A stretch of 51,195 nucleotides of DNA from a virus (IMGVR_UViG_3300030099_000549:1-51195), one strand, 5' to 3'. Positions 1-51,195 are shown, counted from the first letter of the stretch. Translations and numbers: made by a program. Notes: generated from the letters alone by a model not told the origin.

Positions 1-1
1 T

Positions 2-346
2 ATTGCCGCACAAATAGGAAATTTTTTCCTCACAGGCGTACAACTTGAGGTAGGCGAACAGGCCACACCATTTGAGCATAGGTCTATTGGAGATGAGTTG
101 GCTAGGTGTCAGAGGTACTTCTGTAAAACTACACAAGTGCGTTACAGTTCTACCGGGGCTACTTATAATTATGTTAATTGGGAGTTCCCTGTTGAAATGA
201 GAACAAACCCAACTATAGGTGGTAATGTCACTGGAACTGCTGATGGTGTTTTTACAGATGCGGCTTCTCGTTATTCGGCTGGTGGTAGCTATGCAAAATT
301 TGGTGCTAATTCAACCACCCCAGCAACAGCAGATGCGGAGTTGTAA
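2..346 (+). CDS. Tail fibre protein, C-terminal fragment (cut by window edge)
   Basis: An open frame enters from before base 1 and ends at a TAA, giving about 114 visible residues. The visible part contains LTGVQLEVGEQATPF, HRS and GDELARCQRYF, a signature I know from the C-terminal ends of many phage tail fibre and receptor-binding proteins. The remainder is a short, glycine- and threonine-rich beta-type stretch. The start lies outside the window. An internal ATG at 98 exists but falls inside the conserved part, so it is not a real start. The role is inferred: distal tail fibre contact with the host surface. It continues the fibre/tip gene set seen at the right end of the window, which suggests the two ends belong to one late tail region. 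Confidence 0.75.
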   Translation: MAAQIGNFFLTGVQLEVGEQATPFEHRSIGDELARCQRYFCKTTQVRYSSTGATYNYVNWEFPVEMRTNPTIGGNVTGTADGVFTDAASRYSAGGSYAKFGANSTTPATADAEL

Positions 347-520
347 ATGAATATTACATCAGCGCAGTACATTAGAAACAGAGATGATACTGATAACATA
401 GTTATTGTCGCAAATATTGACGGTCAAAATATGGAAGTTCCATTAGACCCAGCCAACCGCCACTATGCAGCCATTCTTGAGTGGGTAGCTGAAGGTAACA
501 CAATACAGGATGCAGATTAA
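347..520 (+). CDS. Small acidic protein of unknown function, 57 aa
   Basis: The ATG lies directly after the stop of the fibre gene and the reading frame ends at the base before the next ATG, so the three genes are packed without gaps. The product begins MNITSAQYIRNRDDTDN and contains the segment DPANRHYAAILEWVAEG. I recognise the pattern from small proteins that follow tail fibre genes in marine phages but cannot assign a function. A role in fibre assembly or as a tail accessory is possible from position only. Confidence 0.6.
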   Translation: MNITSAQYIRNRDDTDNIVIVANIDGQNMEVPLDPANRHYAAILEWVAEGNTIQDAD

Positions 521-2518
521 ATGATGCAGTTCAAGGCATTTAAACCACAGGCACTTAATAAGATTGCAGGGGCTATGGGATATCAAGGTGATATGTCACA
601 GTTCCAGCAGTTTATTGAAGAAGACCCACAACGTAAAGCACAGATGGATAGATATACCAATGCGGCACGTATGATGGCTAAAGGTGGTGTGGTTAAGATG
701 CAAACAGGCGGTAACATAAGCCCCGGTGGTGGTAGTGGTGGCATTCAAGCTGGTATTCCCGGTGTATCGTCTAGTGGATTTCCTGCTAACCCACCAGCAC
801 TTGCTCCTGCTTCAACAATGCCTGTTCCTAATCCACAAACAACAACAAATGCACCAGTTAAAGATGTGTCTGAGTACACACAGCAAATGATATCTTCACC
901 TGCTGTGCCTGTTGGTGGTGAAACAGTAGCTATGGGCGTAGCTACAGACCCTTCACAAGAACTTGCTGCAGGTACAGGTGAAATAACAGGTCAGATGCCT
1001 GTAGTTAATCCTGCCCTTGCTTCAACAGCAACCTCAACACCGACACAACAAACACAAGCTAATGTAATGCAAGCAGAGCAAGCAACAGGTGCTGTAAACA
1101 CTGCATTGCAAGCCACTCAAGCAGCACAGGCTAACCCTCAAGACCCACGGGCGCAGGTAACTGCTGCCCAGCAAACAGCCTCGTCTGTGGGCAACCTACA
1201 AGCTGCACAGGGCAATGCTATTCTGATGAATAATCCTCAACAGAGGCAAATTCAACAGGGTGAACTTATTAGTGGTACAGGTGTAGATGCTACAAAAGCT
1301 GCACAGGCTACTGCTCAGACACAAGCTGCTGCTGCATCAGCACAACCATCACAGCAAGCACTGGTACAAGGTCAGCTTGCTAACTTAGCTAATCAATTTA
1401 CTGGCACTAATCCACCTGCGTGGGCTGCAGGTGCTATTCGTACAGCCAATGCACAGATGTCTGCTCGTGGTTTAGGTGCTTCGTCACTAGCTGGTCAGGC
1501 TATTGTGCAAGCAGCTATGGAAGCATCACTTCCAATTGCACAAGCAGATGCAAATATTATTGCACAATTTGAACAACAGAACTTGTCAAATCGTCAACAA
1601 TCTGCTATGCTTGCAGCAGAACAACGTGCTAAGTTTTTAGATATTGAATTTAATCAATCTTTCCAAGCAAAGGTACAAAACGCTGCTCGTGTAGCTGACG
1701 TAGCTAATCAGAACTTTACTGCTGAACAACAAATTGCTCTTGAAAACTCTCGTATTGCTAACAGCATGAACTTACAAAACCTGTCTAATACACAGGCACT
1801 TATAATGGCAGAAGCAGCAGGGCTGTCACAGTTAGACACATCAAACTTAAATAACAGGCAACAAGCTGCTGTACAAAATGCAAATTCATTTTTGCAAGTT
1901 GATATGGCTAACTTGTCCAACCAGCAACAGACAGAAATATTTAAAACTCAACAGCGTATTCAGTCAATGTTTAATGACCAAGCTGCAGAAAATGCATCAC
2001 GTCAATTTAATGCCACAAGTCAAAATCAAGTAGACCAATTCTTTGCTAACCTTGCACAACAAACATCACAGTTTAATGCAGCACAGCAAAACTCACAGGC
2101 ACAATTTAATGCAGGGCAAGTAAATACTATTGAGCGTTTTAATTCTGAAATGATTAATCAACGTGACCAGTTTAATGCACAAAACCAAATGGTCATAGCA
2201 CAGAGTAATGCACAGTGGCGTAGAGAGATTGCTACTGCTGATACTGCTGCAATCAATCGTGCTAACGAACTTAATGCTAATGCTATTTTAGATATTAGTA
2301 AAACAGCATATAATAATCTTTGGCAATACTATGCTGATACAATGGAGTGGGCATGGACATCTGCTGATAATGCTGCAGATAGAATGAACCAGTTAGCTGT
2401 AGCAAAAATATCTGCTGATTCTGATGCAAATATTCAACAGTTAAAGAATAGCGCAGATTCAAGTAATTCATTGGGTAGATTTGCAGTTGATATGTTTAAG
2501 ACTATATGGAGTCCGTAA
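521..2518 (+). CDS. Large Gln/Asn/Ala-rich virion protein, 665 aa
   Basis: Residues 1-50 form a compact start (MMQFKAFKPQALNKIAGAMG), followed at 51-64 by MMAKGGVVKMQTGG, a motif that recurs in other proteins of this genome. Residues about 65-190 are low-complexity Pro/Gly/Thr. The rest is a very long Gln/Asn/Ala-rich, probably alpha-helical region with repeated units such as QFNAAQQNSQAQFNA and RFNSEMINQRDQFNAQN, ending in an aromatic patch (NNLWQYYADTMEWAW). No enzymatic motif is seen. Length, repeats and place in the late run suggest a structural or ejected internal virion protein. The function is inferred; the coding call is certain. Confidence 0.8.
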   Translation: MMQFKAFKPQALNKIAGAMGYQGDMSQFQQFIEEDPQRKAQMDRYTNAARMMAKGGVVKMQTGGNISPGGGSGGIQAGIPGVSSSGFPANPPALAPASTMPVPNPQTTTNAPVKDVSEYTQQMISSPAVPVGGETVAMGVATDPSQELAAGTGEITGQMPVVNPALASTATSTPTQQTQANVMQAEQATGAVNTALQATQAAQANPQDPRAQVTAAQQTASSVGNLQAAQGNAILMNNPQQRQIQQGELISGTGVDATKAAQATAQTQAAAASAQPSQQALVQGQLANLANQFTGTNPPAWAAGAIRTANAQMSARGLGASSLAGQAIVQAAMEASLPIAQADANIIAQFEQQNLSNRQQSAMLAAEQRAKFLDIEFNQSFQAKVQNAARVADVANQNFTAEQQIALENSRIANSMNLQNLSNTQALIMAEAAGLSQLDTSNLNNRQQAAVQNANSFLQVDMANLSNQQQTEIFKTQQRIQSMFNDQAAENASRQFNATSQNQVDQFFANLAQQTSQFNAAQQNSQAQFNAGQVNTIERFNSEMINQRDQFNAQNQMVIAQSNAQWRREIATADTAAINRANELNANAILDISKTAYNNLWQYYADTMEWAWTSADNAADRMNQLAVAKISADSDANIQQLKNSADSSNSLGRFAVDMFKTIWSP

Positions 2519-2520
2519 AA

Positions 2521-2709
2521 ATGTCTAATACAGTTATTAATGGGGCAAGGCAAGCTATATATACTGCTAGAAAAAGAATGAAGGACTATAAACCTGTTGA
2601 GACTGAAACTAAAGAAACAGGTCTTTTACAGCGTCCAGAAAAAAAGCAGGATAAAGACGACCCTTTTATTGAAGATTTAATTATGCGTATAAGGAATACA
2701 AATGCTTAA
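2521..2709 (+). CDS. Small charged protein, 62 aa
   Basis: I take the ATG at 2521, two bases after the upstream stop, because a GGAG lies nine bases before it; an in-frame ATG at 2506 would overlap the previous gene. The product is basic in its first third (RQAIYTARKRMKDYK) and lysine- and aspartate-rich later (EKKQDKDDPFIEDLIMRIRN). No family is recognised. It is translationally coupled to both neighbours, overlapping the next gene by eight bases, which points to a virion or assembly role. Confidence 0.6.
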   Translation: MSNTVINGARQAIYTARKRMKDYKPVETETKETGLLQRPEKKQDKDDPFIEDLIMRIRNTNA

Positions 2710-3208
2710 CGGACAAACCACACCTATGTCAGTGGATGCACCTATCCCCGGACAGTCTTTGACTGCACCTTTGGGTGATAGACCGTGGCAAAATCCCTCT
2801 CGTTATAGCACAGTTGAAGAGGCTATTCAATATTATATGCCTAGACTTACAAGTAGCAGCATGGGTGGACAGCTTATGGATATGCTTGAAATGGGTATAC
2901 CTATAGATACTATTGTTGATACTGTGCAGCTTGGCGGTGTTATGGAAGGTGTGCATAGCGTGGATGTAGGTATTCTTGTGTCACCTGTATTAGCAGAAGC
3001 AATAGAACAAATGGCTATCGCAGCAGAGGTTGACTACAGGGTAGAAGGTCAAGAAGTAGATGAAAATATTCCTGCCGATTCTCAGATTGCAGTAGCTATG
3101 ATGAAAGCTGCAAAGTCTACAGGAGAACAGATAAAAGAAGCACCAGAAGAAGTTCAAGAAAAAATAGAAGAGCCGCAGCCTAAAGGCTTAATGGCACGGA
3201 GAGCATAA
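2702..3208 (+). CDS. Late protein of unknown function, 168 aa
   Basis: The product opens with PIPGQSLTAPLGDRPWQNP and then a helical segment (EEAIQYYMPRL, QLMDMLEMGIPIDTIVDTVQL). The second half is a small helical region and a strongly charged tail (EEVQEKIEEPQPKGLMARRA). The proline-rich opening followed by the EEA-Y-RL segment is a pattern I recall from conserved proteins next to large structural genes in marine podoviruses, but no biochemical role is known to me. It overlaps the preceding gene by eight bases and the next ATG follows its stop at once. Confidence 0.7.
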   Translation: MLNGQTTPMSVDAPIPGQSLTAPLGDRPWQNPSRYSTVEEAIQYYMPRLTSSSMGGQLMDMLEMGIPIDTIVDTVQLGGVMEGVHSVDVGILVSPVLAEAIEQMAIAAEVDYRVEGQEVDENIPADSQIAVAMMKAAKSTGEQIKEAPEEVQEKIEEPQPKGLMARRA

Positions 3209-3209
3209 C

Positions 3210-4370
3210 ATGGCATTTATTCTGTCCTCATTTTTAGGTGGTGCTGCAGAACGTGCTTCTGAGATTATGGAAGAAGAGCGTAAGAACACGCAAAAAATTG
3301 TTGATTCTTCTATGCGTCTATGGACTGAGTTAGGCATACCAGCCTATAAAGAACATAAAGATAAAACAAAAAAACTATCTATGCAATTTGATACTTTAAG
3401 TAGAATGGGATATAACACAGACCAAATTGAATTAGCTGCACGTGATGGCGATTTGAATGCTTTAATTGAATATAGTAGAAAAGCACAAGAAGGAAAGTTG
3501 GGAAAAGATTTTAAGTTTGTACCTGCAGAAGTTGTAAGACTTTCTCCTGATTATAAAGATTCAGGTAGAACAAAAGCGGATTTTCTTGAAAGTGTTTTAG
3601 GTAAAGTTGAAAGAGGCATGGATTTATCTGATGCTATTGAAGATGCTGGTGGTCAAAAAACTGGTTTCTTAGGTCAAGACCTATCAGCTATTGCAAGAAA
3701 AAGAGCAGATGCATATGAGACAGGATTGGGTGCTAATGTACAAACTTTAGCAGCTTTTGCACGTGGTGATGTTACTCCTTCAGAAGCACCACCTTCTGTT
3801 ACAGGCACAATAACTATGTATGACCCAACTGCAGAAGCACAGGCTGAAGCTACATTGCAAGGTGGTGCAGCAGGACAACCCGGTGTTATTTCTACACGTA
3901 ACTTTATCTCTAGTCAAGTTGCAGGACGTGTAGGTGGTAAGGGTATGTTAGGTCCAAATGGACAAATACTTTATCAACACGAACAAGTGGATGTACAAAA
4001 TAAAATTAACTCTCTTGTTGCAGAAGAAGTTGCTAAGAAAAAACAAAATAGATTTAGTGCTAATGACTTGTTAGAAATAGAAGAAATAGTTCTTTCTAGG
4101 ATGCAAGAAGAGCATAATATTGGTACAGTTTCAAAAGGCAGCACTGAACAAACTTTGCAACCTGATGCATCTGACCCTATAACAATGGAAAAAGATGTAA
4201 TTCTTCGTATAGGTAAGATGCCAGATGATGCAGGTAGACAAAAAGCAGACTTAATAAATGATACTGTAGATAAAATATATAAGTATTATTTAGAAAAGGA
4301 TGGAGAGGAGATAGCAAAGCAAAAAGCTGCTGAAGCTAGAGAAAGAATGATTAAGTCAATCACGGGTTGA
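3210..4370 (+). CDS. Coiled-coil-rich late protein, 386 aa
   Basis: The N-terminus (AFILSSFLGGAAERASEIMEEERK) is a short hydrophobic stretch leading into a charged helix. Residues about 50-200 are helical. A central Gly/Ala/Thr-rich region follows, and the last 130 residues are again charged helices (EEVAKKKQNRFSANDLLEIE and later). No catalytic motif is seen. A hydrophobic start plus long helices in the late run fits an ejected or internal core protein similar in role to the T7 internal proteins; that is inference from layout, not homology. Confidence 0.7.
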   Translation: MAFILSSFLGGAAERASEIMEEERKNTQKIVDSSMRLWTELGIPAYKEHKDKTKKLSMQFDTLSRMGYNTDQIELAARDGDLNALIEYSRKAQEGKLGKDFKFVPAEVVRLSPDYKDSGRTKADFLESVLGKVERGMDLSDAIEDAGGQKTGFLGQDLSAIARKRADAYETGLGANVQTLAAFARGDVTPSEAPPSVTGTITMYDPTAEAQAEATLQGGAAGQPGVISTRNFISSQVAGRVGGKGMLGPNGQILYQHEQVDVQNKINSLVAEEVAKKKQNRFSANDLLEIEEIVLSRMQEEHNIGTVSKGSTEQTLQPDASDPITMEKDVILRIGKMPDDAGRQKADLINDTVDKIYKYYLEKDGEEIAKQKAAEARERMIKSITG

Positions 4371-4378
4371 GATGAGCA

Positions 4379-7300
4379 ATGCTAAAAAGCTACAATCAAA
4401 AAGATAGCATTACAGAAGAAGAGTTGCTATCCGACATAGATTTTATTAGAGATGCTGGCCTCTTCCTTAGAGAAAGAGATGGTATAGAAGAACCTCTTTC
4501 AGCACAAGACACGTATGACAAGTTTATGGAGCATATGCGTTACCAAAATGTAAACGAGGTAACTGCTCTTCGTGACCTTGAATACGCACAAAATGCTGAC
4601 CTTGAAGGTAAACAAAGATTTGCTAGACTAATTGATGTGTATGATAAAACGGATACATCTTTTGGTGGTAAGATGATGTTTGATTACATACAAGGTGTAG
4701 CAACCGCCCCCTCTACATATCTTGGTTTAGCTACAGGCGGCTTTGGTAAAGCTGCATCTGTTGCTGGTACACAAGCTGCTAAAGTAGGCTTGCGTACAGT
4801 GCTGTCTAAAACTATGCGTGAAGCAACTAAAACTGCTGGACGCAGAGCATTAGCAGCAGGTACAGTTGAGGCTACTATTGGTGCGGGTCAAGCAATGTCG
4901 CAAGAGCAAGTTCGTGTAGAGACAGGCTTACAAGATAAAATTGACGCAGGTAATGTAGCACTTACTGCTGGCATTTCTGGTGTAACAGGTGGTTTGTTGT
5001 CTTTTCCTGTAGCAAAACGTGCTATAACAAAAGGCAAAGAAGCAGATGAGTTATACGAAGCAGCACAGTTTGCTGCGGCTGAAAAAGCAAATAAGGCAAG
5101 TGAAGCTACAGCACGTGTACTCAAAGAAAATTCCCAAAAAGATATAACACGGGTACAGCGTGGACTAAACCAGCTTGACCCTACAAAAGTAGCCATAGGG
5201 CGTAAGTTAAAACAAGACTTACAGCCCGGTGAAACTATGGAAGCTGCACTAGGTTCTGATGTATTTAGGAATATCACTGCTGCAACTTTACAGGTTTCTA
5301 AAAAACTACAACTAAAAAAAGGTGAAAGAATAACTGAGGGTATAACAAGATTAATTAAAAATGGTGAACTTGATGTTAAAGACATTCGTAATATTATGGA
5401 TGAACACAATCTTACTCTTGATCAGTTTTCTCTTGTGTACTACGCAGAAATGTCAGAAGCTGGACGCACACTGGCACAAGCTAGTATAGTAAAACGTGCG
5501 GTTGACCCTAAATTAAAATCTGCTAGAGATGTTGTTGATGGATTTGTTGATGACTTAGATAAATTAAATGAAGCAGGTGTGTCACCTCTATCGGGTAAAG
5601 AAGCTAGACGTGCTGTTGTTGACGCTGAAAGAAAACATTACATAAAAGACTTAGATAGCTTGCGTCTTGGTTTGATGACATCTCAGCTTGCTACTACCAT
5701 GCGTAACAATATCAATGGTGGCTTTCGTATTGGTATAGATGCTACTACACGTGCTTTTGATAACGTACTTAACCTACGTAATCCATTGGACGGTACATTT
5801 GATGTAGCTAAGTATGCATTTAATCCACAAGAAGCAAGTGTTATACGTCAAATATACACAGATGCTTTTCCTGAAGAGGCAGCTAAACTATTTAGAGAAG
5901 CGGCTGACCTGTCAGCAGTTACATCTTCAGAAACAGTTCTAGCAAAAATAGGAAGAAAAGCAAACTTTCTAAACACAGCATCTGATAACTTTTTTAAAAG
6001 TGCAGTTATGGCTGCATCATTGCGTAGAAGATTATCTGATAGTGGCGCAGACCTAAACGACATCATCAGAAAAGGTGAGTTCAACCGCATAGATACAGAA
6101 ATTATGCAGGGTGCTATTGATGATGCGTATGAATTTACATACCAGAGTAACTTTAAAGGAAATGATAAGTACAGTAAAGTTGTTCGTGGTTTTTTAAATG
6201 CACACCAAGACTTTCCATTCCTTATCTCCACCTTTATGCCCTTCCCAAGATTTATTGCAAATCAGTTAAAGTTTATCTATCAACATGCTCCTTTGATGAG
6301 CCTTGCAAATCCTCTTGACCAAACAAACACAAGTAAAAAACTAGCCAGACAAATGACAGGCATGGCTATGCTTGGTACTGCTCTTGCTTGGAGGGTGAAA
6401 CAAGGTGAAACAAATAATTGGTATGAGATAAAAACTAATGATGGTAAGATTGTAGACGGTAGACCTGTTTATGGTCCTTTTGCACCTTTCATGCTTGCTG
6501 CAGATTTAATGTATCGTGGTTATAATGGCACTCTTCCTACATCTGGTAGCAAGTATTTTAGGGATGCGTCACAGGCACTACTAGGCTCTACCTTTAGAAC
6601 AGGCTTTGGTCTGTATATGCTTGACCAGCTATGGACAGATGTAGGTAATCAAAAAACACCAAAGGTAATTGGTGAAGCAGTGGGTAATCTTATCAATACC
6701 TATACTCTTCCACTGTCTGTTGTAAAAGATTTCTATGCACCATTTGACCCTGAGTCACGTTTTATTCCTGAGACACGAACAGGTGAAGCGGATGAAGAAG
6801 TTAGTTTCTTTAAAATTATCTACGAAACAGCACTTGCTCGTGGTACACGTGCGTTACCTGACACTGCCATAGGTGGATACGAAAGACCTGCACGTTCTCC
6901 TTTTCAAACAGGTCCGTTAAAAGCAGTTGACTCTGTGGAAAAACAATTGTTTGGTATGGGTAAACGTCCACAGAAAACACTTCTTCAGAAAGAGATGGCA
7001 CGTCTTAACATTGATACCTATGAATTGTACAAACGTCAACCTAATGACAAGTTAGATATGTACATTCGTCAAGAGTTATCACGAGAAGATGGTGCGTTAA
7101 ATTTAACTGACACACTTGAAAATGTTATTTTGGGGGAGACTTATCAAAATAAAAATATTCCAGAAAGAAGACAGGAACTTTCTGTTCGTGTAAAAAAATT
7201 AGTGGAGAAAGCAAAAGAGAGGGCAACTTCCCGTATGGAAAGAGAAGCTGCTGAAGCAGGAGAACCATTTACATCTCTTGACCTTACCGCTTGGGAAAGA

Positions 7301-7483
7301 ACACCTAAAAACATAAAAGATATTGTTCAGTTACTGTATGAAGAAAAGTATGGTGGTGGTGGTTCTATTATCGCAGAAAGAGGTAACTCCATTGCCGTTC
7401 GTGGAAGAGATATGAATGTGCTTCGTTGGGCAGTAGAAACAGCAAATAATGAGGCTGTAAAAACAGGTGGAGTTGCACGGTGA
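4379..7483 (+). CDS. Very large late protein, probable internal/ejection protein, 1034 aa
   Basis: This is the longest gene in the window. Residues about 95-210 are Ala/Gly-rich with hydrophobic stretches (GGFGKAASVAGTQAAKVGL; VALTAGISGVTGGLLSFPVA). The middle is long helical sequence, and residues about 610-680 hold an aromatic/hydrophobic segment (FLISTFMPFPRFIANQLKF; TGMAMLGTALAWRV). The last 200 residues are charged helices. There is no transglycosylase or nuclease motif that I can see. Size, alternating amphipathic and hydrophobic regions and position between other virion-type genes resemble the large ejected proteins of podoviruses that form a channel across the envelope. The call is by analogy. 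Its end overlaps the next gene by four bases. Confidence 0.65.
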   Translation: MLKSYNQKDSITEEELLSDIDFIRDAGLFLRERDGIEEPLSAQDTYDKFMEHMRYQNVNEVTALRDLEYAQNADLEGKQRFARLIDVYDKTDTSFGGKMMFDYIQGVATAPSTYLGLATGGFGKAASVAGTQAAKVGLRTVLSKTMREATKTAGRRALAAGTVEATIGAGQAMSQEQVRVETGLQDKIDAGNVALTAGISGVTGGLLSFPVAKRAITKGKEADELYEAAQFAAAEKANKASEATARVLKENSQKDITRVQRGLNQLDPTKVAIGRKLKQDLQPGETMEAALGSDVFRNITAATLQVSKKLQLKKGERITEGITRLIKNGELDVKDIRNIMDEHNLTLDQFSLVYYAEMSEAGRTLAQASIVKRAVDPKLKSARDVVDGFVDDLDKLNEAGVSPLSGKEARRAVVDAERKHYIKDLDSLRLGLMTSQLATTMRNNINGGFRIGIDATTRAFDNVLNLRNPLDGTFDVAKYAFNPQEASVIRQIYTDAFPEEAAKLFREAADLSAVTSSETVLAKIGRKANFLNTASDNFFKSAVMAASLRRRLSDSGADLNDIIRKGEFNRIDTEIMQGAIDDAYEFTYQSNFKGNDKYSKVVRGFLNAHQDFPFLISTFMPFPRFIANQLKFIYQHAPLMSLANPLDQTNTSKKLARQMTGMAMLGTALAWRVKQGETNNWYEIKTNDGKIVDGRPVYGPFAPFMLAADLMYRGYNGTLPTSGSKYFRDASQALLGSTFRTGFGLYMLDQLWTDVGNQKTPKVIGEAVGNLINTYTLPLSVVKDFYAPFDPESRFIPETRTGEADEEVSFFKIIYETALARGTRALPDTAIGGYERPARSPFQTGPLKAVDSVEKQLFGMGKRPQKTLLQKEMARLNIDTYELYKRQPNDKLDMYIRQELSREDGALNLTDTLENVILGETYQNKNIPERRQELSVRVKKLVEKAKERATSRMEREAAEAGEPFTSLDLTAWERTPKNIKDIVQLLYEEKYGGGGSIIAERGNSIAVRGRDMNVLRWAVETANNEAVKTGGVAR

Positions 7484-9474
7484 AAGCAATCACAGGTGAG
7501 TTAGACTTAAATTTATTTAATGCTGACGATGAAAACAATACTGCGTTTTACCCTTCTGTTACACTAGAGGGGTTAAAAACAGCAGGTGAATTTGCTTTAG
7601 ATATAACCCCTATAGTTGGTGATATCAAAGCTGCTACTGAACTGCCAGAAGATATGCGTATGGCACGTGCGCTTATTGAAGAGGGTTACGAAGAAGGTGA
7701 CATTATTGACATGGGATTAGGTGGTGCGCTTGGCGCATTGTCTATTGCAGGTTTTATACCAGCAGGTGGTGCAGTAGCTGATGTCATAAAGAAGGGTGTG
7801 AAGGAAACCGCTAAATCACGTATGTCTGAACAGACAAAAGAGATGTTAGAACGGCAAGCTAGGATTTCTGAACGTGCAGAGATACTGGCAAAAGATAAGG
7901 GTATCTTAACAAAAGATGTAGGCACTCAGTTCCGTGGTAGAAATGTTCCTCAAGGACAATTGCATAGAGCAGAGTTTAGTGGTGAACCAAAAGAAAAACC
8001 TACACCTAAAGTGTTTCATGGTGCTGCAAGTATGCGTCAGGCAAGCAAGTCAGACATGGCTGAAGGCATAGAAGATTTAAACAATATGCAAGAAGCATAT
8101 ATTAAATCTGGGTCTAATAAAATGTTTGATTTATTAAGTGATAAGAGAGTAGGGGCAGTACAAGGTCAACCTTTTAATAGCCCTGACCAAGTTTTAAATA
8201 TGGATGACATTATTAAATTTCAAGAGGACCGTCCTTTTGATGGGATTCAAGTGCCTATTCTTCGTGAGCCTAATCAACCTATTGATGTAGTTACTACTAA
8301 AATAGTACAAGACGGAGATAATAAAAGGTTGTATAGAGTTAAAGAATTTAATACAGAAACTGGAGAGACAGGCGATGTTATAGGTTTTATTACTCCAGAC
8401 GCTAGTAATAACATAACAAAAGGAGAATTAGATTTTAACTTTAAAACAATATCAGACTCTGCGTCTAAAGTTATGGACAGAAAAGCAACCAGAACACGTG
8501 CTGAAAAAATACGTGAGGAAGGTCTTCAGTCTTTTAAAGATTTTAGGGGTGAAGTAGGGTTGGATAAATTTGCTACTGGACAACATGCAGAATTAAAAGA
8601 ACCAATGATGTCATTTTCTCGTGACCCATTAGTAGCTATGAAGCCGGGATTTGGTGCTGGGGATACAGAAAACATTATATATGCAGACTTGCCACCAGAG
8701 TTAACTAGGAATATGACTCCTGAAGAATATAAGAAAGCCATGATATATGGTAAGGGCAGTTTACCACTAAGAGAACCGGGGCAGATAGGTTTTAGACTTC
8801 CAAAGAGTATACATCTTGAAGGTGAAGAAGCGATAACAAATCCTGAGTTGCTCGATGCTAAAGTCTTAGCAGATAATTATAGACTTGAACAGAAGGTTCA
8901 ACGAGGTCAGGATATGGTGAACGACATAATTAAAAAGAAGGACACCATATATACAGATGTTCAGTATCCTATCTCTACTAAAGGTGCAAGACAAGTATAT
9001 GATAGAACAAGAGAAGTTCTAAACAAGTTGCAATCTCTTGGTCAGTTTACAGAACAATATGGCGCACGTGGCACGTATGATGATTTATTAGAAACTTTAT
9101 TAGACCAAAATAAAAGCAATGATTTTCTTGAAGCAATCGGCACGCTTCCTGATAACTTACCAGAAGGACAGCGGAAAAAAATTGCAACAAGTATAAGGTC
9201 TATATTAGGTACAATGTCTAAAAAAGATACGTTAGGTGCTAGGTTTAAAGCAAAAGAGGTTCTCTCTGGTGTACCTGATAAAGATTTGAATGATGCATTG
9301 TTTAGTACAAAAAGTTTAAGTGTTAAAAAGAAACAAGAATTAGAGGATGCTGGTCTAGGAATATATATGAACGGTGAGATTGATACAGAGAAGTTAGGAT
9401 ACAAAGACCTTAAACGATTGCTGTTCTTGGGAACACAGAAAATGAACAGAGGCGGGTTAGCCTCACATAAATAA
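7480..9474 (+). CDS. Late protein with an ADP-ribosyltransferase-like segment, 664 aa
   Basis: The start is GTG (4-base overlap with the previous stop). Residues 35-105 are a hydrophobic glycine-rich pre-domain (DITPIVGDIKAATELP, GGALGALSIAGFIPAGG), which resembles the N-terminal part of phage and secreted toxin-type proteins. Residues 177-183 read KVFHGAA, 378-383 SFSRDP and 443-452 SIHLEGEEAI. These sit in the order expected of an H/Y/E or R/S/E ADP-ribosyltransferase fold (His-containing strand, S-x-S-like strand, E-x-E-like turn), but spacing is long and the match is only by eye. The C-terminus is helical and ends MNRGGLASHK, a tag-like motif shared with other proteins here. If the ART reading is right the protein could be ejected and modify a host target. 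A purely structural role is the alternative. Confidence 0.6.
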   Translation: MKAITGELDLNLFNADDENNTAFYPSVTLEGLKTAGEFALDITPIVGDIKAATELPEDMRMARALIEEGYEEGDIIDMGLGGALGALSIAGFIPAGGAVADVIKKGVKETAKSRMSEQTKEMLERQARISERAEILAKDKGILTKDVGTQFRGRNVPQGQLHRAEFSGEPKEKPTPKVFHGAASMRQASKSDMAEGIEDLNNMQEAYIKSGSNKMFDLLSDKRVGAVQGQPFNSPDQVLNMDDIIKFQEDRPFDGIQVPILREPNQPIDVVTTKIVQDGDNKRLYRVKEFNTETGETGDVIGFITPDASNNITKGELDFNFKTISDSASKVMDRKATRTRAEKIREEGLQSFKDFRGEVGLDKFATGQHAELKEPMMSFSRDPLVAMKPGFGAGDTENIIYADLPPELTRNMTPEEYKKAMIYGKGSLPLREPGQIGFRLPKSIHLEGEEAITNPELLDAKVLADNYRLEQKVQRGQDMVNDIIKKKDTIYTDVQYPISTKGARQVYDRTREVLNKLQSLGQFTEQYGARGTYDDLLETLLDQNKSNDFLEAIGTLPDNLPEGQRKKIATSIRSILGTMSKKDTLGARFKAKEVLSGVPDKDLNDALFSTKSLSVKKKQELEDAGLGIYMNGEIDTEKLGYKDLKRLLFLGTQKMNRGGLASHK

Positions 9475-9501
9475 GGGGGCAATTAAGCCCCCTCTTTTAT
9501 T
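9475..9501. terminator. Bidirectional intrinsic terminator between convergent modules
   Basis: A perfect 6-bp stem (GGGGGC at 9475-9480, GCCCCC at 9487-9492) with a 6-base loop is followed by TCTTTTATT on the plus strand. It starts one base after the stop of the plus-strand late gene and faces the end of the minus-strand early module. A run of A lies in the loop and upstream, so it may work in both directions. Confidence 0.8.
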
Positions 9502-9581
9502 GTGTAATGTATTATTGTACCTATATAGTACATATAATAACATAGTAGTGATAAAATAAATATCTTACCTATTGTCTCCAT
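9483..9581 (-). CDS. Possible single-span membrane peptide, 32 aa
   Basis: The last frame of the early module. The short form METIGKIFILSLLCYYMY... has one clear membrane segment, and its ATG follows GGAGGTG closely. It overlaps the MazG gene end by 17 bases. A longer in-frame version reaching back to 9704 would be a 73-aa two-span protein almost entirely inside MazG in another frame, which I think is less likely. Weakly supported. Confidence 0.35.
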   Translation of the reverse strand: METIGKIFILSLLCYYMYYIGTIIHYTIKEGA

Positions 9582-9945
9582 CACCTCCAAGTGTGCCTCT
9601 TTTACTTCGCCCTGATAGTTTAGAATAATTTTCAGAAGCAATATCAGAAAGATTAATACCCAAGTCATTTGCCAAATTAGCGCAGTACCATAGAACATCG
9701 CCAATCTCCGCTGCTATCTCAAGTTTCTTAACTTCAAATGATTCCTTGTCAGCACCATCCCTAATGAACTTCTTAACCTTATTGGCAACCTCACCTGCTT
9801 CACCTGCCAGACCAAGCGCAGGATATAAAATCCTGTGCGTGGCTGGATAGATGGCAAACTCAATTGACTTTTTTTGGTAGTCATTCATTTGCATGTCTTT
9901 GTGTTTTTCCTTCATCCACTCTTTAGCTTGCTGCTCTAAATCCAT
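9565..9945 (-). CDS. mazG: MazG-like nucleotide pyrophosphohydrolase, 126 aa
   Basis: Residues about 50-100 contain GLAGEAGEVANKVKKFIRDG and then EIAAEIGDVLWYCANLAND, the paired EExxE and ExxD metal-binding helices of the MazG/all-alpha NTP-PPase fold. Such enzymes cleave (d)NTPs or related nucleotides to monophosphates. Phage MazG is usually linked to nucleotide supply or to host (p)ppGpp and starvation control, though the substrate cannot be told from sequence. I chose the ATG at 9945 because AAGGAG lies seven bases upstream; this leaves a 23-base overlap with the preceding gene. The gene is at the distal end of the early operon. Confidence 0.88.
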   Translation of the reverse strand: MDLEQQAKEWMKEKHKDMQMNDYQKKSIEFAIYPATHRILYPALGLAGEAGEVANKVKKFIRDGADKESFEVKKLEIAAEIGDVLWYCANLANDLGINLSDIASENYSKLSGRSKRGTLGGDGDNR

Positions 9946-10402
9946 CGAACAACTCCTTAGTTTGTCTAACAGGAATCTTGAACCACTCACCCTTTCTATC
10001 ATTAGCATGTTCTGCAAACAAGAAGTGCATTGCTTTTTCTGCTTCGTGTCTGTTCTTCACAGAGATTGTAGTAAGAACTTTGTAATCACGAAACGGTGAT
10101 GATGTTTGGTATCCATTAAGTCTATCATCAGAATCAACAGCCTTTCCAATCTTTACCCACTCAGGCCACGCAGAGTTTGTGATTGCGTAAACCTCACCCT
10201 CATTAACAGACTCAATCTTATTATGTGACCAAGCATCATCTAATGATTTGTACCGTCCGGGCTTATGTAAAGGATGCTTCTTTGAAATCTCCTTTCCATT
10301 TACGTACATGCGTTTTGCATCACGTTTCTTAACTGCCTCTGGATTATCTTTGTAGTACATTGGTTTCCCTGTGTATGGGTTACTCAGAAATCTCTTTATC
10401 AT
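9923..10402 (-). CDS. T5orf172/GIY-YIG-like domain protein, 159 aa
   Basis: Residues about 68-145 read GEVYAITNSAWPEWVKIG, then DSDDRLNGYQTSSPFRDY, then EAEKAMHFLFAEH and KGEWFKI. This order (VY-I-N, WVKIG, R-L--Y-TSSPF, E-HFLF, GEWF) is the T5orf172/MUG113 family, related to GIY-YIG nucleases. The first 65 residues are a basic extension. The family is common in phages and is assumed to cut or bind DNA. Possible roles are host DNA degradation, homing-type activity or repair. It lies between two small genes with short overlaps, so it is not obviously a mobile insertion. Confidence 0.8.
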   Translation of the reverse strand: MIKRFLSNPYTGKPMYYKDNPEAVKKRDAKRMYVNGKEISKKHPLHKPGRYKSLDDAWSHNKIESVNEGEVYAITNSAWPEWVKIGKAVDSDDRLNGYQTSSPFRDYKVLTTISVKNRHEAEKAMHFLFAEHANDRKGEWFKIPVRQTKELFDGFRAAS

Positions 10403-10625
10403 TTTCTTCTCCTTTCTTTGCCATGAAAAACTTATTAAGCATTTCTAGCTTATCGTGGTAATCTGCAATGTGACCTAACTCAATCTCAATTGCCTCTTGT
10501 ATATCTTGATGCTCTCCTATACCTACAGGATTATTAAGCAACACCTCTATATTAGCAATGTGTTTATTAATATGTCCAGCATAATGTGAACGTGCTGCAT
10601 TAATTAACACTTGTCTTATATTCAT
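10380..10625 (-). CDS. Small helical protein of unknown function, 81 aa
   Basis: It starts MNIRQVLINAARSHYAGHIN and is predicted by eye to be almost all helix (HIANIEVLLNNP; DIQEAIEIELGHIADYHDKL), with a charged tail. AAGGAGAAAG stands just before the ATG. It overlaps the downstream T5orf172 gene by 23 bases. No family is recognised. The helical pair might form a dimer; nothing more can be said. Confidence 0.6.
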   Translation of the reverse strand: MNIRQVLINAARSHYAGHINKHIANIEVLLNNPVGIGEHQDIQEAIEIELGHIADYHDKLEMLNKFFMAKKGEENDKEISE

Positions 10626-10750
10626 TTTCTTTCTCCTTTCTTAAATCTATGTTTAAAGAATACTACCAAGTTAAGCATGGTGTTTACCGTAATCATCACA
10701 AGTATCCACCACTGCCACCACAATAGGTTTAATCCACTACACTCTATCAT
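10622..10750 (-). CDS. Single-span membrane peptide, 42 aa
   Basis: The ATG overlaps the TAA of the ribonucleotide reductase gene (TAATG), and the frame ends across the start of the next gene (ATGA). The product MIECSGLNLLWWQWWILVM... is one tryptophan-rich membrane span followed by a short basic tail (FKHRFKKGERK), giving a clear positive-inside orientation. Coupling on both sides makes it likely to be a true gene despite its size. Function unknown. Confidence 0.6.
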   Translation of the reverse strand: MIECSGLNLLWWQWWILVMITVNTMLNLVVFFKHRFKKGERK

Positions 10751-12693
10751 TATGCAGCAGTTAAGTCAACTACTTCACAAACTCCTGCAGTACATGCTAA
10801 CTCACGACCACCTGATGTAGTGTCTTCTTTCTCAAACTCTTGCAATGCAGACCAATTAATTGATGTAGGCATATGCACTTTCATTTCTTTGTATTCTTCT
10901 TCAGTACAATCCTGATAAGGTGCTTGCTTATATGTGTGTTCACTAAATGGCAAAAAGCTGATGCCTGACACTTCATCAAAGTGTTTATACACCCATGCAC
11001 CAACTTCCATCCACTCATCTTCTTTCACAGAAATTGTAACAGATGGTTTATGTTCACACCAATAACGCTGATACATAAGCCATAACTCAAGCTGTTCAAT
11101 AGCAGACATAGCAGTGCGTGTTACAGCACGTGCAGGTGATTTCATTGGAAAGCTAAACACTGTTGTGCTATCTGGCTTCATAACATCTGGCTCTGCAGGA
11201 ATACCTTGTGCTACCATGAACTGTGTTAGTGGGTCTTTATTATCACCACGAACAGTGCGAATATAATATGGGTTGTGACGAGCATGGATACCTGATGCAC
11301 TGTCTACCAACTGTGATACTGTGCCTGATGGCTTAACGCATGTGATAGCTGTGGACTGTGGTATCTTTAGCTGCTTTGCCATAGCTTTGTTTGCATCAAT
11401 AGCTACATCACGTAATGCCTCAAGTGTCTGTCCAATGTTCATACCAAGGTGAGCAGACTTACCTGCTGTCAACTGATTGTCCATGATACCTGTTAGTGAC
11501 ACACCAAGCAGACGCTCTTCTTCTGTGTTCTTCTTCCAGATACTACGCAGGTACTTAAAGTCAGTCAGAGTAGATTGGAATGTACCAAGTATTGTAGCCA
11601 AACGTACCTTCTCTGTTAGTGTTTGCTGTGTATCTGTTTCACGTACAACAACCTCAGATAAGTTACAGAATTGATAAGGACGTAATATAATTTCACTACA
11701 GGGATTACATCCGAAATCTTGTTCGGAATCTCTGCGACCATTTTTAGCTGCTTGTACTTGTGCAGACTTGCGATTAAATATACCACGCTCACCTGATTTA
11801 CTTTCGTACAAAGATAGCCATTCCCGCATAAATGTACCCATCTGTGGCTTACCTTTGTAGGCAACGCTGTTGTTTGCAAGCGCACGTTGTCCTTCGTTTT
11901 CCCACCATTGACCTGACTTCGCATGAGCCATTTGGTCATCGTTCAGGTTAGAAAGGCTAATGAGTGCGCTGCGTCTGACCCCACCGACAACTACAACCTC
12001 GCCAATCTTGCACATGATGTCATGACACTCTATTGGAAATAGCCTACGACCTGATGCTGCTTTAAACTTCTCTATACAAAACTCGAAGAGTTCTTCAAGA
12101 GGGGCTGGGCCACTGGCTCTACCACCAAAGGTTTTTAACCTTGCACCTGCAGGACGTACTTCTGATACATCCCACTGTGGTATTTGCCCTGCGTAGAGGA
12201 GCGAGATTAGTTCACGCAGTGATTTGGCCCAGCCCGGACGTGAATCGCCAACCTTGATGACTGTATCTGTGTAATGCATGTCTTCGTTGACGATTGGTAG
12301 CTTCTCAATGTTGTGACGTTCAACAGAGAAGCCTACACCTGTGCCGCACATGAGTATGTACATTGTCTCATCAAACGCACGTGGGCTATCTACAGGAACA
12401 TACGAACAGTTATATCCACCTACATTGCAACGGTCTAATGCAGGACCAGATGTCATCAAGGCTCTCATGCTTGGCATAATATTCTGGTCAAGAACAGCAG
12501 TCTCTAGTTCTGCTCTCAGTTCATCAGCTAGTTTGTAATTATGTTTAGTTAGCAGATGACCAGAAAGATAATCAAAGTATCGTGAGACTGTTTCAGTCCA
12601 CGTCTCCCTTCGTTGTTCATCCTCTTTCCATCTCGCATAACGAGACAGTGCAATAAAGTTTTGGTAATCTGTAGGTAAATGGTTGCTTATCAT
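10750..12693 (-). CDS. nrdJ: Class II (B12-dependent) ribonucleotide reductase, 647 aa
   Basis: The enzyme reduces ribonucleoside (di- or tri-)phosphates to deoxyribonucleotides with adenosylcobalamin. Visible marks are MPSMRALMTSGPALDRCN and NCSYVPVDS early on (one redox cysteine), GTGVGFSVE, the active-site motif NPCSEIILRPYQFCNLSE in the middle (Asn, Cys and Glu of the barrel), a PSGT motif (CVKPSGTVSQLVDSASG) and a C-terminal cysteine pair (LACTAGVCEVV). Length fits monomeric NrdJ of phages. There is no NrdA/B or NrdD/G pair, so this is the only reductase. It supplies dNTPs for the replication genes upstream in the same transcript and works without regard to oxygen, but requires cobalamin from the host. 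Confidence 0.95.
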   Translation of the reverse strand: MISNHLPTDYQNFIALSRYARWKEDEQRRETWTETVSRYFDYLSGHLLTKHNYKLADELRAELETAVLDQNIMPSMRALMTSGPALDRCNVGGYNCSYVPVDSPRAFDETMYILMCGTGVGFSVERHNIEKLPIVNEDMHYTDTVIKVGDSRPGWAKSLRELISLLYAGQIPQWDVSEVRPAGARLKTFGGRASGPAPLEELFEFCIEKFKAASGRRLFPIECHDIMCKIGEVVVVGGVRRSALISLSNLNDDQMAHAKSGQWWENEGQRALANNSVAYKGKPQMGTFMREWLSLYESKSGERGIFNRKSAQVQAAKNGRRDSEQDFGCNPCSEIILRPYQFCNLSEVVVRETDTQQTLTEKVRLATILGTFQSTLTDFKYLRSIWKKNTEEERLLGVSLTGIMDNQLTAGKSAHLGMNIGQTLEALRDVAIDANKAMAKQLKIPQSTAITCVKPSGTVSQLVDSASGIHARHNPYYIRTVRGDNKDPLTQFMVAQGIPAEPDVMKPDSTTVFSFPMKSPARAVTRTAMSAIEQLELWLMYQRYWCEHKPSVTISVKEDEWMEVGAWVYKHFDEVSGISFLPFSEHTYKQAPYQDCTEEEYKEMKVHMPTSINWSALQEFEKEDTTSGGRELACTAGVCEVVDLTAA

Positions 12694-12699
12694 TTAATC

Positions 12700-12846
12700 T
12701 TACTCCTGTATTGTTCTTATGTTACGTATGTTAATACCTTCTATGTCATATAAGTATTCTTGAAGGCTCTCTTCTAATTCTTCTGCTACATTTTCATCAG
12801 CGGGAACTGGATATTCTTCTGGGTCTACATCCAATGTAAGAAACAT
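12700..12846 (-). CDS. Small acidic protein, 48 aa
   Basis: MFLTLDVDPEEYPVPADEN... is strongly acidic (EELEESLQEYLYDIEG). The frame fits exactly between the DUF3310 gene and nrdJ in the same operon, and its end includes a GGAG-like sequence six to ten bases before nrdJ. No family is recognised. An acidic small protein beside replication genes could mimic nucleic acid, but that is speculation. Confidence 0.5.
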   Translation of the reverse strand: MFLTLDVDPEEYPVPADENVAEELEESLQEYLYDIEGINIRNIRTIQE

Positions 12847-12847
12847 T

Positions 12848-13138
12848 TTAACTCTCATCATCATAGCAACCCTCAACCTCGACTATCAATTTATTTAGAT
12901 ACCATTTTGCTTTCTTCAAGTCCTCAGTGCCATTCTTGTAACGATAACGCCATAAATACTTTATAATGTTACCTTGAAGATAGTATTCAAATCCATCACC
13001 TGTGGCTGCTGCAATAGCTTCAATGCATTCAATCTCTGTATTGTTATAGTGTGGTGGGCTATCCACCATGTTTACATTTCCGTATGCTTCTTTTGAATCT
13101 AGCTCAATCTTTTCCATAATATTCTTATAGCTTGTCAT
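12848..13138 (-). CDS. DUF3310 family protein, 96 aa
   Basis: The core reads VDSPPHYNNTEIECIEAI, then YLQGNIIKYLWRYRYKNG and DLKKAKWYLNKLI, which is the DUF3310 signature (PPHY, IE-IDAI, GN-IKY--RY--K, L-KA-WYL--L). The family is widespread in phages and sometimes labelled as a nucleotide-kinase-like protein because it is fused to such domains, but the activity of the stand-alone form is unknown to me. It is coupled to the upstream gene by TAATG. Position beside nrdJ and mazG fits a role in nucleotide metabolism. Confidence 0.88.
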   Translation of the reverse strand: MTSYKNIMEKIELDSKEAYGNVNMVDSPPHYNNTEIECIEAIAAATGDGFEYYLQGNIIKYLWRYRYKNGTEDLKKAKWYLNKLIVEVEGCYDDES

Positions 13139-13494
13139 TATGCACTTCCTTCTGTTTTAGAACTAAAGTCAATCTTAACCACGTTGCCATCTGTTCCGAC
13201 AACTCTTGGTTTATCTTTTAACTCAACTTCATAGTGCTTGTCAACCTTTTCCACAACATAGGCATGTACTAATTCACGAAAGTCTTCATTTAATTCCATC
13301 ACTGGAATTGTTGATGCAATCATTTTACAGAAGTGCATAACCTGAAAGTAATCCTCTTCGTCTAAAGAATTTTCTGGTTGTGTTATAATTGCAACATCAA
13401 TCTCACCGTTCCATACGCCATCACTATCTTGTGTTGGTCTAATACGCACAATAAAATCTTCTGGTTCTACTCTATCATATTCTCTTTTGCTCAT
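13138..13494 (-). CDS. Acidic protein of unknown function, 118 aa
   Basis: I start at the ATG at 13494, which overlaps the upstream TGA and has AAAAAGGAG upstream. A longer in-frame version would run deep into endonuclease I. The product (MSKREYDRVEPEDFIVRIRP...) has alternating beta-type segments, a helical middle (FQVMHFCKMIASTIPVMEL) and a mixed tail. No family is recognised. It sits between endonuclease I and DUF3310 in the replication operon. Confidence 0.65.
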   Translation of the reverse strand: MSKREYDRVEPEDFIVRIRPTQDSDGVWNGEIDVAIITQPENSLDEEDYFQVMHFCKMIASTIPVMELNEDFRELVHAYVVEKVDKHYEVELKDKPRVVGTDGNVVKIDFSSKTEGSA

Positions 13495-13973
13495 CACTTT
13501 CTCCTTTTTATTTTTGTACCAGAGAACTTGATAAACTCTGGGTGTTTGTTCTTGCCTTTCTCTTTTAACCATTCTTCAGGCACGATTCTATTGTAACACA
13601 TAAATCCGTGCTTGTCACACCACTCTCCGTAGGTAGACTTAGCACCCTTTCTTAGTTTACGTCTGTGGTTTTCAAATACAAAACGTATATCTAGTTTGGG
13701 ATGCTGCTTCTTTATAGCCAGATGTTTACGTCTATCCGCTGCTGTAAACATTCCCTTCGTTTCTATTATGATACCGTTAGGTAATACAAAGTCTGGTGTA
13801 TAGGTACGGTAGGCTAGGTCTTCCCATTCTATCTTGATGCACTCGTAACCAAAGTCAATCTTTAGTTCCTTCAGATAATCAGATAGCTTTACCTCTAAGC
13901 CTGACCGATACCCATACTTACGTGCTACCCTAAACTGTTTAAAGTTAGGTGGCATTACCGTAGGTTTCTCCAT
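13494..13973 (-). CDS. T7 endonuclease I-like Holliday junction resolvase, 159 aa
   Basis: The motif order is YRSGLEVKLSDYLKE (Glu 27), TYTPDFVLPNGIIIETKG (Asp 61, Glu 71, Lys 73), DRRKHLAIKKQHP, and KGAKSTYGEWCDKHGF. It matches phage T7 gp3, whose active site is Glu, Asp, Glu, Lys at similar spacing. The enzyme resolves branched DNA made in replication and recombination and helps break down host DNA. All four catalytic residues are present. The C-terminal tail is very basic (SGTKIKRRK). It overlaps the upstream small gene by 19 bases. Confidence 0.95.
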   Translation of the reverse strand: MEKPTVMPPNFKQFRVARKYGYRSGLEVKLSDYLKELKIDFGYECIKIEWEDLAYRTYTPDFVLPNGIIIETKGMFTAADRRKHLAIKKQHPKLDIRFVFENHRRKLRKGAKSTYGEWCDKHGFMCYNRIVPEEWLKEKGKNKHPEFIKFSGTKIKRRK

Positions 13974-14155
13974 GTAAGACCACTATATCCCATAGCTTTC
14001 ATCTCTTCACGTATCATAGCATCTGCTTCGTTACGTGCTTCAATAGCTGCTCTAAGGCCAGCAGTGCGCTTCTCACGATACTCTTTGCGTAGTTCTGCGA
14101 GATGTGCTTCCGCTTCTTTAATTTGGTCTAGTAGTTCCTGTAATTCATCCTGCAT
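13955..14155 (-). CDS. Small coiled-coil protein, 66 aa
   Basis: MQDELQELLDQIKEAEAHL... is a continuous charged helix with heptad spacing through residue 60, followed by a short GYSGLTW end. RBS AAGGAG precedes the ATG. It overlaps both neighbours (nuclease and endonuclease I). No family recognised; a dimeric accessory to one of the adjacent nucleases is possible from context only. Confidence 0.65.
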   Translation of the reverse strand: MQDELQELLDQIKEAEAHLAELRKEYREKRTAGLRAAIEARNEADAMIREEMKAMGYSGLTWRNLR

Positions 14156-15011
14156 TTCTATACTCCTTTCTTAATTCAACATAGTCTACAAGTTTTGGTG
14201 AAACAGCTTTTGACATTACAGCAGGACGCTGTACAAGATTAGGCCAGCAGTCTTTTCTGTATACGCAGAAAGAACACGTCTTGTCAAGTATCTTATTACC
14301 TGTAGCTTTACCTCTAAATGTTTCTTCTATAGGTTCAAAGCAACGCTCAAACTTATTCTGTGTAACAGTATCAACCAACCTTTCTATCTTATTAACTTCC
14401 TTATCGATGTCAAGTCCTGTAGCTGGTACATACTTGAACTGACCATTAGCTTTGTTTACTACCCACCAACCACCAGCTTTTTTGCTAGATGCTTTTGCAT
14501 ACCCTGCTAGTTGTGCAACATATCCAAAGGCATCACTGCTTGCCAGCGTGTCATAGGATTCAAACTTGTTTGTGTATGACCAGTTTGAAGCTGATTTAAT
14601 ATCGTCAACTGCATCCCTAATGACAATATCATATGTGCCAGACACGTTAGTATTACTGAGGTTAAGAGTAACCTTTTTGCTATCTTCATATTTTACTCCC
14701 GCTTCTTTTAGCAATCCTTTGAAGACAGCTTCAACGATGTCTCCAATCATCATGTTCATTACGAATGTAGTTGGCTTTGGTAGTCCAACCTCTGGTTTGT
14801 TCTTCTCATACCAAAGTTGGCAGGAGGGTCTGCCTACGTTTGACATACGCAAGCTAAACCCTCCAACATTTTTATGTCCACCAAACTGCCGCTTGAGTGC
14901 ATCTTTAATGTCGCTTGCTACTTGGTCAATGGTGGTATCAGACATTGTTGTTTTGCCTGATACAGCATCTTCCATGTACTGATGCAATGCAAGTTCAGCA
15001 GGATGGTTCAT
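14145..15011 (-). CDS. PD-(D/E)XK nuclease with C-terminal cysteine cluster (Cas4/AddB-like), 288 aa
   Basis: Residues about 90-105 read GDIVEAVFKGLLKEAG (helix with Glu), 123-138 NVSGTYDIVIRDAVDDIKSA (GxxD ... DxK active site), and then AFGYVAQLAGYA (Q-xx-Y helix). Near the C-terminus is CSFCVYRKDCW, which could provide three cysteines of a Fe-S site as in Cas4 and AddB type exonucleases. A likely fourth cysteine is upstream (CQLWYEKNK). The protein is a plausible replacement for the T7 gp6 exonuclease: 5' resection, recombination and host DNA turnover. It is TAATG-coupled to the ssDNA-binding-like gene upstream. Confidence 0.82.
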   Translation of the reverse strand: MNHPAELALHQYMEDAVSGKTTMSDTTIDQVASDIKDALKRQFGGHKNVGGFSLRMSNVGRPSCQLWYEKNKPEVGLPKPTTFVMNMMIGDIVEAVFKGLLKEAGVKYEDSKKVTLNLSNTNVSGTYDIVIRDAVDDIKSASNWSYTNKFESYDTLASSDAFGYVAQLAGYAKASSKKAGGWWVVNKANGQFKYVPATGLDIDKEVNKIERLVDTVTQNKFERCFEPIEETFRGKATGNKILDKTCSFCVYRKDCWPNLVQRPAVMSKAVSPKLVDYVELRKEYRNAG

Positions 15012-15913
15012 TACGCTACCTCGTCTTCCTCAATCTCAATGTCAACCAAGTCATCTACAACATCAATGTCATCGTCATCCATGTCTGAGTTAGCTTTTTC
15101 AGCCCATGCGTTTGCAATGTACGAGTTGTAGTTATCCACCCATGCCATAAAGTCAGCAAACATTGCTTGGTCTTTATCGCTAATGTTGATTGTCTTTGAG
15201 ACATCTAGCGACACTACTGGAAGGTAAAAGGCATTACCATTAGGTAATTTTCTTTCCTGAGTGTTAGCCGTAATTAAGTGTTGCACCGGAAGACGTTGCA
15301 TTTTTGCAAGTGAGTTGAAACTCTCACCAACAATCTTGAAAGCATCACGATTGTCAATCTCCCATATGAATGGAACAGCACCAAGGTCAGCAGACTCACC
15401 ATTAATAGTGATAGCATCTGACAATTCTACTGTGCCAAGCACAACACGGACACGTTTAATCTGCTTGATTAACTCTTGCATCTTCTCTGGCAATGCCTTG
15501 AAGTCTTTGATATAACCAGCAGGTTTGCCACAGTTAAAGCCACCGTCATTATCCTTGAGGTCTATGTTCAAGTCATCTGACATTAGTGTTTTAACGTAGC
15601 GATTAGGTGCATCACCCATGCCACGTACAAAACGCTTGTACATGAAACGCTGCATGAATGGACGTACCTTAATTGATGAAGCGTAGTAAGTTTCACCATC
15701 AGGAATCTCTAGCTTGTATGTACCGCCAGATACAACTTCCATGTTGACTATCTTACCCTTTACTTCTGTTTGCCCCATAACAGGGCTGTGGTTGATACGC
15801 AAACGAGCCAAGCTACTAGACTTCTGCTTTGAATTATTTGCTTCAGATGCAATACCCATTGCTTTTGCCATAGCTGCATAGTTGTTGGTATCAATTGTTG
15901 TTAATTGTGTCAT
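15011..15913 (-). CDS. Probable single-stranded DNA-binding protein, 300 aa
   Basis: I choose the ATG at 15913, where AAGGAG lies eight bases upstream; the GTG further out abuts the RBS. The body is beta-rich and holds aromatic and basic segments (RPFMQRFMYKRFVRGMGDAP). The last 25 residues are extremely acidic (DMDDDDIDVVDDLVDIEIEE), like the C-terminal tails of SSB and T7 gp2.5 that dock replication partners. Position between DNA polymerase and nuclease supports this. I do not recognise an OB-fold signature, so the function is inferred. A dedicated promoter overlaps the end of the polymerase gene. Confidence 0.6.
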   Translation of the reverse strand: MTQLTTIDTNNYAAMAKAMGIASEANNSKQKSSSLARLRINHSPVMGQTEVKGKIVNMEVVSGGTYKLEIPDGETYYASSIKVRPFMQRFMYKRFVRGMGDAPNRYVKTLMSDDLNIDLKDNDGGFNCGKPAGYIKDFKALPEKMQELIKQIKRVRVVLGTVELSDAITINGESADLGAVPFIWEIDNRDAFKIVGESFNSLAKMQRLPVQHLITANTQERKLPNGNAFYLPVVSLDVSKTINISDKDQAMFADFMAWVDNYNSYIANAWAEKANSDMDDDDIDVVDDLVDIEIEEDEVA

Positions 15914-15947
15914 GTATTTCACTCCTTTGATAGTTGAAAGTTCGATA

Positions 15948-15976
15948 GTTATATCAGCTTACATCCTTCGTGTCAA
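15948..15976 (-). promoter_or_regulatory. Sigma70-like promoter before the ssDNA-binding-like gene
   Basis: On the minus strand TTGACA (15971-15976), a 17-bp spacer and TATAAC (15948-15953), with a TG one base before the -10 (extended -10). It lies in the last codons of the polymerase gene and would give a short leader to the gene starting at 15913. An internal promoter here would raise the level of a protein needed in large amounts, as expected of an SSB. Confidence 0.7.
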
Positions 15977-17993
15977 GCCAATTGTTACCTATTTTTGATT
16001 CAAGTAGGAGGGGTACATTAAAGTTAACTCCCCATCTCAATGCAATCAAATTAGGTAATTCTTTGTTTGTATTATTAATTGCATCTATTACTGTTTTCTC
16101 TTCGTCAGGATGCACATCAATAACAATACTGTCATGCACTGTATTGACTATACATGATTTCATATCAGAAAGCAACCCCTCAATATGAAGCAATGCAATA
16201 GGCACAATATCTGCAGTAGCAAAAGACTGAACAGGGTAGTTTTTTATCTGTGTAAAGTGTGATACCCTGCCACTTGCCTTGCGTACAACATCAGGAAAAG
16301 CAAACTCTCTGCCTGATGGTGTTCGTATAACACCTGTATTTAAAGCCTCTTTAGCCAATCTGGTATGCCAAAGCCCGATACCTTCGTACTTCTCTGTGAA
16401 GTGTGTGTAGTATTTTGCTTCGGCAGGTGTGCGTCCGTACCCCGTTGCCCCGTAAAGGGGCGCAAAGGTGTGCGCTTTCGCTTCTTGGCGACTCGTAGGT
16501 TGACCAGCATCAGATATAACTTTACTCGTATATGAGTGAACATCAAACCCAGTTGAAACTTCTTCAATTGCTACTCCATCTTGTGATAGGAAAGCAGCAG
16601 CACGAAACTCTAGCTGTGCAAAGTCAGCCTCAAGTATCTTACCACCCTTCCAGCGTGAAATAAATACTTTCTTTACAGGAAACGTACCACCACGTGGCAT
16701 GTTCTGCATGTTAGGGTCAGCCCCAGAAAGTCGTCCTGTTTGTGTGCGGTGTTGCAATAAACGAACATGCAACTTACCATCACTTTTAGTGTATTTACGT
16801 ATGCCCTCAATAAATGAGGACAGGTATGTATCAACAGCACTCAAACGCCTGACCTTAGACAGAAACTCTGCTGCATCTGTCATGCCTTTTGCCTTGGCTA
16901 TATTAGCCAGCGTTTCAAGGTTCTCTTTACTTGTGCTAAAACCATTTGCACTAGCCCACTTAGATGATGGCGGTTTAAACTTGAGGCCAGCAATCTCGTT
17001 TGTGGAATTGAACAAAAACCCTGCAGTATTACAAGTAGTACAACGATTACGTCTTGCATATGGTGTACCATCCTTCTTTGTTTTAGTTATGTATCCAGAC
17101 CCAGAGCAATCTGTACATTGAACCGCTTTGGTTTTATACAGACGCTCTGTGTCGTTGGACAGGAGAGTGCGGAAGTCTGTGTCATCCATGTAACGGTCAA
17201 TCGTATTAGCCCAATACGTTTTGTCTTTGACCTTACGTGAATAGATAACCCACGACAACTGCTCTGGACTATTCAAATTGATAGGTGTGTCACCCATCAG
17301 ATTACGAACATGCTTTTGCAAATCCTTTACTAACTGTTCTCGTTCTTCTTCATACTCTTGTTTTACACTATCTAGTGCATCCTTGTCAACAGTAAATCCT
17401 GTTTGATATATACGTGACAGTGAGACGCAGACCTGATTGGTCAGGGTAACTGTGTCATACAGTCTACTATCTTTAGTGTTCAGTCTATACATCAGCTTAT
17501 CGGATAGTTCCTGTGTAGCATGAAGGTCAGCAGACAGGTACTTAGTCAACTCATTGTAAGGTATGTCACGTGTGCTATAACCTTTAGCAAAGTATTCTTT
17601 TAGTGTTCCTTCCTTCTGTGTTTCTAATTCATATCGTTCTGCACAAGCCTCAAGAGACAGAGGTTTCTTCTGGCCTCGTTGCAATACGTACTCAGCAAGC
17701 ATCGTGTCAAATACAGGGCCATCATACTTGAAGCCTGACTCCCACAACCATAGTAAATCGTGTGCTGCATTGTGCATGATGAGTATAGTTGCTTCATCTA
17801 AGAACCATTGCACACGCTCATGATAATCCTTTTGATTAGGAACATCTACGTGGTCAAATGGAAAGTGTCTTTCTACACCTTGATCAGTCAATATACCAAT
17901 CATAGTTAGTGAGTTGTCTGCTTCAAATGGGTCAAGGTGTATCTTGTTATCACGATGCGTAACTGTATTTTCTACGTCTAATACTAATTTCAT
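15954..17993 (-). CDS. polA: Family A DNA polymerase with DnaJ-like zinc module, 679 aa
   Basis: The N-terminal 3'-5' exonuclease spans about residues 1-175 (LDVEN with Asp 6/Glu 8, HNAAHDLLWL, YLSADLHATQ). Polymerase motifs are A EADFAQLEFRAAA (Asp 457), B SRQEAKAHTFAPLYGATGYG (Arg 502, Lys 506, Phe 510, Tyr 514) and C TVHDSIVIDVH (His 620, Asp 621). Phe 510 aligns with E. coli Phe762; the next residue is Ala instead of the usual Gly. Between the exonuclease and palm, residues 293-321 hold CTDCSGSG and CTTCNTAG, two CxxCxxxG repeats like the central zinc module of DnaJ. That insertion is known to me from phage HMO-2011. It occupies roughly the place of the T7 thioredoxin-binding region, so a processivity or partner-binding role is possible. 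TAATG-coupled to the helicase. Confidence 0.95.
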   Translation of the reverse strand: MKLVLDVENTVTHRDNKIHLDPFEADNSLTMIGILTDQGVERHFPFDHVDVPNQKDYHERVQWFLDEATILIMHNAAHDLLWLWESGFKYDGPVFDTMLAEYVLQRGQKKPLSLEACAERYELETQKEGTLKEYFAKGYSTRDIPYNELTKYLSADLHATQELSDKLMYRLNTKDSRLYDTVTLTNQVCVSLSRIYQTGFTVDKDALDSVKQEYEEEREQLVKDLQKHVRNLMGDTPINLNSPEQLSWVIYSRKVKDKTYWANTIDRYMDDTDFRTLLSNDTERLYKTKAVQCTDCSGSGYITKTKKDGTPYARRNRCTTCNTAGFLFNSTNEIAGLKFKPPSSKWASANGFSTSKENLETLANIAKAKGMTDAAEFLSKVRRLSAVDTYLSSFIEGIRKYTKSDGKLHVRLLQHRTQTGRLSGADPNMQNMPRGGTFPVKKVFISRWKGGKILEADFAQLEFRAAAFLSQDGVAIEEVSTGFDVHSYTSKVISDAGQPTSRQEAKAHTFAPLYGATGYGRTPAEAKYYTHFTEKYEGIGLWHTRLAKEALNTGVIRTPSGREFAFPDVVRKASGRVSHFTQIKNYPVQSFATADIVPIALLHIEGLLSDMKSCIVNTVHDSIVIDVHPDEEKTVIDAINNTNKELPNLIALRWGVNFNVPLLLESKIGNNWLDTKDVS

Positions 17994-19213
17994 TATGCTT
18001 CATACCTCGCTGTTTTATAATCTAGTTCACAGTGTACCACACCATGCCAACCTGTCAACTTATTTTTTACTACGTTGAGATGACGCTGTGTATCCTCTTC
18101 TTCTTGTCCATCAACAACAGGGTTCTTAGCAATCAGCACCATGAGGTCAGCCTCTGCTGCTTTGCCTGTGCGTGAACCCTCCATCATTGACTGATTGAGT
18201 AGCACCTTACCCTCTGCCTCTGCTGATAGCTGAGACATGTAGAACATAGCACACTCATGTTCTTTTGCAATCTGACGGGCATGAACAGCATTAGCTTTCA
18301 ATGCCTCATCCTGTCTTGCATATCCACCCTTGGCAAACTTATCACCCATATCAAGCAGTACAATGTCTGGCTTGTATGTCTTACAGATAGACTCTACCCA
18401 CGCCATGTCACGGCCTGTTGCATCCTTAATCTTAATGCGTTCCTTGACAGGCTGATATAAGTCACGTGCCTTACTTGAATTGTTCTTAATATCACGCATT
18501 GTCATTCCTGTAGCGGCAGTTAGGTATCTTGCACCAACACGGTGATATCCCTCTTCGTTACATAAGACAATGCAGTTAGCACCTTGATGTGCAAACCCAC
18601 CGGGACTGGCAATTAAGCTGGCATGAAATGATGTCTTGCCAGTGTTTGGTCTTGCACCAATCTCAATCAAGTGTCCAGAATTTACCCCCTCTACCTTACG
18701 TGTCAGGCTAGGAATGTTAAACGTCCAACGTGCCTCAAGGTCAGCCTTTGCCATCAATGTATCGAGGTCAATGTCATCCCACTCAACACGTAGGTCAGGC
18801 GTAAAGTCATCACTGTACTGCTCTAGCAGATTGCGTAGCGGCTCTAGTGTAGCTTTGTCACCGTTAACATAATCAAAACCAAGGTTAGCAATGTCTTCTC
18901 CAACCACTTGCTGAAACAACTTAGACAATACTTCACCTGCAATGTCTCCACCAAGAGGTGTTTCTTTCTTGATGTTGTGAAACAGAGCAGAGTATGCTTG
19001 CTTCTGTGCTGTAGTAAGCGTTGGGTTGTTGGACATAAACAATGCCTCAACCTCATCAGGTGTTACGGTACGCTCGTAACGCTGCATGGCAGTATCAACT
19101 GTCTGCTTTATCTTGCGTACATCCTTACTAAATAGTCTGTCAGGACAACGTGCGCCACGATGGTCATCGTAGAACCCTTTATCCATCAAACTTCTAACCA
19201 GTGATAATTCCAT
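17993..19213 (-). CDS. DnaB-like replicative helicase, 406 aa
   Basis: The N-terminal 150 residues are helical, as in the DnaB/gp4 linker region. Walker A is GARPNTGKTS (186-195), Walker B is DIVLLDMGD (283-291), followed by MFYMSQLSAEAEG (Q motif of the H3 strand) and VVKNKLTGWHGVV (arginine/lysine finger region equivalent). This is a hexameric 5'-3' helicase of the RecA/DnaB family. It is separate from the primase, unlike T7 gp4 where both are fused. An AGGAGAG precedes the ATG, and it overlaps the primase gene end by 20 bases. Confidence 0.92.
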   Translation of the reverse strand: MELSLVRSLMDKGFYDDHRGARCPDRLFSKDVRKIKQTVDTAMQRYERTVTPDEVEALFMSNNPTLTTAQKQAYSALFHNIKKETPLGGDIAGEVLSKLFQQVVGEDIANLGFDYVNGDKATLEPLRNLLEQYSDDFTPDLRVEWDDIDLDTLMAKADLEARWTFNIPSLTRKVEGVNSGHLIEIGARPNTGKTSFHASLIASPGGFAHQGANCIVLCNEEGYHRVGARYLTAATGMTMRDIKNNSSKARDLYQPVKERIKIKDATGRDMAWVESICKTYKPDIVLLDMGDKFAKGGYARQDEALKANAVHARQIAKEHECAMFYMSQLSAEAEGKVLLNQSMMEGSRTGKAAEADLMVLIAKNPVVDGQEEEDTQRHLNVVKNKLTGWHGVVHCELDYKTARYEA

Positions 19214-19985
19214 TTGTCTCTCCTATATTATTTAAATTGTCCATGTCCATTTTATTACGATACTTTAGGTCATCTGTCAAGCGTAATACCTTTACGTTAG
19301 ATACGTGACCTCTTAATTCTTTTGCAAATGCTAATGTCTTTGGTAAAGCATCGGGGTCAAGAGCAATGACAGCCGTTGAGAACTGCGATAGATACCTCTT
19401 GTGTCCTTCGGATAATGATGTTCCCAACACAGCAACACCAACAAACACATCATTACCAACAACTGCGGCACTCACACAGTCCTCAACAACTACAGCTACC
19501 TTACCATAGCCCATCGAAAAAGGCAAGGTGCTGTTACCATAGCGTTTCCACTTTGGTAGTCGGTTAGATAGTGTGCGACCAGTAGCATCAACTATCTTAC
19601 CTTGATGTACAACGGGGAACACGACCCTATTCTCACGCACATCGTACATCAAATTCAACTCGTCTGCATTTATACCCCACTTCTCTGTGTATGTCAACAC
19701 CTCACTACGATTGTTGTGAGGTACAATACAATCCGGTAATACGAAAGGTACATCGGATGCAAACTCTTTTGCACCAGCAAAGCCATCACGTATATCATCT
19801 ACAGATAAATGCACACGAGTGCCACCTTTAGTATCACAAGAAGCCTTGTAACAATTCCATACAAGAGAACCCATATTATTTGTCACTGTAAATGTTTTGT
19901 ATCCTTTACATACAGGACAATTCATTCTCTTTGTACTACCATTAGGTATATCTATATCACTTATAGTGTTATATATATTGTACAT
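19194..19985 (-). CDS. DNA primase with zinc ribbon and TOPRIM domain, 263 aa
   Basis: Zinc ribbon: C23-C26 (MNCPVCKG) and C45/C50 (WNCYKASC). TOPRIM: VAVVVEDCVSAAVVG (Glu 168) and TAVIALDPDA (Asp 210, Asp 212). The layout equals the N-terminal half of T7 gp4, here as a stand-alone gene directly before the helicase. It lays RNA primers for lagging-strand synthesis and likely binds the helicase. The ribosome site is weak (AAAGGAA about 13 bases before the ATG), so translation may rely on coupling with the integrase gene that ends three bases upstream. Confidence 0.92.
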   Translation of the reverse strand: MYNIYNTISDIDIPNGSTKRMNCPVCKGYKTFTVTNNMGSLVWNCYKASCDTKGGTRVHLSVDDIRDGFAGAKEFASDVPFVLPDCIVPHNNRSEVLTYTEKWGINADELNLMYDVRENRVVFPVVHQGKIVDATGRTLSNRLPKWKRYGNSTLPFSMGYGKVAVVVEDCVSAAVVGNDVFVGVAVLGTSLSEGHKRYLSQFSTAVIALDPDALPKTLAFAKELRGHVSNVKVLRLTDDLKYRNKMDMDNLNNIGETNGIITG

Positions 19986-19988
19986 GTA

Positions 19989-20906
19989 TTAATCACTTTC
20001 CTTTGCGGCACTTGGTGTACTTGTACCATGATTTTTACGCTGTGTCAATGCATAATCAGCACTTGTTAGTGTATTTTTTAGATACGGTGTGACTGATTGT
20101 GCATTAGCATGTCCTGTAACCGACATTATCTGTCCGATACCGACACCTGCATCTACCATCTCAGTTGTACCTGTCCTACGTAAATCAGATAGGCGTAGTT
20201 CCTTTGGCAACCCAGCCTCTTCCATAATCTCACGTGCATACAACGGTAGTTTGTGCAATGTGTATGGTTGGTAGACACCTCGTATTGGTCTGGGTCTTGG
20301 TGCTACATAATCTTGAAAGCCAAAGTCTTCGTTTTGTTGTACTAACATCTGATGCAATTCATCTGATATAGGCAAGAATACCTCTGCTCTACGCTTTGAC
20401 TGTTCAATATGCACAGTCTGGTCAACCAGATTGACACTATCCCATGTCAGCATACGCATATCACCCAGACGTTGACACCATTCGTATGCCATCTGTGCAA
20501 TCAATCCTATGTTACGCCACCTAAAATCGCTGTAGGCTACGTCTAAAAACTTTTGTACATCCTCCCTACCCCAGACAACCTTACGCTTCTCAGCGGCTCG
20601 TTTACGGACGATAGCAAAGGGATTGGCCATACAGAGTTCCTCACGCACACCGTGATTAAACACGATGCGAGTGACAGAGATGGTGTGGTTGGCAAGATGT
20701 ATGCCACGTTCACACCACTCATTGTACGCTGTCTTTGCCATACGTGTTGTAATTTTGTCACACTCCAAAGAAAAAAGTTGCACTCCATCAACTTTTGTTT
20801 GTAGCATTACGTTCAGAAAGTATTTATACTGTGCTTTAGTTTCATCACGCAACTGCTTGTAATCATAAGAAGAAGTGTAATCATGTATTAGTTTTTGTAA
20901 CTTCAT
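19989..20906 (-). CDS. int: Tyrosine recombinase (phage integrase), 305 aa
   Basis: An N-terminal SAM-like core-binding region spans about 1-105. The catalytic domain shows Arg 146 (YEWCQRLGDMRMLTW), Lys 171 (QSKRRAE), LRLSDLRRTG (Arg 243), MSVTGHANAQ (His 266) and VTPYLKNT (Tyr 275). The box usually written HxxR is SxxR here (Ser 240), an atypical first residue. RBS AAGGAGATAAC precedes the ATG. The gene lies inside the replication operon, between the ADP-ribosylglycohydrolase and the primase, rather than next to an obvious attachment site. It implies site-specific integration and hence a temperate cycle. A resolvase-type role on genome multimers is the alternative. Confidence 0.92.
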   Translation of the reverse strand: MKLQKLIHDYTSSYDYKQLRDETKAQYKYFLNVMLQTKVDGVQLFSLECDKITTRMAKTAYNEWCERGIHLANHTISVTRIVFNHGVREELCMANPFAIVRKRAAEKRKVVWGREDVQKFLDVAYSDFRWRNIGLIAQMAYEWCQRLGDMRMLTWDSVNLVDQTVHIEQSKRRAEVFLPISDELHQMLVQQNEDFGFQDYVAPRPRPIRGVYQPYTLHKLPLYAREIMEEAGLPKELRLSDLRRTGTTEMVDAGVGIGQIMSVTGHANAQSVTPYLKNTLTSADYALTQRKNHGTSTPSAAKESD

Positions 20907-20907
20907 G

Positions 20908-21756
20908 TTATCTCCTTAACTGATGCAGCTTTAGTGCTGCTCTACGTAATTCATCGTGCCATGCAAGTTCTTCTGTGAACCGTTTTGGTATACCTTTGTA
21001 TCCATAATGTGCGCCAGCTATCATGCCAGCTACTGCACCACAGGTGTCACTATCATAGCCACGATTGACTGCCTTAATAATACAATCAGCAAAGTTATTC
21101 GTAGTCATGAAAGCCCACATAGCACACTGATATGTTTCTACTACGTAACCACCTGACATAACCTTCTCACGGTCAATGTCCAAAGGCAACCTGTATTTTC
21201 TATATCTTTGCAATGCGTCACCATGCCACAGTTCGTGTGCAAATACACGGCTATACTCAATAGCTGTCGGGCTACCGTGTGTCATGATTGTCTGTGCTAC
21301 AGCTAACTCCATTGCACGTTCTGGTGTGGCAGATACCATGACCACAGGTGCAAGTCGCATCAGCGCACCATTACCTGATTCAGTGTCAAGTGATACTCCG
21401 TTGTACACCGTCTTGTCTTTAATGTATTTTATGATAGCACGTTCAGTTGTAGTACCAATATCAAAACAAAAACCTCGTGGGATAAACTCTCCGTGGCTAC
21501 GCCACACTGCCCAGTTACCCATGATATCTTCTGGCTTGAACTCACCAGCATTGTCGATGAAAGACTGTGCCATGCCTAGTGCCATAGCTGTATCGTCAGT
21601 CCACTCACCTTTGTTCATATCGTGATGACCACCCTTCATGTACTTGGTGATATAGTCATCTGGCTCTCTGCTGGGCATGAACTCTAGGGGTGCGCCAAGC
21701 GCATCACCCACTGCGAGTCCGATGAACATACCCATTGCACTGTCTAATGTCAACAT
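20908..21756 (-). CDS. ADP-ribosylglycohydrolase (DraG/ADPRH family), 282 aa
   Basis: Start: GLAVGDALGAPLEF (13-26). Metal site: GEWTDDTAMALGMAQS (Thr 53, Asp 54, Asp 55). Near the end: GYDSDTCGAVAGMIAGAHYG, the second pair of metal-binding Asp and the glycine-rich helix. All hallmark residues of the two-magnesium ADP-ribosyl hydrolase fold are present, and the length is usual. The enzyme removes ADP-ribose from arginine, serine or other acceptors, or from nucleic acid. RBS AAAGGAGG is strong. In a phage it could reverse host-made ADP-ribosylation (as in toxin or defence systems) or act as partner to a phage ADP-ribosyltransferase; an ART-like segment occurs in the late protein at 7480-9474. 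Confidence 0.93.
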   Translation of the reverse strand: MLTLDSAMGMFIGLAVGDALGAPLEFMPSREPDDYITKYMKGGHHDMNKGEWTDDTAMALGMAQSFIDNAGEFKPEDIMGNWAVWRSHGEFIPRGFCFDIGTTTERAIIKYIKDKTVYNGVSLDTESGNGALMRLAPVVMVSATPERAMELAVAQTIMTHGSPTAIEYSRVFAHELWHGDALQRYRKYRLPLDIDREKVMSGGYVVETYQCAMWAFMTTNNFADCIIKAVNRGYDSDTCGAVAGMIAGAHYGYKGIPKRFTEELAWHDELRRAALKLHQLRR

Positions 21757-21771
21757 GGCGCACCTCCTTTC

Positions 21772-22020
21772 TTAGTTGTTTAAGAATCTTGTGTCAAAGT
21801 CCTCAACTCCTTTAGACATGTATGTTACTCCTGTCCTTGAGTTCTTACTTCTCCACCTTCCAGTTGTAGGCCAGTAGATATACTGCCTATTATACTTGTT
21901 CCAAACATACAGCATATCAAAACTCTTGTCAACTTCCTCTGCTTTTATGTCGTTAGTACGAAAGTAATCCAAAGCATAATCTGTTGTCTCTTTGGTTCTG
22001 TAAAGTTTACTGTTACTCAT
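21772..22020 (-). CDS. Protein of unknown function, 82 aa
   Basis: MSNSKLYRTKETTDYALDYF... contains an aromatic middle (DMLYVWNKYNRQYIYWPTTG) and a polar tail. RBS is hard to see because it overlaps the end of the DUF932 gene by four bases. The YIYWPTTGRWR segment resembles a small beta-hairpin binding module, but I recognise no family. Confidence 0.65.
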   Translation of the reverse strand: MSNSKLYRTKETTDYALDYFRTNDIKAEEVDKSFDMLYVWNKYNRQYIYWPTTGRWRSKNSRTGVTYMSKGVEDFDTRFLNN

Positions 22021-22868
22021 GCTGATAACGCCTTGAACATATCACTGCCTATCCACTGTGACACTTTGTTCTCTCTGTTGAACATAGTCATAGCGGCAGT
22101 ATCGTTGCCTGTGTTACGCATCTCAAAACCGTTACGTTCATCTGCGTATGTAGCGTAGTTTGTAAAGGCAGAATACAATGCCCACACATTACGTCCACGT
22201 ACACTAACCTCTTGATTATACAAGGTAAACATCTTGTCTGCGGCACGGTCAGACTTCAGTAACTTTTCCAAGAAAGCCCGGACATCTACTGACATGAGGC
22301 TAGTTTCAGCCCAACGCTGTAGCTGTGCAGTCCGTGTGTCAAAGTCCTGACGTGACTTGCGTAGGTCAGAGATGAACCTGTCCATGCTAAAGTTAGACGT
22401 GTTCTTTCTGCGTACCTTGTCGTGGTCTCCACGTATCATACCATTCAGGCAGAAGAAGTCAATCTCTCCAAAGAATACCTGATTGGAACAGCTACCGTCA
22501 ATACCATGCAGAGCAATAATGCGTGGCGATATAACGCTGGCATGTTTGTCTGTCTGAATAAGGCTCTTCACATTTGGGAATGTAACATCCATCATAGCCC
22601 AAGCATTGGAACGTGCATCACGCCAGTTTACCACTGCCCCCTCAAGCTGTGTGTCAGATAGGTTCTCAATCATAGTGTCTTGTACACCGTGAAAGAAATC
22701 CTTGTGTGACGCACAGTTGAAGCTGTCACCCACTACCCCTATGTATTCACCAGTGTCACCGTTGATTACATACTTCTTGTCACGCACTTTGGTTGGTTCA
22801 AACTTTACATCAAAGTTTAAGTCAACTGGCACTGCGTCAATTATATTGTTTACAAAATCTAATGGCAT
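22017..22868 (-). CDS. DUF932 family protein, 283 aa
   Basis: The N-terminus has KYVINGDTGEYIGVVGDSF (the DUF932 opening where the protein states its strand-turn-strand), followed by NVKSLIQTDK, GIDGSCSNQVFFGEIDFFC-type strands and LNGMIRGD. The second half is helical (DRFISDLRKSRQDF; ALYSAFTNYATYADE). DUF932 proteins are common on phages and plasmids, often near anti-restriction genes, and their activity is not known to me. RBS AAAGGAG precedes the ATG and a separate promoter lies 30-60 bases upstream. Confidence 0.8.
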   Translation of the reverse strand: MPLDFVNNIIDAVPVDLNFDVKFEPTKVRDKKYVINGDTGEYIGVVGDSFNCASHKDFFHGVQDTMIENLSDTQLEGAVVNWRDARSNAWAMMDVTFPNVKSLIQTDKHASVISPRIIALHGIDGSCSNQVFFGEIDFFCLNGMIRGDHDKVRRKNTSNFSMDRFISDLRKSRQDFDTRTAQLQRWAETSLMSVDVRAFLEKLLKSDRAADKMFTLYNQEVSVRGRNVWALYSAFTNYATYADERNGFEMRNTGNDTAAMTMFNRENKVSQWIGSDMFKALSA

Positions 22869-22897
22869 ATCTTTCTCCTTTCGTTAAGTGATACTAT

Positions 22898-22927
22898 CTT
22901 ATAGCATAAGTCCAACTAGTATGTCAA
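22898..22927 (-). promoter_or_regulatory. Sigma70-like extended -10 promoter before the DUF932 gene
   Basis: Minus strand TTGACA (22922-22927), an 18-bp spacer and TATAAG (22898-22903), with TGC directly before the -10. It lies inside a 21-codon ORF and would start transcription just upstream of the DUF932 ribosome site. A second start point inside the early operon. Confidence 0.6.
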
Positions 22928-22964
22928 CTATGAACATACCTACTATAAAACTTACTACATCCAT
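22899..22964 (-). CDS. Membrane micropeptide, 21 aa
   Basis: AAGGAG stands seven bases before an ATG and the frame MDVVSFIVGMFIVDILVGLM + one residue is a single hydrophobic helix. The ATG overlaps the end of the upstream gene by ten bases. Good ribosome site and a fully membrane-like composition favour a true gene. The same bases also carry a promoter, so the composition could partly be a by-product. Confidence 0.45.
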   Translation of the reverse strand: MDVVSFIVGMFIVDILVGLML

Positions 22965-23494
22965 GTTACTTCTCCTTTCATCCAATGTGGCATACTACGC
23001 CCCTTGTTATAGCTGGCAAACTTAATCTTGTCAACCTTGTAAAAGGCACGATAAGCTGCAACAGGCCAGTGTTCATCTGTCTTTAGATGGTCAAGCCCAC
23101 TGAAGCATTGAGGGTGAGGGGTCACAAAGTTAGTATAGTCTGGTATATACTTTGCTCCCTCTACTAATGCATCATAGTGACGCATAGATGCGTGTCCTGT
23201 GTTTGGTTCTCCTGTGCGCTTGACAGGATACCTGTACATATACTCATCATTCATAGCCTTGAGCAGACGTACTCCATACTTGTAGTTCATACGATTGTCT
23301 CTAGCCCACACGGTGCATGGGTGATTCGCATATGCTATCTTGTACAAGCCTGCTTCCTCTGCAAACTCTGGCGCATGGATACGCACCGCAGTGTTTAGCA
23401 TCTGCGCTTCTTCTAATATCATTTTTATAACATGTTCATCACACAGTTGCTTGGCTATTGCATCGGGGTGATGGTCAATAATAAATCTATTCAT
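22955..23494 (-). CDS. Conserved phage protein of unknown function, 179 aa
   Basis: The sequence opens MNRFIIDHHPDAIAKQLCDE and continues HVIKMILEEAQMLNTAVR, then NHPCTVWARDNRMNYKY and a mostly helical end with PHPQCFSGLDHLKTD. The pattern (CDxHVxKMxLExAQxLxTA, NHPCxxWxR) is one I know from many phage genomes and some bacteria, where it is labelled hypothetical. Conserved His, Cys, Glu and Trp suggest an enzyme, perhaps metal-dependent and acting on nucleic acid. That is inference. Confidence 0.75.
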   Translation of the reverse strand: MNRFIIDHHPDAIAKQLCDEHVIKMILEEAQMLNTAVRIHAPEFAEEAGLYKIAYANHPCTVWARDNRMNYKYGVRLLKAMNDEYMYRYPVKRTGEPNTGHASMRHYDALVEGAKYIPDYTNFVTPHPQCFSGLDHLKTDEHWPVAAYRAFYKVDKIKFASYNKGRSMPHWMKGEVTWM

Positions 23495-23505
23495 ATTTTA
23501 TCTCC

Positions 23506-23697
23506 TTAATCTGTTGGCGCACCGGGGGTCTCAAAACCTTTTGGTGCTACATATAGTGTAGAGTAGCCATCTATTTCATTAGCGCACTCAACACAAAAAC
23601 CAAAACCATTCTCTTGTAATTTTATAACATGGTCTTTCTGACAACGGCCTACTTCACCGTTCCACCTTTCAAGTTCTATCGTAACTCCTTTTGTCAT
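23506..23697 (-). CDS. Small protein with CxxC, 63 aa
   Basis: I take ATG 23697 because AGGAG lies nine bases upstream; a longer in-frame version would overlap the preceding gene heavily. MTKGVTIELERWNGEVGRC... contains one Cys early and FCVEC later, with KDHVIKLQENGFGF between. The single Cys plus CxxC could make a small metal knuckle. Unknown function. Confidence 0.6.
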   Translation of the reverse strand: MTKGVTIELERWNGEVGRCQKDHVIKLQENGFGFCVECANEIDGYSTLYVAPKGFETPGAPTD

Positions 23698-23854
23698 CTG
23701 CTTGTACTCCTTGCTTTGCAAACTTTAAATCGCAGTATCCGCAAGTTACATACCCTGTTTCAGGAACAGAGTAATAAACTAGAGGGTGGTCATTTAATTC
23801 ACCTGTGCAGCTTACTATATCTTTAGTTGTATAGATAATTGTCTCAGCACTCAT
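23669..23854 (-). CDS. zf-CHCC (NDUFS6-type) zinc finger protein, 61 aa
   Basis: From the ATG at 23854 (four-base ATGA-type overlap region with the gene upstream), residues 16-41 read SCTGELNDHPLVYYSVPETG followed by YVTCGYCDLKF. The Cys 16, His 23, Cys 38, Cys 41 order with HP-VYY before the knuckle is the CHCC zinc finger of the complex I accessory subunit NDUFS6 and small alphaproteobacterial proteins. This is one of the best host clues in the window. Its role in a phage is unknown; it may bind a host partner in the respiratory chain or just be a structural zinc knuckle. Confidence 0.7.
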   Translation of the reverse strand: MSAETIIYTTKDIVSCTGELNDHPLVYYSVPETGYVTCGYCDLKFAKQGVQADDKRSYDRT

Positions 23855-24059
23855 CTTTACCTGCACACTCTGTTGGATAGCACTGAATAAGTATCTTATA
23901 ATACTTGTTTTGATTTTCGTGATTCCACATCTCCTCGTGCGATATGAACTCGCACTGTTCTTGTGATAGGCTCTCTTTCAGAATGGATTGATTGCCAATA
24001 AACTCCCACTCTACGCCTGTATGACCCCACATACTTATAACCAATGCAAACTCTTTCAT
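23844..24059 (-). CDS. Small protein of unknown function, 71 aa
   Basis: MKEFALVISMWGHTGVEWEF... is an alpha/beta-like sequence with a Cys at the middle (EQCEFISHEEMW) and a C-terminal CYPTECAGKDEC. The EWEFIGNQ segment is reminiscent of small phage proteins with a beta-hairpin start. No family is assigned. Its ATG overlaps the previous stop (ATGGGATGA region), and its end overlaps the zinc finger gene. Confidence 0.65.
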   Translation of the reverse strand: MKEFALVISMWGHTGVEWEFIGNQSILKESLSQEQCEFISHEEMWNHENQNKYYKILIQCYPTECAGKDEC

Positions 24060-24205
24060 CCCATTATCCTTTCTATAATCCCAACTATGGCTACATAGAA
24101 CATGTAACCAAATGCTGACCAGATTACAATGAACCCAACAATGCTTGGGTCACAGTAGCCATAGTCATCCTTTAATCCTAGCTTTCTCAGTAGTTTATCC
24201 ATCAT
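24056..24205 (-). CDS. Single-span membrane protein, 49 aa
   Basis: MMDKLLRKLGLKDDYGYCDP is followed by one long membrane span (SIVGFIVIWSAFGYMFYVAI). The frame starts inside the end of the preceding gene and overlaps the next ATG. Basic N-terminus places it in the cytoplasm by the positive-inside rule. Function unknown; one of several tiny membrane proteins in this early cluster. Confidence 0.6.
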   Translation of the reverse strand: MMDKLLRKLGLKDDYGYCDPSIVGFIVIWSAFGYMFYVAIVGIIERIMG

Positions 24206-24395
24206 GTTCTCTCTCCCTTAGTTTTTTCTTGCCATCTTGCCACCACTGAATCCGTGCCTTGATAGCTTTCTCTTCACAAGGGCCACAGGTATGCGTCAGT
24301 CTGCCACGTTCATCGTATGTGCAGTCTTCACACTTTGCAGACAAAGGTTTGTTTAATTCTACCAATAATTCATAGAAAGGGTTGCTGTTATTCAT
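24195..24395 (-). CDS. Small four-cysteine zinc-binding protein, 66 aa
   Basis: I start at ATG 24395, with GGGGG/AGGGGGTG upstream. The core is KCEDCTYDERGRLTHTCGPCEEKA, two CxxC knuckles 14 residues apart, then a charged helix (IKARIQWWQDGKKKLRERE). It resembles a small zinc ribbon or knuckle adaptor that could bind nucleic acid or a host protein. No family is recognised. Confidence 0.65.
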   Translation of the reverse strand: MNNSNPFYELLVELNKPLSAKCEDCTYDERGRLTHTCGPCEEKAIKARIQWWQDGKKKLREREHDG

Positions 24396-24669
24396 GTTCA
24401 CCCCCTGCACCCCGGCCTAGTCCACCAAAATACTGTGGCCTACGCTTGGCTGTCTCAAACACACCAACTGTAATGAACACACCAGCTATCACAACTGCGT
24501 GTATCATGGCACTGATACCAAAAGCAACAATGCTCCCCAGATACATACTGAATATGATGCACCACATCCATGCCAGCACTTGCATAATCATGTGCCTTGT
24601 ATTCATGTCAGGTATATTACGCAATGGGTTGTGTTTACTGTCCATGATTAGTTTGTATAAGTTAGTCAT
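24388..24669 (-). CDS. Two-span membrane protein, 93 aa
   Basis: After a polar start (MTNLYKLIMDSKHNPLRNIP) two membrane segments are seen (MQVLAWMWCIIFSMYLGSIV and MIHAVVIAGVFITVGVF), then a short basic, glycine-rich tail (AKRRPQYFGGLGRG). Its start overlaps the end of the previous gene. I cannot name it. Early two-span phage membrane proteins often serve superinfection exclusion or host takeover, but nothing here proves this. Confidence 0.65.
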   Translation of the reverse strand: MTNLYKLIMDSKHNPLRNIPDMNTRHMIMQVLAWMWCIIFSMYLGSIVAFGISAMIHAVVIAGVFITVGVFETAKRRPQYFGGLGRGAGGEHE

Positions 24670-24856
24670 CCTGCTTCTCCACTAAATCATCCACACCAAG
24701 GCCATCAGCCATGTATGAATAGTCCATATTCTTTGCTTTAAATATAATGGGCATACCATATTCATCACAAACATCATTACCATCTTCATCAACGACATAA
24801 AATGTCATATCCCATACACCTATGCTGTATGTTTTGTTTGGGTCAAAGTTAGTCAT
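24662..24856 (-). CDS. Small acidic protein, 64 aa
   Basis: The ATG at 24856 has AGGAG seven bases upstream and is preferred over two nearby in-frame ATGs that are too close to, or before, the ribosome site. MTNFDPNKTYSIGVWDMTFY... looks like a small beta-barrel start and ends in an acidic tail (GLGVDDLVEKQDD). No family is recognised. Confidence 0.6.
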   Translation of the reverse strand: MTNFDPNKTYSIGVWDMTFYVVDEDGNDVCDEYGMPIIFKAKNMDYSYMADGLGVDDLVEKQDD

Positions 24857-25019
24857 TGTCATTCTCCTGCATAAACGCATCAAGGCTGTCTGCTTTTGCT
24901 ACTTCTGTATAATGATGAAACATCTCATCATATGCAAAGCGCAATAGTGTTTCCATATCCCAATCATCTACACACTTCATGCAAGCATTTTGTATTTGTT
25001 CATCTGTATATTTAGGCAT
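24849..25019 (-). CDS. Small acidic helical protein, 56 aa
   Basis: MPKYTDEQIQNACMKCVDDW... is helical with one CxxC and the segment METLLRFAYDEMFHHYTEVA. The ATG lies in a GGAG-preceded context (AAGGAGAAAACGGATG). It overlaps the next gene by eight bases. Unknown function. Confidence 0.6.
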   Translation of the reverse strand: MPKYTDEQIQNACMKCVDDWDMETLLRFAYDEMFHHYTEVAKADSLDAFMQENDND

Positions 25020-25143
25020 CCGTTTTCTCCTTACGCTTTATCTCATTCTTACAAACATAACATACCAGCTTGTGTGCATACAGCAACCATTCTACAGGTA
25101 TGTACATTATATTTTTGCAATGCTCACAGGTATGTTTAGTCAT
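25012..25143 (-). CDS. Small zinc-ribbon protein, 43 aa
   Basis: MTKHTCEHCKNIMYIPVEWL..., with CEHC near the start and CYVC about 20 residues later, then a basic tail (KNEIKRKEKTDA). Two CxxC knuckles make a minimal zinc ribbon. It is coupled to the neighbours at both ends (ATGA overlap upstream, eight bases downstream), which supports it as a gene. Confidence 0.6.
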   Translation of the reverse strand: MTKHTCEHCKNIMYIPVEWLLYAHKLVCYVCKNEIKRKEKTDA

Positions 25144-25232
25144 TTGTCTTTCCATCCTATGTATAGCATTATAAGTATGCCTGTTATGTATGTCAACACT
25201 AACGCCTGATTAAATATCTCTTCGCCTGTCAT
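25140..25232 (-). CDS. Membrane micropeptide, 30 aa
   Basis: From ATG 25232 (AGGGAG eight bases upstream) the frame reads MTGEEIFNQALVLTYITGIL + IMLYIGWKDK, one membrane helix and a basic end. A longer in-frame version could begin at a GTG at 25337 directly after the previous stop, but its extra N-terminus is polar and unremarkable. Small size keeps confidence modest. Confidence 0.45.
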   Translation of the reverse strand: MTGEEIFNQALVLTYITGILIMLYIGWKDK

Positions 25233-25333
25233 GTCACAGTCTCCCTGTATAAAGTGATGCAGGGCGTTTTCATTACGCATTTTGAGGGGGTTCTGGCTGG
25301 ACGCACCTAACCCTGCATCATCCCCTAAAGTAG

Positions 25334-25522
25334 TCACTCGCCTTTCGGTTTTGTCTTAACTAGGTGACTACTATTCCTGTCTTTTGTCATGCTGTCAAGA
25401 TGCCCCTTGATTCTCTCAATGTGCATCCATGCTCCCTGAAAATGCCACTTATGCTTACGCATCTGTTTCATGTCCAGCGTCCTGCGCCTTTCGGTCTTTC
25501 TCTTTAAGCTTGTTGCGGTCAT
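25334..25522 (-). CDS. Small basic protein, 62 aa
   Basis: AAAGGAG stands before the ATG at 25522. MTATSLKRKTERRRTLDMKQ... is strongly basic, with a tryptophan-containing middle (HKWHFQGAWMHIERIKGHLD). A later ATG (25474), overlapping the stop of a second frame, would give a 46-aa form. Which start is used cannot be decided from sequence. Function unknown; nucleic acid binding is plausible from charge. Confidence 0.5.
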   Translation of the reverse strand: MTATSLKRKTERRRTLDMKQMRKHKWHFQGAWMHIERIKGHLDSMTKDRNSSHLVKTKPKGE

Positions 25523-25580
25523 GTTTCTCCTTTCTCTTTCTGTTAGGCACTACTTGTGTGCGTCTCCTCGAAGATAACAT
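25455..25580 (-). CDS. Possible small basic protein, 41 aa, overlapping frame
   Basis: MLSSRRRTQVVPNRKRKEKH... is a very basic, lysine- and arginine-rich frame that overlaps the 62-aa gene. Its stop overlaps an in-frame ATG of that gene, the usual coupling pattern in this operon. No good ribosome site precedes it. Either this or the long form of the neighbouring gene is real; both may be. Confidence 0.3.
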   Translation of the reverse strand: MLSSRRRTQVVPNRKRKEKHDRNKLKEKDRKAQDAGHETDA

Positions 25581-25596
25581 AGCCTTGGCTACTGGA

Positions 25597-25764
25597 TTAA
25601 CCTTTGAGAACCGCACGAATACCTGCCCCCACTATTAGCACACCGAATGTGTATGCTACTAGCGGCACTATACCTGCTGACCAATAGATATCATGACCAG
25701 ATAAATATGTCAACACACTGCCCAAAGTTAGGCATGTTAGAGTTAAGAATTTTGTCATCATCAT
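25597..25764 (-). CDS. Two-span membrane protein, 55 aa
   Basis: MMMTKFLTLTCLTLGSVLTY + LSGHDIYWSA gives a first span, and GIVPLVAYTFGVLIVGAGI a second, with a basic end (RAVLKG). The first ATG overlaps the stop of the upstream gene (CTATGATG). This is another early membrane peptide without a recognised family. Confidence 0.6.
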   Translation of the reverse strand: MMMTKFLTLTCLTLGSVLTYLSGHDIYWSAGIVPLVAYTFGVLIVGAGIRAVLKG

Positions 25765-25949
25765 AGTACATTCTCCACTAAATATTTAGTTAATTGTCTT
25801 GCAGTAAAGTGGCCTACAGGCTCATCCTGACCATCAATCCACACTTCACAGGTTTTACCTCTCTTGCCCATGCTAATACCACCTTGTACAATAGACACCT
25901 GCCTACCGTCCTTTGTGACCAATAGTATTTGATTATATTCTCTGTCCAT
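25761..25949 (-). CDS. Small beta-type protein, 62 aa
   Basis: MDREYNQILLVTKDGRQVSI... consists of short strands with a glycine-rich turn (QGGISMGKRGKTCEVWIDG) and a helical end (FTARQLTKYLVENVL). GGGAGA lies five bases before the ATG. No family is recognised. The gene follows the GP88-like gene by 12 bases. Confidence 0.65.
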   Translation of the reverse strand: MDREYNQILLVTKDGRQVSIVQGGISMGKRGKTCEVWIDGQDEPVGHFTARQLTKYLVENVL

Positions 25950-25961
25950 ATCAATCTCCCA

Positions 25962-26666
25962 TTAGCAATCAATTACAAAGCCAGACTTATCTTGCTTGGC
26001 CTTACCTTTAGCCTTTAGCCCCACGATTACACCTTGCGGGTCAAGAAAGCGCAAGTCATCCTTATCACCGTCAATGACAGGCAGACCCTTGAATGTTTTA
26101 GGTAGCTTGTCACGGAACACCACTGCCGCATTGATACCAGTATCACGCACCGCTGTCAACACCTGTTCTGCATAGTCAGGGTCAGCCTCACTGTAAGACA
26201 AGGTGAGGTGATAATTATCTGGCATTTTGGCATAGGCACGTTTGACAATCTTGGTGTAGTCATAAAACTGTATCTCTGGAAATTGCTCCATGATACCTGT
26301 TTTCTCGTACTGAATGTCACTTGTGCCATTGAGACGTATGCACGGCTTTACACCTTTCTTTGTATTGCGCTTGCTAAACTTTGTCAAGTCTTTGTACAGC
26401 GCATCCATGTAGCCTATGCGGTCTGATAGATATAATATGGTTTTGCGTTCACGCCCACGTTGCACCACGCCCATCTGCCCACGTCCAGCCGTATTGAGGC
26501 AACCCTCATGACACTTGGCCTTGTCAGCTAAAGCGCACAGATTATGCACCTTGCCCTTGAATACAGTCTTGTATGGCTTCATATACTGGATGCCTGTCTC
26601 ATACTCAGAGCCGTCACCCTTTACTGTTTTGGCATTGTTGCCCACACCGATAAGATTATACGTCAT
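25962..26666 (-). CDS. GP88-like protein with conserved cysteine motif, 234 aa
   Basis: The N-terminus has NNAKTVKGDGSEYETGIQYM and then HNLCALADKAKCHEGCLNTA with GRG following (Cys 44, 52, 56). This matches my memory of the phage 'gene product 88'/DUF7227-type family (CP-A---C---CL---GRG). The rest is alpha/beta with RIGYMDALYKDLTKF, CIRLNGTSDI and YHLTLSYSEADPDYAE. The cysteine motif could bind a metal or Fe-S cluster, and the barrel-like pattern of strands (IRLNGTSD) even recalls radical-type enzymes, but no activity is established. RBS AGGAGA is clear. It may have its own weak promoter upstream. Confidence 0.65.
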   Translation of the reverse strand: MTYNLIGVGNNAKTVKGDGSEYETGIQYMKPYKTVFKGKVHNLCALADKAKCHEGCLNTAGRGQMGVVQRGRERKTILYLSDRIGYMDALYKDLTKFSKRNTKKGVKPCIRLNGTSDIQYEKTGIMEQFPEIQFYDYTKIVKRAYAKMPDNYHLTLSYSEADPDYAEQVLTAVRDTGINAAVVFRDKLPKTFKGLPVIDGDKDDLRFLDPQGVIVGLKAKGKAKQDKSGFVIDC

Positions 26667-26700
26667 AATTATCTCCTGTCATTGATGCGTTTACTAGGCA

Positions 26701-26735
26701 CAATCTACGTTAGCAGATTGCACCCATAGTGTCAA
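26701..26735 (-). promoter_or_regulatory. Weak promoter with overlapping dyad before the GP88-like gene
   Basis: On the minus strand TTGACA (26730-26735) is followed after 17 bp by TAACGT (26707-26712), only three matches to TATAAT. A perfect 6-bp dyad, CAATCT (26701-26706) and AGATTG (26715-26720), covers that -10. Just downstream at 26686-26700 lies a 15-mer, TGCCTAGTAAACGCA on the minus strand, which also occurs with one mismatch on the plus strand in the strong early promoter at 27141-27155. Confidence 0.35.
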
Positions 26736-27091
26736 GCAGACTTGCGTTTACCTGCTGGCTGATTAGCCAACTGAGCAATAGTCTGTACATTGAAAGCACC
26801 CATGTCAATTTCATGAGGCCGCTTTGACAATTCCTTGTCTACAGCAGTCAACAGTAACTCGAATGTGCAGATAGAGTGAGACATAATACGCCCACCATAT
26901 TCTGCTTTTAACTGACGTGCAGCTTCACGGCTTGCTTTGTACATACGCACCTTAGACAGAGACTGTCCTGTGCGCTTGTTGTACTTAGTCGCAACCCTTG
27001 TGAATTTGCGCTGGTTAGCCTCAGACAAATTCTGGCCTGTCAAGCCTGTTGATTGTTTCCAATAAGACACGTTAAACGATACTTTAGCCAT
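26732..27091 (-). CDS. First gene of the early operon, unknown basic protein, 119 aa
   Basis: MAKVSFNVSYWKQSTGLTGQ... is a basic protein with one long charged middle (RKFTRVATKYNKRTGQSLSK, EAARQLKAEYGGRIMSHSIC) and a basic end (PAGKRKSA). AGGAGAG is seen before the ATG. As the gene nearest the strong early promoter it is expected to be made first, the usual slot for a host takeover or regulatory protein. Basic charge makes DNA or RNA binding plausible; no family is recognised. Confidence 0.75.
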   Translation of the reverse strand: MAKVSFNVSYWKQSTGLTGQNLSEANQRKFTRVATKYNKRTGQSLSKVRMYKASREAARQLKAEYGGRIMSHSICTFELLLTAVDKELSKRPHEIDMGAFNVQTIAQLANQPAGKRKSA

Positions 27092-27127
27092 GATATACTC
27101 TCCTATAGTTTGTTGATACTGGCTGTG

Positions 27128-27146
27128 TAGGCATAGATAATGCCTA
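27128..27146. promoter_or_regulatory. Operator-like dyad over the early -10
   Basis: TAGGCAT-AGATA-ATGCCTA, a perfect 7-bp inverted repeat with a 5-bp centre, lies exactly over the -10 element of the leftward early promoter. This is the geometry of a repressor operator. The binding protein is not identified. Confidence 0.6.
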
Positions 27147-27165
27147 GTAAAAGCACCATTGTCAA
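27137..27165 (-). promoter_or_regulatory. Early promoter of the minus-strand module
   Basis: Minus strand TTGACA (27160-27165), a 17-bp spacer and CATTAT (27137-27142; four of six matches). It would start transcription about 40 bases before the first early gene. No other credible promoter with a perfect -35 serves this module, so this probably drives the whole leftward operon. The -10 is covered by a perfect dyad (separate entry) and the -35 by one arm of a long-loop hairpin. Confidence 0.7.
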
Positions 27166-27214
27166 GAGGGGCAATGCTTAACTGTCGTAATGACTAGCGC
27201 AACCGCCCCTCTTG
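27163..27214. repeat. Long-loop inverted repeat beside the early promoter
   Basis: CAAGAGGGGC (27163-27172) and GCCCCTCTTG (27205-27214) are a perfect 10-bp inverted repeat with a 32-base loop. One arm overlaps the early -35. There is no U-tract, so it is not a plain terminator. Part of the right arm, CAACCGCCCCT (27200-27210), is repeated directly at 27645-27655. Confidence 0.6.
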
Positions 27215-28382
27215 TATATGTTTTGAACCACACAAGCACCATATCTGGATTAGATATATTTCATCAGCGAAAGTCACCAAGGTAACAGTCAGGCTTCAGT
27301 CATAAAGCTAAACATTACTTGTGTTCCATTAGTAGATTTTCTGTGGCTTGCGTATTCCGACTTACAGTCACAGTGGCTAGACAACTAACAAAACTAGCCT
27401 TTGGCATTTTCCGCCCCGCTTACATTGACCACCCGTGGTTTTCTGGTCGCACTTGTCCTGTCTTACAACAGCCGCCTTGGTAGCTGTTACAGTTTCAGGC
27501 TAGTAATCGCCCGCACACTATCCCACGTAGCCCGCCCTATAGTTTGGCATGGTAAGGGTTCGTATCTGCTGTATGGTGAATTTGCACCTAGCAGGTTCTG
27601 TTTTTGAATAGTCCATCGACTAGCAGTTTTTTAGGTTGTCTCGTCAACCGCCCCTTTACGCTAGGGGAAAGCGTTTTGATTGTCAACCCCCCTGCCAAGT
27701 AGCCGTAGCGATTAGGCGGAAAGTCTACAACGGCTCAGGCCAAGGGGTTATCTGATTAGGCCAATCCGCTCACTGGCCGCCGTTGATGATTAGAGTAAAC
27801 ACTAATCCAGAATGAATGTAAACCCCCTGTCTGTAAGTTATTGATTTTATTGAATTGTTATATTTCAGCTGGATGATGTTTATGCTTTGTTCCTGTTTCG
27901 TTCCTGTTTCGTTTAGGTTGTAGCAGTAGGAGTGAGAACAAAAGGGGAACGCTTGTGTGTATATAATATGGTGATGGGGGTGTGGTATTTCATACACGGC
28001 CGGTCAACATTTTTAGTCTGTGCTAACTTTCTTAACCTTATTTATGCCACAGCTTGCGTAAATTCATATGGTATCAGTTGCCATTTAGCAGTTAAGTTGC
28101 TGATATTATTAGTTTTTATTTTATTTGACGGCAGATTTCTACAACCTATGGTTGCAAAAGGTAAATGTTTTTACAACTCAATGCCGTAGGCAGGACGACC
28201 CCCCGGTACGTATAGATATATATACACAGAAATACACAGATTAGGAAAATTAAGTGTTAACCACAAGGGTAACTGTCACTCTTATAGATAGCTAGTTGCC
28301 TATTTGTTGTGCAGAATAGGTAGGGGTGTGTGGACTAAGACACACTAAATGAAAAAAAGATGTTAAATTCACAGAAAAGGGG
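27215..28382. other. Divergent control region without convincing genes, possibly a structured RNA
   Basis: I find no ORF with a ribosome site and protein-like composition here. From 27215 to about 27790 the sequence is more GC-rich than the genome and full of short inverted repeats: GGCTAG/CTAGCC, AACAGC/GCTGTT around 27474-27491, CCCCT/AGGGG at about 27651-27667, AGCCGTAG/CTACaaCGGCT (one bulge) near 27701-27737, and GGCCA/TGGCC near 27759-27778. This hints at a folded RNA or a protein-binding DNA region. From about 27800 to 28382 it is AT-rich and contains a tandem pair of an 11-bp unit GTTCCTGTTTC (27889-27910). Attachment site, replication origin or regulatory RNA are the candidates; none is proven. 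Confidence 0.4.
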
Positions 28383-28411
28383 TTGACAGCATACCTATTT
28401 CTGAGTATAAT
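28383..28411 (+). promoter_or_regulatory. Consensus sigma70 promoter of the rightward module
   Basis: TTGACA (28383-28388), a 17-bp spacer and TATAAT (28406-28411), both hexamers perfect. It points into the block of small basic proteins, lysis and terminase genes. The first gene starts about 120 bases downstream of the expected transcription start. Confidence 0.88.
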
Positions 28412-28425
28412 TATATATAACAAAC

Positions 28426-28500
28426 ACACTTAAAGTGTTTCACTTAAATATTATTAATATTATCTTGTTAAATACACTTACAATGTAACACTATAAGTGA
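28426..28500. promoter_or_regulatory. Cluster of three operator-like 13-mers after the rightward promoter
   Basis: A perfect palindrome ACACTTAAAGTGT (28426-28438) starts about eight bases after the likely transcription start. Two degenerate copies follow: ACACTTACAATGT (28474-28486) and ACACTATAAGTGA (28488-28500). A single half-site AAGTGT lies upstream at about 28253. Spacing and resemblance suggest cooperative binding by a dimeric regulator. Confidence 0.5.
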
Positions 28501-28524
28501 CATTGATAAGTAATTAAATACGTG

Positions 28525-28539
28525 TTAGGAAAATTTTCC
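28525..28539. repeat. Palindrome at the first rightward gene and its direct repeat
   Basis: GGAAAATTTTCC (28528-28539) is a 12-bp palindrome ending one base before the TTG start of the first gene. Its left part, TTAGGAAAATT (28525-28535), also occurs at 28241-28251, on the other side of the promoter. It may be an operator pair or may set the translation start. Confidence 0.4.
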
Positions 28540-28540
28540 C

Positions 28541-28762
28541 TTGACAAAACGTAAAAAATCTGTAAAACTATACACAGATAATGTACTTAATGCTTTCTAT
28601 GAAGCTATCCGTACCAATACACTTGACCGCTTACATATCCCCCATAGTGATGTCTTCTACGTGCGACAGGCAGTAGAGGCACACTACGGGCGTTCATTTA
28701 CATTGAAGCATGTAGAGGACGCTATGAGAGCAGAGGGATGGAAAGAACCAAACGAGACTTAG
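28541..28762 (+). CDS. First rightward gene, small basic protein, 73 aa
   Basis: The frame begins with TTG and no earlier in-frame ATG exists; the only Met codons are late. AGGA lies ten bases upstream. The N-terminus is very basic (TKRKKSVKLYTDNVLNAFYE), then HIPHSDVFYVRQAVEAHYG and SFTLKHVEDAMRAEGW. The pattern of helices with FTLKHVEDAMRAEGW at the end is compatible with a small winged-helix or HTH-like fold, so it is my best candidate for the regulator of the control region next to it. No family match is claimed. Confidence 0.6.
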   Translation: MTKRKKSVKLYTDNVLNAFYEAIRTNTLDRLHIPHSDVFYVRQAVEAHYGRSFTLKHVEDAMRAEGWKEPNET

Positions 28763-28987
28763 ATGTTTACCGCAATGATAATCGCATGTCACGTAGCTAA
28801 CAATGCAATGTGCATGACCATTACAGATAACCGTGGACCATATGAAACACCAGAACAGTGTGAGGTTCGAATAGAAGAAATGATTAAAGACCTAATTGGT
28901 ATGTGGTCGCAATACAATATGCCTATGGTATTTAAGTGGACAGGTTGTCTTGACCCAACTGAACAAAGTAAAGGTACATCTACGTAA
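28763..28987 (+). CDS. Possible exported or membrane-attached small protein, 74 aa
   Basis: MFTAMIIACHVANNAMCMTI is a hydrophobic start that could be a weak signal or anchor; then DNRGPYETPEQCEVRIEEMI and a C-terminal cysteine (KWTGCLDPTE). The cysteines suggest a disulphide outside the cytoplasm. A 'YxTxxxCexR' pattern like this is seen in small periplasmic phage proteins that I know as hypothetical. The ATG follows the upstream stop directly. Confidence 0.6.
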   Translation: MFTAMIIACHVANNAMCMTITDNRGPYETPEQCEVRIEEMIKDLIGMWSQYNMPMVFKWTGCLDPTEQSKGTST

Positions 28988-29286
28988 TGGTCTCACCATC
29001 CAAAAAGCGTAAACCTGATAGAATGCCTCCTCGCAATAAGAAGAACTTTCGCCCTACGAAGCAGGGTGCGGGTATGACTGCTGCGGGAGTGAAGGCATAT
29101 AGAAAAGCAAATCCCGGTAGTAAACTAAAGACTGCCGTTACGGGTAAAGTAAAGCCCGGAAGTAAAGATGCCAAAAGACGTAAATCATTTTGTGCTAGGT
29201 CTGCTGGTCAAATGAAAAAATTTCCAAAAGCTGCAAAAAATCCAAACAGTCGTTTGAGACAAGCACGTAGACGTTGGAAGTGTTAA
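28987..29286 (+). CDS. DUF6321-like small basic protein, 99 aa
   Basis: The protein is very rich in Lys/Arg: KQGAGMTAAGVKAYRKANPG, then KLKTAVTGKVKPGSKDAKRR, KSFCARSAGQMKKF and NPNSRLRQARRRWKC. I recognise this order from the DUF6321-type proteins of marine viruses (AG-GVKAYR--NPGSKL--AVTGKVKPGSK-AKRRKSFCARS). The role is unknown. High positive charge fits binding to packaged or replicating DNA. It is first in a run of lysine-rich proteins. Confidence 0.8.
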   Translation: MVSPSKKRKPDRMPPRNKKNFRPTKQGAGMTAAGVKAYRKANPGSKLKTAVTGKVKPGSKDAKRRKSFCARSAGQMKKFPKAAKNPNSRLRQARRRWKC

Positions 29287-29298
29287 GAGGAAAATATC

Positions 29299-30156
29299 AT
29301 GGCTGAAGATAGAAGTACAAAATCATTTAAGGGTCTTTCACAAAAAGAGACTAGAGAAAAACTAATCAGAGACCGTGCTGCACGTTTAGCACGTGATGCA
29401 AAGAAACAAGGTATTACACCTGCTGCACTTGCAAAGAAAAAAAGAGATACTTATGTAAAAGTGGTAGGTGGCGCAGCCTCGTTGCTTCCTATTGGTAAAA
29501 TTATTTCTCTTGCAAGTAAGGGTGTAAAGGCTCTGACTACAGGTGCAAAGACTGCTAAAGCAGCAAAGACTACAAGAGCAAAGTCAGCAGGAAGTAAAAC
29601 AACAAAAACAACTAAACCAAAAACAAGTGCAGCTTCTAAATCTAATCGTGCAAAATCACAAGGTGGTCGCAGTGCAGCACAGGCAAAGCAAGCACCAAAG
29701 AAACCAGCAGCTAAAAAACCAGCAGCTAAGAAGCAAGCACCAAATGTTATTACCGCTTTAAGAAATAATCCTAGAGCAAAACGGGCAATATTAGGTGGTG
29801 CAGTTACGTCTGCTACTTTGGCTACTATTGATGATATTCGTAAATCAGGTAAGGGTACAGCTGTAGCAGCACCTACATCACGTCCAAAGCGTTCATCGGT
29901 AAATGTAACTGGACCTACATCACGTCCAAAGCGTAAAGGTAATGACCCACGCAAAGGTTTTACTTCTAAAGCAACTCCGGGTGCAAAACCAACACCAAAG
30001 CGTAAATCTAAAGATAAACTTGACCCACGTGGCAATCAGGTAAAAGCTATGTCTAGTTTACCAGCAGGAGTATTACGTAAATTCCAAGGTTCTTATAATA
30101 AGAAAACAGAAAAGCTGAAGAACATTGGTGGCAAAACATACGTAATGAAGAGGTAG
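29299..30156 (+). CDS. Histone H1-like lysine/alanine-rich protein, 285 aa
   Basis: An N-terminal basic helix (ETREKLIRDRAARLARDAKK) and a hydrophobic segment (VVGGAASLLPIGKIISLASK) are followed by a long Lys/Ala/Thr/Pro region: KTTKTTKPKTSAASKSNRAK, KKPAAKKPAAKKQAP. Then come AILGGAVTSATLATIDD and a duplicated unit PTSRPKR at two places. The C-terminal 90 residues are again basic. The composition is that of eukaryotic H1 tails and bacterial histone-like proteins, so DNA condensation inside the head or in the cell is likely. AGAGGAAAATATC precedes the ATG. A SET-domain gene lies 1.5 kb downstream. Confidence 0.75.
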   Translation: MAEDRSTKSFKGLSQKETREKLIRDRAARLARDAKKQGITPAALAKKKRDTYVKVVGGAASLLPIGKIISLASKGVKALTTGAKTAKAAKTTRAKSAGSKTTKTTKPKTSAASKSNRAKSQGGRSAAQAKQAPKKPAAKKPAAKKQAPNVITALRNNPRAKRAILGGAVTSATLATIDDIRKSGKGTAVAAPTSRPKRSSVNVTGPTSRPKRKGNDPRKGFTSKATPGAKPTPKRKSKDKLDPRGNQVKAMSSLPAGVLRKFQGSYNKKTEKLKNIGGKTYVMKR

Positions 30157-30158
30157 AT

Positions 30159-30557
30159 ATGGCAGACTTATCACAAGTAGAAAATATGACAGCTAACAAA
30201 CTGCTTGCTATTGTTAATGATGAAAGTCAAACAAAAGATATGAGAGCAGCGGCAAAGCGTGAGTTAGCTACACGTTCTATGGGTCAGGATACCACCAAAG
30301 CACTAAAGCGGTCTGAAGGTGGAGACACTCCTAAGAGAAGCAAAAAGAAAGTACCAGCTATTTCTATTAGCGTAGGCATGGTAGAAATACCAAAAGGCAA
30401 AGGCAAAGCTAAGATGATGAAGGGTGGTATGGCTAATGGTAGACAACATATGTATCTTAATGATGGTGGGTTAGTAACAGATAACTTAAATCCCGGATTA
30501 CAAGCGTTAGCTAAAAAACGTCCAGACGTAGTTAAGAAGATTTTAAAGAAGTCTTAA
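30159..30557 (+). CDS. Basic protein with MxxGG motif, 132 aa
   Basis: The N-terminal half is helical (ENMTANKLLAIVNDESQTKD; RAAAKRELATRSMG). The middle is lysine-rich (SKKKVPAIS; KGKGKAKMMKGGMANG) and carries the motif MMKGGMA and later LNDGGLVTDN, related to the motif in several virion-type proteins of this genome. The end is KKRPDVVKKILKKS. No enzyme domain is seen. A virion-associated role is my inference from the motif. Confidence 0.65.
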   Translation: MADLSQVENMTANKLLAIVNDESQTKDMRAAAKRELATRSMGQDTTKALKRSEGGDTPKRSKKKVPAISISVGMVEIPKGKGKAKMMKGGMANGRQHMYLNDGGLVTDNLNPGLQALAKKRPDVVKKILKKS

Positions 30558-30565
30558 TTGTTGCT

Positions 30566-30712
30566 ATGAAAAAACAAAATCAAAAGAAGGTAAAGAAAGT
30601 AATTAAAGGCTTAAAAAAAGCCTCTAAGTTACATGCTGGTCAAGCTAGAACATTACAAGGAGTTCTTAATGGCAAACCCAAGAGTGCCAAGAAAAAAAGG
30701 TCAGCCAGCTAA
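30566..30712 (+). CDS. Very basic small protein, 48 aa
   Basis: MKKQNQKKVKKVIKGLKKAS... is almost half Lys/Arg by eye and ends KPKSAKKKRSAS. Its frame overlaps the next gene by 44 bases, and no strong ribosome site is seen. The highly biased composition in this lysine-rich gene block supports it. Confidence 0.5.
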   Translation: MKKQNQKKVKKVIKGLKKASKLHAGQARTLQGVLNGKPKSAKKKRSAS

Positions 30713-30971
30713 AAGTAAAAAACATAGTGACCTGTACACAGATGAAGACCCAAAGGGTACAATCAAGGGTCTGAAGTTTGCTACCGTAAAAGATGCACAG
30801 GCATCTGTACGTAAGATAAAAGCATCTAGCAGAAGTCACAATCATAAGACACAGGCTGCTATAGCTATGGAGCAACGGGCTAGAGTTGCAGGTAAAGTAG
30901 CAGCAGCAAATGTATATAGACGTTTTATAGAATCGCAAAAGAAGAAGACACGTGCATCCCGTAGAAGCTGA
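30669..30971 (+). CDS. Conserved basic marine-phage protein, 100 aa
   Basis: I start at ATG 30669 (AGGAG five bases upstream), not at the in-frame ATG at 30633. The product reads MANPRVPRKKGQPAKSKKHS, then LYTDEDPKGTIKGLKFATVK, ASVRKIKASSRSHNHKTQAA, and AMEQRARVAGKVAAANVYRR. The 'HSDLYTDE-PKGTIKGL' and 'HNHK-QAA-AM-QRA' segments are familiar to me from marine virus hypothetical proteins. Function unknown; the charge suggests nucleic acid binding. Confidence 0.75.
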   Translation: MANPRVPRKKGQPAKSKKHSDLYTDEDPKGTIKGLKFATVKDAQASVRKIKASSRSHNHKTQAAIAMEQRARVAGKVAAANVYRRFIESQKKKTRASRRS

Positions 30972-31479
30972 CATTCGTAAGTGGTCGCACGACTTTCTTG
31001 AAATACCAAACAAAATGTTAAACGGACTGCCACCATGTCCGTATGCTAAACAAGCATGGTTACAGAATAAAGTTGTATTTAGTATTAATACAGGGTTAGA
31101 TGGTCTAGCAAAAGAAGTAGCTGACTTTGACCAACACGAATATGATATAGTTATTTGGGCATCTCAATACTTGCTCGACATGGAATATCTTGATGGGTGG
31201 TGTGATGGCGTAAATGAAGCCATGTCAATTGCTGGTCACGATATGCACCTGATGGTGTTTCATCCAGACTACGATGCTACTGAAGCAGGTTTGGATTTTT
31301 TAGTTGAAGATGATGTAACTAACGATGAGTTAGAATACTGCATGGTCTTTGTACAGAAGTTATCATTACTTGATGATGCTTCACTTAGCTTGGAAAAGTC
31401 TGGATACTACCAGCACTTTCCTAAAGAAACTTATGAATCGCTGGTAGTTGATAGAAGGAGACTAAGAAATGGCGGGTAA
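30952..31479 (+). CDS. Protein of unknown function with LNGLPPCPYA motif, 175 aa
   Basis: The start is GTG, overlapping the previous gene by 20 bases; no ATG precedes the conserved beginning. EADIRKWSHDFLEIPNKMLN + GLPPCPYAKQAW is followed by alpha/beta segments and an acidic end. The N-terminal pattern (W--FLE--N--L-GLPPCP-A--AW) recalls the DUF1415 family and conserved cyanophage proteins. No function is established. The acidic, folded character differs from the basic neighbours. Confidence 0.65.
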   Translation: MHPVEADIRKWSHDFLEIPNKMLNGLPPCPYAKQAWLQNKVVFSINTGLDGLAKEVADFDQHEYDIVIWASQYLLDMEYLDGWCDGVNEAMSIAGHDMHLMVFHPDYDATEAGLDFLVEDDVTNDELEYCMVFVQKLSLLDDASLSLEKSGYYQHFPKETYESLVVDRRRLRNGG

Positions 31480-31648
31480 AGCAAAAATGGCTAAAAAGAA
31501 AATGCGTGGCGGTGGTATGGCTAAAAGGCGTATGGCTGGTGGCGGCATGGCTAAAATGGCTAAGAAAAAAATGATGGGCGGTGGCATGGCCAAGATGTCC
31601 AAAAAGAAAAAAATGATGCGTGGCGGAATGGCTAAAAAGAAAAAGTAA
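31469..31648 (+). CDS. Repetitive Met/Gly/Lys protein made of MxGGGMAK units, 59 aa
   Basis: The whole product is built of four units: KMRGGGMAKR, RMAGGGMAKM, KMMGGGMAKM and MMRGGMAKKK, with lysine runs between. AAGGAG lies before the ATG, and the stop overlaps the next ATG (TAATG). The start overlaps the previous stop by 11 bases. Only Met, Ala, Gly, Lys, Arg and one Ser occur. The unit equals the MxxGG(L/M)A motif found once or twice in larger virion-type proteins in this window. Its function is unknown. It may be a membrane- or nucleic acid-binding peptide or a substrate of the adjacent SET enzyme. Confidence 0.7.
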   Translation: MAGKAKMAKKKMRGGGMAKRRMAGGGMAKMAKKKMMGGGMAKMSKKKKMMRGGMAKKKK

Positions 31649-32004
31649 TGATATACGTTGCTGATTCTAGCATACACGGACAAGGCGTATTTACAGATAA
31701 GGATATTTCTCAAGATGATGTAATTGAGTTATGTCCTTATCTGGTCGCTGACAAAGATGATTTTTCAGATACGTGTATATTACATAACTATATGTTTTAT
31801 TCTCCGTATGAAGATGACGAAGATTTTTTTATACCTTTAGGTTTAGGAATGATTTATAATCATAGTAATACTCCAAATGCAGAGTGGACTATAGATGATG
31901 ATAATGAAAACTATATTACATTCTTTGCTACAAAAAATATAAAAGCTGGGGAAGAAATACTCCACGACTACGGAACACTATATTGGAATAGTAGAGATGG
32001 CTAG
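31648..32004 (+). CDS. SET-domain protein (putative protein lysine methyltransferase), 118 aa
   Basis: The compact SET fold is complete: SSIHGQGVFTDKDISQDDVI (7-26), then IPLGLGMIYNHSNTPNAEW (62-80) with NHS at 71-73, FFATKNIKAGEEILHDYG (92-109) with the catalytic-type Tyr 108, and a C-terminal LYW. These match 'GxGVFA..I..GE.I', 'NHS..PN' and 'F.A...I..GEEL..DYG' of SET methyltransferases. There is no pre-SET or post-SET zinc cluster. SET enzymes transfer methyl from S-adenosylmethionine to protein lysine. The gene is TAATG-coupled to the MxGGGMAK repeat gene and next to several Lys-rich genes, so these phage proteins are the natural candidate substrates. Confidence 0.88.
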   Translation: MIYVADSSIHGQGVFTDKDISQDDVIELCPYLVADKDDFSDTCILHNYMFYSPYEDDEDFFIPLGLGMIYNHSNTPNAEWTIDDDNENYITFFATKNIKAGEEILHDYGTLYWNSRDG

Positions 32005-32110
32005 GTTTTATAGCACAGAAAAACTAGAAAAGAAAAGACCAAAGCGCAGACCCGGAGTACACAAAAAGAATGTTAATAAACGTAACAAACCTAAAACGTA
32101 CTTTGGTTAG
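31997..32110 (+). CDS. Small basic protein with RPKRRPGVHKK motif, 37 aa
   Basis: MARFYSTEKLEKKRPKRRPG + VHKKNVNKRNKPKTYFG. The segment RPKRRPGVH is common in small proteins of marine phages. It overlaps the end of the SET gene by eight bases. Function unknown; strongly basic. Confidence 0.65.
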   Translation: MARFYSTEKLEKKRPKRRPGVHKKNVNKRNKPKTYFG

Positions 32111-32210
32111 ATACTTTGGATTGGCTTTGCTCAATATGGGCAAGCCTTTTACTTCTATAGGCAACTGGTTTTGGCGTAAACATAAAACTGTGTTAGATTG
32201 GAATGACTAA
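32070..32210 (+). CDS. Small protein, 46 aa (start uncertain)
   Basis: The frame ends TAATG into the next gene, which supports it. From ATG 32070 the product reads MLINVTNLKRTLVRYFGLAL, then LNMGKPFTSIGNWFWRKHKT and VLDWND. A shorter 24-aa form from ATG 32136 begins MGKPFTSIGNWFW and avoids most overlap with the previous gene. GGAG lies 12 bases before the long start. An aromatic-rich end is the only notable feature. Confidence 0.45.
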   Translation: MLINVTNLKRTLVRYFGLALLNMGKPFTSIGNWFWRKHKTVLDWND

Positions 32211-32566
32211 TGCCTGTAGCTAGTAATGGCTCAAAGTTTACAACTGATATAACTGCTGTGGGTACAGGAGATACTGATTGTTATCTCGTGCCTAAGAATC
32301 ATGTGTCTGTAGTAAGGCATTTGCTATTAACTAATGCTAATGCAAGCGCAAGAACATTCACAATAAAGATATATGAAAAAGTTCCTAATAGTACAACCAC
32401 TATAATTACTGCACACTCACTAGCCACTATAACATCAGAGTCAATCTTTACTTTAGACAAACCTTTATTTTTAAAATCAGAAGATAAGATAATTATTTCT
32501 GCTAGTGCTACCAGTAGTATTGTTGCTACAATTTCAGCAGAAGAATTTTTTGACCCTAATGCATAG
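32210..32566 (+). CDS. Beta-sandwich late protein, 118 aa
   Basis: The protein is nearly all beta by eye: DTDCYLVPKNHVSVVRHLLL, then NANASARTFTIKIYE, SIFTLDKPLFLKSEDKIIIS. The order '-LVP-N--SVVRHLLL-N-', 'F-L--P-FL---D-I-I-AS' resembles the small beta proteins that sit on tails or capsids in marine phages, and a related architecture appears in the 108-aa protein at 48884-49210. A virion accessory role is inferred. The gene is coupled to the one before by TAATG. Confidence 0.65.
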   Translation: MPVASNGSKFTTDITAVGTGDTDCYLVPKNHVSVVRHLLLTNANASARTFTIKIYEKVPNSTTTIITAHSLATITSESIFTLDKPLFLKSEDKIIISASATSSIVATISAEEFFDPNA

Positions 32567-32574
32567 GTAATAGT

Positions 32575-32775
32575 ATGGCTAAAAAGAAAAAAGCTAAAAG
32601 CACCGTAAATAAAGCAGGTAACTATACAAAACCTGAATTAAGAAAACGTATATTTAATCGCATTAAAGCTGGCTCAAAAGGCGGAAAGCCGGGTCAGTGG
32701 TCGGCAAGAAAAGCTCAAATGCTTGCGGTTGCTTATAAAAAAGCTGGCGGTGGGTACAAGACCCGAAAGGCTTGA
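32575..32775 (+). CDS. Small basic protein, 66 aa
   Basis: MAKKKKAKSTVNKAGNYTKP, then ELRKRIFNRIKAGSKGGKPG and QWSARKAQMLAVAYKKAGGG. The segment GNYTKP-LRKR-F--IKAGSKGG--GQWSARKAQ-LA--YK is one I know from many marine phage genomes as hypothetical. Eight bases separate it from the previous stop. Charge again suggests DNA or RNA binding. Confidence 0.75.
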   Translation: MAKKKKAKSTVNKAGNYTKPELRKRIFNRIKAGSKGGKPGQWSARKAQMLAVAYKKAGGGYKTRKA

Positions 32776-32782
32776 CCCATAG

Positions 32783-33178
32783 ATGGCCGCAAAACTAAGT
32801 GAGAATACTGAAGTTGCACTACCTCTTCGCAACATTATCAGCATGGTTGCTGCAGCATCATTAGCAACGTGGGCATACTTTGGTATCATAGAACGTCTTA
32901 ATACTATAGAGACTAACATCACCATGATGAAGTCTAATGTAGACCACAATACAGAGTTTCGTATTAAGTGGCCTAGAGGCGAAATGGGTAGTTTACCTGC
33001 CGATAGCGAACAGTTTATGTTAATAGAACACCTTGCTGACCAGTTAGATGAACTAACATCACAAATAGATGAAGGTCGTGCGCCTCATGACCAACAACAA
33101 AAACTAACACTAGAGTTTTATGAAAAGCGTATTAGTGCTATAGAAGCTCGTCTTGAGAAAATGACAAATGGTCACTGA
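32783..33178 (+). CDS. Membrane-anchored coiled-coil protein, 131 aa
   Basis: Residues 15-37 form one membrane span (LRNIISMVAAASLATWAYFG); then helical ERLNTIETNITMMKSNVDHN, a conserved-looking RIKWPRGEMGSLPADSEQFM and a C-terminal coiled coil (EKRISAIEARLEKM). The layout (span plus RIKWPRGE-G-LPAD segment plus coil) is typical of a marine phage family near holin genes. It may be part of the lysis or spanin-like machinery; that is inference. Its end overlaps the next ATG by 11 bases. Confidence 0.7.
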   Translation: MAAKLSENTEVALPLRNIISMVAAASLATWAYFGIIERLNTIETNITMMKSNVDHNTEFRIKWPRGEMGSLPADSEQFMLIEHLADQLDELTSQIDEGRAPHDQQQKLTLEFYEKRISAIEARLEKMTNGH

Positions 33179-33386
33179 AACAATAACATTAATATTATAT
33201 CTTTCAGGGCATATAGCAGAGCATACACCATTTGAACAAATATCTAAATGCTTAAAAGCAAAACGCACAATAGAAAGAAATTTATATAAAGATACAGGAA
33301 CTGTGCGATATTCTTGTGAAAACAAAACTGTTGAAATAGACAAAGGACCAGACGGTAAAACTTATATCGTAAAAATTGTGGAGTAG
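33168..33386 (+). CDS. Small protein, possibly exported, 72 aa
   Basis: MVTETITLILYLSGHIAEHT begins with a short hydrophobic stretch, then CLKAKRTIERNLYKDTGTVR + YSCENKTVEIDKGPDGK. Two cysteines could be a disulphide pair if exported. Family unknown. The overlap with the previous gene and four-base gap to the next support it as a gene. Pattern similar to the 74-aa protein at 28763 (weak hydrophobic start, two Cys). Confidence 0.6.
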   Translation: MVTETITLILYLSGHIAEHTPFEQISKCLKAKRTIERNLYKDTGTVRYSCENKTVEIDKGPDGKTYIVKIVE

Positions 33387-33389
33387 CAA

Positions 33390-33827
33390 ATGTTAGCAGA
33401 AATACTTGCAGCTAATGCAGCGTTTGCCGCCATTAAGACAGCAATTAAAAATGGAAAAGAAATTGCTGACGTTGCTTCACAAGTAGGTAAGTACGTAAAT
33501 GCTACAGAAGATTTACGCAGAAAAGGTGAAAAGAAAAGACGGGGGGCTGGCGGTGCAGACTTAGAAGAGTTCATGCACCTTGAAAAATTAAAACAGCAAG
33601 AAGAAGAATTAAAACAGCTTATGATATACACAGGCAGACCCGGACTTTGGTTTGATTGGATAAAGTTTCAAGCACAGGCACGTAAGGATAGACTAGCTGC
33701 AGCAGAAGCACGTAGACGTAAAATACAACACTGGATTGAAATAGCCATAATAGTTGCTCTTTGTGTGGTAGGATTAGTTGGATTAGCTGCATTAGTTGCA
33801 TGGGCATTTTATTTAAAAGGTTTATAA
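33390..33827 (+). CDS. Helical membrane protein, 145 aa
   Basis: Residues 1-80 are amphipathic helix (AEILAANAAFAAIKTAIKNG) and charged coil (EDLRRKGEKKRRGAGGADLE; EKLKQQEEELKQLMIYTGRP). GLWFDWIKFQAQARKDR is followed by one C-terminal membrane span (WIEIAIIVALCVVGLVGLAA). The RPGLWFDW segment and C-terminal span recur in marine phage proteins near lysis genes. A structural or lysis-accessory role is possible. TAATG coupling to the next gene. Confidence 0.65.
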   Translation: MLAEILAANAAFAAIKTAIKNGKEIADVASQVGKYVNATEDLRRKGEKKRRGAGGADLEEFMHLEKLKQQEEELKQLMIYTGRPGLWFDWIKFQAQARKDRLAAAEARRRKIQHWIEIAIIVALCVVGLVGLAALVAWAFYLKGL

Positions 33828-34075
33828 TGGCACTTAAAAAATCTCAAAAGAGTTTAAAAGATTGGGGTAAACAGAAGTGGAGAACCAAAAGTGGCAAACC
33901 GTCCAGTGAAACTGGTGAACGGTATTTACCGACAGCAGCTATCAAAGCGTTATCCCCGCAAGAGTACGCTGCAACAACCCGTGCTAAAAGAAGAGGAACT
34001 CGTGCTGGTAAGCAGTTCGTCAAACAGCCTAAAGCAATATCAAAGAAAACAGCCAAGTTTAGAAGGGGGTCATAA
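33827..34075 (+). CDS. DUF5872-like basic protein, 82 aa
   Basis: From ATG 33827 (in TAATG) the product reads SLKDWGKQKWRTKSGKPSSE, then TGERYLPTAAIKALSPQEYA, ATTRAKRRGTRAGKQFVKQP. 'W-KQ-W-TKSGK-S---GERYLP--AI--LS-QEYAATTR-KR-GT--GKQF--QP' is the pattern I associate with DUF5872. No activity is known to me. The earlier in-frame ATG at 33761 lies within the preceding membrane gene and is not used. Confidence 0.78.
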   Translation: MALKKSQKSLKDWGKQKWRTKSGKPSSETGERYLPTAAIKALSPQEYAATTRAKRRGTRAGKQFVKQPKAISKKTAKFRRGS

Positions 34076-34458
34076 TGCTGACCGCACTAATAGGACCAAT
34101 AAGTAGTATTGCTTCTACATGGCTTGAGGGCAAAGTAGAAGAGAAAAAAGCACAGTCAGCTACAAAGGTAGCCAAGGCTCAAGCGGAAGCTGTAGTTATG
34201 CAGAAAAAAGCTACGGGTGAAATTGATTGGGACTTAGAGATGGCTCGTGCTTCGTCATCAAGCTGGAAAGACGAATGGCTGGTAATTTTGTTTAGTATTC
34301 CGCTAATACTAGCCTTCATACCCGGCATGGAAGGTGTGGTACAAAATGGATTTGAACAACTCAACAAAATGCCTGAATGGTATCAATATTCCTTGGGAGT
34401 TATCGTTGCCGCTTCTTTTGGCGTTCGTTCAGCTACAAAATTCTTTGGTAAAAAATAA
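34075..34458 (+). CDS. Probable holin (3TM/GTA-holin type), 127 aa
   Basis: The start is LTALIGPISSIASTWLEGKV, then a charged helix (EEKKAQSATKVAKAQAEAVV) and two membrane spans (WLVILFSIPLILAFIPGM; WYQYSLGVIVAASFGV). The combination 'W-DEWLV-L-SIPLI-AFIP' and 'P-WY-Y-LGVIVAASFG-R' is seen in holin-like proteins of marine phages and gene transfer agents. It lies two genes before the lysozyme, where a holin is expected. Function inferred. Confidence 0.6.
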   Translation: MLTALIGPISSIASTWLEGKVEEKKAQSATKVAKAQAEAVVMQKKATGEIDWDLEMARASSSSWKDEWLVILFSIPLILAFIPGMEGVVQNGFEQLNKMPEWYQYSLGVIVAASFGVRSATKFFGKK

Positions 34459-34670
34459 TGGTTGATTGGTGGAAAAGATGGCTGCAATTTAATGTTACAG
34501 CCAAGCTAACTATGATTGCTTCAGTTGCAATGTCGTGGCGATGTGCTGAGTGGTTTATGAACTTAGAAGACCCAACAACACAGCAGTCTGCATTTGTCTC
34601 CGTTATAATGGGTGTCATGACAGGTGTATATGGCATATACTTGGGAAGAGAATCCAGAGGCAGTAAATGA
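34458..34670 (+). CDS. Two-span membrane protein, possible second holin, 70 aa
   Basis: MVDWWKRWLQFNVTAKLTMI opens a first span (MIASVAMSWRCAEWFM), then TQQSAFVSVIMGVMTGVYGI is a second, and the end is basic (YLGRESRGSK). Small size, two spans and a charged C-terminus between a holin-like gene and the lysozyme are consistent with a class II holin or antiholin. TAATG-coupled to the gene before; overlaps the lysozyme start by four bases. Confidence 0.6.
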   Translation: MVDWWKRWLQFNVTAKLTMIASVAMSWRCAEWFMNLEDPTTQQSAFVSVIMGVMTGVYGIYLGRESRGSK

Positions 34671-35155
34671 AATATATTCGCACACATTTAATTAAACAGC
34701 TTGTTCAGAGTGAGGGTTTGCGTCTTAAAGTTTATCAAGATACACTTGGTATTGACACAATAGGTGTGGGTAGAAATCTTGAAGATAGAGGTATTACTAA
34801 AGAAGAATTGGACACTTTAGACTTTCCAAACATAGAAGCAGTGTATGAGCATGGTATTACTGAAGCTGACGCTGCATATCTATTAGAGAATGACGTGCAG
34901 ATAGTCGAGGAAGAACTGCTTAAAGCGCACCCTTGCGTGGCAGATTTAGACGCTGTACGTCAGCTTGTACTGGTAGACATGGCATTTAATATGGGTGTGC
35001 CAAGACTAAACAAATTTAAAAAAATGTGGGCTGCTGTGCATGAAGGAGACTTTCCTACTGCATCACGTGAGATGTTAGACAGTCGTTGGGCTGTGCAGGT
35101 AAAAGGACGTAGTCATAAGTTAGCACATGCCATGCATCATGGAGAGTTAAAGTAA
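34667..35155 (+). CDS. T4-type lysozyme (glycoside hydrolase family 24), 162 aa
   Basis: The catalytic triad pattern is Glu 16, Asp 25 and Thr 31 in SEGLRLKVYQDTLGIDTIGV, the same spacing as T4 lysozyme (E-8-D-5-T). GRNLEDRGIT and the later helix VRQLVLVDMAFNMGVPRLNK complete the fold. It cleaves peptidoglycan for lysis. No signal peptide is seen, so release through the upstream holin-like proteins is expected. Ending 'AHAMHHGELK' overlaps the next ATG (TAATG). Confidence 0.93.
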   Translation: MKYIRTHLIKQLVQSEGLRLKVYQDTLGIDTIGVGRNLEDRGITKEELDTLDFPNIEAVYEHGITEADAAYLLENDVQIVEEELLKAHPCVADLDAVRQLVLVDMAFNMGVPRLNKFKKMWAAVHEGDFPTASREMLDSRWAVQVKGRSHKLAHAMHHGELK

Positions 35156-35328
35156 TGGCTGAAAGACAGGTTACAAGAAAGAAAAAGGGGTTCTTAATAA
35201 AGTATCCCGGCACTAAAGGTCAAACATTTTATGGCGGTTCATCTAACACTAAAAGATTTGGTGATGCTAGATATGCAGATGGACTATTTAAAAAAGCAAA
35301 AGCGTTGTATAAGAGTATTACAAAATAA
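35155..35328 (+). CDS. Small basic protein, 57 aa
   Basis: MAERQVTRKKKGFLIKYPGT, then KGQTFYGGSSNTKRFGDARY and DGLFKKAKALYKSITK. A small alpha/beta protein of basic charge. It is TAATG-coupled at both ends, between lysozyme and terminase. 'FYGGSSNTKRFGDARYADGLF' (quoted in part) is a conserved-looking core but I cannot name it. Confidence 0.6.
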   Translation: MAERQVTRKKKGFLIKYPGTKGQTFYGGSSNTKRFGDARYADGLFKKAKALYKSITK

Positions 35329-35699
35329 TGGCTAGAGAACTAAACGAAAGACAACAGAAGTTTCTGGAAGTCCTCTTTGAAGAGGCTGGCGGTGACGTAG
35401 TTGCCGCTAAGAAACTGGCAGGGTATTCAGAGACTACTGCTACAACTGCAATTGTAAAAGGTCTCAAAGAAGAGATACTAGAAGCAACGCAGATGTATAT
35501 GGCACGTAATGCGCCAAAAGCTGCAATGGCAGTAACAGGCGCACTGTACGACCCAACTGAACTTGGTATTCGTGATAAAATGGCAGCAGCAAAAGAACTG
35601 CTAGACCGTACAGGTCTAATTAAAACAGAGAAGGTGCAGGTAGAAGCTGCAGGTGGTGTAATGCTTATGCCAGCTAAAGCACCTAGTGAAGATGACTAG
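35328..35699 (+). CDS. Terminase small subunit, 123 aa
   Basis: The N-terminus ELNERQQKFLEVLFEEAGGD + VVAAKKLAGYSE is the helix-turn-helix of Terminase_2-type small subunits (RQ-KFLE-L---GGD-V-AAK-AGYS). The rest is the usual helix for oligomer formation (AAMAVTGALYDPTELGIRDK). It recognises the packaging site and feeds DNA to the large subunit encoded immediately downstream. Position confirms the call. Confidence 0.85.
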   Translation: MARELNERQQKFLEVLFEEAGGDVVAAKKLAGYSETTATTAIVKGLKEEILEATQMYMARNAPKAAMAVTGALYDPTELGIRDKMAAAKELLDRTGLIKTEKVQVEAAGGVMLMPAKAPSEDD

Positions 35700-36093
35700 A
35701 ACAGCAGGACAGTGGAAACTTCCACAGCCAACAGATATTAAAGAAGAAAACGAATGGGTACAGATACCACGTATTGCACGTACTGTACCATTTGGTTACA
35801 AGCAAAACGAAGAAGACCCCGACATTCTTGACCCCATTCCAACTGAGTTGGATTTGCTTGAAAAGGCCAGAGCGTATACAAATCAATATAGCTATCGTGA
35901 AGTAGCTAACTGGCTGAGTACAAATAGTGGTAGATACATATCACACGTAGGATTAAGAAAGCGGTTACAACATGAGCGAAAGCGTAAGAACCAAGCTAAA
36001 AGCATCCGCCAGTGGGCAGAGTATGCGGAAAAGGCAATCGCCAAAGCGCAAAAAATCGAAGAAGCAAGAACAGGCGCAAAAGCCGCAGGTTGA
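35692..36093 (+). CDS. Basic DNA-binding-like protein between terminase subunits, 133 aa
   Basis: I start at ATG 35692, which overlaps the previous stop; a GTG six bases earlier is possible. TRTAGQWKLPQPTDIKEENE, then TVPFGYKQNEEDPDILDPIP, LDLLEKARAYTNQYSYREVA and HVGLRKRLQHERKRKNQA. The 'SYREVANWLS-N-GR-ISHVGLRKRL' segment resembles a helix-turn-helix, and it is found before the large terminase gene in marine podoviruses. It could act with the small subunit in DNA recognition. It overlaps the terminase gene by about 120 bases. Confidence 0.7.
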   Translation: MTRTAGQWKLPQPTDIKEENEWVQIPRIARTVPFGYKQNEEDPDILDPIPTELDLLEKARAYTNQYSYREVANWLSTNSGRYISHVGLRKRLQHERKRKNQAKSIRQWAEYAEKAIAKAQKIEEARTGAKAAG

Positions 36094-37531
36094 GATACAG
36101 GATATTGAATACGAAACAGAAGCAGTTGAAGAACATGCTAATGTGCTATTTAAACCTAACCCCGGACCACAGACAGACTTTCTTGCAGCGAGTGAACGTG
36201 AAGTTCTTTATGGTGGTTCAGCAGGTGGTGGTAAATCATATGCGATGCTTGCAGACCCGCTTCGCTACATGGGGCATCCACAGTTTAGTGGTCTGCTGCT
36301 CCGACATACTACGGAAGAGTTACGTGAACTAATATTTAAATCACAAGAACTCTATCCAAAAATCTGGCCCGGAATAAAATGGTCAGAAAGAAAGATGCAG
36401 TGGACTGCGCCATCTGGTGCGAGGTTGTGGATGTCATACCTCGACAGAGATGAAGATGTCCTGCGTTATCAGGGTCTGGCTTTTAGCTGGATAGGCTTTG
36501 ACGAACTAACACAATGGGGAAACCCGTATGCATGGAATTACATGCGAAGTCGTCTACGGTCCACTGCCCCTGATTTGCCTATCTTTATGAGGGCAACTAC
36601 AAACCCCGGTGGAAGAGGACATCACTGGGTAAAGAAAATGTTTATTGACCCAGCACCTTATAACAAGGCATATGATGCGACAGATATTGAAACAGGTGAA
36701 ATTCTCAGGTATCCAGCAGGGCATAGCAAAGCTGGGAAGCCATTATTTAAACGTAGGTTTATTCCTGCTAGACTATCTGACAACCCGTATCTTTCTGAAA
36801 CAGGTGACTACGAAGCTATGCTCCTGTCGCTCCCAGAGCAACAAAGACGGCAACTCTTGGACGGTGATTGGGATATTAAAGAAGGTGCTGCATTCACAGA
36901 GTTTGACCGTGATATTCATGTTGTTGAACCTTTTAATATTCCTAGCAATTGGGTTAAGTTTAGAGCATGTGATTACGGCTATGGTTCTTACAGTGGTGTT
37001 GTATGGTGCGCTGTCGCACCGTCTGAGCAAATCATTGTGTACAGGGAATTGTATGTGTCAAAAGTCTTAGCCACTGACTTAGCTGACATGATACTAGAAT
37101 TAGAAGCTGAAGATGGAAATATTAAGTATGGTGTTCTAGATAGTTCTCTTTGGCACAAGCGTGGTGACACTGGACCGTCTCTTGCGGAACAGATGATAAG
37201 CAGGGGTTGTCGGTGGAGACCATCAGACCGAAGCCGTGGTAGTCGTGTAGCAGGTAAAAACGAAATACATAGACGTTTACAGGTAGATGAATTTACAGAA
37301 GAGCCTAGACTTGTTTTCTTTAATAGTTGCACGAACATCATCTCTCAACTACCGTCCATACCTCTGGATAAAAAGAATCCAGAAGATGTGGACACAAAAG
37401 CAGAAGACCACTTGTACGATGCGTTAAGATATGGTATAATGTCACGACCAAGGTTTAGTATATTTGATTATGACCCGATGGGTAGACCCGGTGGCGGTAT
37501 GCAGGTTGCAGATGCTACTTTTGGATATTAA
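35972..37531 (+). CDS. terL: Terminase large subunit, 519 aa
   Basis: ATPase: Walker A GGSAGGGKS (81-89), Walker B FSWIGFDE (171-178), then ATTNPGGRGHHWVKK (coupling motif). Nuclease: RACDYGYGSYSGVVW (Asp 334), YGVLDSSLW (Asp 390) and EDHLYDALRYG (Asp 483). It packages DNA into the prohead and cuts the concatemer. The first 60 residues are basic and low-complexity and overlap the upstream gene in another frame, so a start as late as 36023 (Met 18) cannot be excluded. The rest is typical. Confidence 0.95.
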   Translation: MSESVRTKLKASASGQSMRKRQSPKRKKSKKQEQAQKPQVEIQDIEYETEAVEEHANVLFKPNPGPQTDFLAASEREVLYGGSAGGGKSYAMLADPLRYMGHPQFSGLLLRHTTEELRELIFKSQELYPKIWPGIKWSERKMQWTAPSGARLWMSYLDRDEDVLRYQGLAFSWIGFDELTQWGNPYAWNYMRSRLRSTAPDLPIFMRATTNPGGRGHHWVKKMFIDPAPYNKAYDATDIETGEILRYPAGHSKAGKPLFKRRFIPARLSDNPYLSETGDYEAMLLSLPEQQRRQLLDGDWDIKEGAAFTEFDRDIHVVEPFNIPSNWVKFRACDYGYGSYSGVVWCAVAPSEQIIVYRELYVSKVLATDLADMILELEAEDGNIKYGVLDSSLWHKRGDTGPSLAEQMISRGCRWRPSDRSRGSRVAGKNEIHRRLQVDEFTEEPRLVFFNSCTNIISQLPSIPLDKKNPEDVDTKAEDHLYDALRYGIMSRPRFSIFDYDPMGRPGGGMQVADATFGY

Positions 37532-37541
37532 GGAATAAAGT

Positions 37542-39686
37542 ATGGCTGAAGATGAAATTATGATTGAAGATGATGCTATTGCATTAGAAGATACAGATGA
37601 GTCTGCTGTTTCTGATACTGATGTATCCAACATCATTCCTTTTATTCTTGAAAGATACAGTCGGGCTGAAGATTACAGATATCAAGACGAAGAGCGTTGG
37701 CTAAGAGCATATCGTAACTATCGTGGCTTGTATGGTCCTGATGTACAGTTTACAGAAGCGGAGAAATCTCGTGTCTTTATTAAAGTTACTAAGACTAAAA
37801 CGCTTGCTGCATATGGTCAAATTGTTGATGTTTTATTTGCTAGTAATAAGTTTCCTTTATCTATTGAGCCTACAACACTTCCTGAAGGAGTAGTCGCTGA
37901 TGTACATTTTGACCCGAAAGAACCGGAACAACTGCAAGCGTCTACTGCGCTTACAAGTCCGTATGGTTTTAAAGGAGATGGAAATGATTTACCACCGGGT
38001 GCGACAGATAAAACACTGTCTGAAAAACTTGGACCGCTAGAAGAAAAATTAGAGGGCGTACAAGATAAGTTAAAAGAAGGTCCGGGTAAAACTCCTACTG
38101 CAATTGAATTTAGTCCAGCAATGATTGCTGCTAAGAAGATGCAGAAAAAAATACATGACCAACTAGAAGAGTCAGGTGCTAATAAAAATTTACGTAGCAG
38201 TTCGTTTGAGATGGCATTGTTTGGCACGGGCATTATGAAAGGTCCATTTGCTAAAGATAAGGAGTATCCAAACTGGGGTGATGATGGCAATTATGACCCA
38301 CTATTTAAAACAGTGCCACAGGTAGACCATGTATCTGTATGGAATTTTTATCCTGACCCAGATTCAAATAATATGGATGAGGCGCAGTTTGTAATTGAAC
38401 GGCATAAAATGTCTCGCTCACAAATGCGTATGCTTAAAAAGCGTCCGTACTTTCGTAGTCAGGTTATTGATGAGTGCATCCAGATGGGTGAGAACTACAT
38501 CAAAAAGTATTGGGAAGATGACCTATCGGACTACGCACCAGAGCATGGCATTGACCGCTTTGAAGTTCTTGAGTATTGGGGTATGGTTGACACGGAAATG
38601 CTTGAAGAGCAGGGTGTTGAGATACCAGATGAACTAAAAGAGTTTGATGAGTTACAGGCAAACGTATGGATTTGTAACAACAAACTTATTCGCATGGTGC
38701 TTAATCCATTTAAACCAGCTAAGATTCCTTATGTTGCTGCACCTTATGAAATGAATCCATATTCTTTCTTTGGTGTGGGTATTGCAGAAAACATGGATGA
38801 TACGCAGACACTAATGAACGGGTTTATGCGTATGGCTGTAGACAATGCTGTGTTATCAGGTAACTTGCTTATCGAAGTAGATGAAACAAATCTTGTACCC
38901 GGTCAGGACATGTCTATATATCCGGGCAAGGTATTCCGCAGACAATCTGGCGCACCGGGTCAGGCTATCTTTGGTACAAAGTTTCCTAATGTATCATCAG
39001 AAAATATGATGCTGTTTGATAAAGCACGTCAGCTATCAGATGAGTCAACAGGACTGCCATCATTTGCACACGGGCAAACTGGTGTATCAGGTGTAGGCCG
39101 TACTGCTTCTGGTATATCTATGCTAATGAACGCTGCAAGTGGTAGCATTAAAACTGTAATTAAAAACGTAGACGATTATATGCTACGTCCACTTGGTGAG
39201 GGTTTCTTTAGATTTAATATGCAGTTTGATTTTGACCCAGAGATTAAGGGTGACTTAGAAGTAAAAGCACGTGGCACGGAAAGTCTAATGGCTAATGAAG
39301 TTCGTAGCCAAAGACTTATGCAGTTCTTACAAATTGCAAGTAATCCAGCACTTGCACCATTTGCTAAGTTCCAATATGTAATCAGCGAGATTGCAAAGTC
39401 AATGGACCTTGACCCCGATAAAGTAACCAACAATATGAGTGAAGCAGCATTACAAGCAGAACTCATGAAACAATTCCAAGCACCTATGCAACCAGAACAG
39501 CAACAACAACAAGATATGGCAGATGGTAATGCACTTGACCCAACAGGGGCAGGTGGTGGAACAATAGGTACTGGTCAAGCACCAGTTCCGGGTGAACAAG
39601 GATTTAGTGCAAATGGACAAGCAGCAGGTACTCAGCCGCCTCAAGCCGATGGTGGGCAACAACCGCCAGTGGGAAGCCTTCAGTAA
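37542..39686 (+). CDS. Portal protein, 714 aa
   Basis: The size, position after terL and segments such as IPFILERYSRAEDYRYQDEE, FPLSIEPTTLPEGV, LRSSSFEMALFGTGIMKGP, WNFYPDPDSNNMDEAQFVIE, and TLMNGFMRMAVDNAVLSGN with ASGISMLMNAASGSIKTVI are those of podovirus-type portal proteins. The twelve-subunit ring docks the terminase and the adaptor. Residues about 150-200 are a charged insertion rich in Lys/Pro. The C-terminal 60 residues are Gln/Gly/Pro-rich and overlap the next gene. AAGGAATAAAGT precedes the ATG. Confidence 0.9.
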   Translation: MAEDEIMIEDDAIALEDTDESAVSDTDVSNIIPFILERYSRAEDYRYQDEERWLRAYRNYRGLYGPDVQFTEAEKSRVFIKVTKTKTLAAYGQIVDVLFASNKFPLSIEPTTLPEGVVADVHFDPKEPEQLQASTALTSPYGFKGDGNDLPPGATDKTLSEKLGPLEEKLEGVQDKLKEGPGKTPTAIEFSPAMIAAKKMQKKIHDQLEESGANKNLRSSSFEMALFGTGIMKGPFAKDKEYPNWGDDGNYDPLFKTVPQVDHVSVWNFYPDPDSNNMDEAQFVIERHKMSRSQMRMLKKRPYFRSQVIDECIQMGENYIKKYWEDDLSDYAPEHGIDRFEVLEYWGMVDTEMLEEQGVEIPDELKEFDELQANVWICNNKLIRMVLNPFKPAKIPYVAAPYEMNPYSFFGVGIAENMDDTQTLMNGFMRMAVDNAVLSGNLLIEVDETNLVPGQDMSIYPGKVFRRQSGAPGQAIFGTKFPNVSSENMMLFDKARQLSDESTGLPSFAHGQTGVSGVGRTASGISMLMNAASGSIKTVIKNVDDYMLRPLGEGFFRFNMQFDFDPEIKGDLEVKARGTESLMANEVRSQRLMQFLQIASNPALAPFAKFQYVISEIAKSMDLDPDKVTNNMSEAALQAELMKQFQAPMQPEQQQQQDMADGNALDPTGAGGGTIGTGQAPVPGEQGFSANGQAAGTQPPQADGGQQPPVGSLQ

Positions 39687-39825
39687 TTATATTGACTTGG
39701 CTATTAAACAACATCAAAAAGTGTTGGAACAATCAGACGATACAGTTATGATGCACCGTCAACAAGGTGCTATCACAGCTTTGCGTAAACTAAAATATTT
39801 ACGGGATGAAGTAAATGGCTCTTAA
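39649..39825 (+). CDS. Small helical protein after the portal, 58 aa (start uncertain)
   Basis: The conserved-looking part is WEAFSNYIDLAIKQHQKVLE, then DTVMMHRQQGAITALRKLKY + LRDEVNGS. This matches small proteins next to portal genes in marine phages (helix, 'QGAI-ALRKL'). In-frame candidates for the start are GTG 39592, ATG 39613 and ATG 39649; I list the last to limit the overlap with the portal end. The stop overlaps the next gene's start by 11 bases. Confidence 0.65.
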   Translation: MVGNNRQWEAFSNYIDLAIKQHQKVLEQSDDTVMMHRQQGAITALRKLKYLRDEVNGS

Positions 39826-41557
39826 AGAACAAATGGATATGTTTGATGATGGTGGCCTGATGCAAGAGGGCGGCACGATTGACCCAATATCTGGCAATGA
39901 TGTTCCTATTGGCTCTACTCAAGAAGAAGTACGAGATGATATTCCAGCTCAACTTAGCGAAGGTGAGTTTGTATTTCCTGCAGACGTAGTGCGTTACTAC
40001 GGTCTTGAAACATTAATGAAAATGCGGCAAGAGGCAAAGCGAGGGCTAAAGCTAATGGAAGCTATGGGCCAAATGGGTAACTCAGAAGAAGCTACTATAC
40101 CTGATGATATTCCTTTTGATATAAATGACCTTGACATGGAAGATGATGGTGTGGTAGAATATCAGATAGGTGGTTTTGTACCGGGCCAGCAATATGGCAT
40201 TAGTGGATATCAACCATCTCAGTTCGCTGGTTTTCAACAACCAACTATGACACCACAGCCAATGCAACCTTTACAACCTACCTCAATGCAACCACTTCAA
40301 CCCACGGGTATGAGACCTTTACAAACTTCAGGAACACCTATCTCTACAACTAAGGTAGGCGGCTTACCCGGTCAAGTGGGTATGGGTTTTGATGTTGGGC
40401 CGCCTGATGAATATAAAACATACAGAAACGAAGCGGGTCAGGAAATACAAGTTCCATTTAAAGATGGCAAGGTTCACCCAGCATTTACAGTGCCGCAGGG
40501 TTATACTTTAGCTACAGGTCCAGCAGAAACAAAGACTGAAGAAACAAAGGTAGAAACAACACAAACTCAAGAACAATCTGATAGTGATGATAGTGATAGT
40601 GTTCAAATTGACCCCGTTAGACAGGGAGACAAAGGACAGTTTACTACAACAGACATGCGTGGCGTAGGATATGATAGGTCTAAAATAGATAAAGAAAGTG
40701 GGTTGTTAGGCGAACTTAATGAAATAATTAAAGCACAATCTAGAGATATAGGGCCGTTTGTTGCGGGAGCATTTGGTGCGGGAATAGGACCAACTCTAAA
40801 AGAAGCTGGAACTAGAATAGCCAGTGAACTAGGCGTAGGTAAGTTTAAAGAAACAAAAGGTGTTAATTCACGTAGAGAGTTTCTTACATCTCAAAAAGTA
40901 ACTATGGATGCTATATTATCTGGTCTTAATGCTACTTATGGTGGTACACGTTCAGCATTTCAAAAAGGACAGGGAACTGCAGGTCAACGATTGCATGAAC
41001 TTGCACCTGAAGTACAACGCTCTCTAGCAGGTGAATTAAAAGCTAACCGTGAGGCATTAGCGCAAGCACTTGAAGGTAAAACTGCTGCAGACCTTAGAGC
41101 AGAAATAAACAATACACAAGAAGGATTAGGTAAAGACCTTGTTGATTTAGGTATTGAAAAAACATATACAGCCACGCAACGTGGTAGACAAGTTCAACGT
41201 GAAAAAACTTATGGTCAATTATTTGCAGAGGCACGTGCAACTAAAGCAGCTAGAGATAAACTTGCAAATCAATATGGATTTGATGCAAAAGGAATGTCCA
41301 TATCTGAGGCTAGAGCAAAAGCAGCCGAAGTACAAAAACAAAGAGAAGCAGTTACTAGGGCTGGTCAAGAAAGACTTGCAGGAGATTTTTATGATGAGGG
41401 CGATGAAGGTCCAACCTTATCTGGTAGCCCATACGGTGAGTCTGCATTTGACCCCGGTAGTGGCTATGACTTTGATGTAGATGATGACGATGCATACATG
41501 GCTAAAGGCGGTCTTGCCCAACAGATGAAGCAAAGTGGGTTAGCTTCTAAAAAATAA
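39815..41557 (+). CDS. Virion-type protein with GG-motif and SEGEF domain, 580 aa
   Basis: Residues 8-23 read MFDDGGLMQEGGTIDP, then SGNDVPIGSTQEEVRDDIPA and LSEGEFVFPADVVRYYGLE. I know this N-terminal module from many marine phage structural proteins. The middle has tandem MQPLQPT units (three near-repeats at about residues 150-172) and a Thr/Glu/Ser-rich linker. Residues about 290-540 are charged helix. The C-terminus reads MAKGGLAQQMKQSGLASKK, again the MxxGGLA motif. No catalytic residues are seen. Located between portal and scaffold, it is probably a head or internal protein. Confidence 0.75.
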   Translation: MALKEQMDMFDDGGLMQEGGTIDPISGNDVPIGSTQEEVRDDIPAQLSEGEFVFPADVVRYYGLETLMKMRQEAKRGLKLMEAMGQMGNSEEATIPDDIPFDINDLDMEDDGVVEYQIGGFVPGQQYGISGYQPSQFAGFQQPTMTPQPMQPLQPTSMQPLQPTGMRPLQTSGTPISTTKVGGLPGQVGMGFDVGPPDEYKTYRNEAGQEIQVPFKDGKVHPAFTVPQGYTLATGPAETKTEETKVETTQTQEQSDSDDSDSVQIDPVRQGDKGQFTTTDMRGVGYDRSKIDKESGLLGELNEIIKAQSRDIGPFVAGAFGAGIGPTLKEAGTRIASELGVGKFKETKGVNSRREFLTSQKVTMDAILSGLNATYGGTRSAFQKGQGTAGQRLHELAPEVQRSLAGELKANREALAQALEGKTAADLRAEINNTQEGLGKDLVDLGIEKTYTATQRGRQVQREKTYGQLFAEARATKAARDKLANQYGFDAKGMSISEARAKAAEVQKQREAVTRAGQERLAGDFYDEGDEGPTLSGSPYGESAFDPGSGYDFDVDDDDAYMAKGGLAQQMKQSGLASKK

Positions 41558-41570
41558 TCCACATATCAAT

Positions 41571-41606
41571 GGCTACCTAACCCCCCAACACTGGCTACGG
41601 TTAGCC
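41571..41606 (+). repeat. Hairpin-like inverted repeat before the scaffold gene
   Basis: GGCTACCTAACC (41571-41582) can pair with GGTTAGCC (41599-41606), the stem having a two-base bulge, with a C-rich loop. AAGGAG follows before the scaffold ATG at 41624. It may act on the mRNA (translation or processing); no U-tract follows, so a terminator is unlikely. Confidence 0.35.
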
Positions 41607-41623
41607 CCATAAGGAGAAAAGAA

Positions 41624-42505
41624 ATGGCTGAAGCAGCTATTATGGCAGAGGAAATGCAACCAGAAAAGAAAGTTGCATTTGCAAATCGTAAATACACAAA
41701 CGAAGAAAAACGTCAACGTGAAGAAGCAGAACTAGAACAGCTTATAAAAGAAAACGCAGGTGAAACAGAAGAGCCTGAACAAAAAGAAGAACAAGAAGCT
41801 GAACCTGCAAACGCAGAAGAGAAAACATTTAAGAAGCGTTACTCTGATTTACGTAGGCATCAGCAGAAACAAGCTGAAGAGTTAAAGAAAGAGATTGAAG
41901 ATTTAAAGCGTCAACTCTCTGTTGCAGCACAAAAGGAAATGAGATTACCTAAGTCTGATGAAGACATAGAAAAATGGGCAGAAGAATTTCCTGATGTAGC
42001 ACAAATTGTAGAAACAATTGCAATGAAAAAAGCGGCTGAGAAAGCAAGTATTCTTGAGGACCGCATAAAAGCAATTGATGAAATGCAACAGTCAGCCACA
42101 AAAGAAAAAGCTGAAGCTGAGTTAATGAGATTGCATCCTGACTTTGATGAGATTCGTGATAGCGATGATTTTCACGATTGGGCTGATGAACAACCTAAAT
42201 GGGTACAAGATGCATTATACGAAAATGATAATGACGCACGGTCAGCAGCAAGAGCAATTGACCTGTACAAAGCTGATAAGGGAATAAAAAGTGAGAAGAA
42301 GTCTAAAAAAGATAAAGGTGCTGCTGAAGCTGTTTCAGCGAAACGTGAACGTAACACACCTCAAGCAGACGAAACTTCCACTTATTTAAAAGAGTCTCAA
42401 GTTCAGGCAATGTCACCACAAGAATATGAAAAGCATTCTGATGAAATAATGGAAGCTATTCGTAGTGGTAAGTTTGTCTATGATGTATCTGGCTCTGCTA
42501 GATAA
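41624..42505 (+). CDS. Scaffolding protein, 293 aa
   Basis: A soluble, highly charged helix-rich protein: KRQREEAELEQLIKENAGET, then EEKTFKKRYSDLRRHQQKQA, EELKKEIEDLKRQLSVAA (coiled coil), HPDFDEIRDSDDFHDWADEQ, and a basic stretch followed by QVQAMSPQEYEKHSDEIMEA. Composition and place immediately before the major capsid gene are those of podovirus scaffolds. 'RYSDLRRHQQK', 'P-FPDVAQI-ETI' and 'D---W---QP-W-Q-ALYEN--D' are marks I know from this family. AAGGAGAAAAGAA precedes the ATG. Confidence 0.88.
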   Translation: MAEAAIMAEEMQPEKKVAFANRKYTNEEKRQREEAELEQLIKENAGETEEPEQKEEQEAEPANAEEKTFKKRYSDLRRHQQKQAEELKKEIEDLKRQLSVAAQKEMRLPKSDEDIEKWAEEFPDVAQIVETIAMKKAAEKASILEDRIKAIDEMQQSATKEKAEAELMRLHPDFDEIRDSDDFHDWADEQPKWVQDALYENDNDARSAARAIDLYKADKGIKSEKKSKKDKGAAEAVSAKRERNTPQADETSTYLKESQVQAMSPQEYEKHSDEIMEAIRSGKFVYDVSGSAR

Positions 42506-42517
42506 ATAAAAAAAGTG

Positions 42518-42545
42518 TTGACAAATAGTTATATTTATGTATAAC
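42518..42545 (+). promoter_or_regulatory. Promoter before the major capsid gene
   Basis: TTGACA (42518-42523), a 16-bp spacer and TATAAC (42540-42545; five of six). It would give a 170-base leader to the capsid mRNA, containing a hairpin and a short ORF. A dedicated promoter fits the high demand for capsid protein. Confidence 0.7.
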
Positions 42546-42558
42546 TATAGTTAATCAA

Positions 42559-42588
42559 GAGTGTACGTTAAGCGCATGATGTACACTC
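42559..42588 (+). repeat. Hairpin in the capsid mRNA leader
   Basis: GAGTGTAC (42559-42566) and GTACACTC (42581-42588) are a perfect 8-bp stem with a 14-base loop, about ten bases after the expected transcription start. The start codons of the short leader ORF (42576, 42579) lie in the loop. It can stabilise the 5' end of the mRNA or hide the leader start. A run of A follows but no U-tract. Confidence 0.6.
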
Positions 42589-42671
42589 AAAATGCAAACA
42601 CACAGTTTTACGGATTACCTGAAGAGTTTGGCCTGACCCGTACAGTCACACCCAAGCAACGCAGCCTCTAA
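42576..42671 (+). CDS. Short leader ORF before the capsid gene, 31 aa
   Basis: MMYTQNANTQFYGLPEEFGL + TRTVTPKQRSL is protein-like in composition and ends 54 bases before the capsid ATG. There is no ribosome site upstream, and the start lies in the loop of the leader hairpin. It may be a real small protein or a translated leader that controls capsid expression. A chance ORF is still possible. Confidence 0.4.
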   Translation: MMYTQNANTQFYGLPEEFGLTRTVTPKQRSL

Positions 42672-42725
42672 TAGCTTACGTTTGTATCTGTTTACATAAA
42701 AACTACCAAATAAGGAGATGGTACT

Positions 42726-43784
42726 ATGGCGTTTACAACCGCTAGTGGGTACGGTAATCTTCCTAACGGTAATTTTTCGCCTATCATTTACAGCAAACAG
42801 GTGCAACTTGCTTTCCGCAAGGCTGCTGTTGCTGAGGCAATCACCAATAACGACTACTTTGGTGAAATTGCACAGATGGGTGATTCCGTTAAGATTATCA
42901 AAGAACCCGAAATTACCGTCAAGGCTTATGCACGTGGTACAACAATCACACCGCAAGACCTTGATGATGAAGATTTCAACCTTACCATTGACAAAGCTAA
43001 CTACTTTGCATTTAAGGTTGATGACATTGAAGAGGCACACAGCCACGTAAACTTCCAGCAATTGGCAAGTGACCGTGCTGCGTACCGTTTGGCTGACCAG
43101 TTTGACCAAGACGTTCTTGGTTACATGAGTGGCTTTAAACAGTCTGCAATTCATGGTGTGGCAGATACTGCTAATACAACCGTAAATGGTTCAAAAGCAG
43201 TTTCTACTGCAGGTTCTAATGAATTGTTGGCTGAAATGCAAGTTGATGCTAATGACTTTGGTGGCTCTGCCAACAATGGTATTGGTATTCAGCCACGCTT
43301 ACCGGGTGCATCTGCTGTACCGGGGTCAGGCAATGCTAACCCAACCATGATTATTGCTCGTATGGCTCGTAAGCTGGACCAGCAAAATGTGGATACTCAA
43401 GGCCGTTGGCTCGTAATTAACCCTGTATTCATGGAAATCTTGAAAGATGAAGATTCAAAACTTCTGAACCAAGACTACGGTGAGACAGGTGGACTTCGTA
43501 ACGGACTTGTCGTTAATAACCTGCACGGTTTCCAAGTGTATGTTTCTAACAACCTTCCTGAGATTGGAACAGGTTCTGCCACTACTGGTGGTACTAACTC
43601 ATCCAACTTTGGTGTGATTGTTGGTGGACATTCATCTGCCGTTGCTACTGCAGAGCAAATTAACAAGACAGAAACATACCGTGACCCTGACAGCTTCGCT
43701 GACATTGTTCGTGGTATGCACCTCTATGGACGTAAGATTCTTCGTCCAGAGGCTCTTGTTAACGCTCGTTTCTGTCTAGTGTAA
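42726..43784 (+). CDS. Major capsid protein, 352 aa
   Basis: The product starts AFTTASGYGNLPNGNFSPII and has YSKQVQLAFRKAAVAEAITN, NDYFGEIAQMGDSVKIIKEP, YFAFKVDDIEEAHSHVNF, then AAYRLADQFDQDVLGYMSGF and a loop domain (DTQGRWLVINPVFMEILKDE). The order (Q-AFRKAAV-EAITNNDYFGEI---GDSV-IIKEPEI-VK-Y) is the HK97-fold capsid type of marine and T7-like podoviruses. AAGGAGATGGTACT precedes the ATG, and codon use is that of an abundant protein (fewer AT-rich codons). Located after the scaffold gene. Confidence 0.93.
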   Translation: MAFTTASGYGNLPNGNFSPIIYSKQVQLAFRKAAVAEAITNNDYFGEIAQMGDSVKIIKEPEITVKAYARGTTITPQDLDDEDFNLTIDKANYFAFKVDDIEEAHSHVNFQQLASDRAAYRLADQFDQDVLGYMSGFKQSAIHGVADTANTTVNGSKAVSTAGSNELLAEMQVDANDFGGSANNGIGIQPRLPGASAVPGSGNANPTMIIARMARKLDQQNVDTQGRWLVINPVFMEILKDEDSKLLNQDYGETGGLRNGLVVNNLHGFQVYVSNNLPEIGTGSATTGGTNSSNFGVIVGGHSSAVATAEQINKTETYRDPDSFADIVRGMHLYGRKILRPEALVNARFCLV

Positions 43785-43798
43785 GGGAGGATTGAACT

Positions 43799-44275
43799 AT
43801 GGCTACAATTACTGCTACTCTTGCTCCTGCACACGGAAACTCTGCCCGTGGTAGACAGCCTTACTATGTGCAACAAACTATTGACCTAACGGCTAATAGT
43901 ATTGCTCCCGGTGATGTTGTTCAAGCACTTACTATTCCAGCCAATACTAAAATAATTGCTGCTGGTCTTCAAGTTGTAACTAGTGCTACCATGAACGCAT
44001 CTACAGATGCTACTGCTATCCTTGGAACTGGTGCTGACGATAATGAATACGTTGCAGCTTTTGACATTGATGGCGCAGCAGACGGTGCTTACGCTCCTAG
44101 TGCTACTGTTGCTGATGACGTTGTTCTCACTTCAGCAGATACTTTGGATGTAACACTAGCTGGTTCTGGTGCTTCTTTCACCGCAGGTAAGTTGCGTGTC
44201 TACGCAAGTTTACTAGATGTTAGCGACATTGGCTCAATGACTGCCGATGAAGTTGACCGTGATACACTCGCATAA
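43799..44275 (+). CDS. Capsid decoration or head-accessory protein, 158 aa
   Basis: An all-beta protein: AQGNSARGRQPYYVQQTIDL is the opening type (actual start MATITATLAPAHGNSARGRQ), then PGDVVQALTIPANTKIIAAG, NEYVAAFDIDGAADGAYAPS and KLRVYASLLDVSDI. Strands with Thr/Ala/Asp-rich loops, GGGAGG before the ATG, and place directly after the capsid gene suggest a protein that sits on the capsid surface. A terminator follows. Identity inferred. Confidence 0.7.
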   Translation: MATITATLAPAHGNSARGRQPYYVQQTIDLTANSIAPGDVVQALTIPANTKIIAAGLQVVTSATMNASTDATAILGTGADDNEYVAAFDIDGAADGAYAPSATVADDVVLTSADTLDVTLAGSGASFTAGKLRVYASLLDVSDIGSMTADEVDRDTLA

Positions 44276-44285
44276 CTAAGTTGAG

Positions 44286-44317
44286 GGGGCAGGGCAACTT
44301 GCCCCTTCTTACTCTTT
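44286..44317 (+). terminator. Intrinsic terminator after the capsid/decoration genes
   Basis: GGGGCA (44286-44291) and TGCCCC (44300-44305) form a 6-bp stem with an 8-base loop, followed by TTCTTACTCTTT. It can separate the highly expressed capsid unit from the tail genes, perhaps partly read through because no promoter is obvious before 44329. Confidence 0.7.
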
Positions 44318-44328
44318 AAGGATTTAGT

Positions 44329-45048
44329 ATGGCATATAATTACTTAGGCTTGACAAACGAAGTGTTAGCACGGATGAATGAGGTAGAATTGACTGCCTCT
44401 AATTTTGTGTCTGGCGCACGTGGTTTTCAAGTGCAATGTAAAAATGCAGTAAACGATGCCATTAATTATATTAATCAGCGTGAGTTTGGTTGGCCTTTTT
44501 CACATGCTACAAAAACAGAAACATTAGTAGTAGACCAAACACGATATACAATTCCTACTGATGCAACACATGTTGATTATGAAACATTTAGAATATCAAA
44601 AGATAATACATTAGGTGTAGCAGGTACAACACTACGAGTTCTTGACTATAAAGAATATGTAGATAGATTTATTGACCAAGAAACTACATCAGATGTAGGT
44701 GGTGTGCCTATATTTGTATTTCGTACACCAGATAATAATTATGGCTTATATCCATATCCTGATAAAGCATATACTTTAAAGTACGAACATTTTAATAAAC
44801 CTACAGCCTTATCTGCAGCAACAGATGCACCTACAGTTCCAGAACAATTTCGTCAAGTTATTGCAGATGGTGCTACAGCATATGCTTATCAATATAGAGG
44901 TGAAGCACAGCAGTATGGTATTAACTTCTCAAGATTTGAAGAAGGTATAAAACATATGCAATCTATATTATTAAATAGAACAGATTATGTAAGGTCAACT
45001 TTCATACCGCACTCACAGAGATACGGCATTAACATAGCAGCATTTTAG
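44329..45048 (+). CDS. Head-tail adaptor / tail tubular protein A-like, 239 aa
   Basis: MAYNYLGLTNEVLARMNEVE, then QVQCKNAVNDAINYINQREF, GWPFSHATKTETLVVDQTRY and YEHFNKPTALSAATDAPTVP, with PEQFRQVIADGATAYAYQYR at the end. Helical bundle plus beta domain in this order is the adaptor (T7 gp11-type) of podoviruses. It joins the portal to the nozzle, and its gene precedes the nozzle gene as usual. Confidence 0.85.
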   Translation: MAYNYLGLTNEVLARMNEVELTASNFVSGARGFQVQCKNAVNDAINYINQREFGWPFSHATKTETLVVDQTRYTIPTDATHVDYETFRISKDNTLGVAGTTLRVLDYKEYVDRFIDQETTSDVGGVPIFVFRTPDNNYGLYPYPDKAYTLKYEHFNKPTALSAATDAPTVPEQFRQVIADGATAYAYQYRGEAQQYGINFSRFEEGIKHMQSILLNRTDYVRSTFIPHSQRYGINIAAF

Positions 45049-45055
45049 GTGACAC

Positions 45056-46558
45056 ATGGCAGACGAATCAGGACTTAGCCCATTTGTCTTTGCCTGTTCT
45101 GGAGGATTGGTACTAGACCTATCTACTTTTGATATGCAACCGGGTATGGCACTTGAGTTGCAAAACTTTGAGCCAGACATTAAAGGTGGATACAGACGTA
45201 TTTCTGGCTACGCAAAGTGGAATAGTAATATTGTACCACAGGATGCTAGTGCTAGTGAAAAGGTACTAATGTCTGCTTACTTTAAGGGTAAGGTTATTGC
45301 TGCTCGTGGAACTAAAATACACGAAGGTGGCAAGACAGGTAGTTGGACACAAATTGATACAGGTAGAACAAGTGCTGGTAAATATACACACTTCCGTTAT
45401 AACTTGGCTGGCACAGAATTTATTGTGTGGGCCGATGGTGCAAATCATGCGACCAAGTATGATGGCAGCACTGTTACTGACCTTAACGCAACAGGCGCAC
45501 CAACTAATCCAAAGTTTGTAGTAGGATTTAAAGACGCACTATTTTTTGCTGGTATGTCTAGCACACCACAGGCAATAACATTTACTGCACCTTTTACAGA
45601 TAATGATTTTAGTACAGCTAACGGTGCAGGTACAATAAATGTAGACAGTAATATTACTGGACTGTTTCCATTTCGTGACCAACTATTTATATTTTGTGAA
45701 GAGCGTATATTTAAATTAGTTGGTAATACTATAGCAGATTTTCAAGTATTGCCTGTTACACGTGAAATAGGTTGCGTTAATGGGCATACCATTCAAGAAG
45801 TCGGTGGTGACATTATCTTCCTTGGTCCAGATGGACTGCGTACTGTTGCTGGTACAGAAAAGATTGGTGACGTTGAACTTGGTACAATTAGCCGACAGGT
45901 ACAGCCAAGGTTTGAAGGACTAACTGATGTTGACGAATTTGACAGTGTAGTTCTACCTGATAAAACACAGTATCGTATATTCTTTTCTAACGCAAATACG
46001 ACACGTTCTAATACAACAGGTGTTATAGCAGTTAGAAAACAAACATATGAGTTTGCTGATATTCGTGGTATAAGACCAAGTAGTACAGACTTTATTGTTG
46101 ATGAAGGTGAATCAATAGTATTACATGGCGAATATGATGGATTTGTATATCGTCAAGAACAGGGCAATGACTTTGATGGTAATACTATTACAGGTAAGTA
46201 CAGGTCTCCTGATTTATCTTTAGGTGATTCAGGTATTCGTAAAAACTTTCAGCGTATAATTATTAATTATGCACCTGAAGCTGCTGTTAATGCAGACTTG
46301 TTTGTAAGATATGACTATGAGTCACCACAAGTACCACGTCCTGCTGCATATCCGTTTGACACTGCCACTGTTGTGGCTGTTTATGGTTCATCGGTATATG
46401 GAACAGCAACATACGGTGGACAGTCAAACCCATTGGTTAGGCAACCGATTGAAGGTTCGGGATTTGCTGTAGCACTAAGAGTTAATGATAGAGGGGTATC
46501 AGCCCCATATTCGCTGAAGGGTTTTCAGCTAGAATTTGATGTAGGAGCAAGACGTTAA
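45056..46558 (+). CDS. Tail nozzle / tail tubular protein B-like, 500 aa
   Basis: Beta-rich protein opening SGLSPFVFACSGGLVLDLST, then ELQNFEPDIKGGYRRISGYA, KTGSWTQIDTGRTSAGKYTH, ADGANHATKYDGSTVTDL, and LIFLGPDGLRTVAGT-like strands later (DIIFLGPDGLRTVAGTEKIG). Propeller-like repeats with 'F-N-EP---GGYRRI-GY' are what I know from nozzle proteins of marine podoviruses. It forms the tail tube end and anchors fibres. Its stop overlaps the fibre ATG (TAATG). Confidence 0.82.
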   Translation: MADESGLSPFVFACSGGLVLDLSTFDMQPGMALELQNFEPDIKGGYRRISGYAKWNSNIVPQDASASEKVLMSAYFKGKVIAARGTKIHEGGKTGSWTQIDTGRTSAGKYTHFRYNLAGTEFIVWADGANHATKYDGSTVTDLNATGAPTNPKFVVGFKDALFFAGMSSTPQAITFTAPFTDNDFSTANGAGTINVDSNITGLFPFRDQLFIFCEERIFKLVGNTIADFQVLPVTREIGCVNGHTIQEVGGDIIFLGPDGLRTVAGTEKIGDVELGTISRQVQPRFEGLTDVDEFDSVVLPDKTQYRIFFSNANTTRSNTTGVIAVRKQTYEFADIRGIRPSSTDFIVDEGESIVLHGEYDGFVYRQEQGNDFDGNTITGKYRSPDLSLGDSGIRKNFQRIIINYAPEAAVNADLFVRYDYESPQVPRPAAYPFDTATVVAVYGSSVYGTATYGGQSNPLVRQPIEGSGFAVALRVNDRGVSAPYSLKGFQLEFDVGARR

Positions 46559-48825
46559 TGGCAGGTTTTACCAGACAGTCCTCATATACTGATGGCGACA
46601 TTATTAATGCTGCCGACAGTAATGATGAGTTTAATCAACTTGTAAATGCTTTTGCAAACACTTCAGGCCATAAACATGATGGCACTGCAGCAGAAGGTCC
46701 AGTTATTGGTTTAATTGGAGACCCCGGTGTTGCTACCCCACTTAACAAAGTTGTAGTTGACGATACTAATAATCGTGTAGGCGTGTTTGTTGATGTATCT
46801 GGTTCTACAACTGAGCAGTTTAGATTTCAAGATGGTGCTATTGTACCTGTAACTGATAACGATATTGACCTTGGTACAAGTAGCCTTGAGTTTAAAGATT
46901 TACATTTAGATGGTACTGCTAATATTGATAGTCTAGTAGCCGATACTGCTGACATTAACGGTGGTACTGCAGACAATGTTGTAATTGGTGGTAGCACTGC
47001 TGCTGCTATTACAGGCACTACGCTTGTAGCAAATACAAGTTTAAATATTGCAGGTGATGGTGCAACAGTTACAGGCATTAAAGATGAAGACAATATGGCT
47101 TCTAATAGTGCTACCAAACTGGCTACACAGCAATCTATTAAAGCGTATGTAGATGCACAGCTAACTGCAGAAGACTTAGATTTTCAAGCAGACAGTGGCG
47201 GTGCATTATCTATTGACCTTGATAGTGAAACACTTACCTTTACTGGTGGTACAGGTATTGACACTAGCGGTTCTGGTAACGCTGTTACATTTGCTATTGA
47301 TAGCACTGTTACAACCCTAACAGGTTCGCAAACTCTCACAAACAAAACTCTCACTACACCTATTATTGCAGAAATTGATTCAGGCGCAGATATTACCCTA
47401 GATGCAACTGCTGATATTATTCTTGACGCAGGTGGTGCAAATATTATATTTAAAGATGATGGCACATCAATTCTTGATATTGCAAACAACTCATCCGATG
47501 TAGAACTTACTGTAAGCACAGCAGATAAGAACTTTGCTATTAAAGGTACAGATGGCTCATCTGCTATTACTGCACTTGACATTGACATGGCTCTTGCAGG
47601 TAAAGCTACTTTTAGTGGTGATGTTGTAGTTACAGGAGACCTGACTGTAACAGGTGATGACATTACTATGGCTACAAATACAGCTGGTCATGTTATGGTA
47701 GCTGATGGTACAAACTTTAACCCTGTAGCGATATCTGGTGATGTAACGATAAATAGTGCTGGTGCAGTAACTATTGCTAATGATGCTGTTGAAACAGCGA
47801 TGGTCAATGCCAATGTCATCACAGGTCAAACACAAGAAACTACAGTAGATACATCAAACGATTTACTTTTATTCTTTGACAACTCAGCATCTGCTTTAAG
47901 AAAAATACCTGTTACTAATTTGGTATCGTCTGTAGGTGGTTTGTCTGATGTAGTTGCTGATACCTCACCACAACTAGGTGGTGACTTAGATGTTAATGGA
48001 CAGGATATTGTATCAACATCTAATGGTAACATAAGCCTACTACCAAATGGTAGCGGTAAAGTTTTGATAGATGGTAACGGTTCTACAGGTGGGGTTATTC
48101 TTGAAGACGGCAGCATTGATATACGGTCTAGCACTGGCAGTGTTTCAGAAATAAAATTTTATTGTGAAGTAAATAACGCCCATGCTCAAACTTTAAAAGC
48201 ACAACCACACTCTGCAGGAAGTAGCGCAGTATTAACATTACCTGTAGCAACAGGAACATTGGTGGGTAGCGGAGATACAGGGACAGTATCAAATGGTATG
48301 TTAGCTGGTAGTATTGCTGACAGCAAACTTAGCACTATTTCTACAGCAGGTAAAGTTGACCTTGGCGCACTTGAGATTGATGGAGGCACTGACATAGGTG
48401 CAGACCTTGTAGATGCTGACTTGCTTATTGTTGATGATGGTGCAAATGGCACAGAGCGTAAGTCAGAGTTTACACGTGTAAAAAAATACATCTACTCTGC
48501 AATGTCAGGTGATGCAACTGCAAGTGACTCAGGTGCATTGACAATTGCAAATGGTGCAGTAGAAAATGCAATGTTAGCAGGTTCTATTGCAGACAGCAAA
48601 CTAAACACAATATCAACAGCAGGTAAAGTATCTATAGATGCCCTTGACATAGACGGTGGCACAGATATCGGTGCAGCACTTACAGACTCAGATATTTTTA
48701 TAGTGGACGATGGTGCAGGTGGTACTAACAGAAAAGCTACAATGAGTAGACTAGCTACGTATGTTAATTCTACAAGCACTGGTGCTTCTGCTGGTTTTGC
48801 TGTGGCTATGGCAATTGCACTTTAA
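46558..48825 (+). CDS. Tail fibre protein with internal repeats, 755 aa
   Basis: The N-terminal 120 residues (AGFTRQSSYTDGDIINAADS, NQLVNAFANTSGHKHDGTAA) are the conserved tail-attachment type. The shaft is Asp/Thr/Ala/Gly-rich with strand-turn units such as TNKTLTTPIIAEIDSGADIT and VVTGDLTVTGDDITMATN. Near the end a block occurs twice: MLAGSIADSKLSTISTAGKV + ALEIDGGTDIGADLVDAD and MLAGSIADSKLNTISTAGKV + ALDIDGGTDIGAALTDSD. There is no enzyme domain. It forms a fibre that contacts the host or holds the smaller tip proteins encoded next. Confidence 0.9.
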   Translation: MAGFTRQSSYTDGDIINAADSNDEFNQLVNAFANTSGHKHDGTAAEGPVIGLIGDPGVATPLNKVVVDDTNNRVGVFVDVSGSTTEQFRFQDGAIVPVTDNDIDLGTSSLEFKDLHLDGTANIDSLVADTADINGGTADNVVIGGSTAAAITGTTLVANTSLNIAGDGATVTGIKDEDNMASNSATKLATQQSIKAYVDAQLTAEDLDFQADSGGALSIDLDSETLTFTGGTGIDTSGSGNAVTFAIDSTVTTLTGSQTLTNKTLTTPIIAEIDSGADITLDATADIILDAGGANIIFKDDGTSILDIANNSSDVELTVSTADKNFAIKGTDGSSAITALDIDMALAGKATFSGDVVVTGDLTVTGDDITMATNTAGHVMVADGTNFNPVAISGDVTINSAGAVTIANDAVETAMVNANVITGQTQETTVDTSNDLLLFFDNSASALRKIPVTNLVSSVGGLSDVVADTSPQLGGDLDVNGQDIVSTSNGNISLLPNGSGKVLIDGNGSTGGVILEDGSIDIRSSTGSVSEIKFYCEVNNAHAQTLKAQPHSAGSSAVLTLPVATGTLVGSGDTGTVSNGMLAGSIADSKLSTISTAGKVDLGALEIDGGTDIGADLVDADLLIVDDGANGTERKSEFTRVKKYIYSAMSGDATASDSGALTIANGAVENAMLAGSIADSKLNTISTAGKVSIDALDIDGGTDIGAALTDSDIFIVDDGAGGTNRKATMSRLATYVNSTSTGASAGFAVAMAIAL

Positions 48826-48828
48826 TTC

Positions 48829-48857
48829 TTGACAAACAAACATAAATGTGGTATAAT
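48829..48857 (+). promoter_or_regulatory. Consensus sigma70 promoter before the tip-protein genes
   Basis: TTGACA (48829-48834), 17 bp, TATAAT (48852-48857): both hexamers perfect. It lies between the stop of the tail fibre gene and the small gene at 48884, whose AGGAG is present about 12 bases after the expected transcription start. It gives the fibre-tip gene set its own expression. Confidence 0.88.
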
Positions 48858-48883
48858 TAAGTAACTCGTATTCAGGAGAAATC

Positions 48884-49210
48884 ATGGCACAGGATTTTGA
48901 AAGAAACATTGCAAGGAATGTAGGCACATCCGCAGTAACCATGCGTACAGCCAATTCTGATGATGCTCTTATAGGTATCAACATTGCTAATGTTACAACT
49001 TCTCAAATCAACATGGATGTGTTTATTAACGATGGGTCTAATGACTATTACATTGTTAAGGATGCACCTATACCTGTAGGGTCAGCCTTGCAGGTGCTTG
49101 ATGGTGGGGCAAAGGTTGTAATGCAAAACAATGATGTACTAAAGGTACAGTCCGATACCGCAAGCAGCGCAGATGTTTGGGTCTCTGTAGTTGACACCAT
49201 CAGTTCATAA
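48884..49210 (+). CDS. Small beta-sandwich late protein, 108 aa
   Basis: MAQDFERNIARNVGTSAVTM, then ALIGINIANVTTSQINMDVF, NDYYIVKDAPIPVGSALQVL and NDVLKVQSDTASSADVWVSV. This strand order ('-IGI-IANVT---I--DVFI--GS-DYYIVKDAPIP-GS-L-V-DGG---V---ND-L-V-S') is the same as in many small marine phage tail proteins and similar in layout to the protein at 32210. CAGGAGAAATC precedes the ATG. Probably a tail or fibre accessory. Confidence 0.8.
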   Translation: MAQDFERNIARNVGTSAVTMRTANSDDALIGINIANVTTSQINMDVFINDGSNDYYIVKDAPIPVGSALQVLDGGAKVVMQNNDVLKVQSDTASSADVWVSVVDTISS

Positions 49211-49220
49211 GGAATAGCCC

Positions 49221-49670
49221 ATGCCCCTCATTGGTAATCCTATCACTGCAAATTTTCAGAGCAGACCTGCTACCCAAGAGTTTAATGGTGACGGGTCTAC
49301 AACCACGTTTACCCTAAATCAGACGGTAACTCAAGAAGATATTATCGTATCTGTAGATGGTGTCGTACAGGAAAGTGTTGATGCGTTCACTGTGCCAGAC
49401 GGTACAACACTCACCTTTACTGCAGCACCATCAAGCGGAACAGGTAACATCTTCGTAATTTACATGGGTGTATCTGCAGCGTCTGTAACACCTGCCGCAG
49501 AAAACAAAGGTACGTTTAAGGCAAGCGGTATCTTTCGTACCAACGCACAATCTCTCGCATCTAACACAACCATTTTAGCAACAGAGAACGCTAACGTAAC
49601 AGGGCCACTTACAGTAGCCAGCGGTGTAACACTCACCGTTGAATCTGGTGGTACATTGGTGACGCTATGA
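49221..49670 (+). CDS. Tail fibre-like protein, 149 aa
   Basis: PLIGNPITANFQSRPATQEF, then NGDGSTTTFTLNQTVTQEDI, IVSVDGVVQESVDAFTVPDG, and TAAPSSGTGNIFVIYMGVSA. The 'F-GDGSTTTFTL---V---DI-VSVDGV-Q----F-V-G--L-F--APS-G--I-V-Y-G' pattern is a beta domain seen in many phage fibres. The end has a second small beta part (LASNTTILATENANVTGPLT). Its stop overlaps the next ATG (4 bases). Confidence 0.82.
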   Translation: MPLIGNPITANFQSRPATQEFNGDGSTTTFTLNQTVTQEDIIVSVDGVVQESVDAFTVPDGTTLTFTAAPSSGTGNIFVIYMGVSAASVTPAAENKGTFKASGIFRTNAQSLASNTTILATENANVTGPLTVASGVTLTVESGGTLVTL

Positions 49671-50053
49671 GTACGTTAAAGGCAGATACAATTCAAAATA
49701 CATCTGGCGGTGCGGCTACGCTGACTAAGCAAGCAGCAGCTAGAATGTTTGCAAACGTAACTAATGTTTCAAATTCAAATTTAATTAAAAGTTCGCTAAA
49801 CGTCAGCACCATGACAGACAATGCTACAGGAAAAGTGGAATTAAATTTTACAAATTCTTTTGCAACAGCGGGAGAATACTGCCTTACTTGTGGTGGCGGT
49901 GCTTCTTTTATGGTTGGAACAGATTTAGGAAACACAGAAGCAGTTGCAAATCATTATCCTGTTGCAAGTGTGGGAATATCTAATGTTAATGATGGTGGCA
50001 CTCTTGAGGATACAAATGCTTTTTCAGCAGCGGCACACGGAGACCTAGCATGA
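49667..50053 (+). CDS. Tail tip/receptor-binding-type protein 1, 128 aa
   Basis: MSTLKADTIQNTSGGAATLT is the short fibre-attachment opening seen in many marine fibre proteins. Then ARMFANVTNVSNSNLIKSSL, NVSTMTDNATGKVELNFTNS and a distal beta part, ending AAAHGDLA. The 'K-SLN-S--TD---G----NFTN' core and GDLA ending recur in the next two genes. A likely host-contact protein of a small multi-gene set. Confidence 0.8.
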   Translation: MSTLKADTIQNTSGGAATLTKQAAARMFANVTNVSNSNLIKSSLNVSTMTDNATGKVELNFTNSFATAGEYCLTCGGGASFMVGTDLGNTEAVANHYPVASVGISNVNDGGTLEDTNAFSAAAHGDLA

Positions 50054-50442
50054 GTACCATTCTTGTAAACACGCTCACTGGCGTAAGCACTGCTGGCTCT
50101 ATTGTTGTGACAGGTGAAGGTAATAGCACAACAACTAATCTTCAGCAGGGGTTGGCAAAACATTTTCATTATTACGACCACGCTAATACCACTGTTAAGA
50201 GTAGTTTAAATCAAAGTAGCATTACTGATGTAAACACAGGTTTTTATGACCCTCAATTAACCAATAATATGGCTTCTGTTAATTACAATATTTTTGCCCA
50301 CGCTACAGCAGAAAGCAACAATGCTAATTTTACTTATTATGGCTATAATCGTGCTACTGGTTCGTATAGAAGATATAATTATGATAATGCCAGTAGAGAT
50401 ATGGAACGGACTGACGGTATGTTGTTTGGAGACCTTGCATAA
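50050..50442 (+). CDS. Tail tip/receptor-binding-type protein 2, 130 aa
   Basis: The opening is shorter (MSTILVNTLTGVSTAGSIVV), then LQQGLAKHFHYYDHANTTVK, SSLNQSSITDVNTGFYDPQL, and a Tyr/Asn-rich distal part (FTYYGYNRATGSYRRYNYDN), ending MLFGDLA. The core aligns with the genes on either side, and the distal part differs completely, as expected for receptor-binding domains under selection. Overlaps both neighbours by four or one bases. Confidence 0.8.
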   Translation: MSTILVNTLTGVSTAGSIVVTGEGNSTTTNLQQGLAKHFHYYDHANTTVKSSLNQSSITDVNTGFYDPQLTNNMASVNYNIFAHATAESNNANFTYYGYNRATGSYRRYNYDNASRDMERTDGMLFGDLA

Positions 50443-50801
50443 TGGCACTAGGAAAGATAAAAGCAGACCAACTAGAACACAGCACCGCAGGGTCGCTTGA
50501 TACGCAGTTTGTAGTTAAGGGTAGTGCGAAGGCATGGTTGCAATACTTACAGGCAACACCTGTAGTAACTGACAGTTTTAATATTAGCAGTGTTGCAGAT
50601 AATTCAACAGGAAATTTTACCGTTAATTATACTAACGCTTTCGACAATTCAGGACACGCAAGAAGTTTAATGGCTAATTCAGGTTTTTACTGTGGAGTTC
50701 AAGATAGAGCAACAGGTAGCACTCAACTTCACAATAGGTCTGATGCTAACTCACTTACTGACACTGGCGCATACGGTGCATTTCATGGAGACCTTGCATA
50801 A
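50442..50801 (+). CDS. Tail tip/receptor-binding-type protein 3, 119 aa
   Basis: MALGKIKADQLEHSTAGSLD, then SAKAWLQYLQATPVVTDSFN, ISSVADNSTGNFTVNYTNAF, and a distal part with GFYCGVQDRATGS, ending FHGDLA. 'DSFN-SSV-DN-TG-FTVNYTN' is a motif I know well from phage fibre ends. Third member of the tandem set; TAATG coupling to the next gene. Confidence 0.82.
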   Translation: MALGKIKADQLEHSTAGSLDTQFVVKGSAKAWLQYLQATPVVTDSFNISSVADNSTGNFTVNYTNAFDNSGHARSLMANSGFYCGVQDRATGSTQLHNRSDANSLTDTGAYGAFHGDLA

Positions 50802-51195
50802 TGGACACACCTAAATTTCAAGGCACACACTTGTGGGATAGACTGTGTTGGGCTAAAGAAAACCTAGAAGCCTATCAGTCAGACTACCGTGTTGTATACG
50901 AAGATAGCATAGACGAGTGTGCTAAAATACTTGTACCAGACCCCAACTGGATGGCTTGTGCATTGCAGGGCGGCATCCTACCGCCTGTGTGGGTTTACCA
51001 TGAATTAGCCAAAGACGAAGCGCAGGAAGACTTTAAGAAACATACTCGTGGCTATCTGTTGCATGAGACACAGCCAATAGATGCTATGACAGAAGAAGAA
51101 GCTATTGAGTACCTGATTATGAAAGACTGTCCCCAGCACGTTTGGCGGGAATGGAATACAGGCAACAAACCCAAGCTGGTTATTTGCCGCAAAGA
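50801..51195 (+). CDS. Protein of unknown function, N-terminal 131 aa (cut by window edge)
   Basis: The ATG overlaps the previous stop. The product reads MDTPKFQGTHLWDRLCWAKE, then YRVVYEDSIDECAKILVPDP, GGILPPVWVYHELAKDEAQE, AMTEEEAIEYLIMKDCPQHV and runs off the end. 'AMTEEEAIEYL-MKD-P--VW' is familiar from marine phage proteins after tail fibre genes. It may be a fibre accessory or chaperone; unproven. Confidence 0.65.
   Translation, partial: MDTPKFQGTHLWDRLCWAKENLEAYQSDYRVVYEDSIDECAKILVPDPNWMACALQGGILPPVWVYHELAKDEAQEDFKKHTRGYLLHETQPIDAMTEEEAIEYLIMKDCPQHVWREWNTGNKPKLVICRK

Follow-up and report, generated by a model that had tools for sequence, protein, structure and literature searches.

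The SET gene and its late-region neighborhood

The window, i.e. the entire 51,195-nucleotide stretch of viral DNA analyzed here (contained in a virus record of 53,254 bases), represents a nearly complete marine podovirus of the HMO-2011 type. Its late region, 5' of the terminase and portal genes, carries a block of short ORFs (28987-32775), which includes a gene predicted to code for a SET-domain protein-lysine methyltransferase of the vSET/SpSet7 class (31648-32004, 118 aa); this gene and the neighbors described below are all on the plus strand. The portal and capsid proteins are 84.5% and 86.4% identical, respectively, to those of Puniceispirillum phage HMO-2011, the terminase is likewise HMO-2011-like, and the late block is shared with conserved gene order. 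The host group of HMO-2011 is the SAR116 alphaproteobacteria, and the HMO-2011-type group also includes phages of RCA and SAR11 bacteria; the host suggested for the window phage comes from its kinship with HMO-2011. Phages of this type have been described as dominant in the ocean and as widely distributed there (PMC9038755). In the early region the window also codes for a ribonucleotide reductase of the B12-dependent type as well as for a member of the Gp88 family (10750-12693 and 25962-26666 (-)).

The SET protein is a virus-encoded single domain whose size fits the vSET-type length of about 119 aa. The sequence-only reading had described it as a complete small SET domain, and this is borne out by a match to Pfam SET (PF00856) covering profile positions 1-105 of 105 (E=1.6e-16, 61.1 bits against a curated cut-off of 22.4). 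All the catalytic motifs were found, namely G11-x-G13, N71-H72-S73 with P76-N77 (the NHS-PN signature), E103 and the Tyr-Gly pair Y108-G109, with G13, N71, H72, N77, E103 and Y108 being invariant in an alignment of 23 sequences. Phmmer searches against solved structures recovered Schizosaccharomyces pombe Set7 (5h6z, 9e-13), followed by Plasmodium falciparum PFL0690c (4rz0) and PBCV-1 vSET (1n3j, 3e-11). An AlphaFold2 model built on 23 relatives (mean pLDDT 85.8) has a SET fold, with the same three proteins as its top matches (Z 14.8 to 4rz0, 14.4 to vSET and 13.2 to Set7). The dN/dS values of 0.06-0.29 indicate purifying selection, the distant pairs being near synonymous saturation. Lysine methyltransferase activity of the 31648-32004 product is thus well supported by sequence, predicted fold and selection; the gene looks intact and its enzyme is apparently working, with SAM-dependent transfer to protein lysine being the reaction expected of its family.

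Set7 and PFL0690c, the solved structures that match best in both sequence and fold, are eukaryotic enzymes with about 30-35% identity to the phage protein. PBCV-1 vSET (A612L, 119 aa; 1n3j, 3kma), for which histone H3K27 is the reported target (PMC3089700), is likewise a viral single SET domain of near-equal length, with 33% identity. However, PBCV-1 has a eukaryotic host, whereas the host of the phage is a bacterium without such histones and the nearest kin of the phage protein are SAR116 genes (see below). No report of a SET-domain lysine methyltransferase in HMO-2011-type phages was found in the open-access literature.

Combined lysine and arginine content reaches at least 25% in seven ORFs of the block (starting at 28987, 29299, 30566, 30633, 31469, 31997 and 32575), in agreement with the seven basic proteins counted earlier around SET. 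The block also has acidic members, namely SET itself (net charge -19) and a 175-aa protein (30952-31479, net -19; phrog_28122, 6.1e-76), which is found with or without SET and forms the left flank of a variable slot. At the 5' end of the block lies a 99-aa basic DUF6321 protein (28987-29286; Pfam 6.6e-14), whose relatives were recovered from 356 phage records, chiefly of cyanophages and pelagiphages. Proteins about 80% identical to it are encoded by Pelagibacter phages of other types, and several long PHROG families match it at their C-termini; by these matches it appears to be a mobile basic module. The next gene codes for a basic protein of 285 aa (29299-30156, net +61), for which the earlier label "H1-like" holds in terms of composition but not of family, as searches of Pfam and PHROG gave no match; relatives 80% identical to it occur in SET-lacking phages. 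These are followed by a moderately basic 132-aa protein kept with or without SET (30159-30557) and by a basic protein related to cyanophage proteins (30633-30971, 112 aa as listed, although its start may be 30669).

Immediately 5' of SET is a 59-aa Lys/Met/Gly-rich protein with an MxGGGMAK repeat (31469-31648), which bears the allele typical of SET-containing loci (GKAKMAK) and overlaps the SET start by one nucleotide. On the other side, a 37-aa basic protein (31997-32110) overlaps the SET gene by 8 nt, and a 66-aa basic protein (32575-32775; phrog_17747), present in many other marine phages, including unrelated ones lacking SET, forms the right flank of the slot. The TAATG junction between the MxGGGMAK and SET genes, earlier read as a coupling of the two, is real but ordinary: a 1-nt overlap of this kind occurs at 6 of the 23 junctions in this operon, and it was therefore dropped as a sign of special coupling.

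An optional gene in a conserved basic block

HMO-2011 and the Roseobacter CRP phages, which are of the same phage type as the window, also encode basic proteins in this region. In HMO-2011 five of 16 CDS have at least 25% lysine and arginine, among them one for a 345-aa protein of net charge +61, located in the region that in the window holds the 285-aa protein, and an MxGGGMAK ORF is present in both HMO-2011 and CRP-345. Unlike the window, however, the complete genomes of HMO-2011, CRP-1 and CRP-345 lack a SET gene, and no SET domain occurs anywhere in them or in seven further contigs of 53.6-62 kb (one of which, G525, is of another phage type).

Related loci were collected via SET (40), via the acidic flank gene at 30952 (74) and via the basic gene at 32575 (80); as these scans used peptide patterns drawn from the window, the samples are skewed to its near relatives. 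Dereplication yielded 55 slot-spanning loci, 25 with and 30 without SET. When SET status is placed on the tree of the 30952 flank protein, about ten changes are required, at least seven of which are forced by well-supported branches. In the pair L096/L099, whose 30952 proteins are 98% identical, a near-clean SET-sized insert lies between the MxGGGMAK stop and 31997, and the DNA match returns on both sides of it. SET is an optional insert in a single slot of the late operon, the slot lying between the MxGGGMAK gene and 31997, 32210 or 32575. Raw associations of the presence of 30633, 32210 and 34667 with that of SET were set aside as a lineage effect. HMO-2011 (L042, 7358-8440) has a 419-aa structural-protein gene immediately 3' of its MxGGGMAK ORF and a gene annotated as a methanesulfonate monooxygenase, and therefore the late region accepts variable cargo.

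Such frequent gains and losses might suggest that SET is a passenger with no current role in infection, retained only briefly after repeated transfer. Against this, the gene is under purifying selection, its catalytic residues are invariant, and the phage versions form a single old clade spread across many phages, so that we regard a mere passenger as highly improbable.

The presence of seven basic proteins near SET had suggested a chromatin-like system, in which SET would be dedicated to modifying the entire block. There are cellular precedents in archaea and Chlamydia, where small basic nucleoid proteins are the reported targets of prokaryotic SET enzymes (the Methanosarcina Go1-SET acting on MC1-alpha, the chlamydial SET associated with Hc1/Hc2; PMC3980110, PMC3089700); phage SET is likened to them for this reported activity, and a corresponding pairing of enzyme and target would be hypothetical in the phage. 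However, basic proteins occur without SET in 30 of the 55 loci and in cultured phages, and SET presence does not predict the genes at 28987, 29299 or 30159 across the dereplicated loci. Since these proteins persist in SET-lacking relatives, and several turn up in unrelated marine phages as well, the block does not constitute a SET system: its basic proteins belong to what HMO-2011-type phages, or marine phages more widely, normally encode, and are present without SET. A gene-neighborhood survey had been proposed as a check, and it went against the idea, as basic DNA-binding proteins do not adjoin the SET genes of SAR116 or of other viruses. A SET enzyme serving the whole block is accordingly very unlikely.

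The MxGGGMAK allele adjoining SET

An MxGGGMAK-type ORF follows 30952 directly in all 55 loci, with or without SET (a script detected 53 of these ORFs, and those of L089 and L092 were recognized by eye). An initial impression that this ORF is rarer without SET (17 of 30 loci) was dropped as an artefact of a narrow repeat pattern, because reading the ORFs located it in every locus. What distinguishes the two groups is the allele. The GKAKMAK form was observed in 24 of the 25 loci with SET and in none of the 30 without; in a check set gathered with the repeat pattern instead of SET, which partially overlaps the first, the figures are 26 of 31 and 0 of 43 distinct alleles. The rows of neither set are independent, and Fisher values for them therefore do not amount to probabilities. 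Many alleles from SET-lacking loci have GKTK at this position. A looser motif, [AM]GGGMAKM[SA]K, was discarded: its initial 25/25 dropped to 22/38 once the set was widened, and GKAKMAK held.

Among pairs matched for divergence of the 30952 protein (0.88-0.95), MxGGGMAK identity is 0.82 when the two loci agree in SET status and 0.68 when they differ (n=37/19), and in a second matched bin the values are 0.98 and 0.73 (n=17/2). No comparable drop is seen in the 0.88-0.95 bin for 30633 (0.94/0.94), 31997 (0.89/0.89) or 32575 (0.80/0.83). As MxGGGMAK identity falls and that of 31997 is steady, the MxGGGMAK gene and SET co-switch, while 31997 does not, despite its overlap with the SET end. The SET-type allele is kept in L021 even though a 32210-type gene intervenes there.

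These observations raise the prospect of a cassette with SET as the writer and the MxGGGMAK protein as its substrate, in which methylation of a cis-encoded, disordered lysine-rich protein would alter its binding to DNA, RNA or protein. The adjacency of the two genes, the allele distribution, the identity drop specific to MxGGGMAK, the allele of L021 and the reported action of prokaryotic SET enzymes on nucleoid proteins all fit such an arrangement. Nevertheless, all SET-lacking relatives have MxGGGMAK proteins, and the coupling is not absolute, since there are five SET-containing exceptions to GKAKMAK, two of which (L288 and L294) plainly carry alleles of the type found without SET. Furthermore, the accuracy with which the nearest neighbor (1-NN) predicts SET status declines to either side of SET. 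The MxGGGMAK allele is co-inherited with SET, but may be hitchhiking, since a 180-bp gene that is itself divergent, with SET on one side and a well-conserved gene on the other, would travel along when recombination occurs between conserved flanks. Thus, we entertain a writer-substrate cassette tentatively, as a minority possibility. It is a little more doubtful still that SET recognizes the GKAKMAK form of the MxGGGMAK protein and methylates it, which would give a bacterial virus a mark resembling those on histone tails.

SAR116 relatives and candidate substrates

The best cellular relatives of phage SET, as recovered in one scan of bacterial genomes, are genes of the SAR116 cluster (L194-L198, L200), which are 50-54% identical to it, code for proteins of 122-149 aa and have acidic stretches in common with the phage protein. 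They differ in being single chromosomal genes, situated in several contexts amid metabolic and transport genes. Of the 136 genomes of the SAR116 order (a label based on L198), 55 have one SET match each. Across a class-level sample of 385 genomes, scores of 120-130 bits are reached by the SAR116 genes and of at most 76 bits by all others. In a phylogenetic tree the phage SETs form one clade (support 98/98), with the SAR116 genes nearest to them in a polytomy. These relationships indicate that phage SET and the SAR116 chromosomal gene share ancestry, the simplest reading being that SET was probably captured once from a SAR116-type host and then spread among phages; the direction from host to phage is one that we infer, the SAR116 rows sitting in a polytomy.

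No recurrent histone-like or ribosomal neighbor was observed at the SAR116 SET genes, whose conserved neighbors offer no clue to the substrate. The MxGGGMAK repeat was matched in none of the 136 genomes by an exact-match DNA pattern, which diverged repeats could escape. This counts against a writer-substrate cassette: as the SAR116 homologs act in cells in which the repeat was not found, the substrate of SET is somewhat more likely to be a host protein than the MxGGGMAK protein. The latter is the best candidate among the phage proteins, and the existence of a SET-specific allele is more in keeping with a substrate encoded by the phage than with one that is purely of the host.

The reading that we prefer, with its chances about evenly balanced, is that SET is a functional SAM-dependent auxiliary methyltransferase of HMO-2011-type phages, of SAR116-type kinship and with a host protein as its target. 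Under this proposal the gene would have come from a SAR116-type host by one capture and thereafter moved between phages by recombination; during infection the enzyme would methylate one or a few lysines of a host protein also targeted by the SAR116 enzyme, and this might tune host functions, or translation or nucleoid function, to the advantage of the phage. Direction of transfer, catalysis, substrate and benefit are all conditional in this scheme. The initial chromatin-like interpretation, which had named host ribosomal or nucleoid proteins as the alternative substrate, was too broad in embracing a block that is conserved while SET comes and goes alone. Its link between SET and the MxGGGMAK protein is stronger than could have been known at that point, and because a SET-specific allele switches with SET this protein stays a credible substrate; the host-protein alternative is in turn strengthened by the existence of the SAR116 homologs. 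SET would thus be a protein methyltransferase of host type that HMO-2011-type phages acquire and lose, with a partner allele switching along, and might offer a concrete and testable example of a phage controlling a bacterial or phage protein by protein methylation.

At distant viral SET loci a consistent basic neighbor was looked for and none was found, with ordinary structural or metabolic genes adjoining SET. An 80.9-kb viral contig (L027, 5932-6746) has a tandem pair of SET genes adjoining tail-sheath-like and other structural genes, and a 735-kb uncultured phage record (LR756501.1, 692231-692545) contains a SET domain with 39.6% identity.
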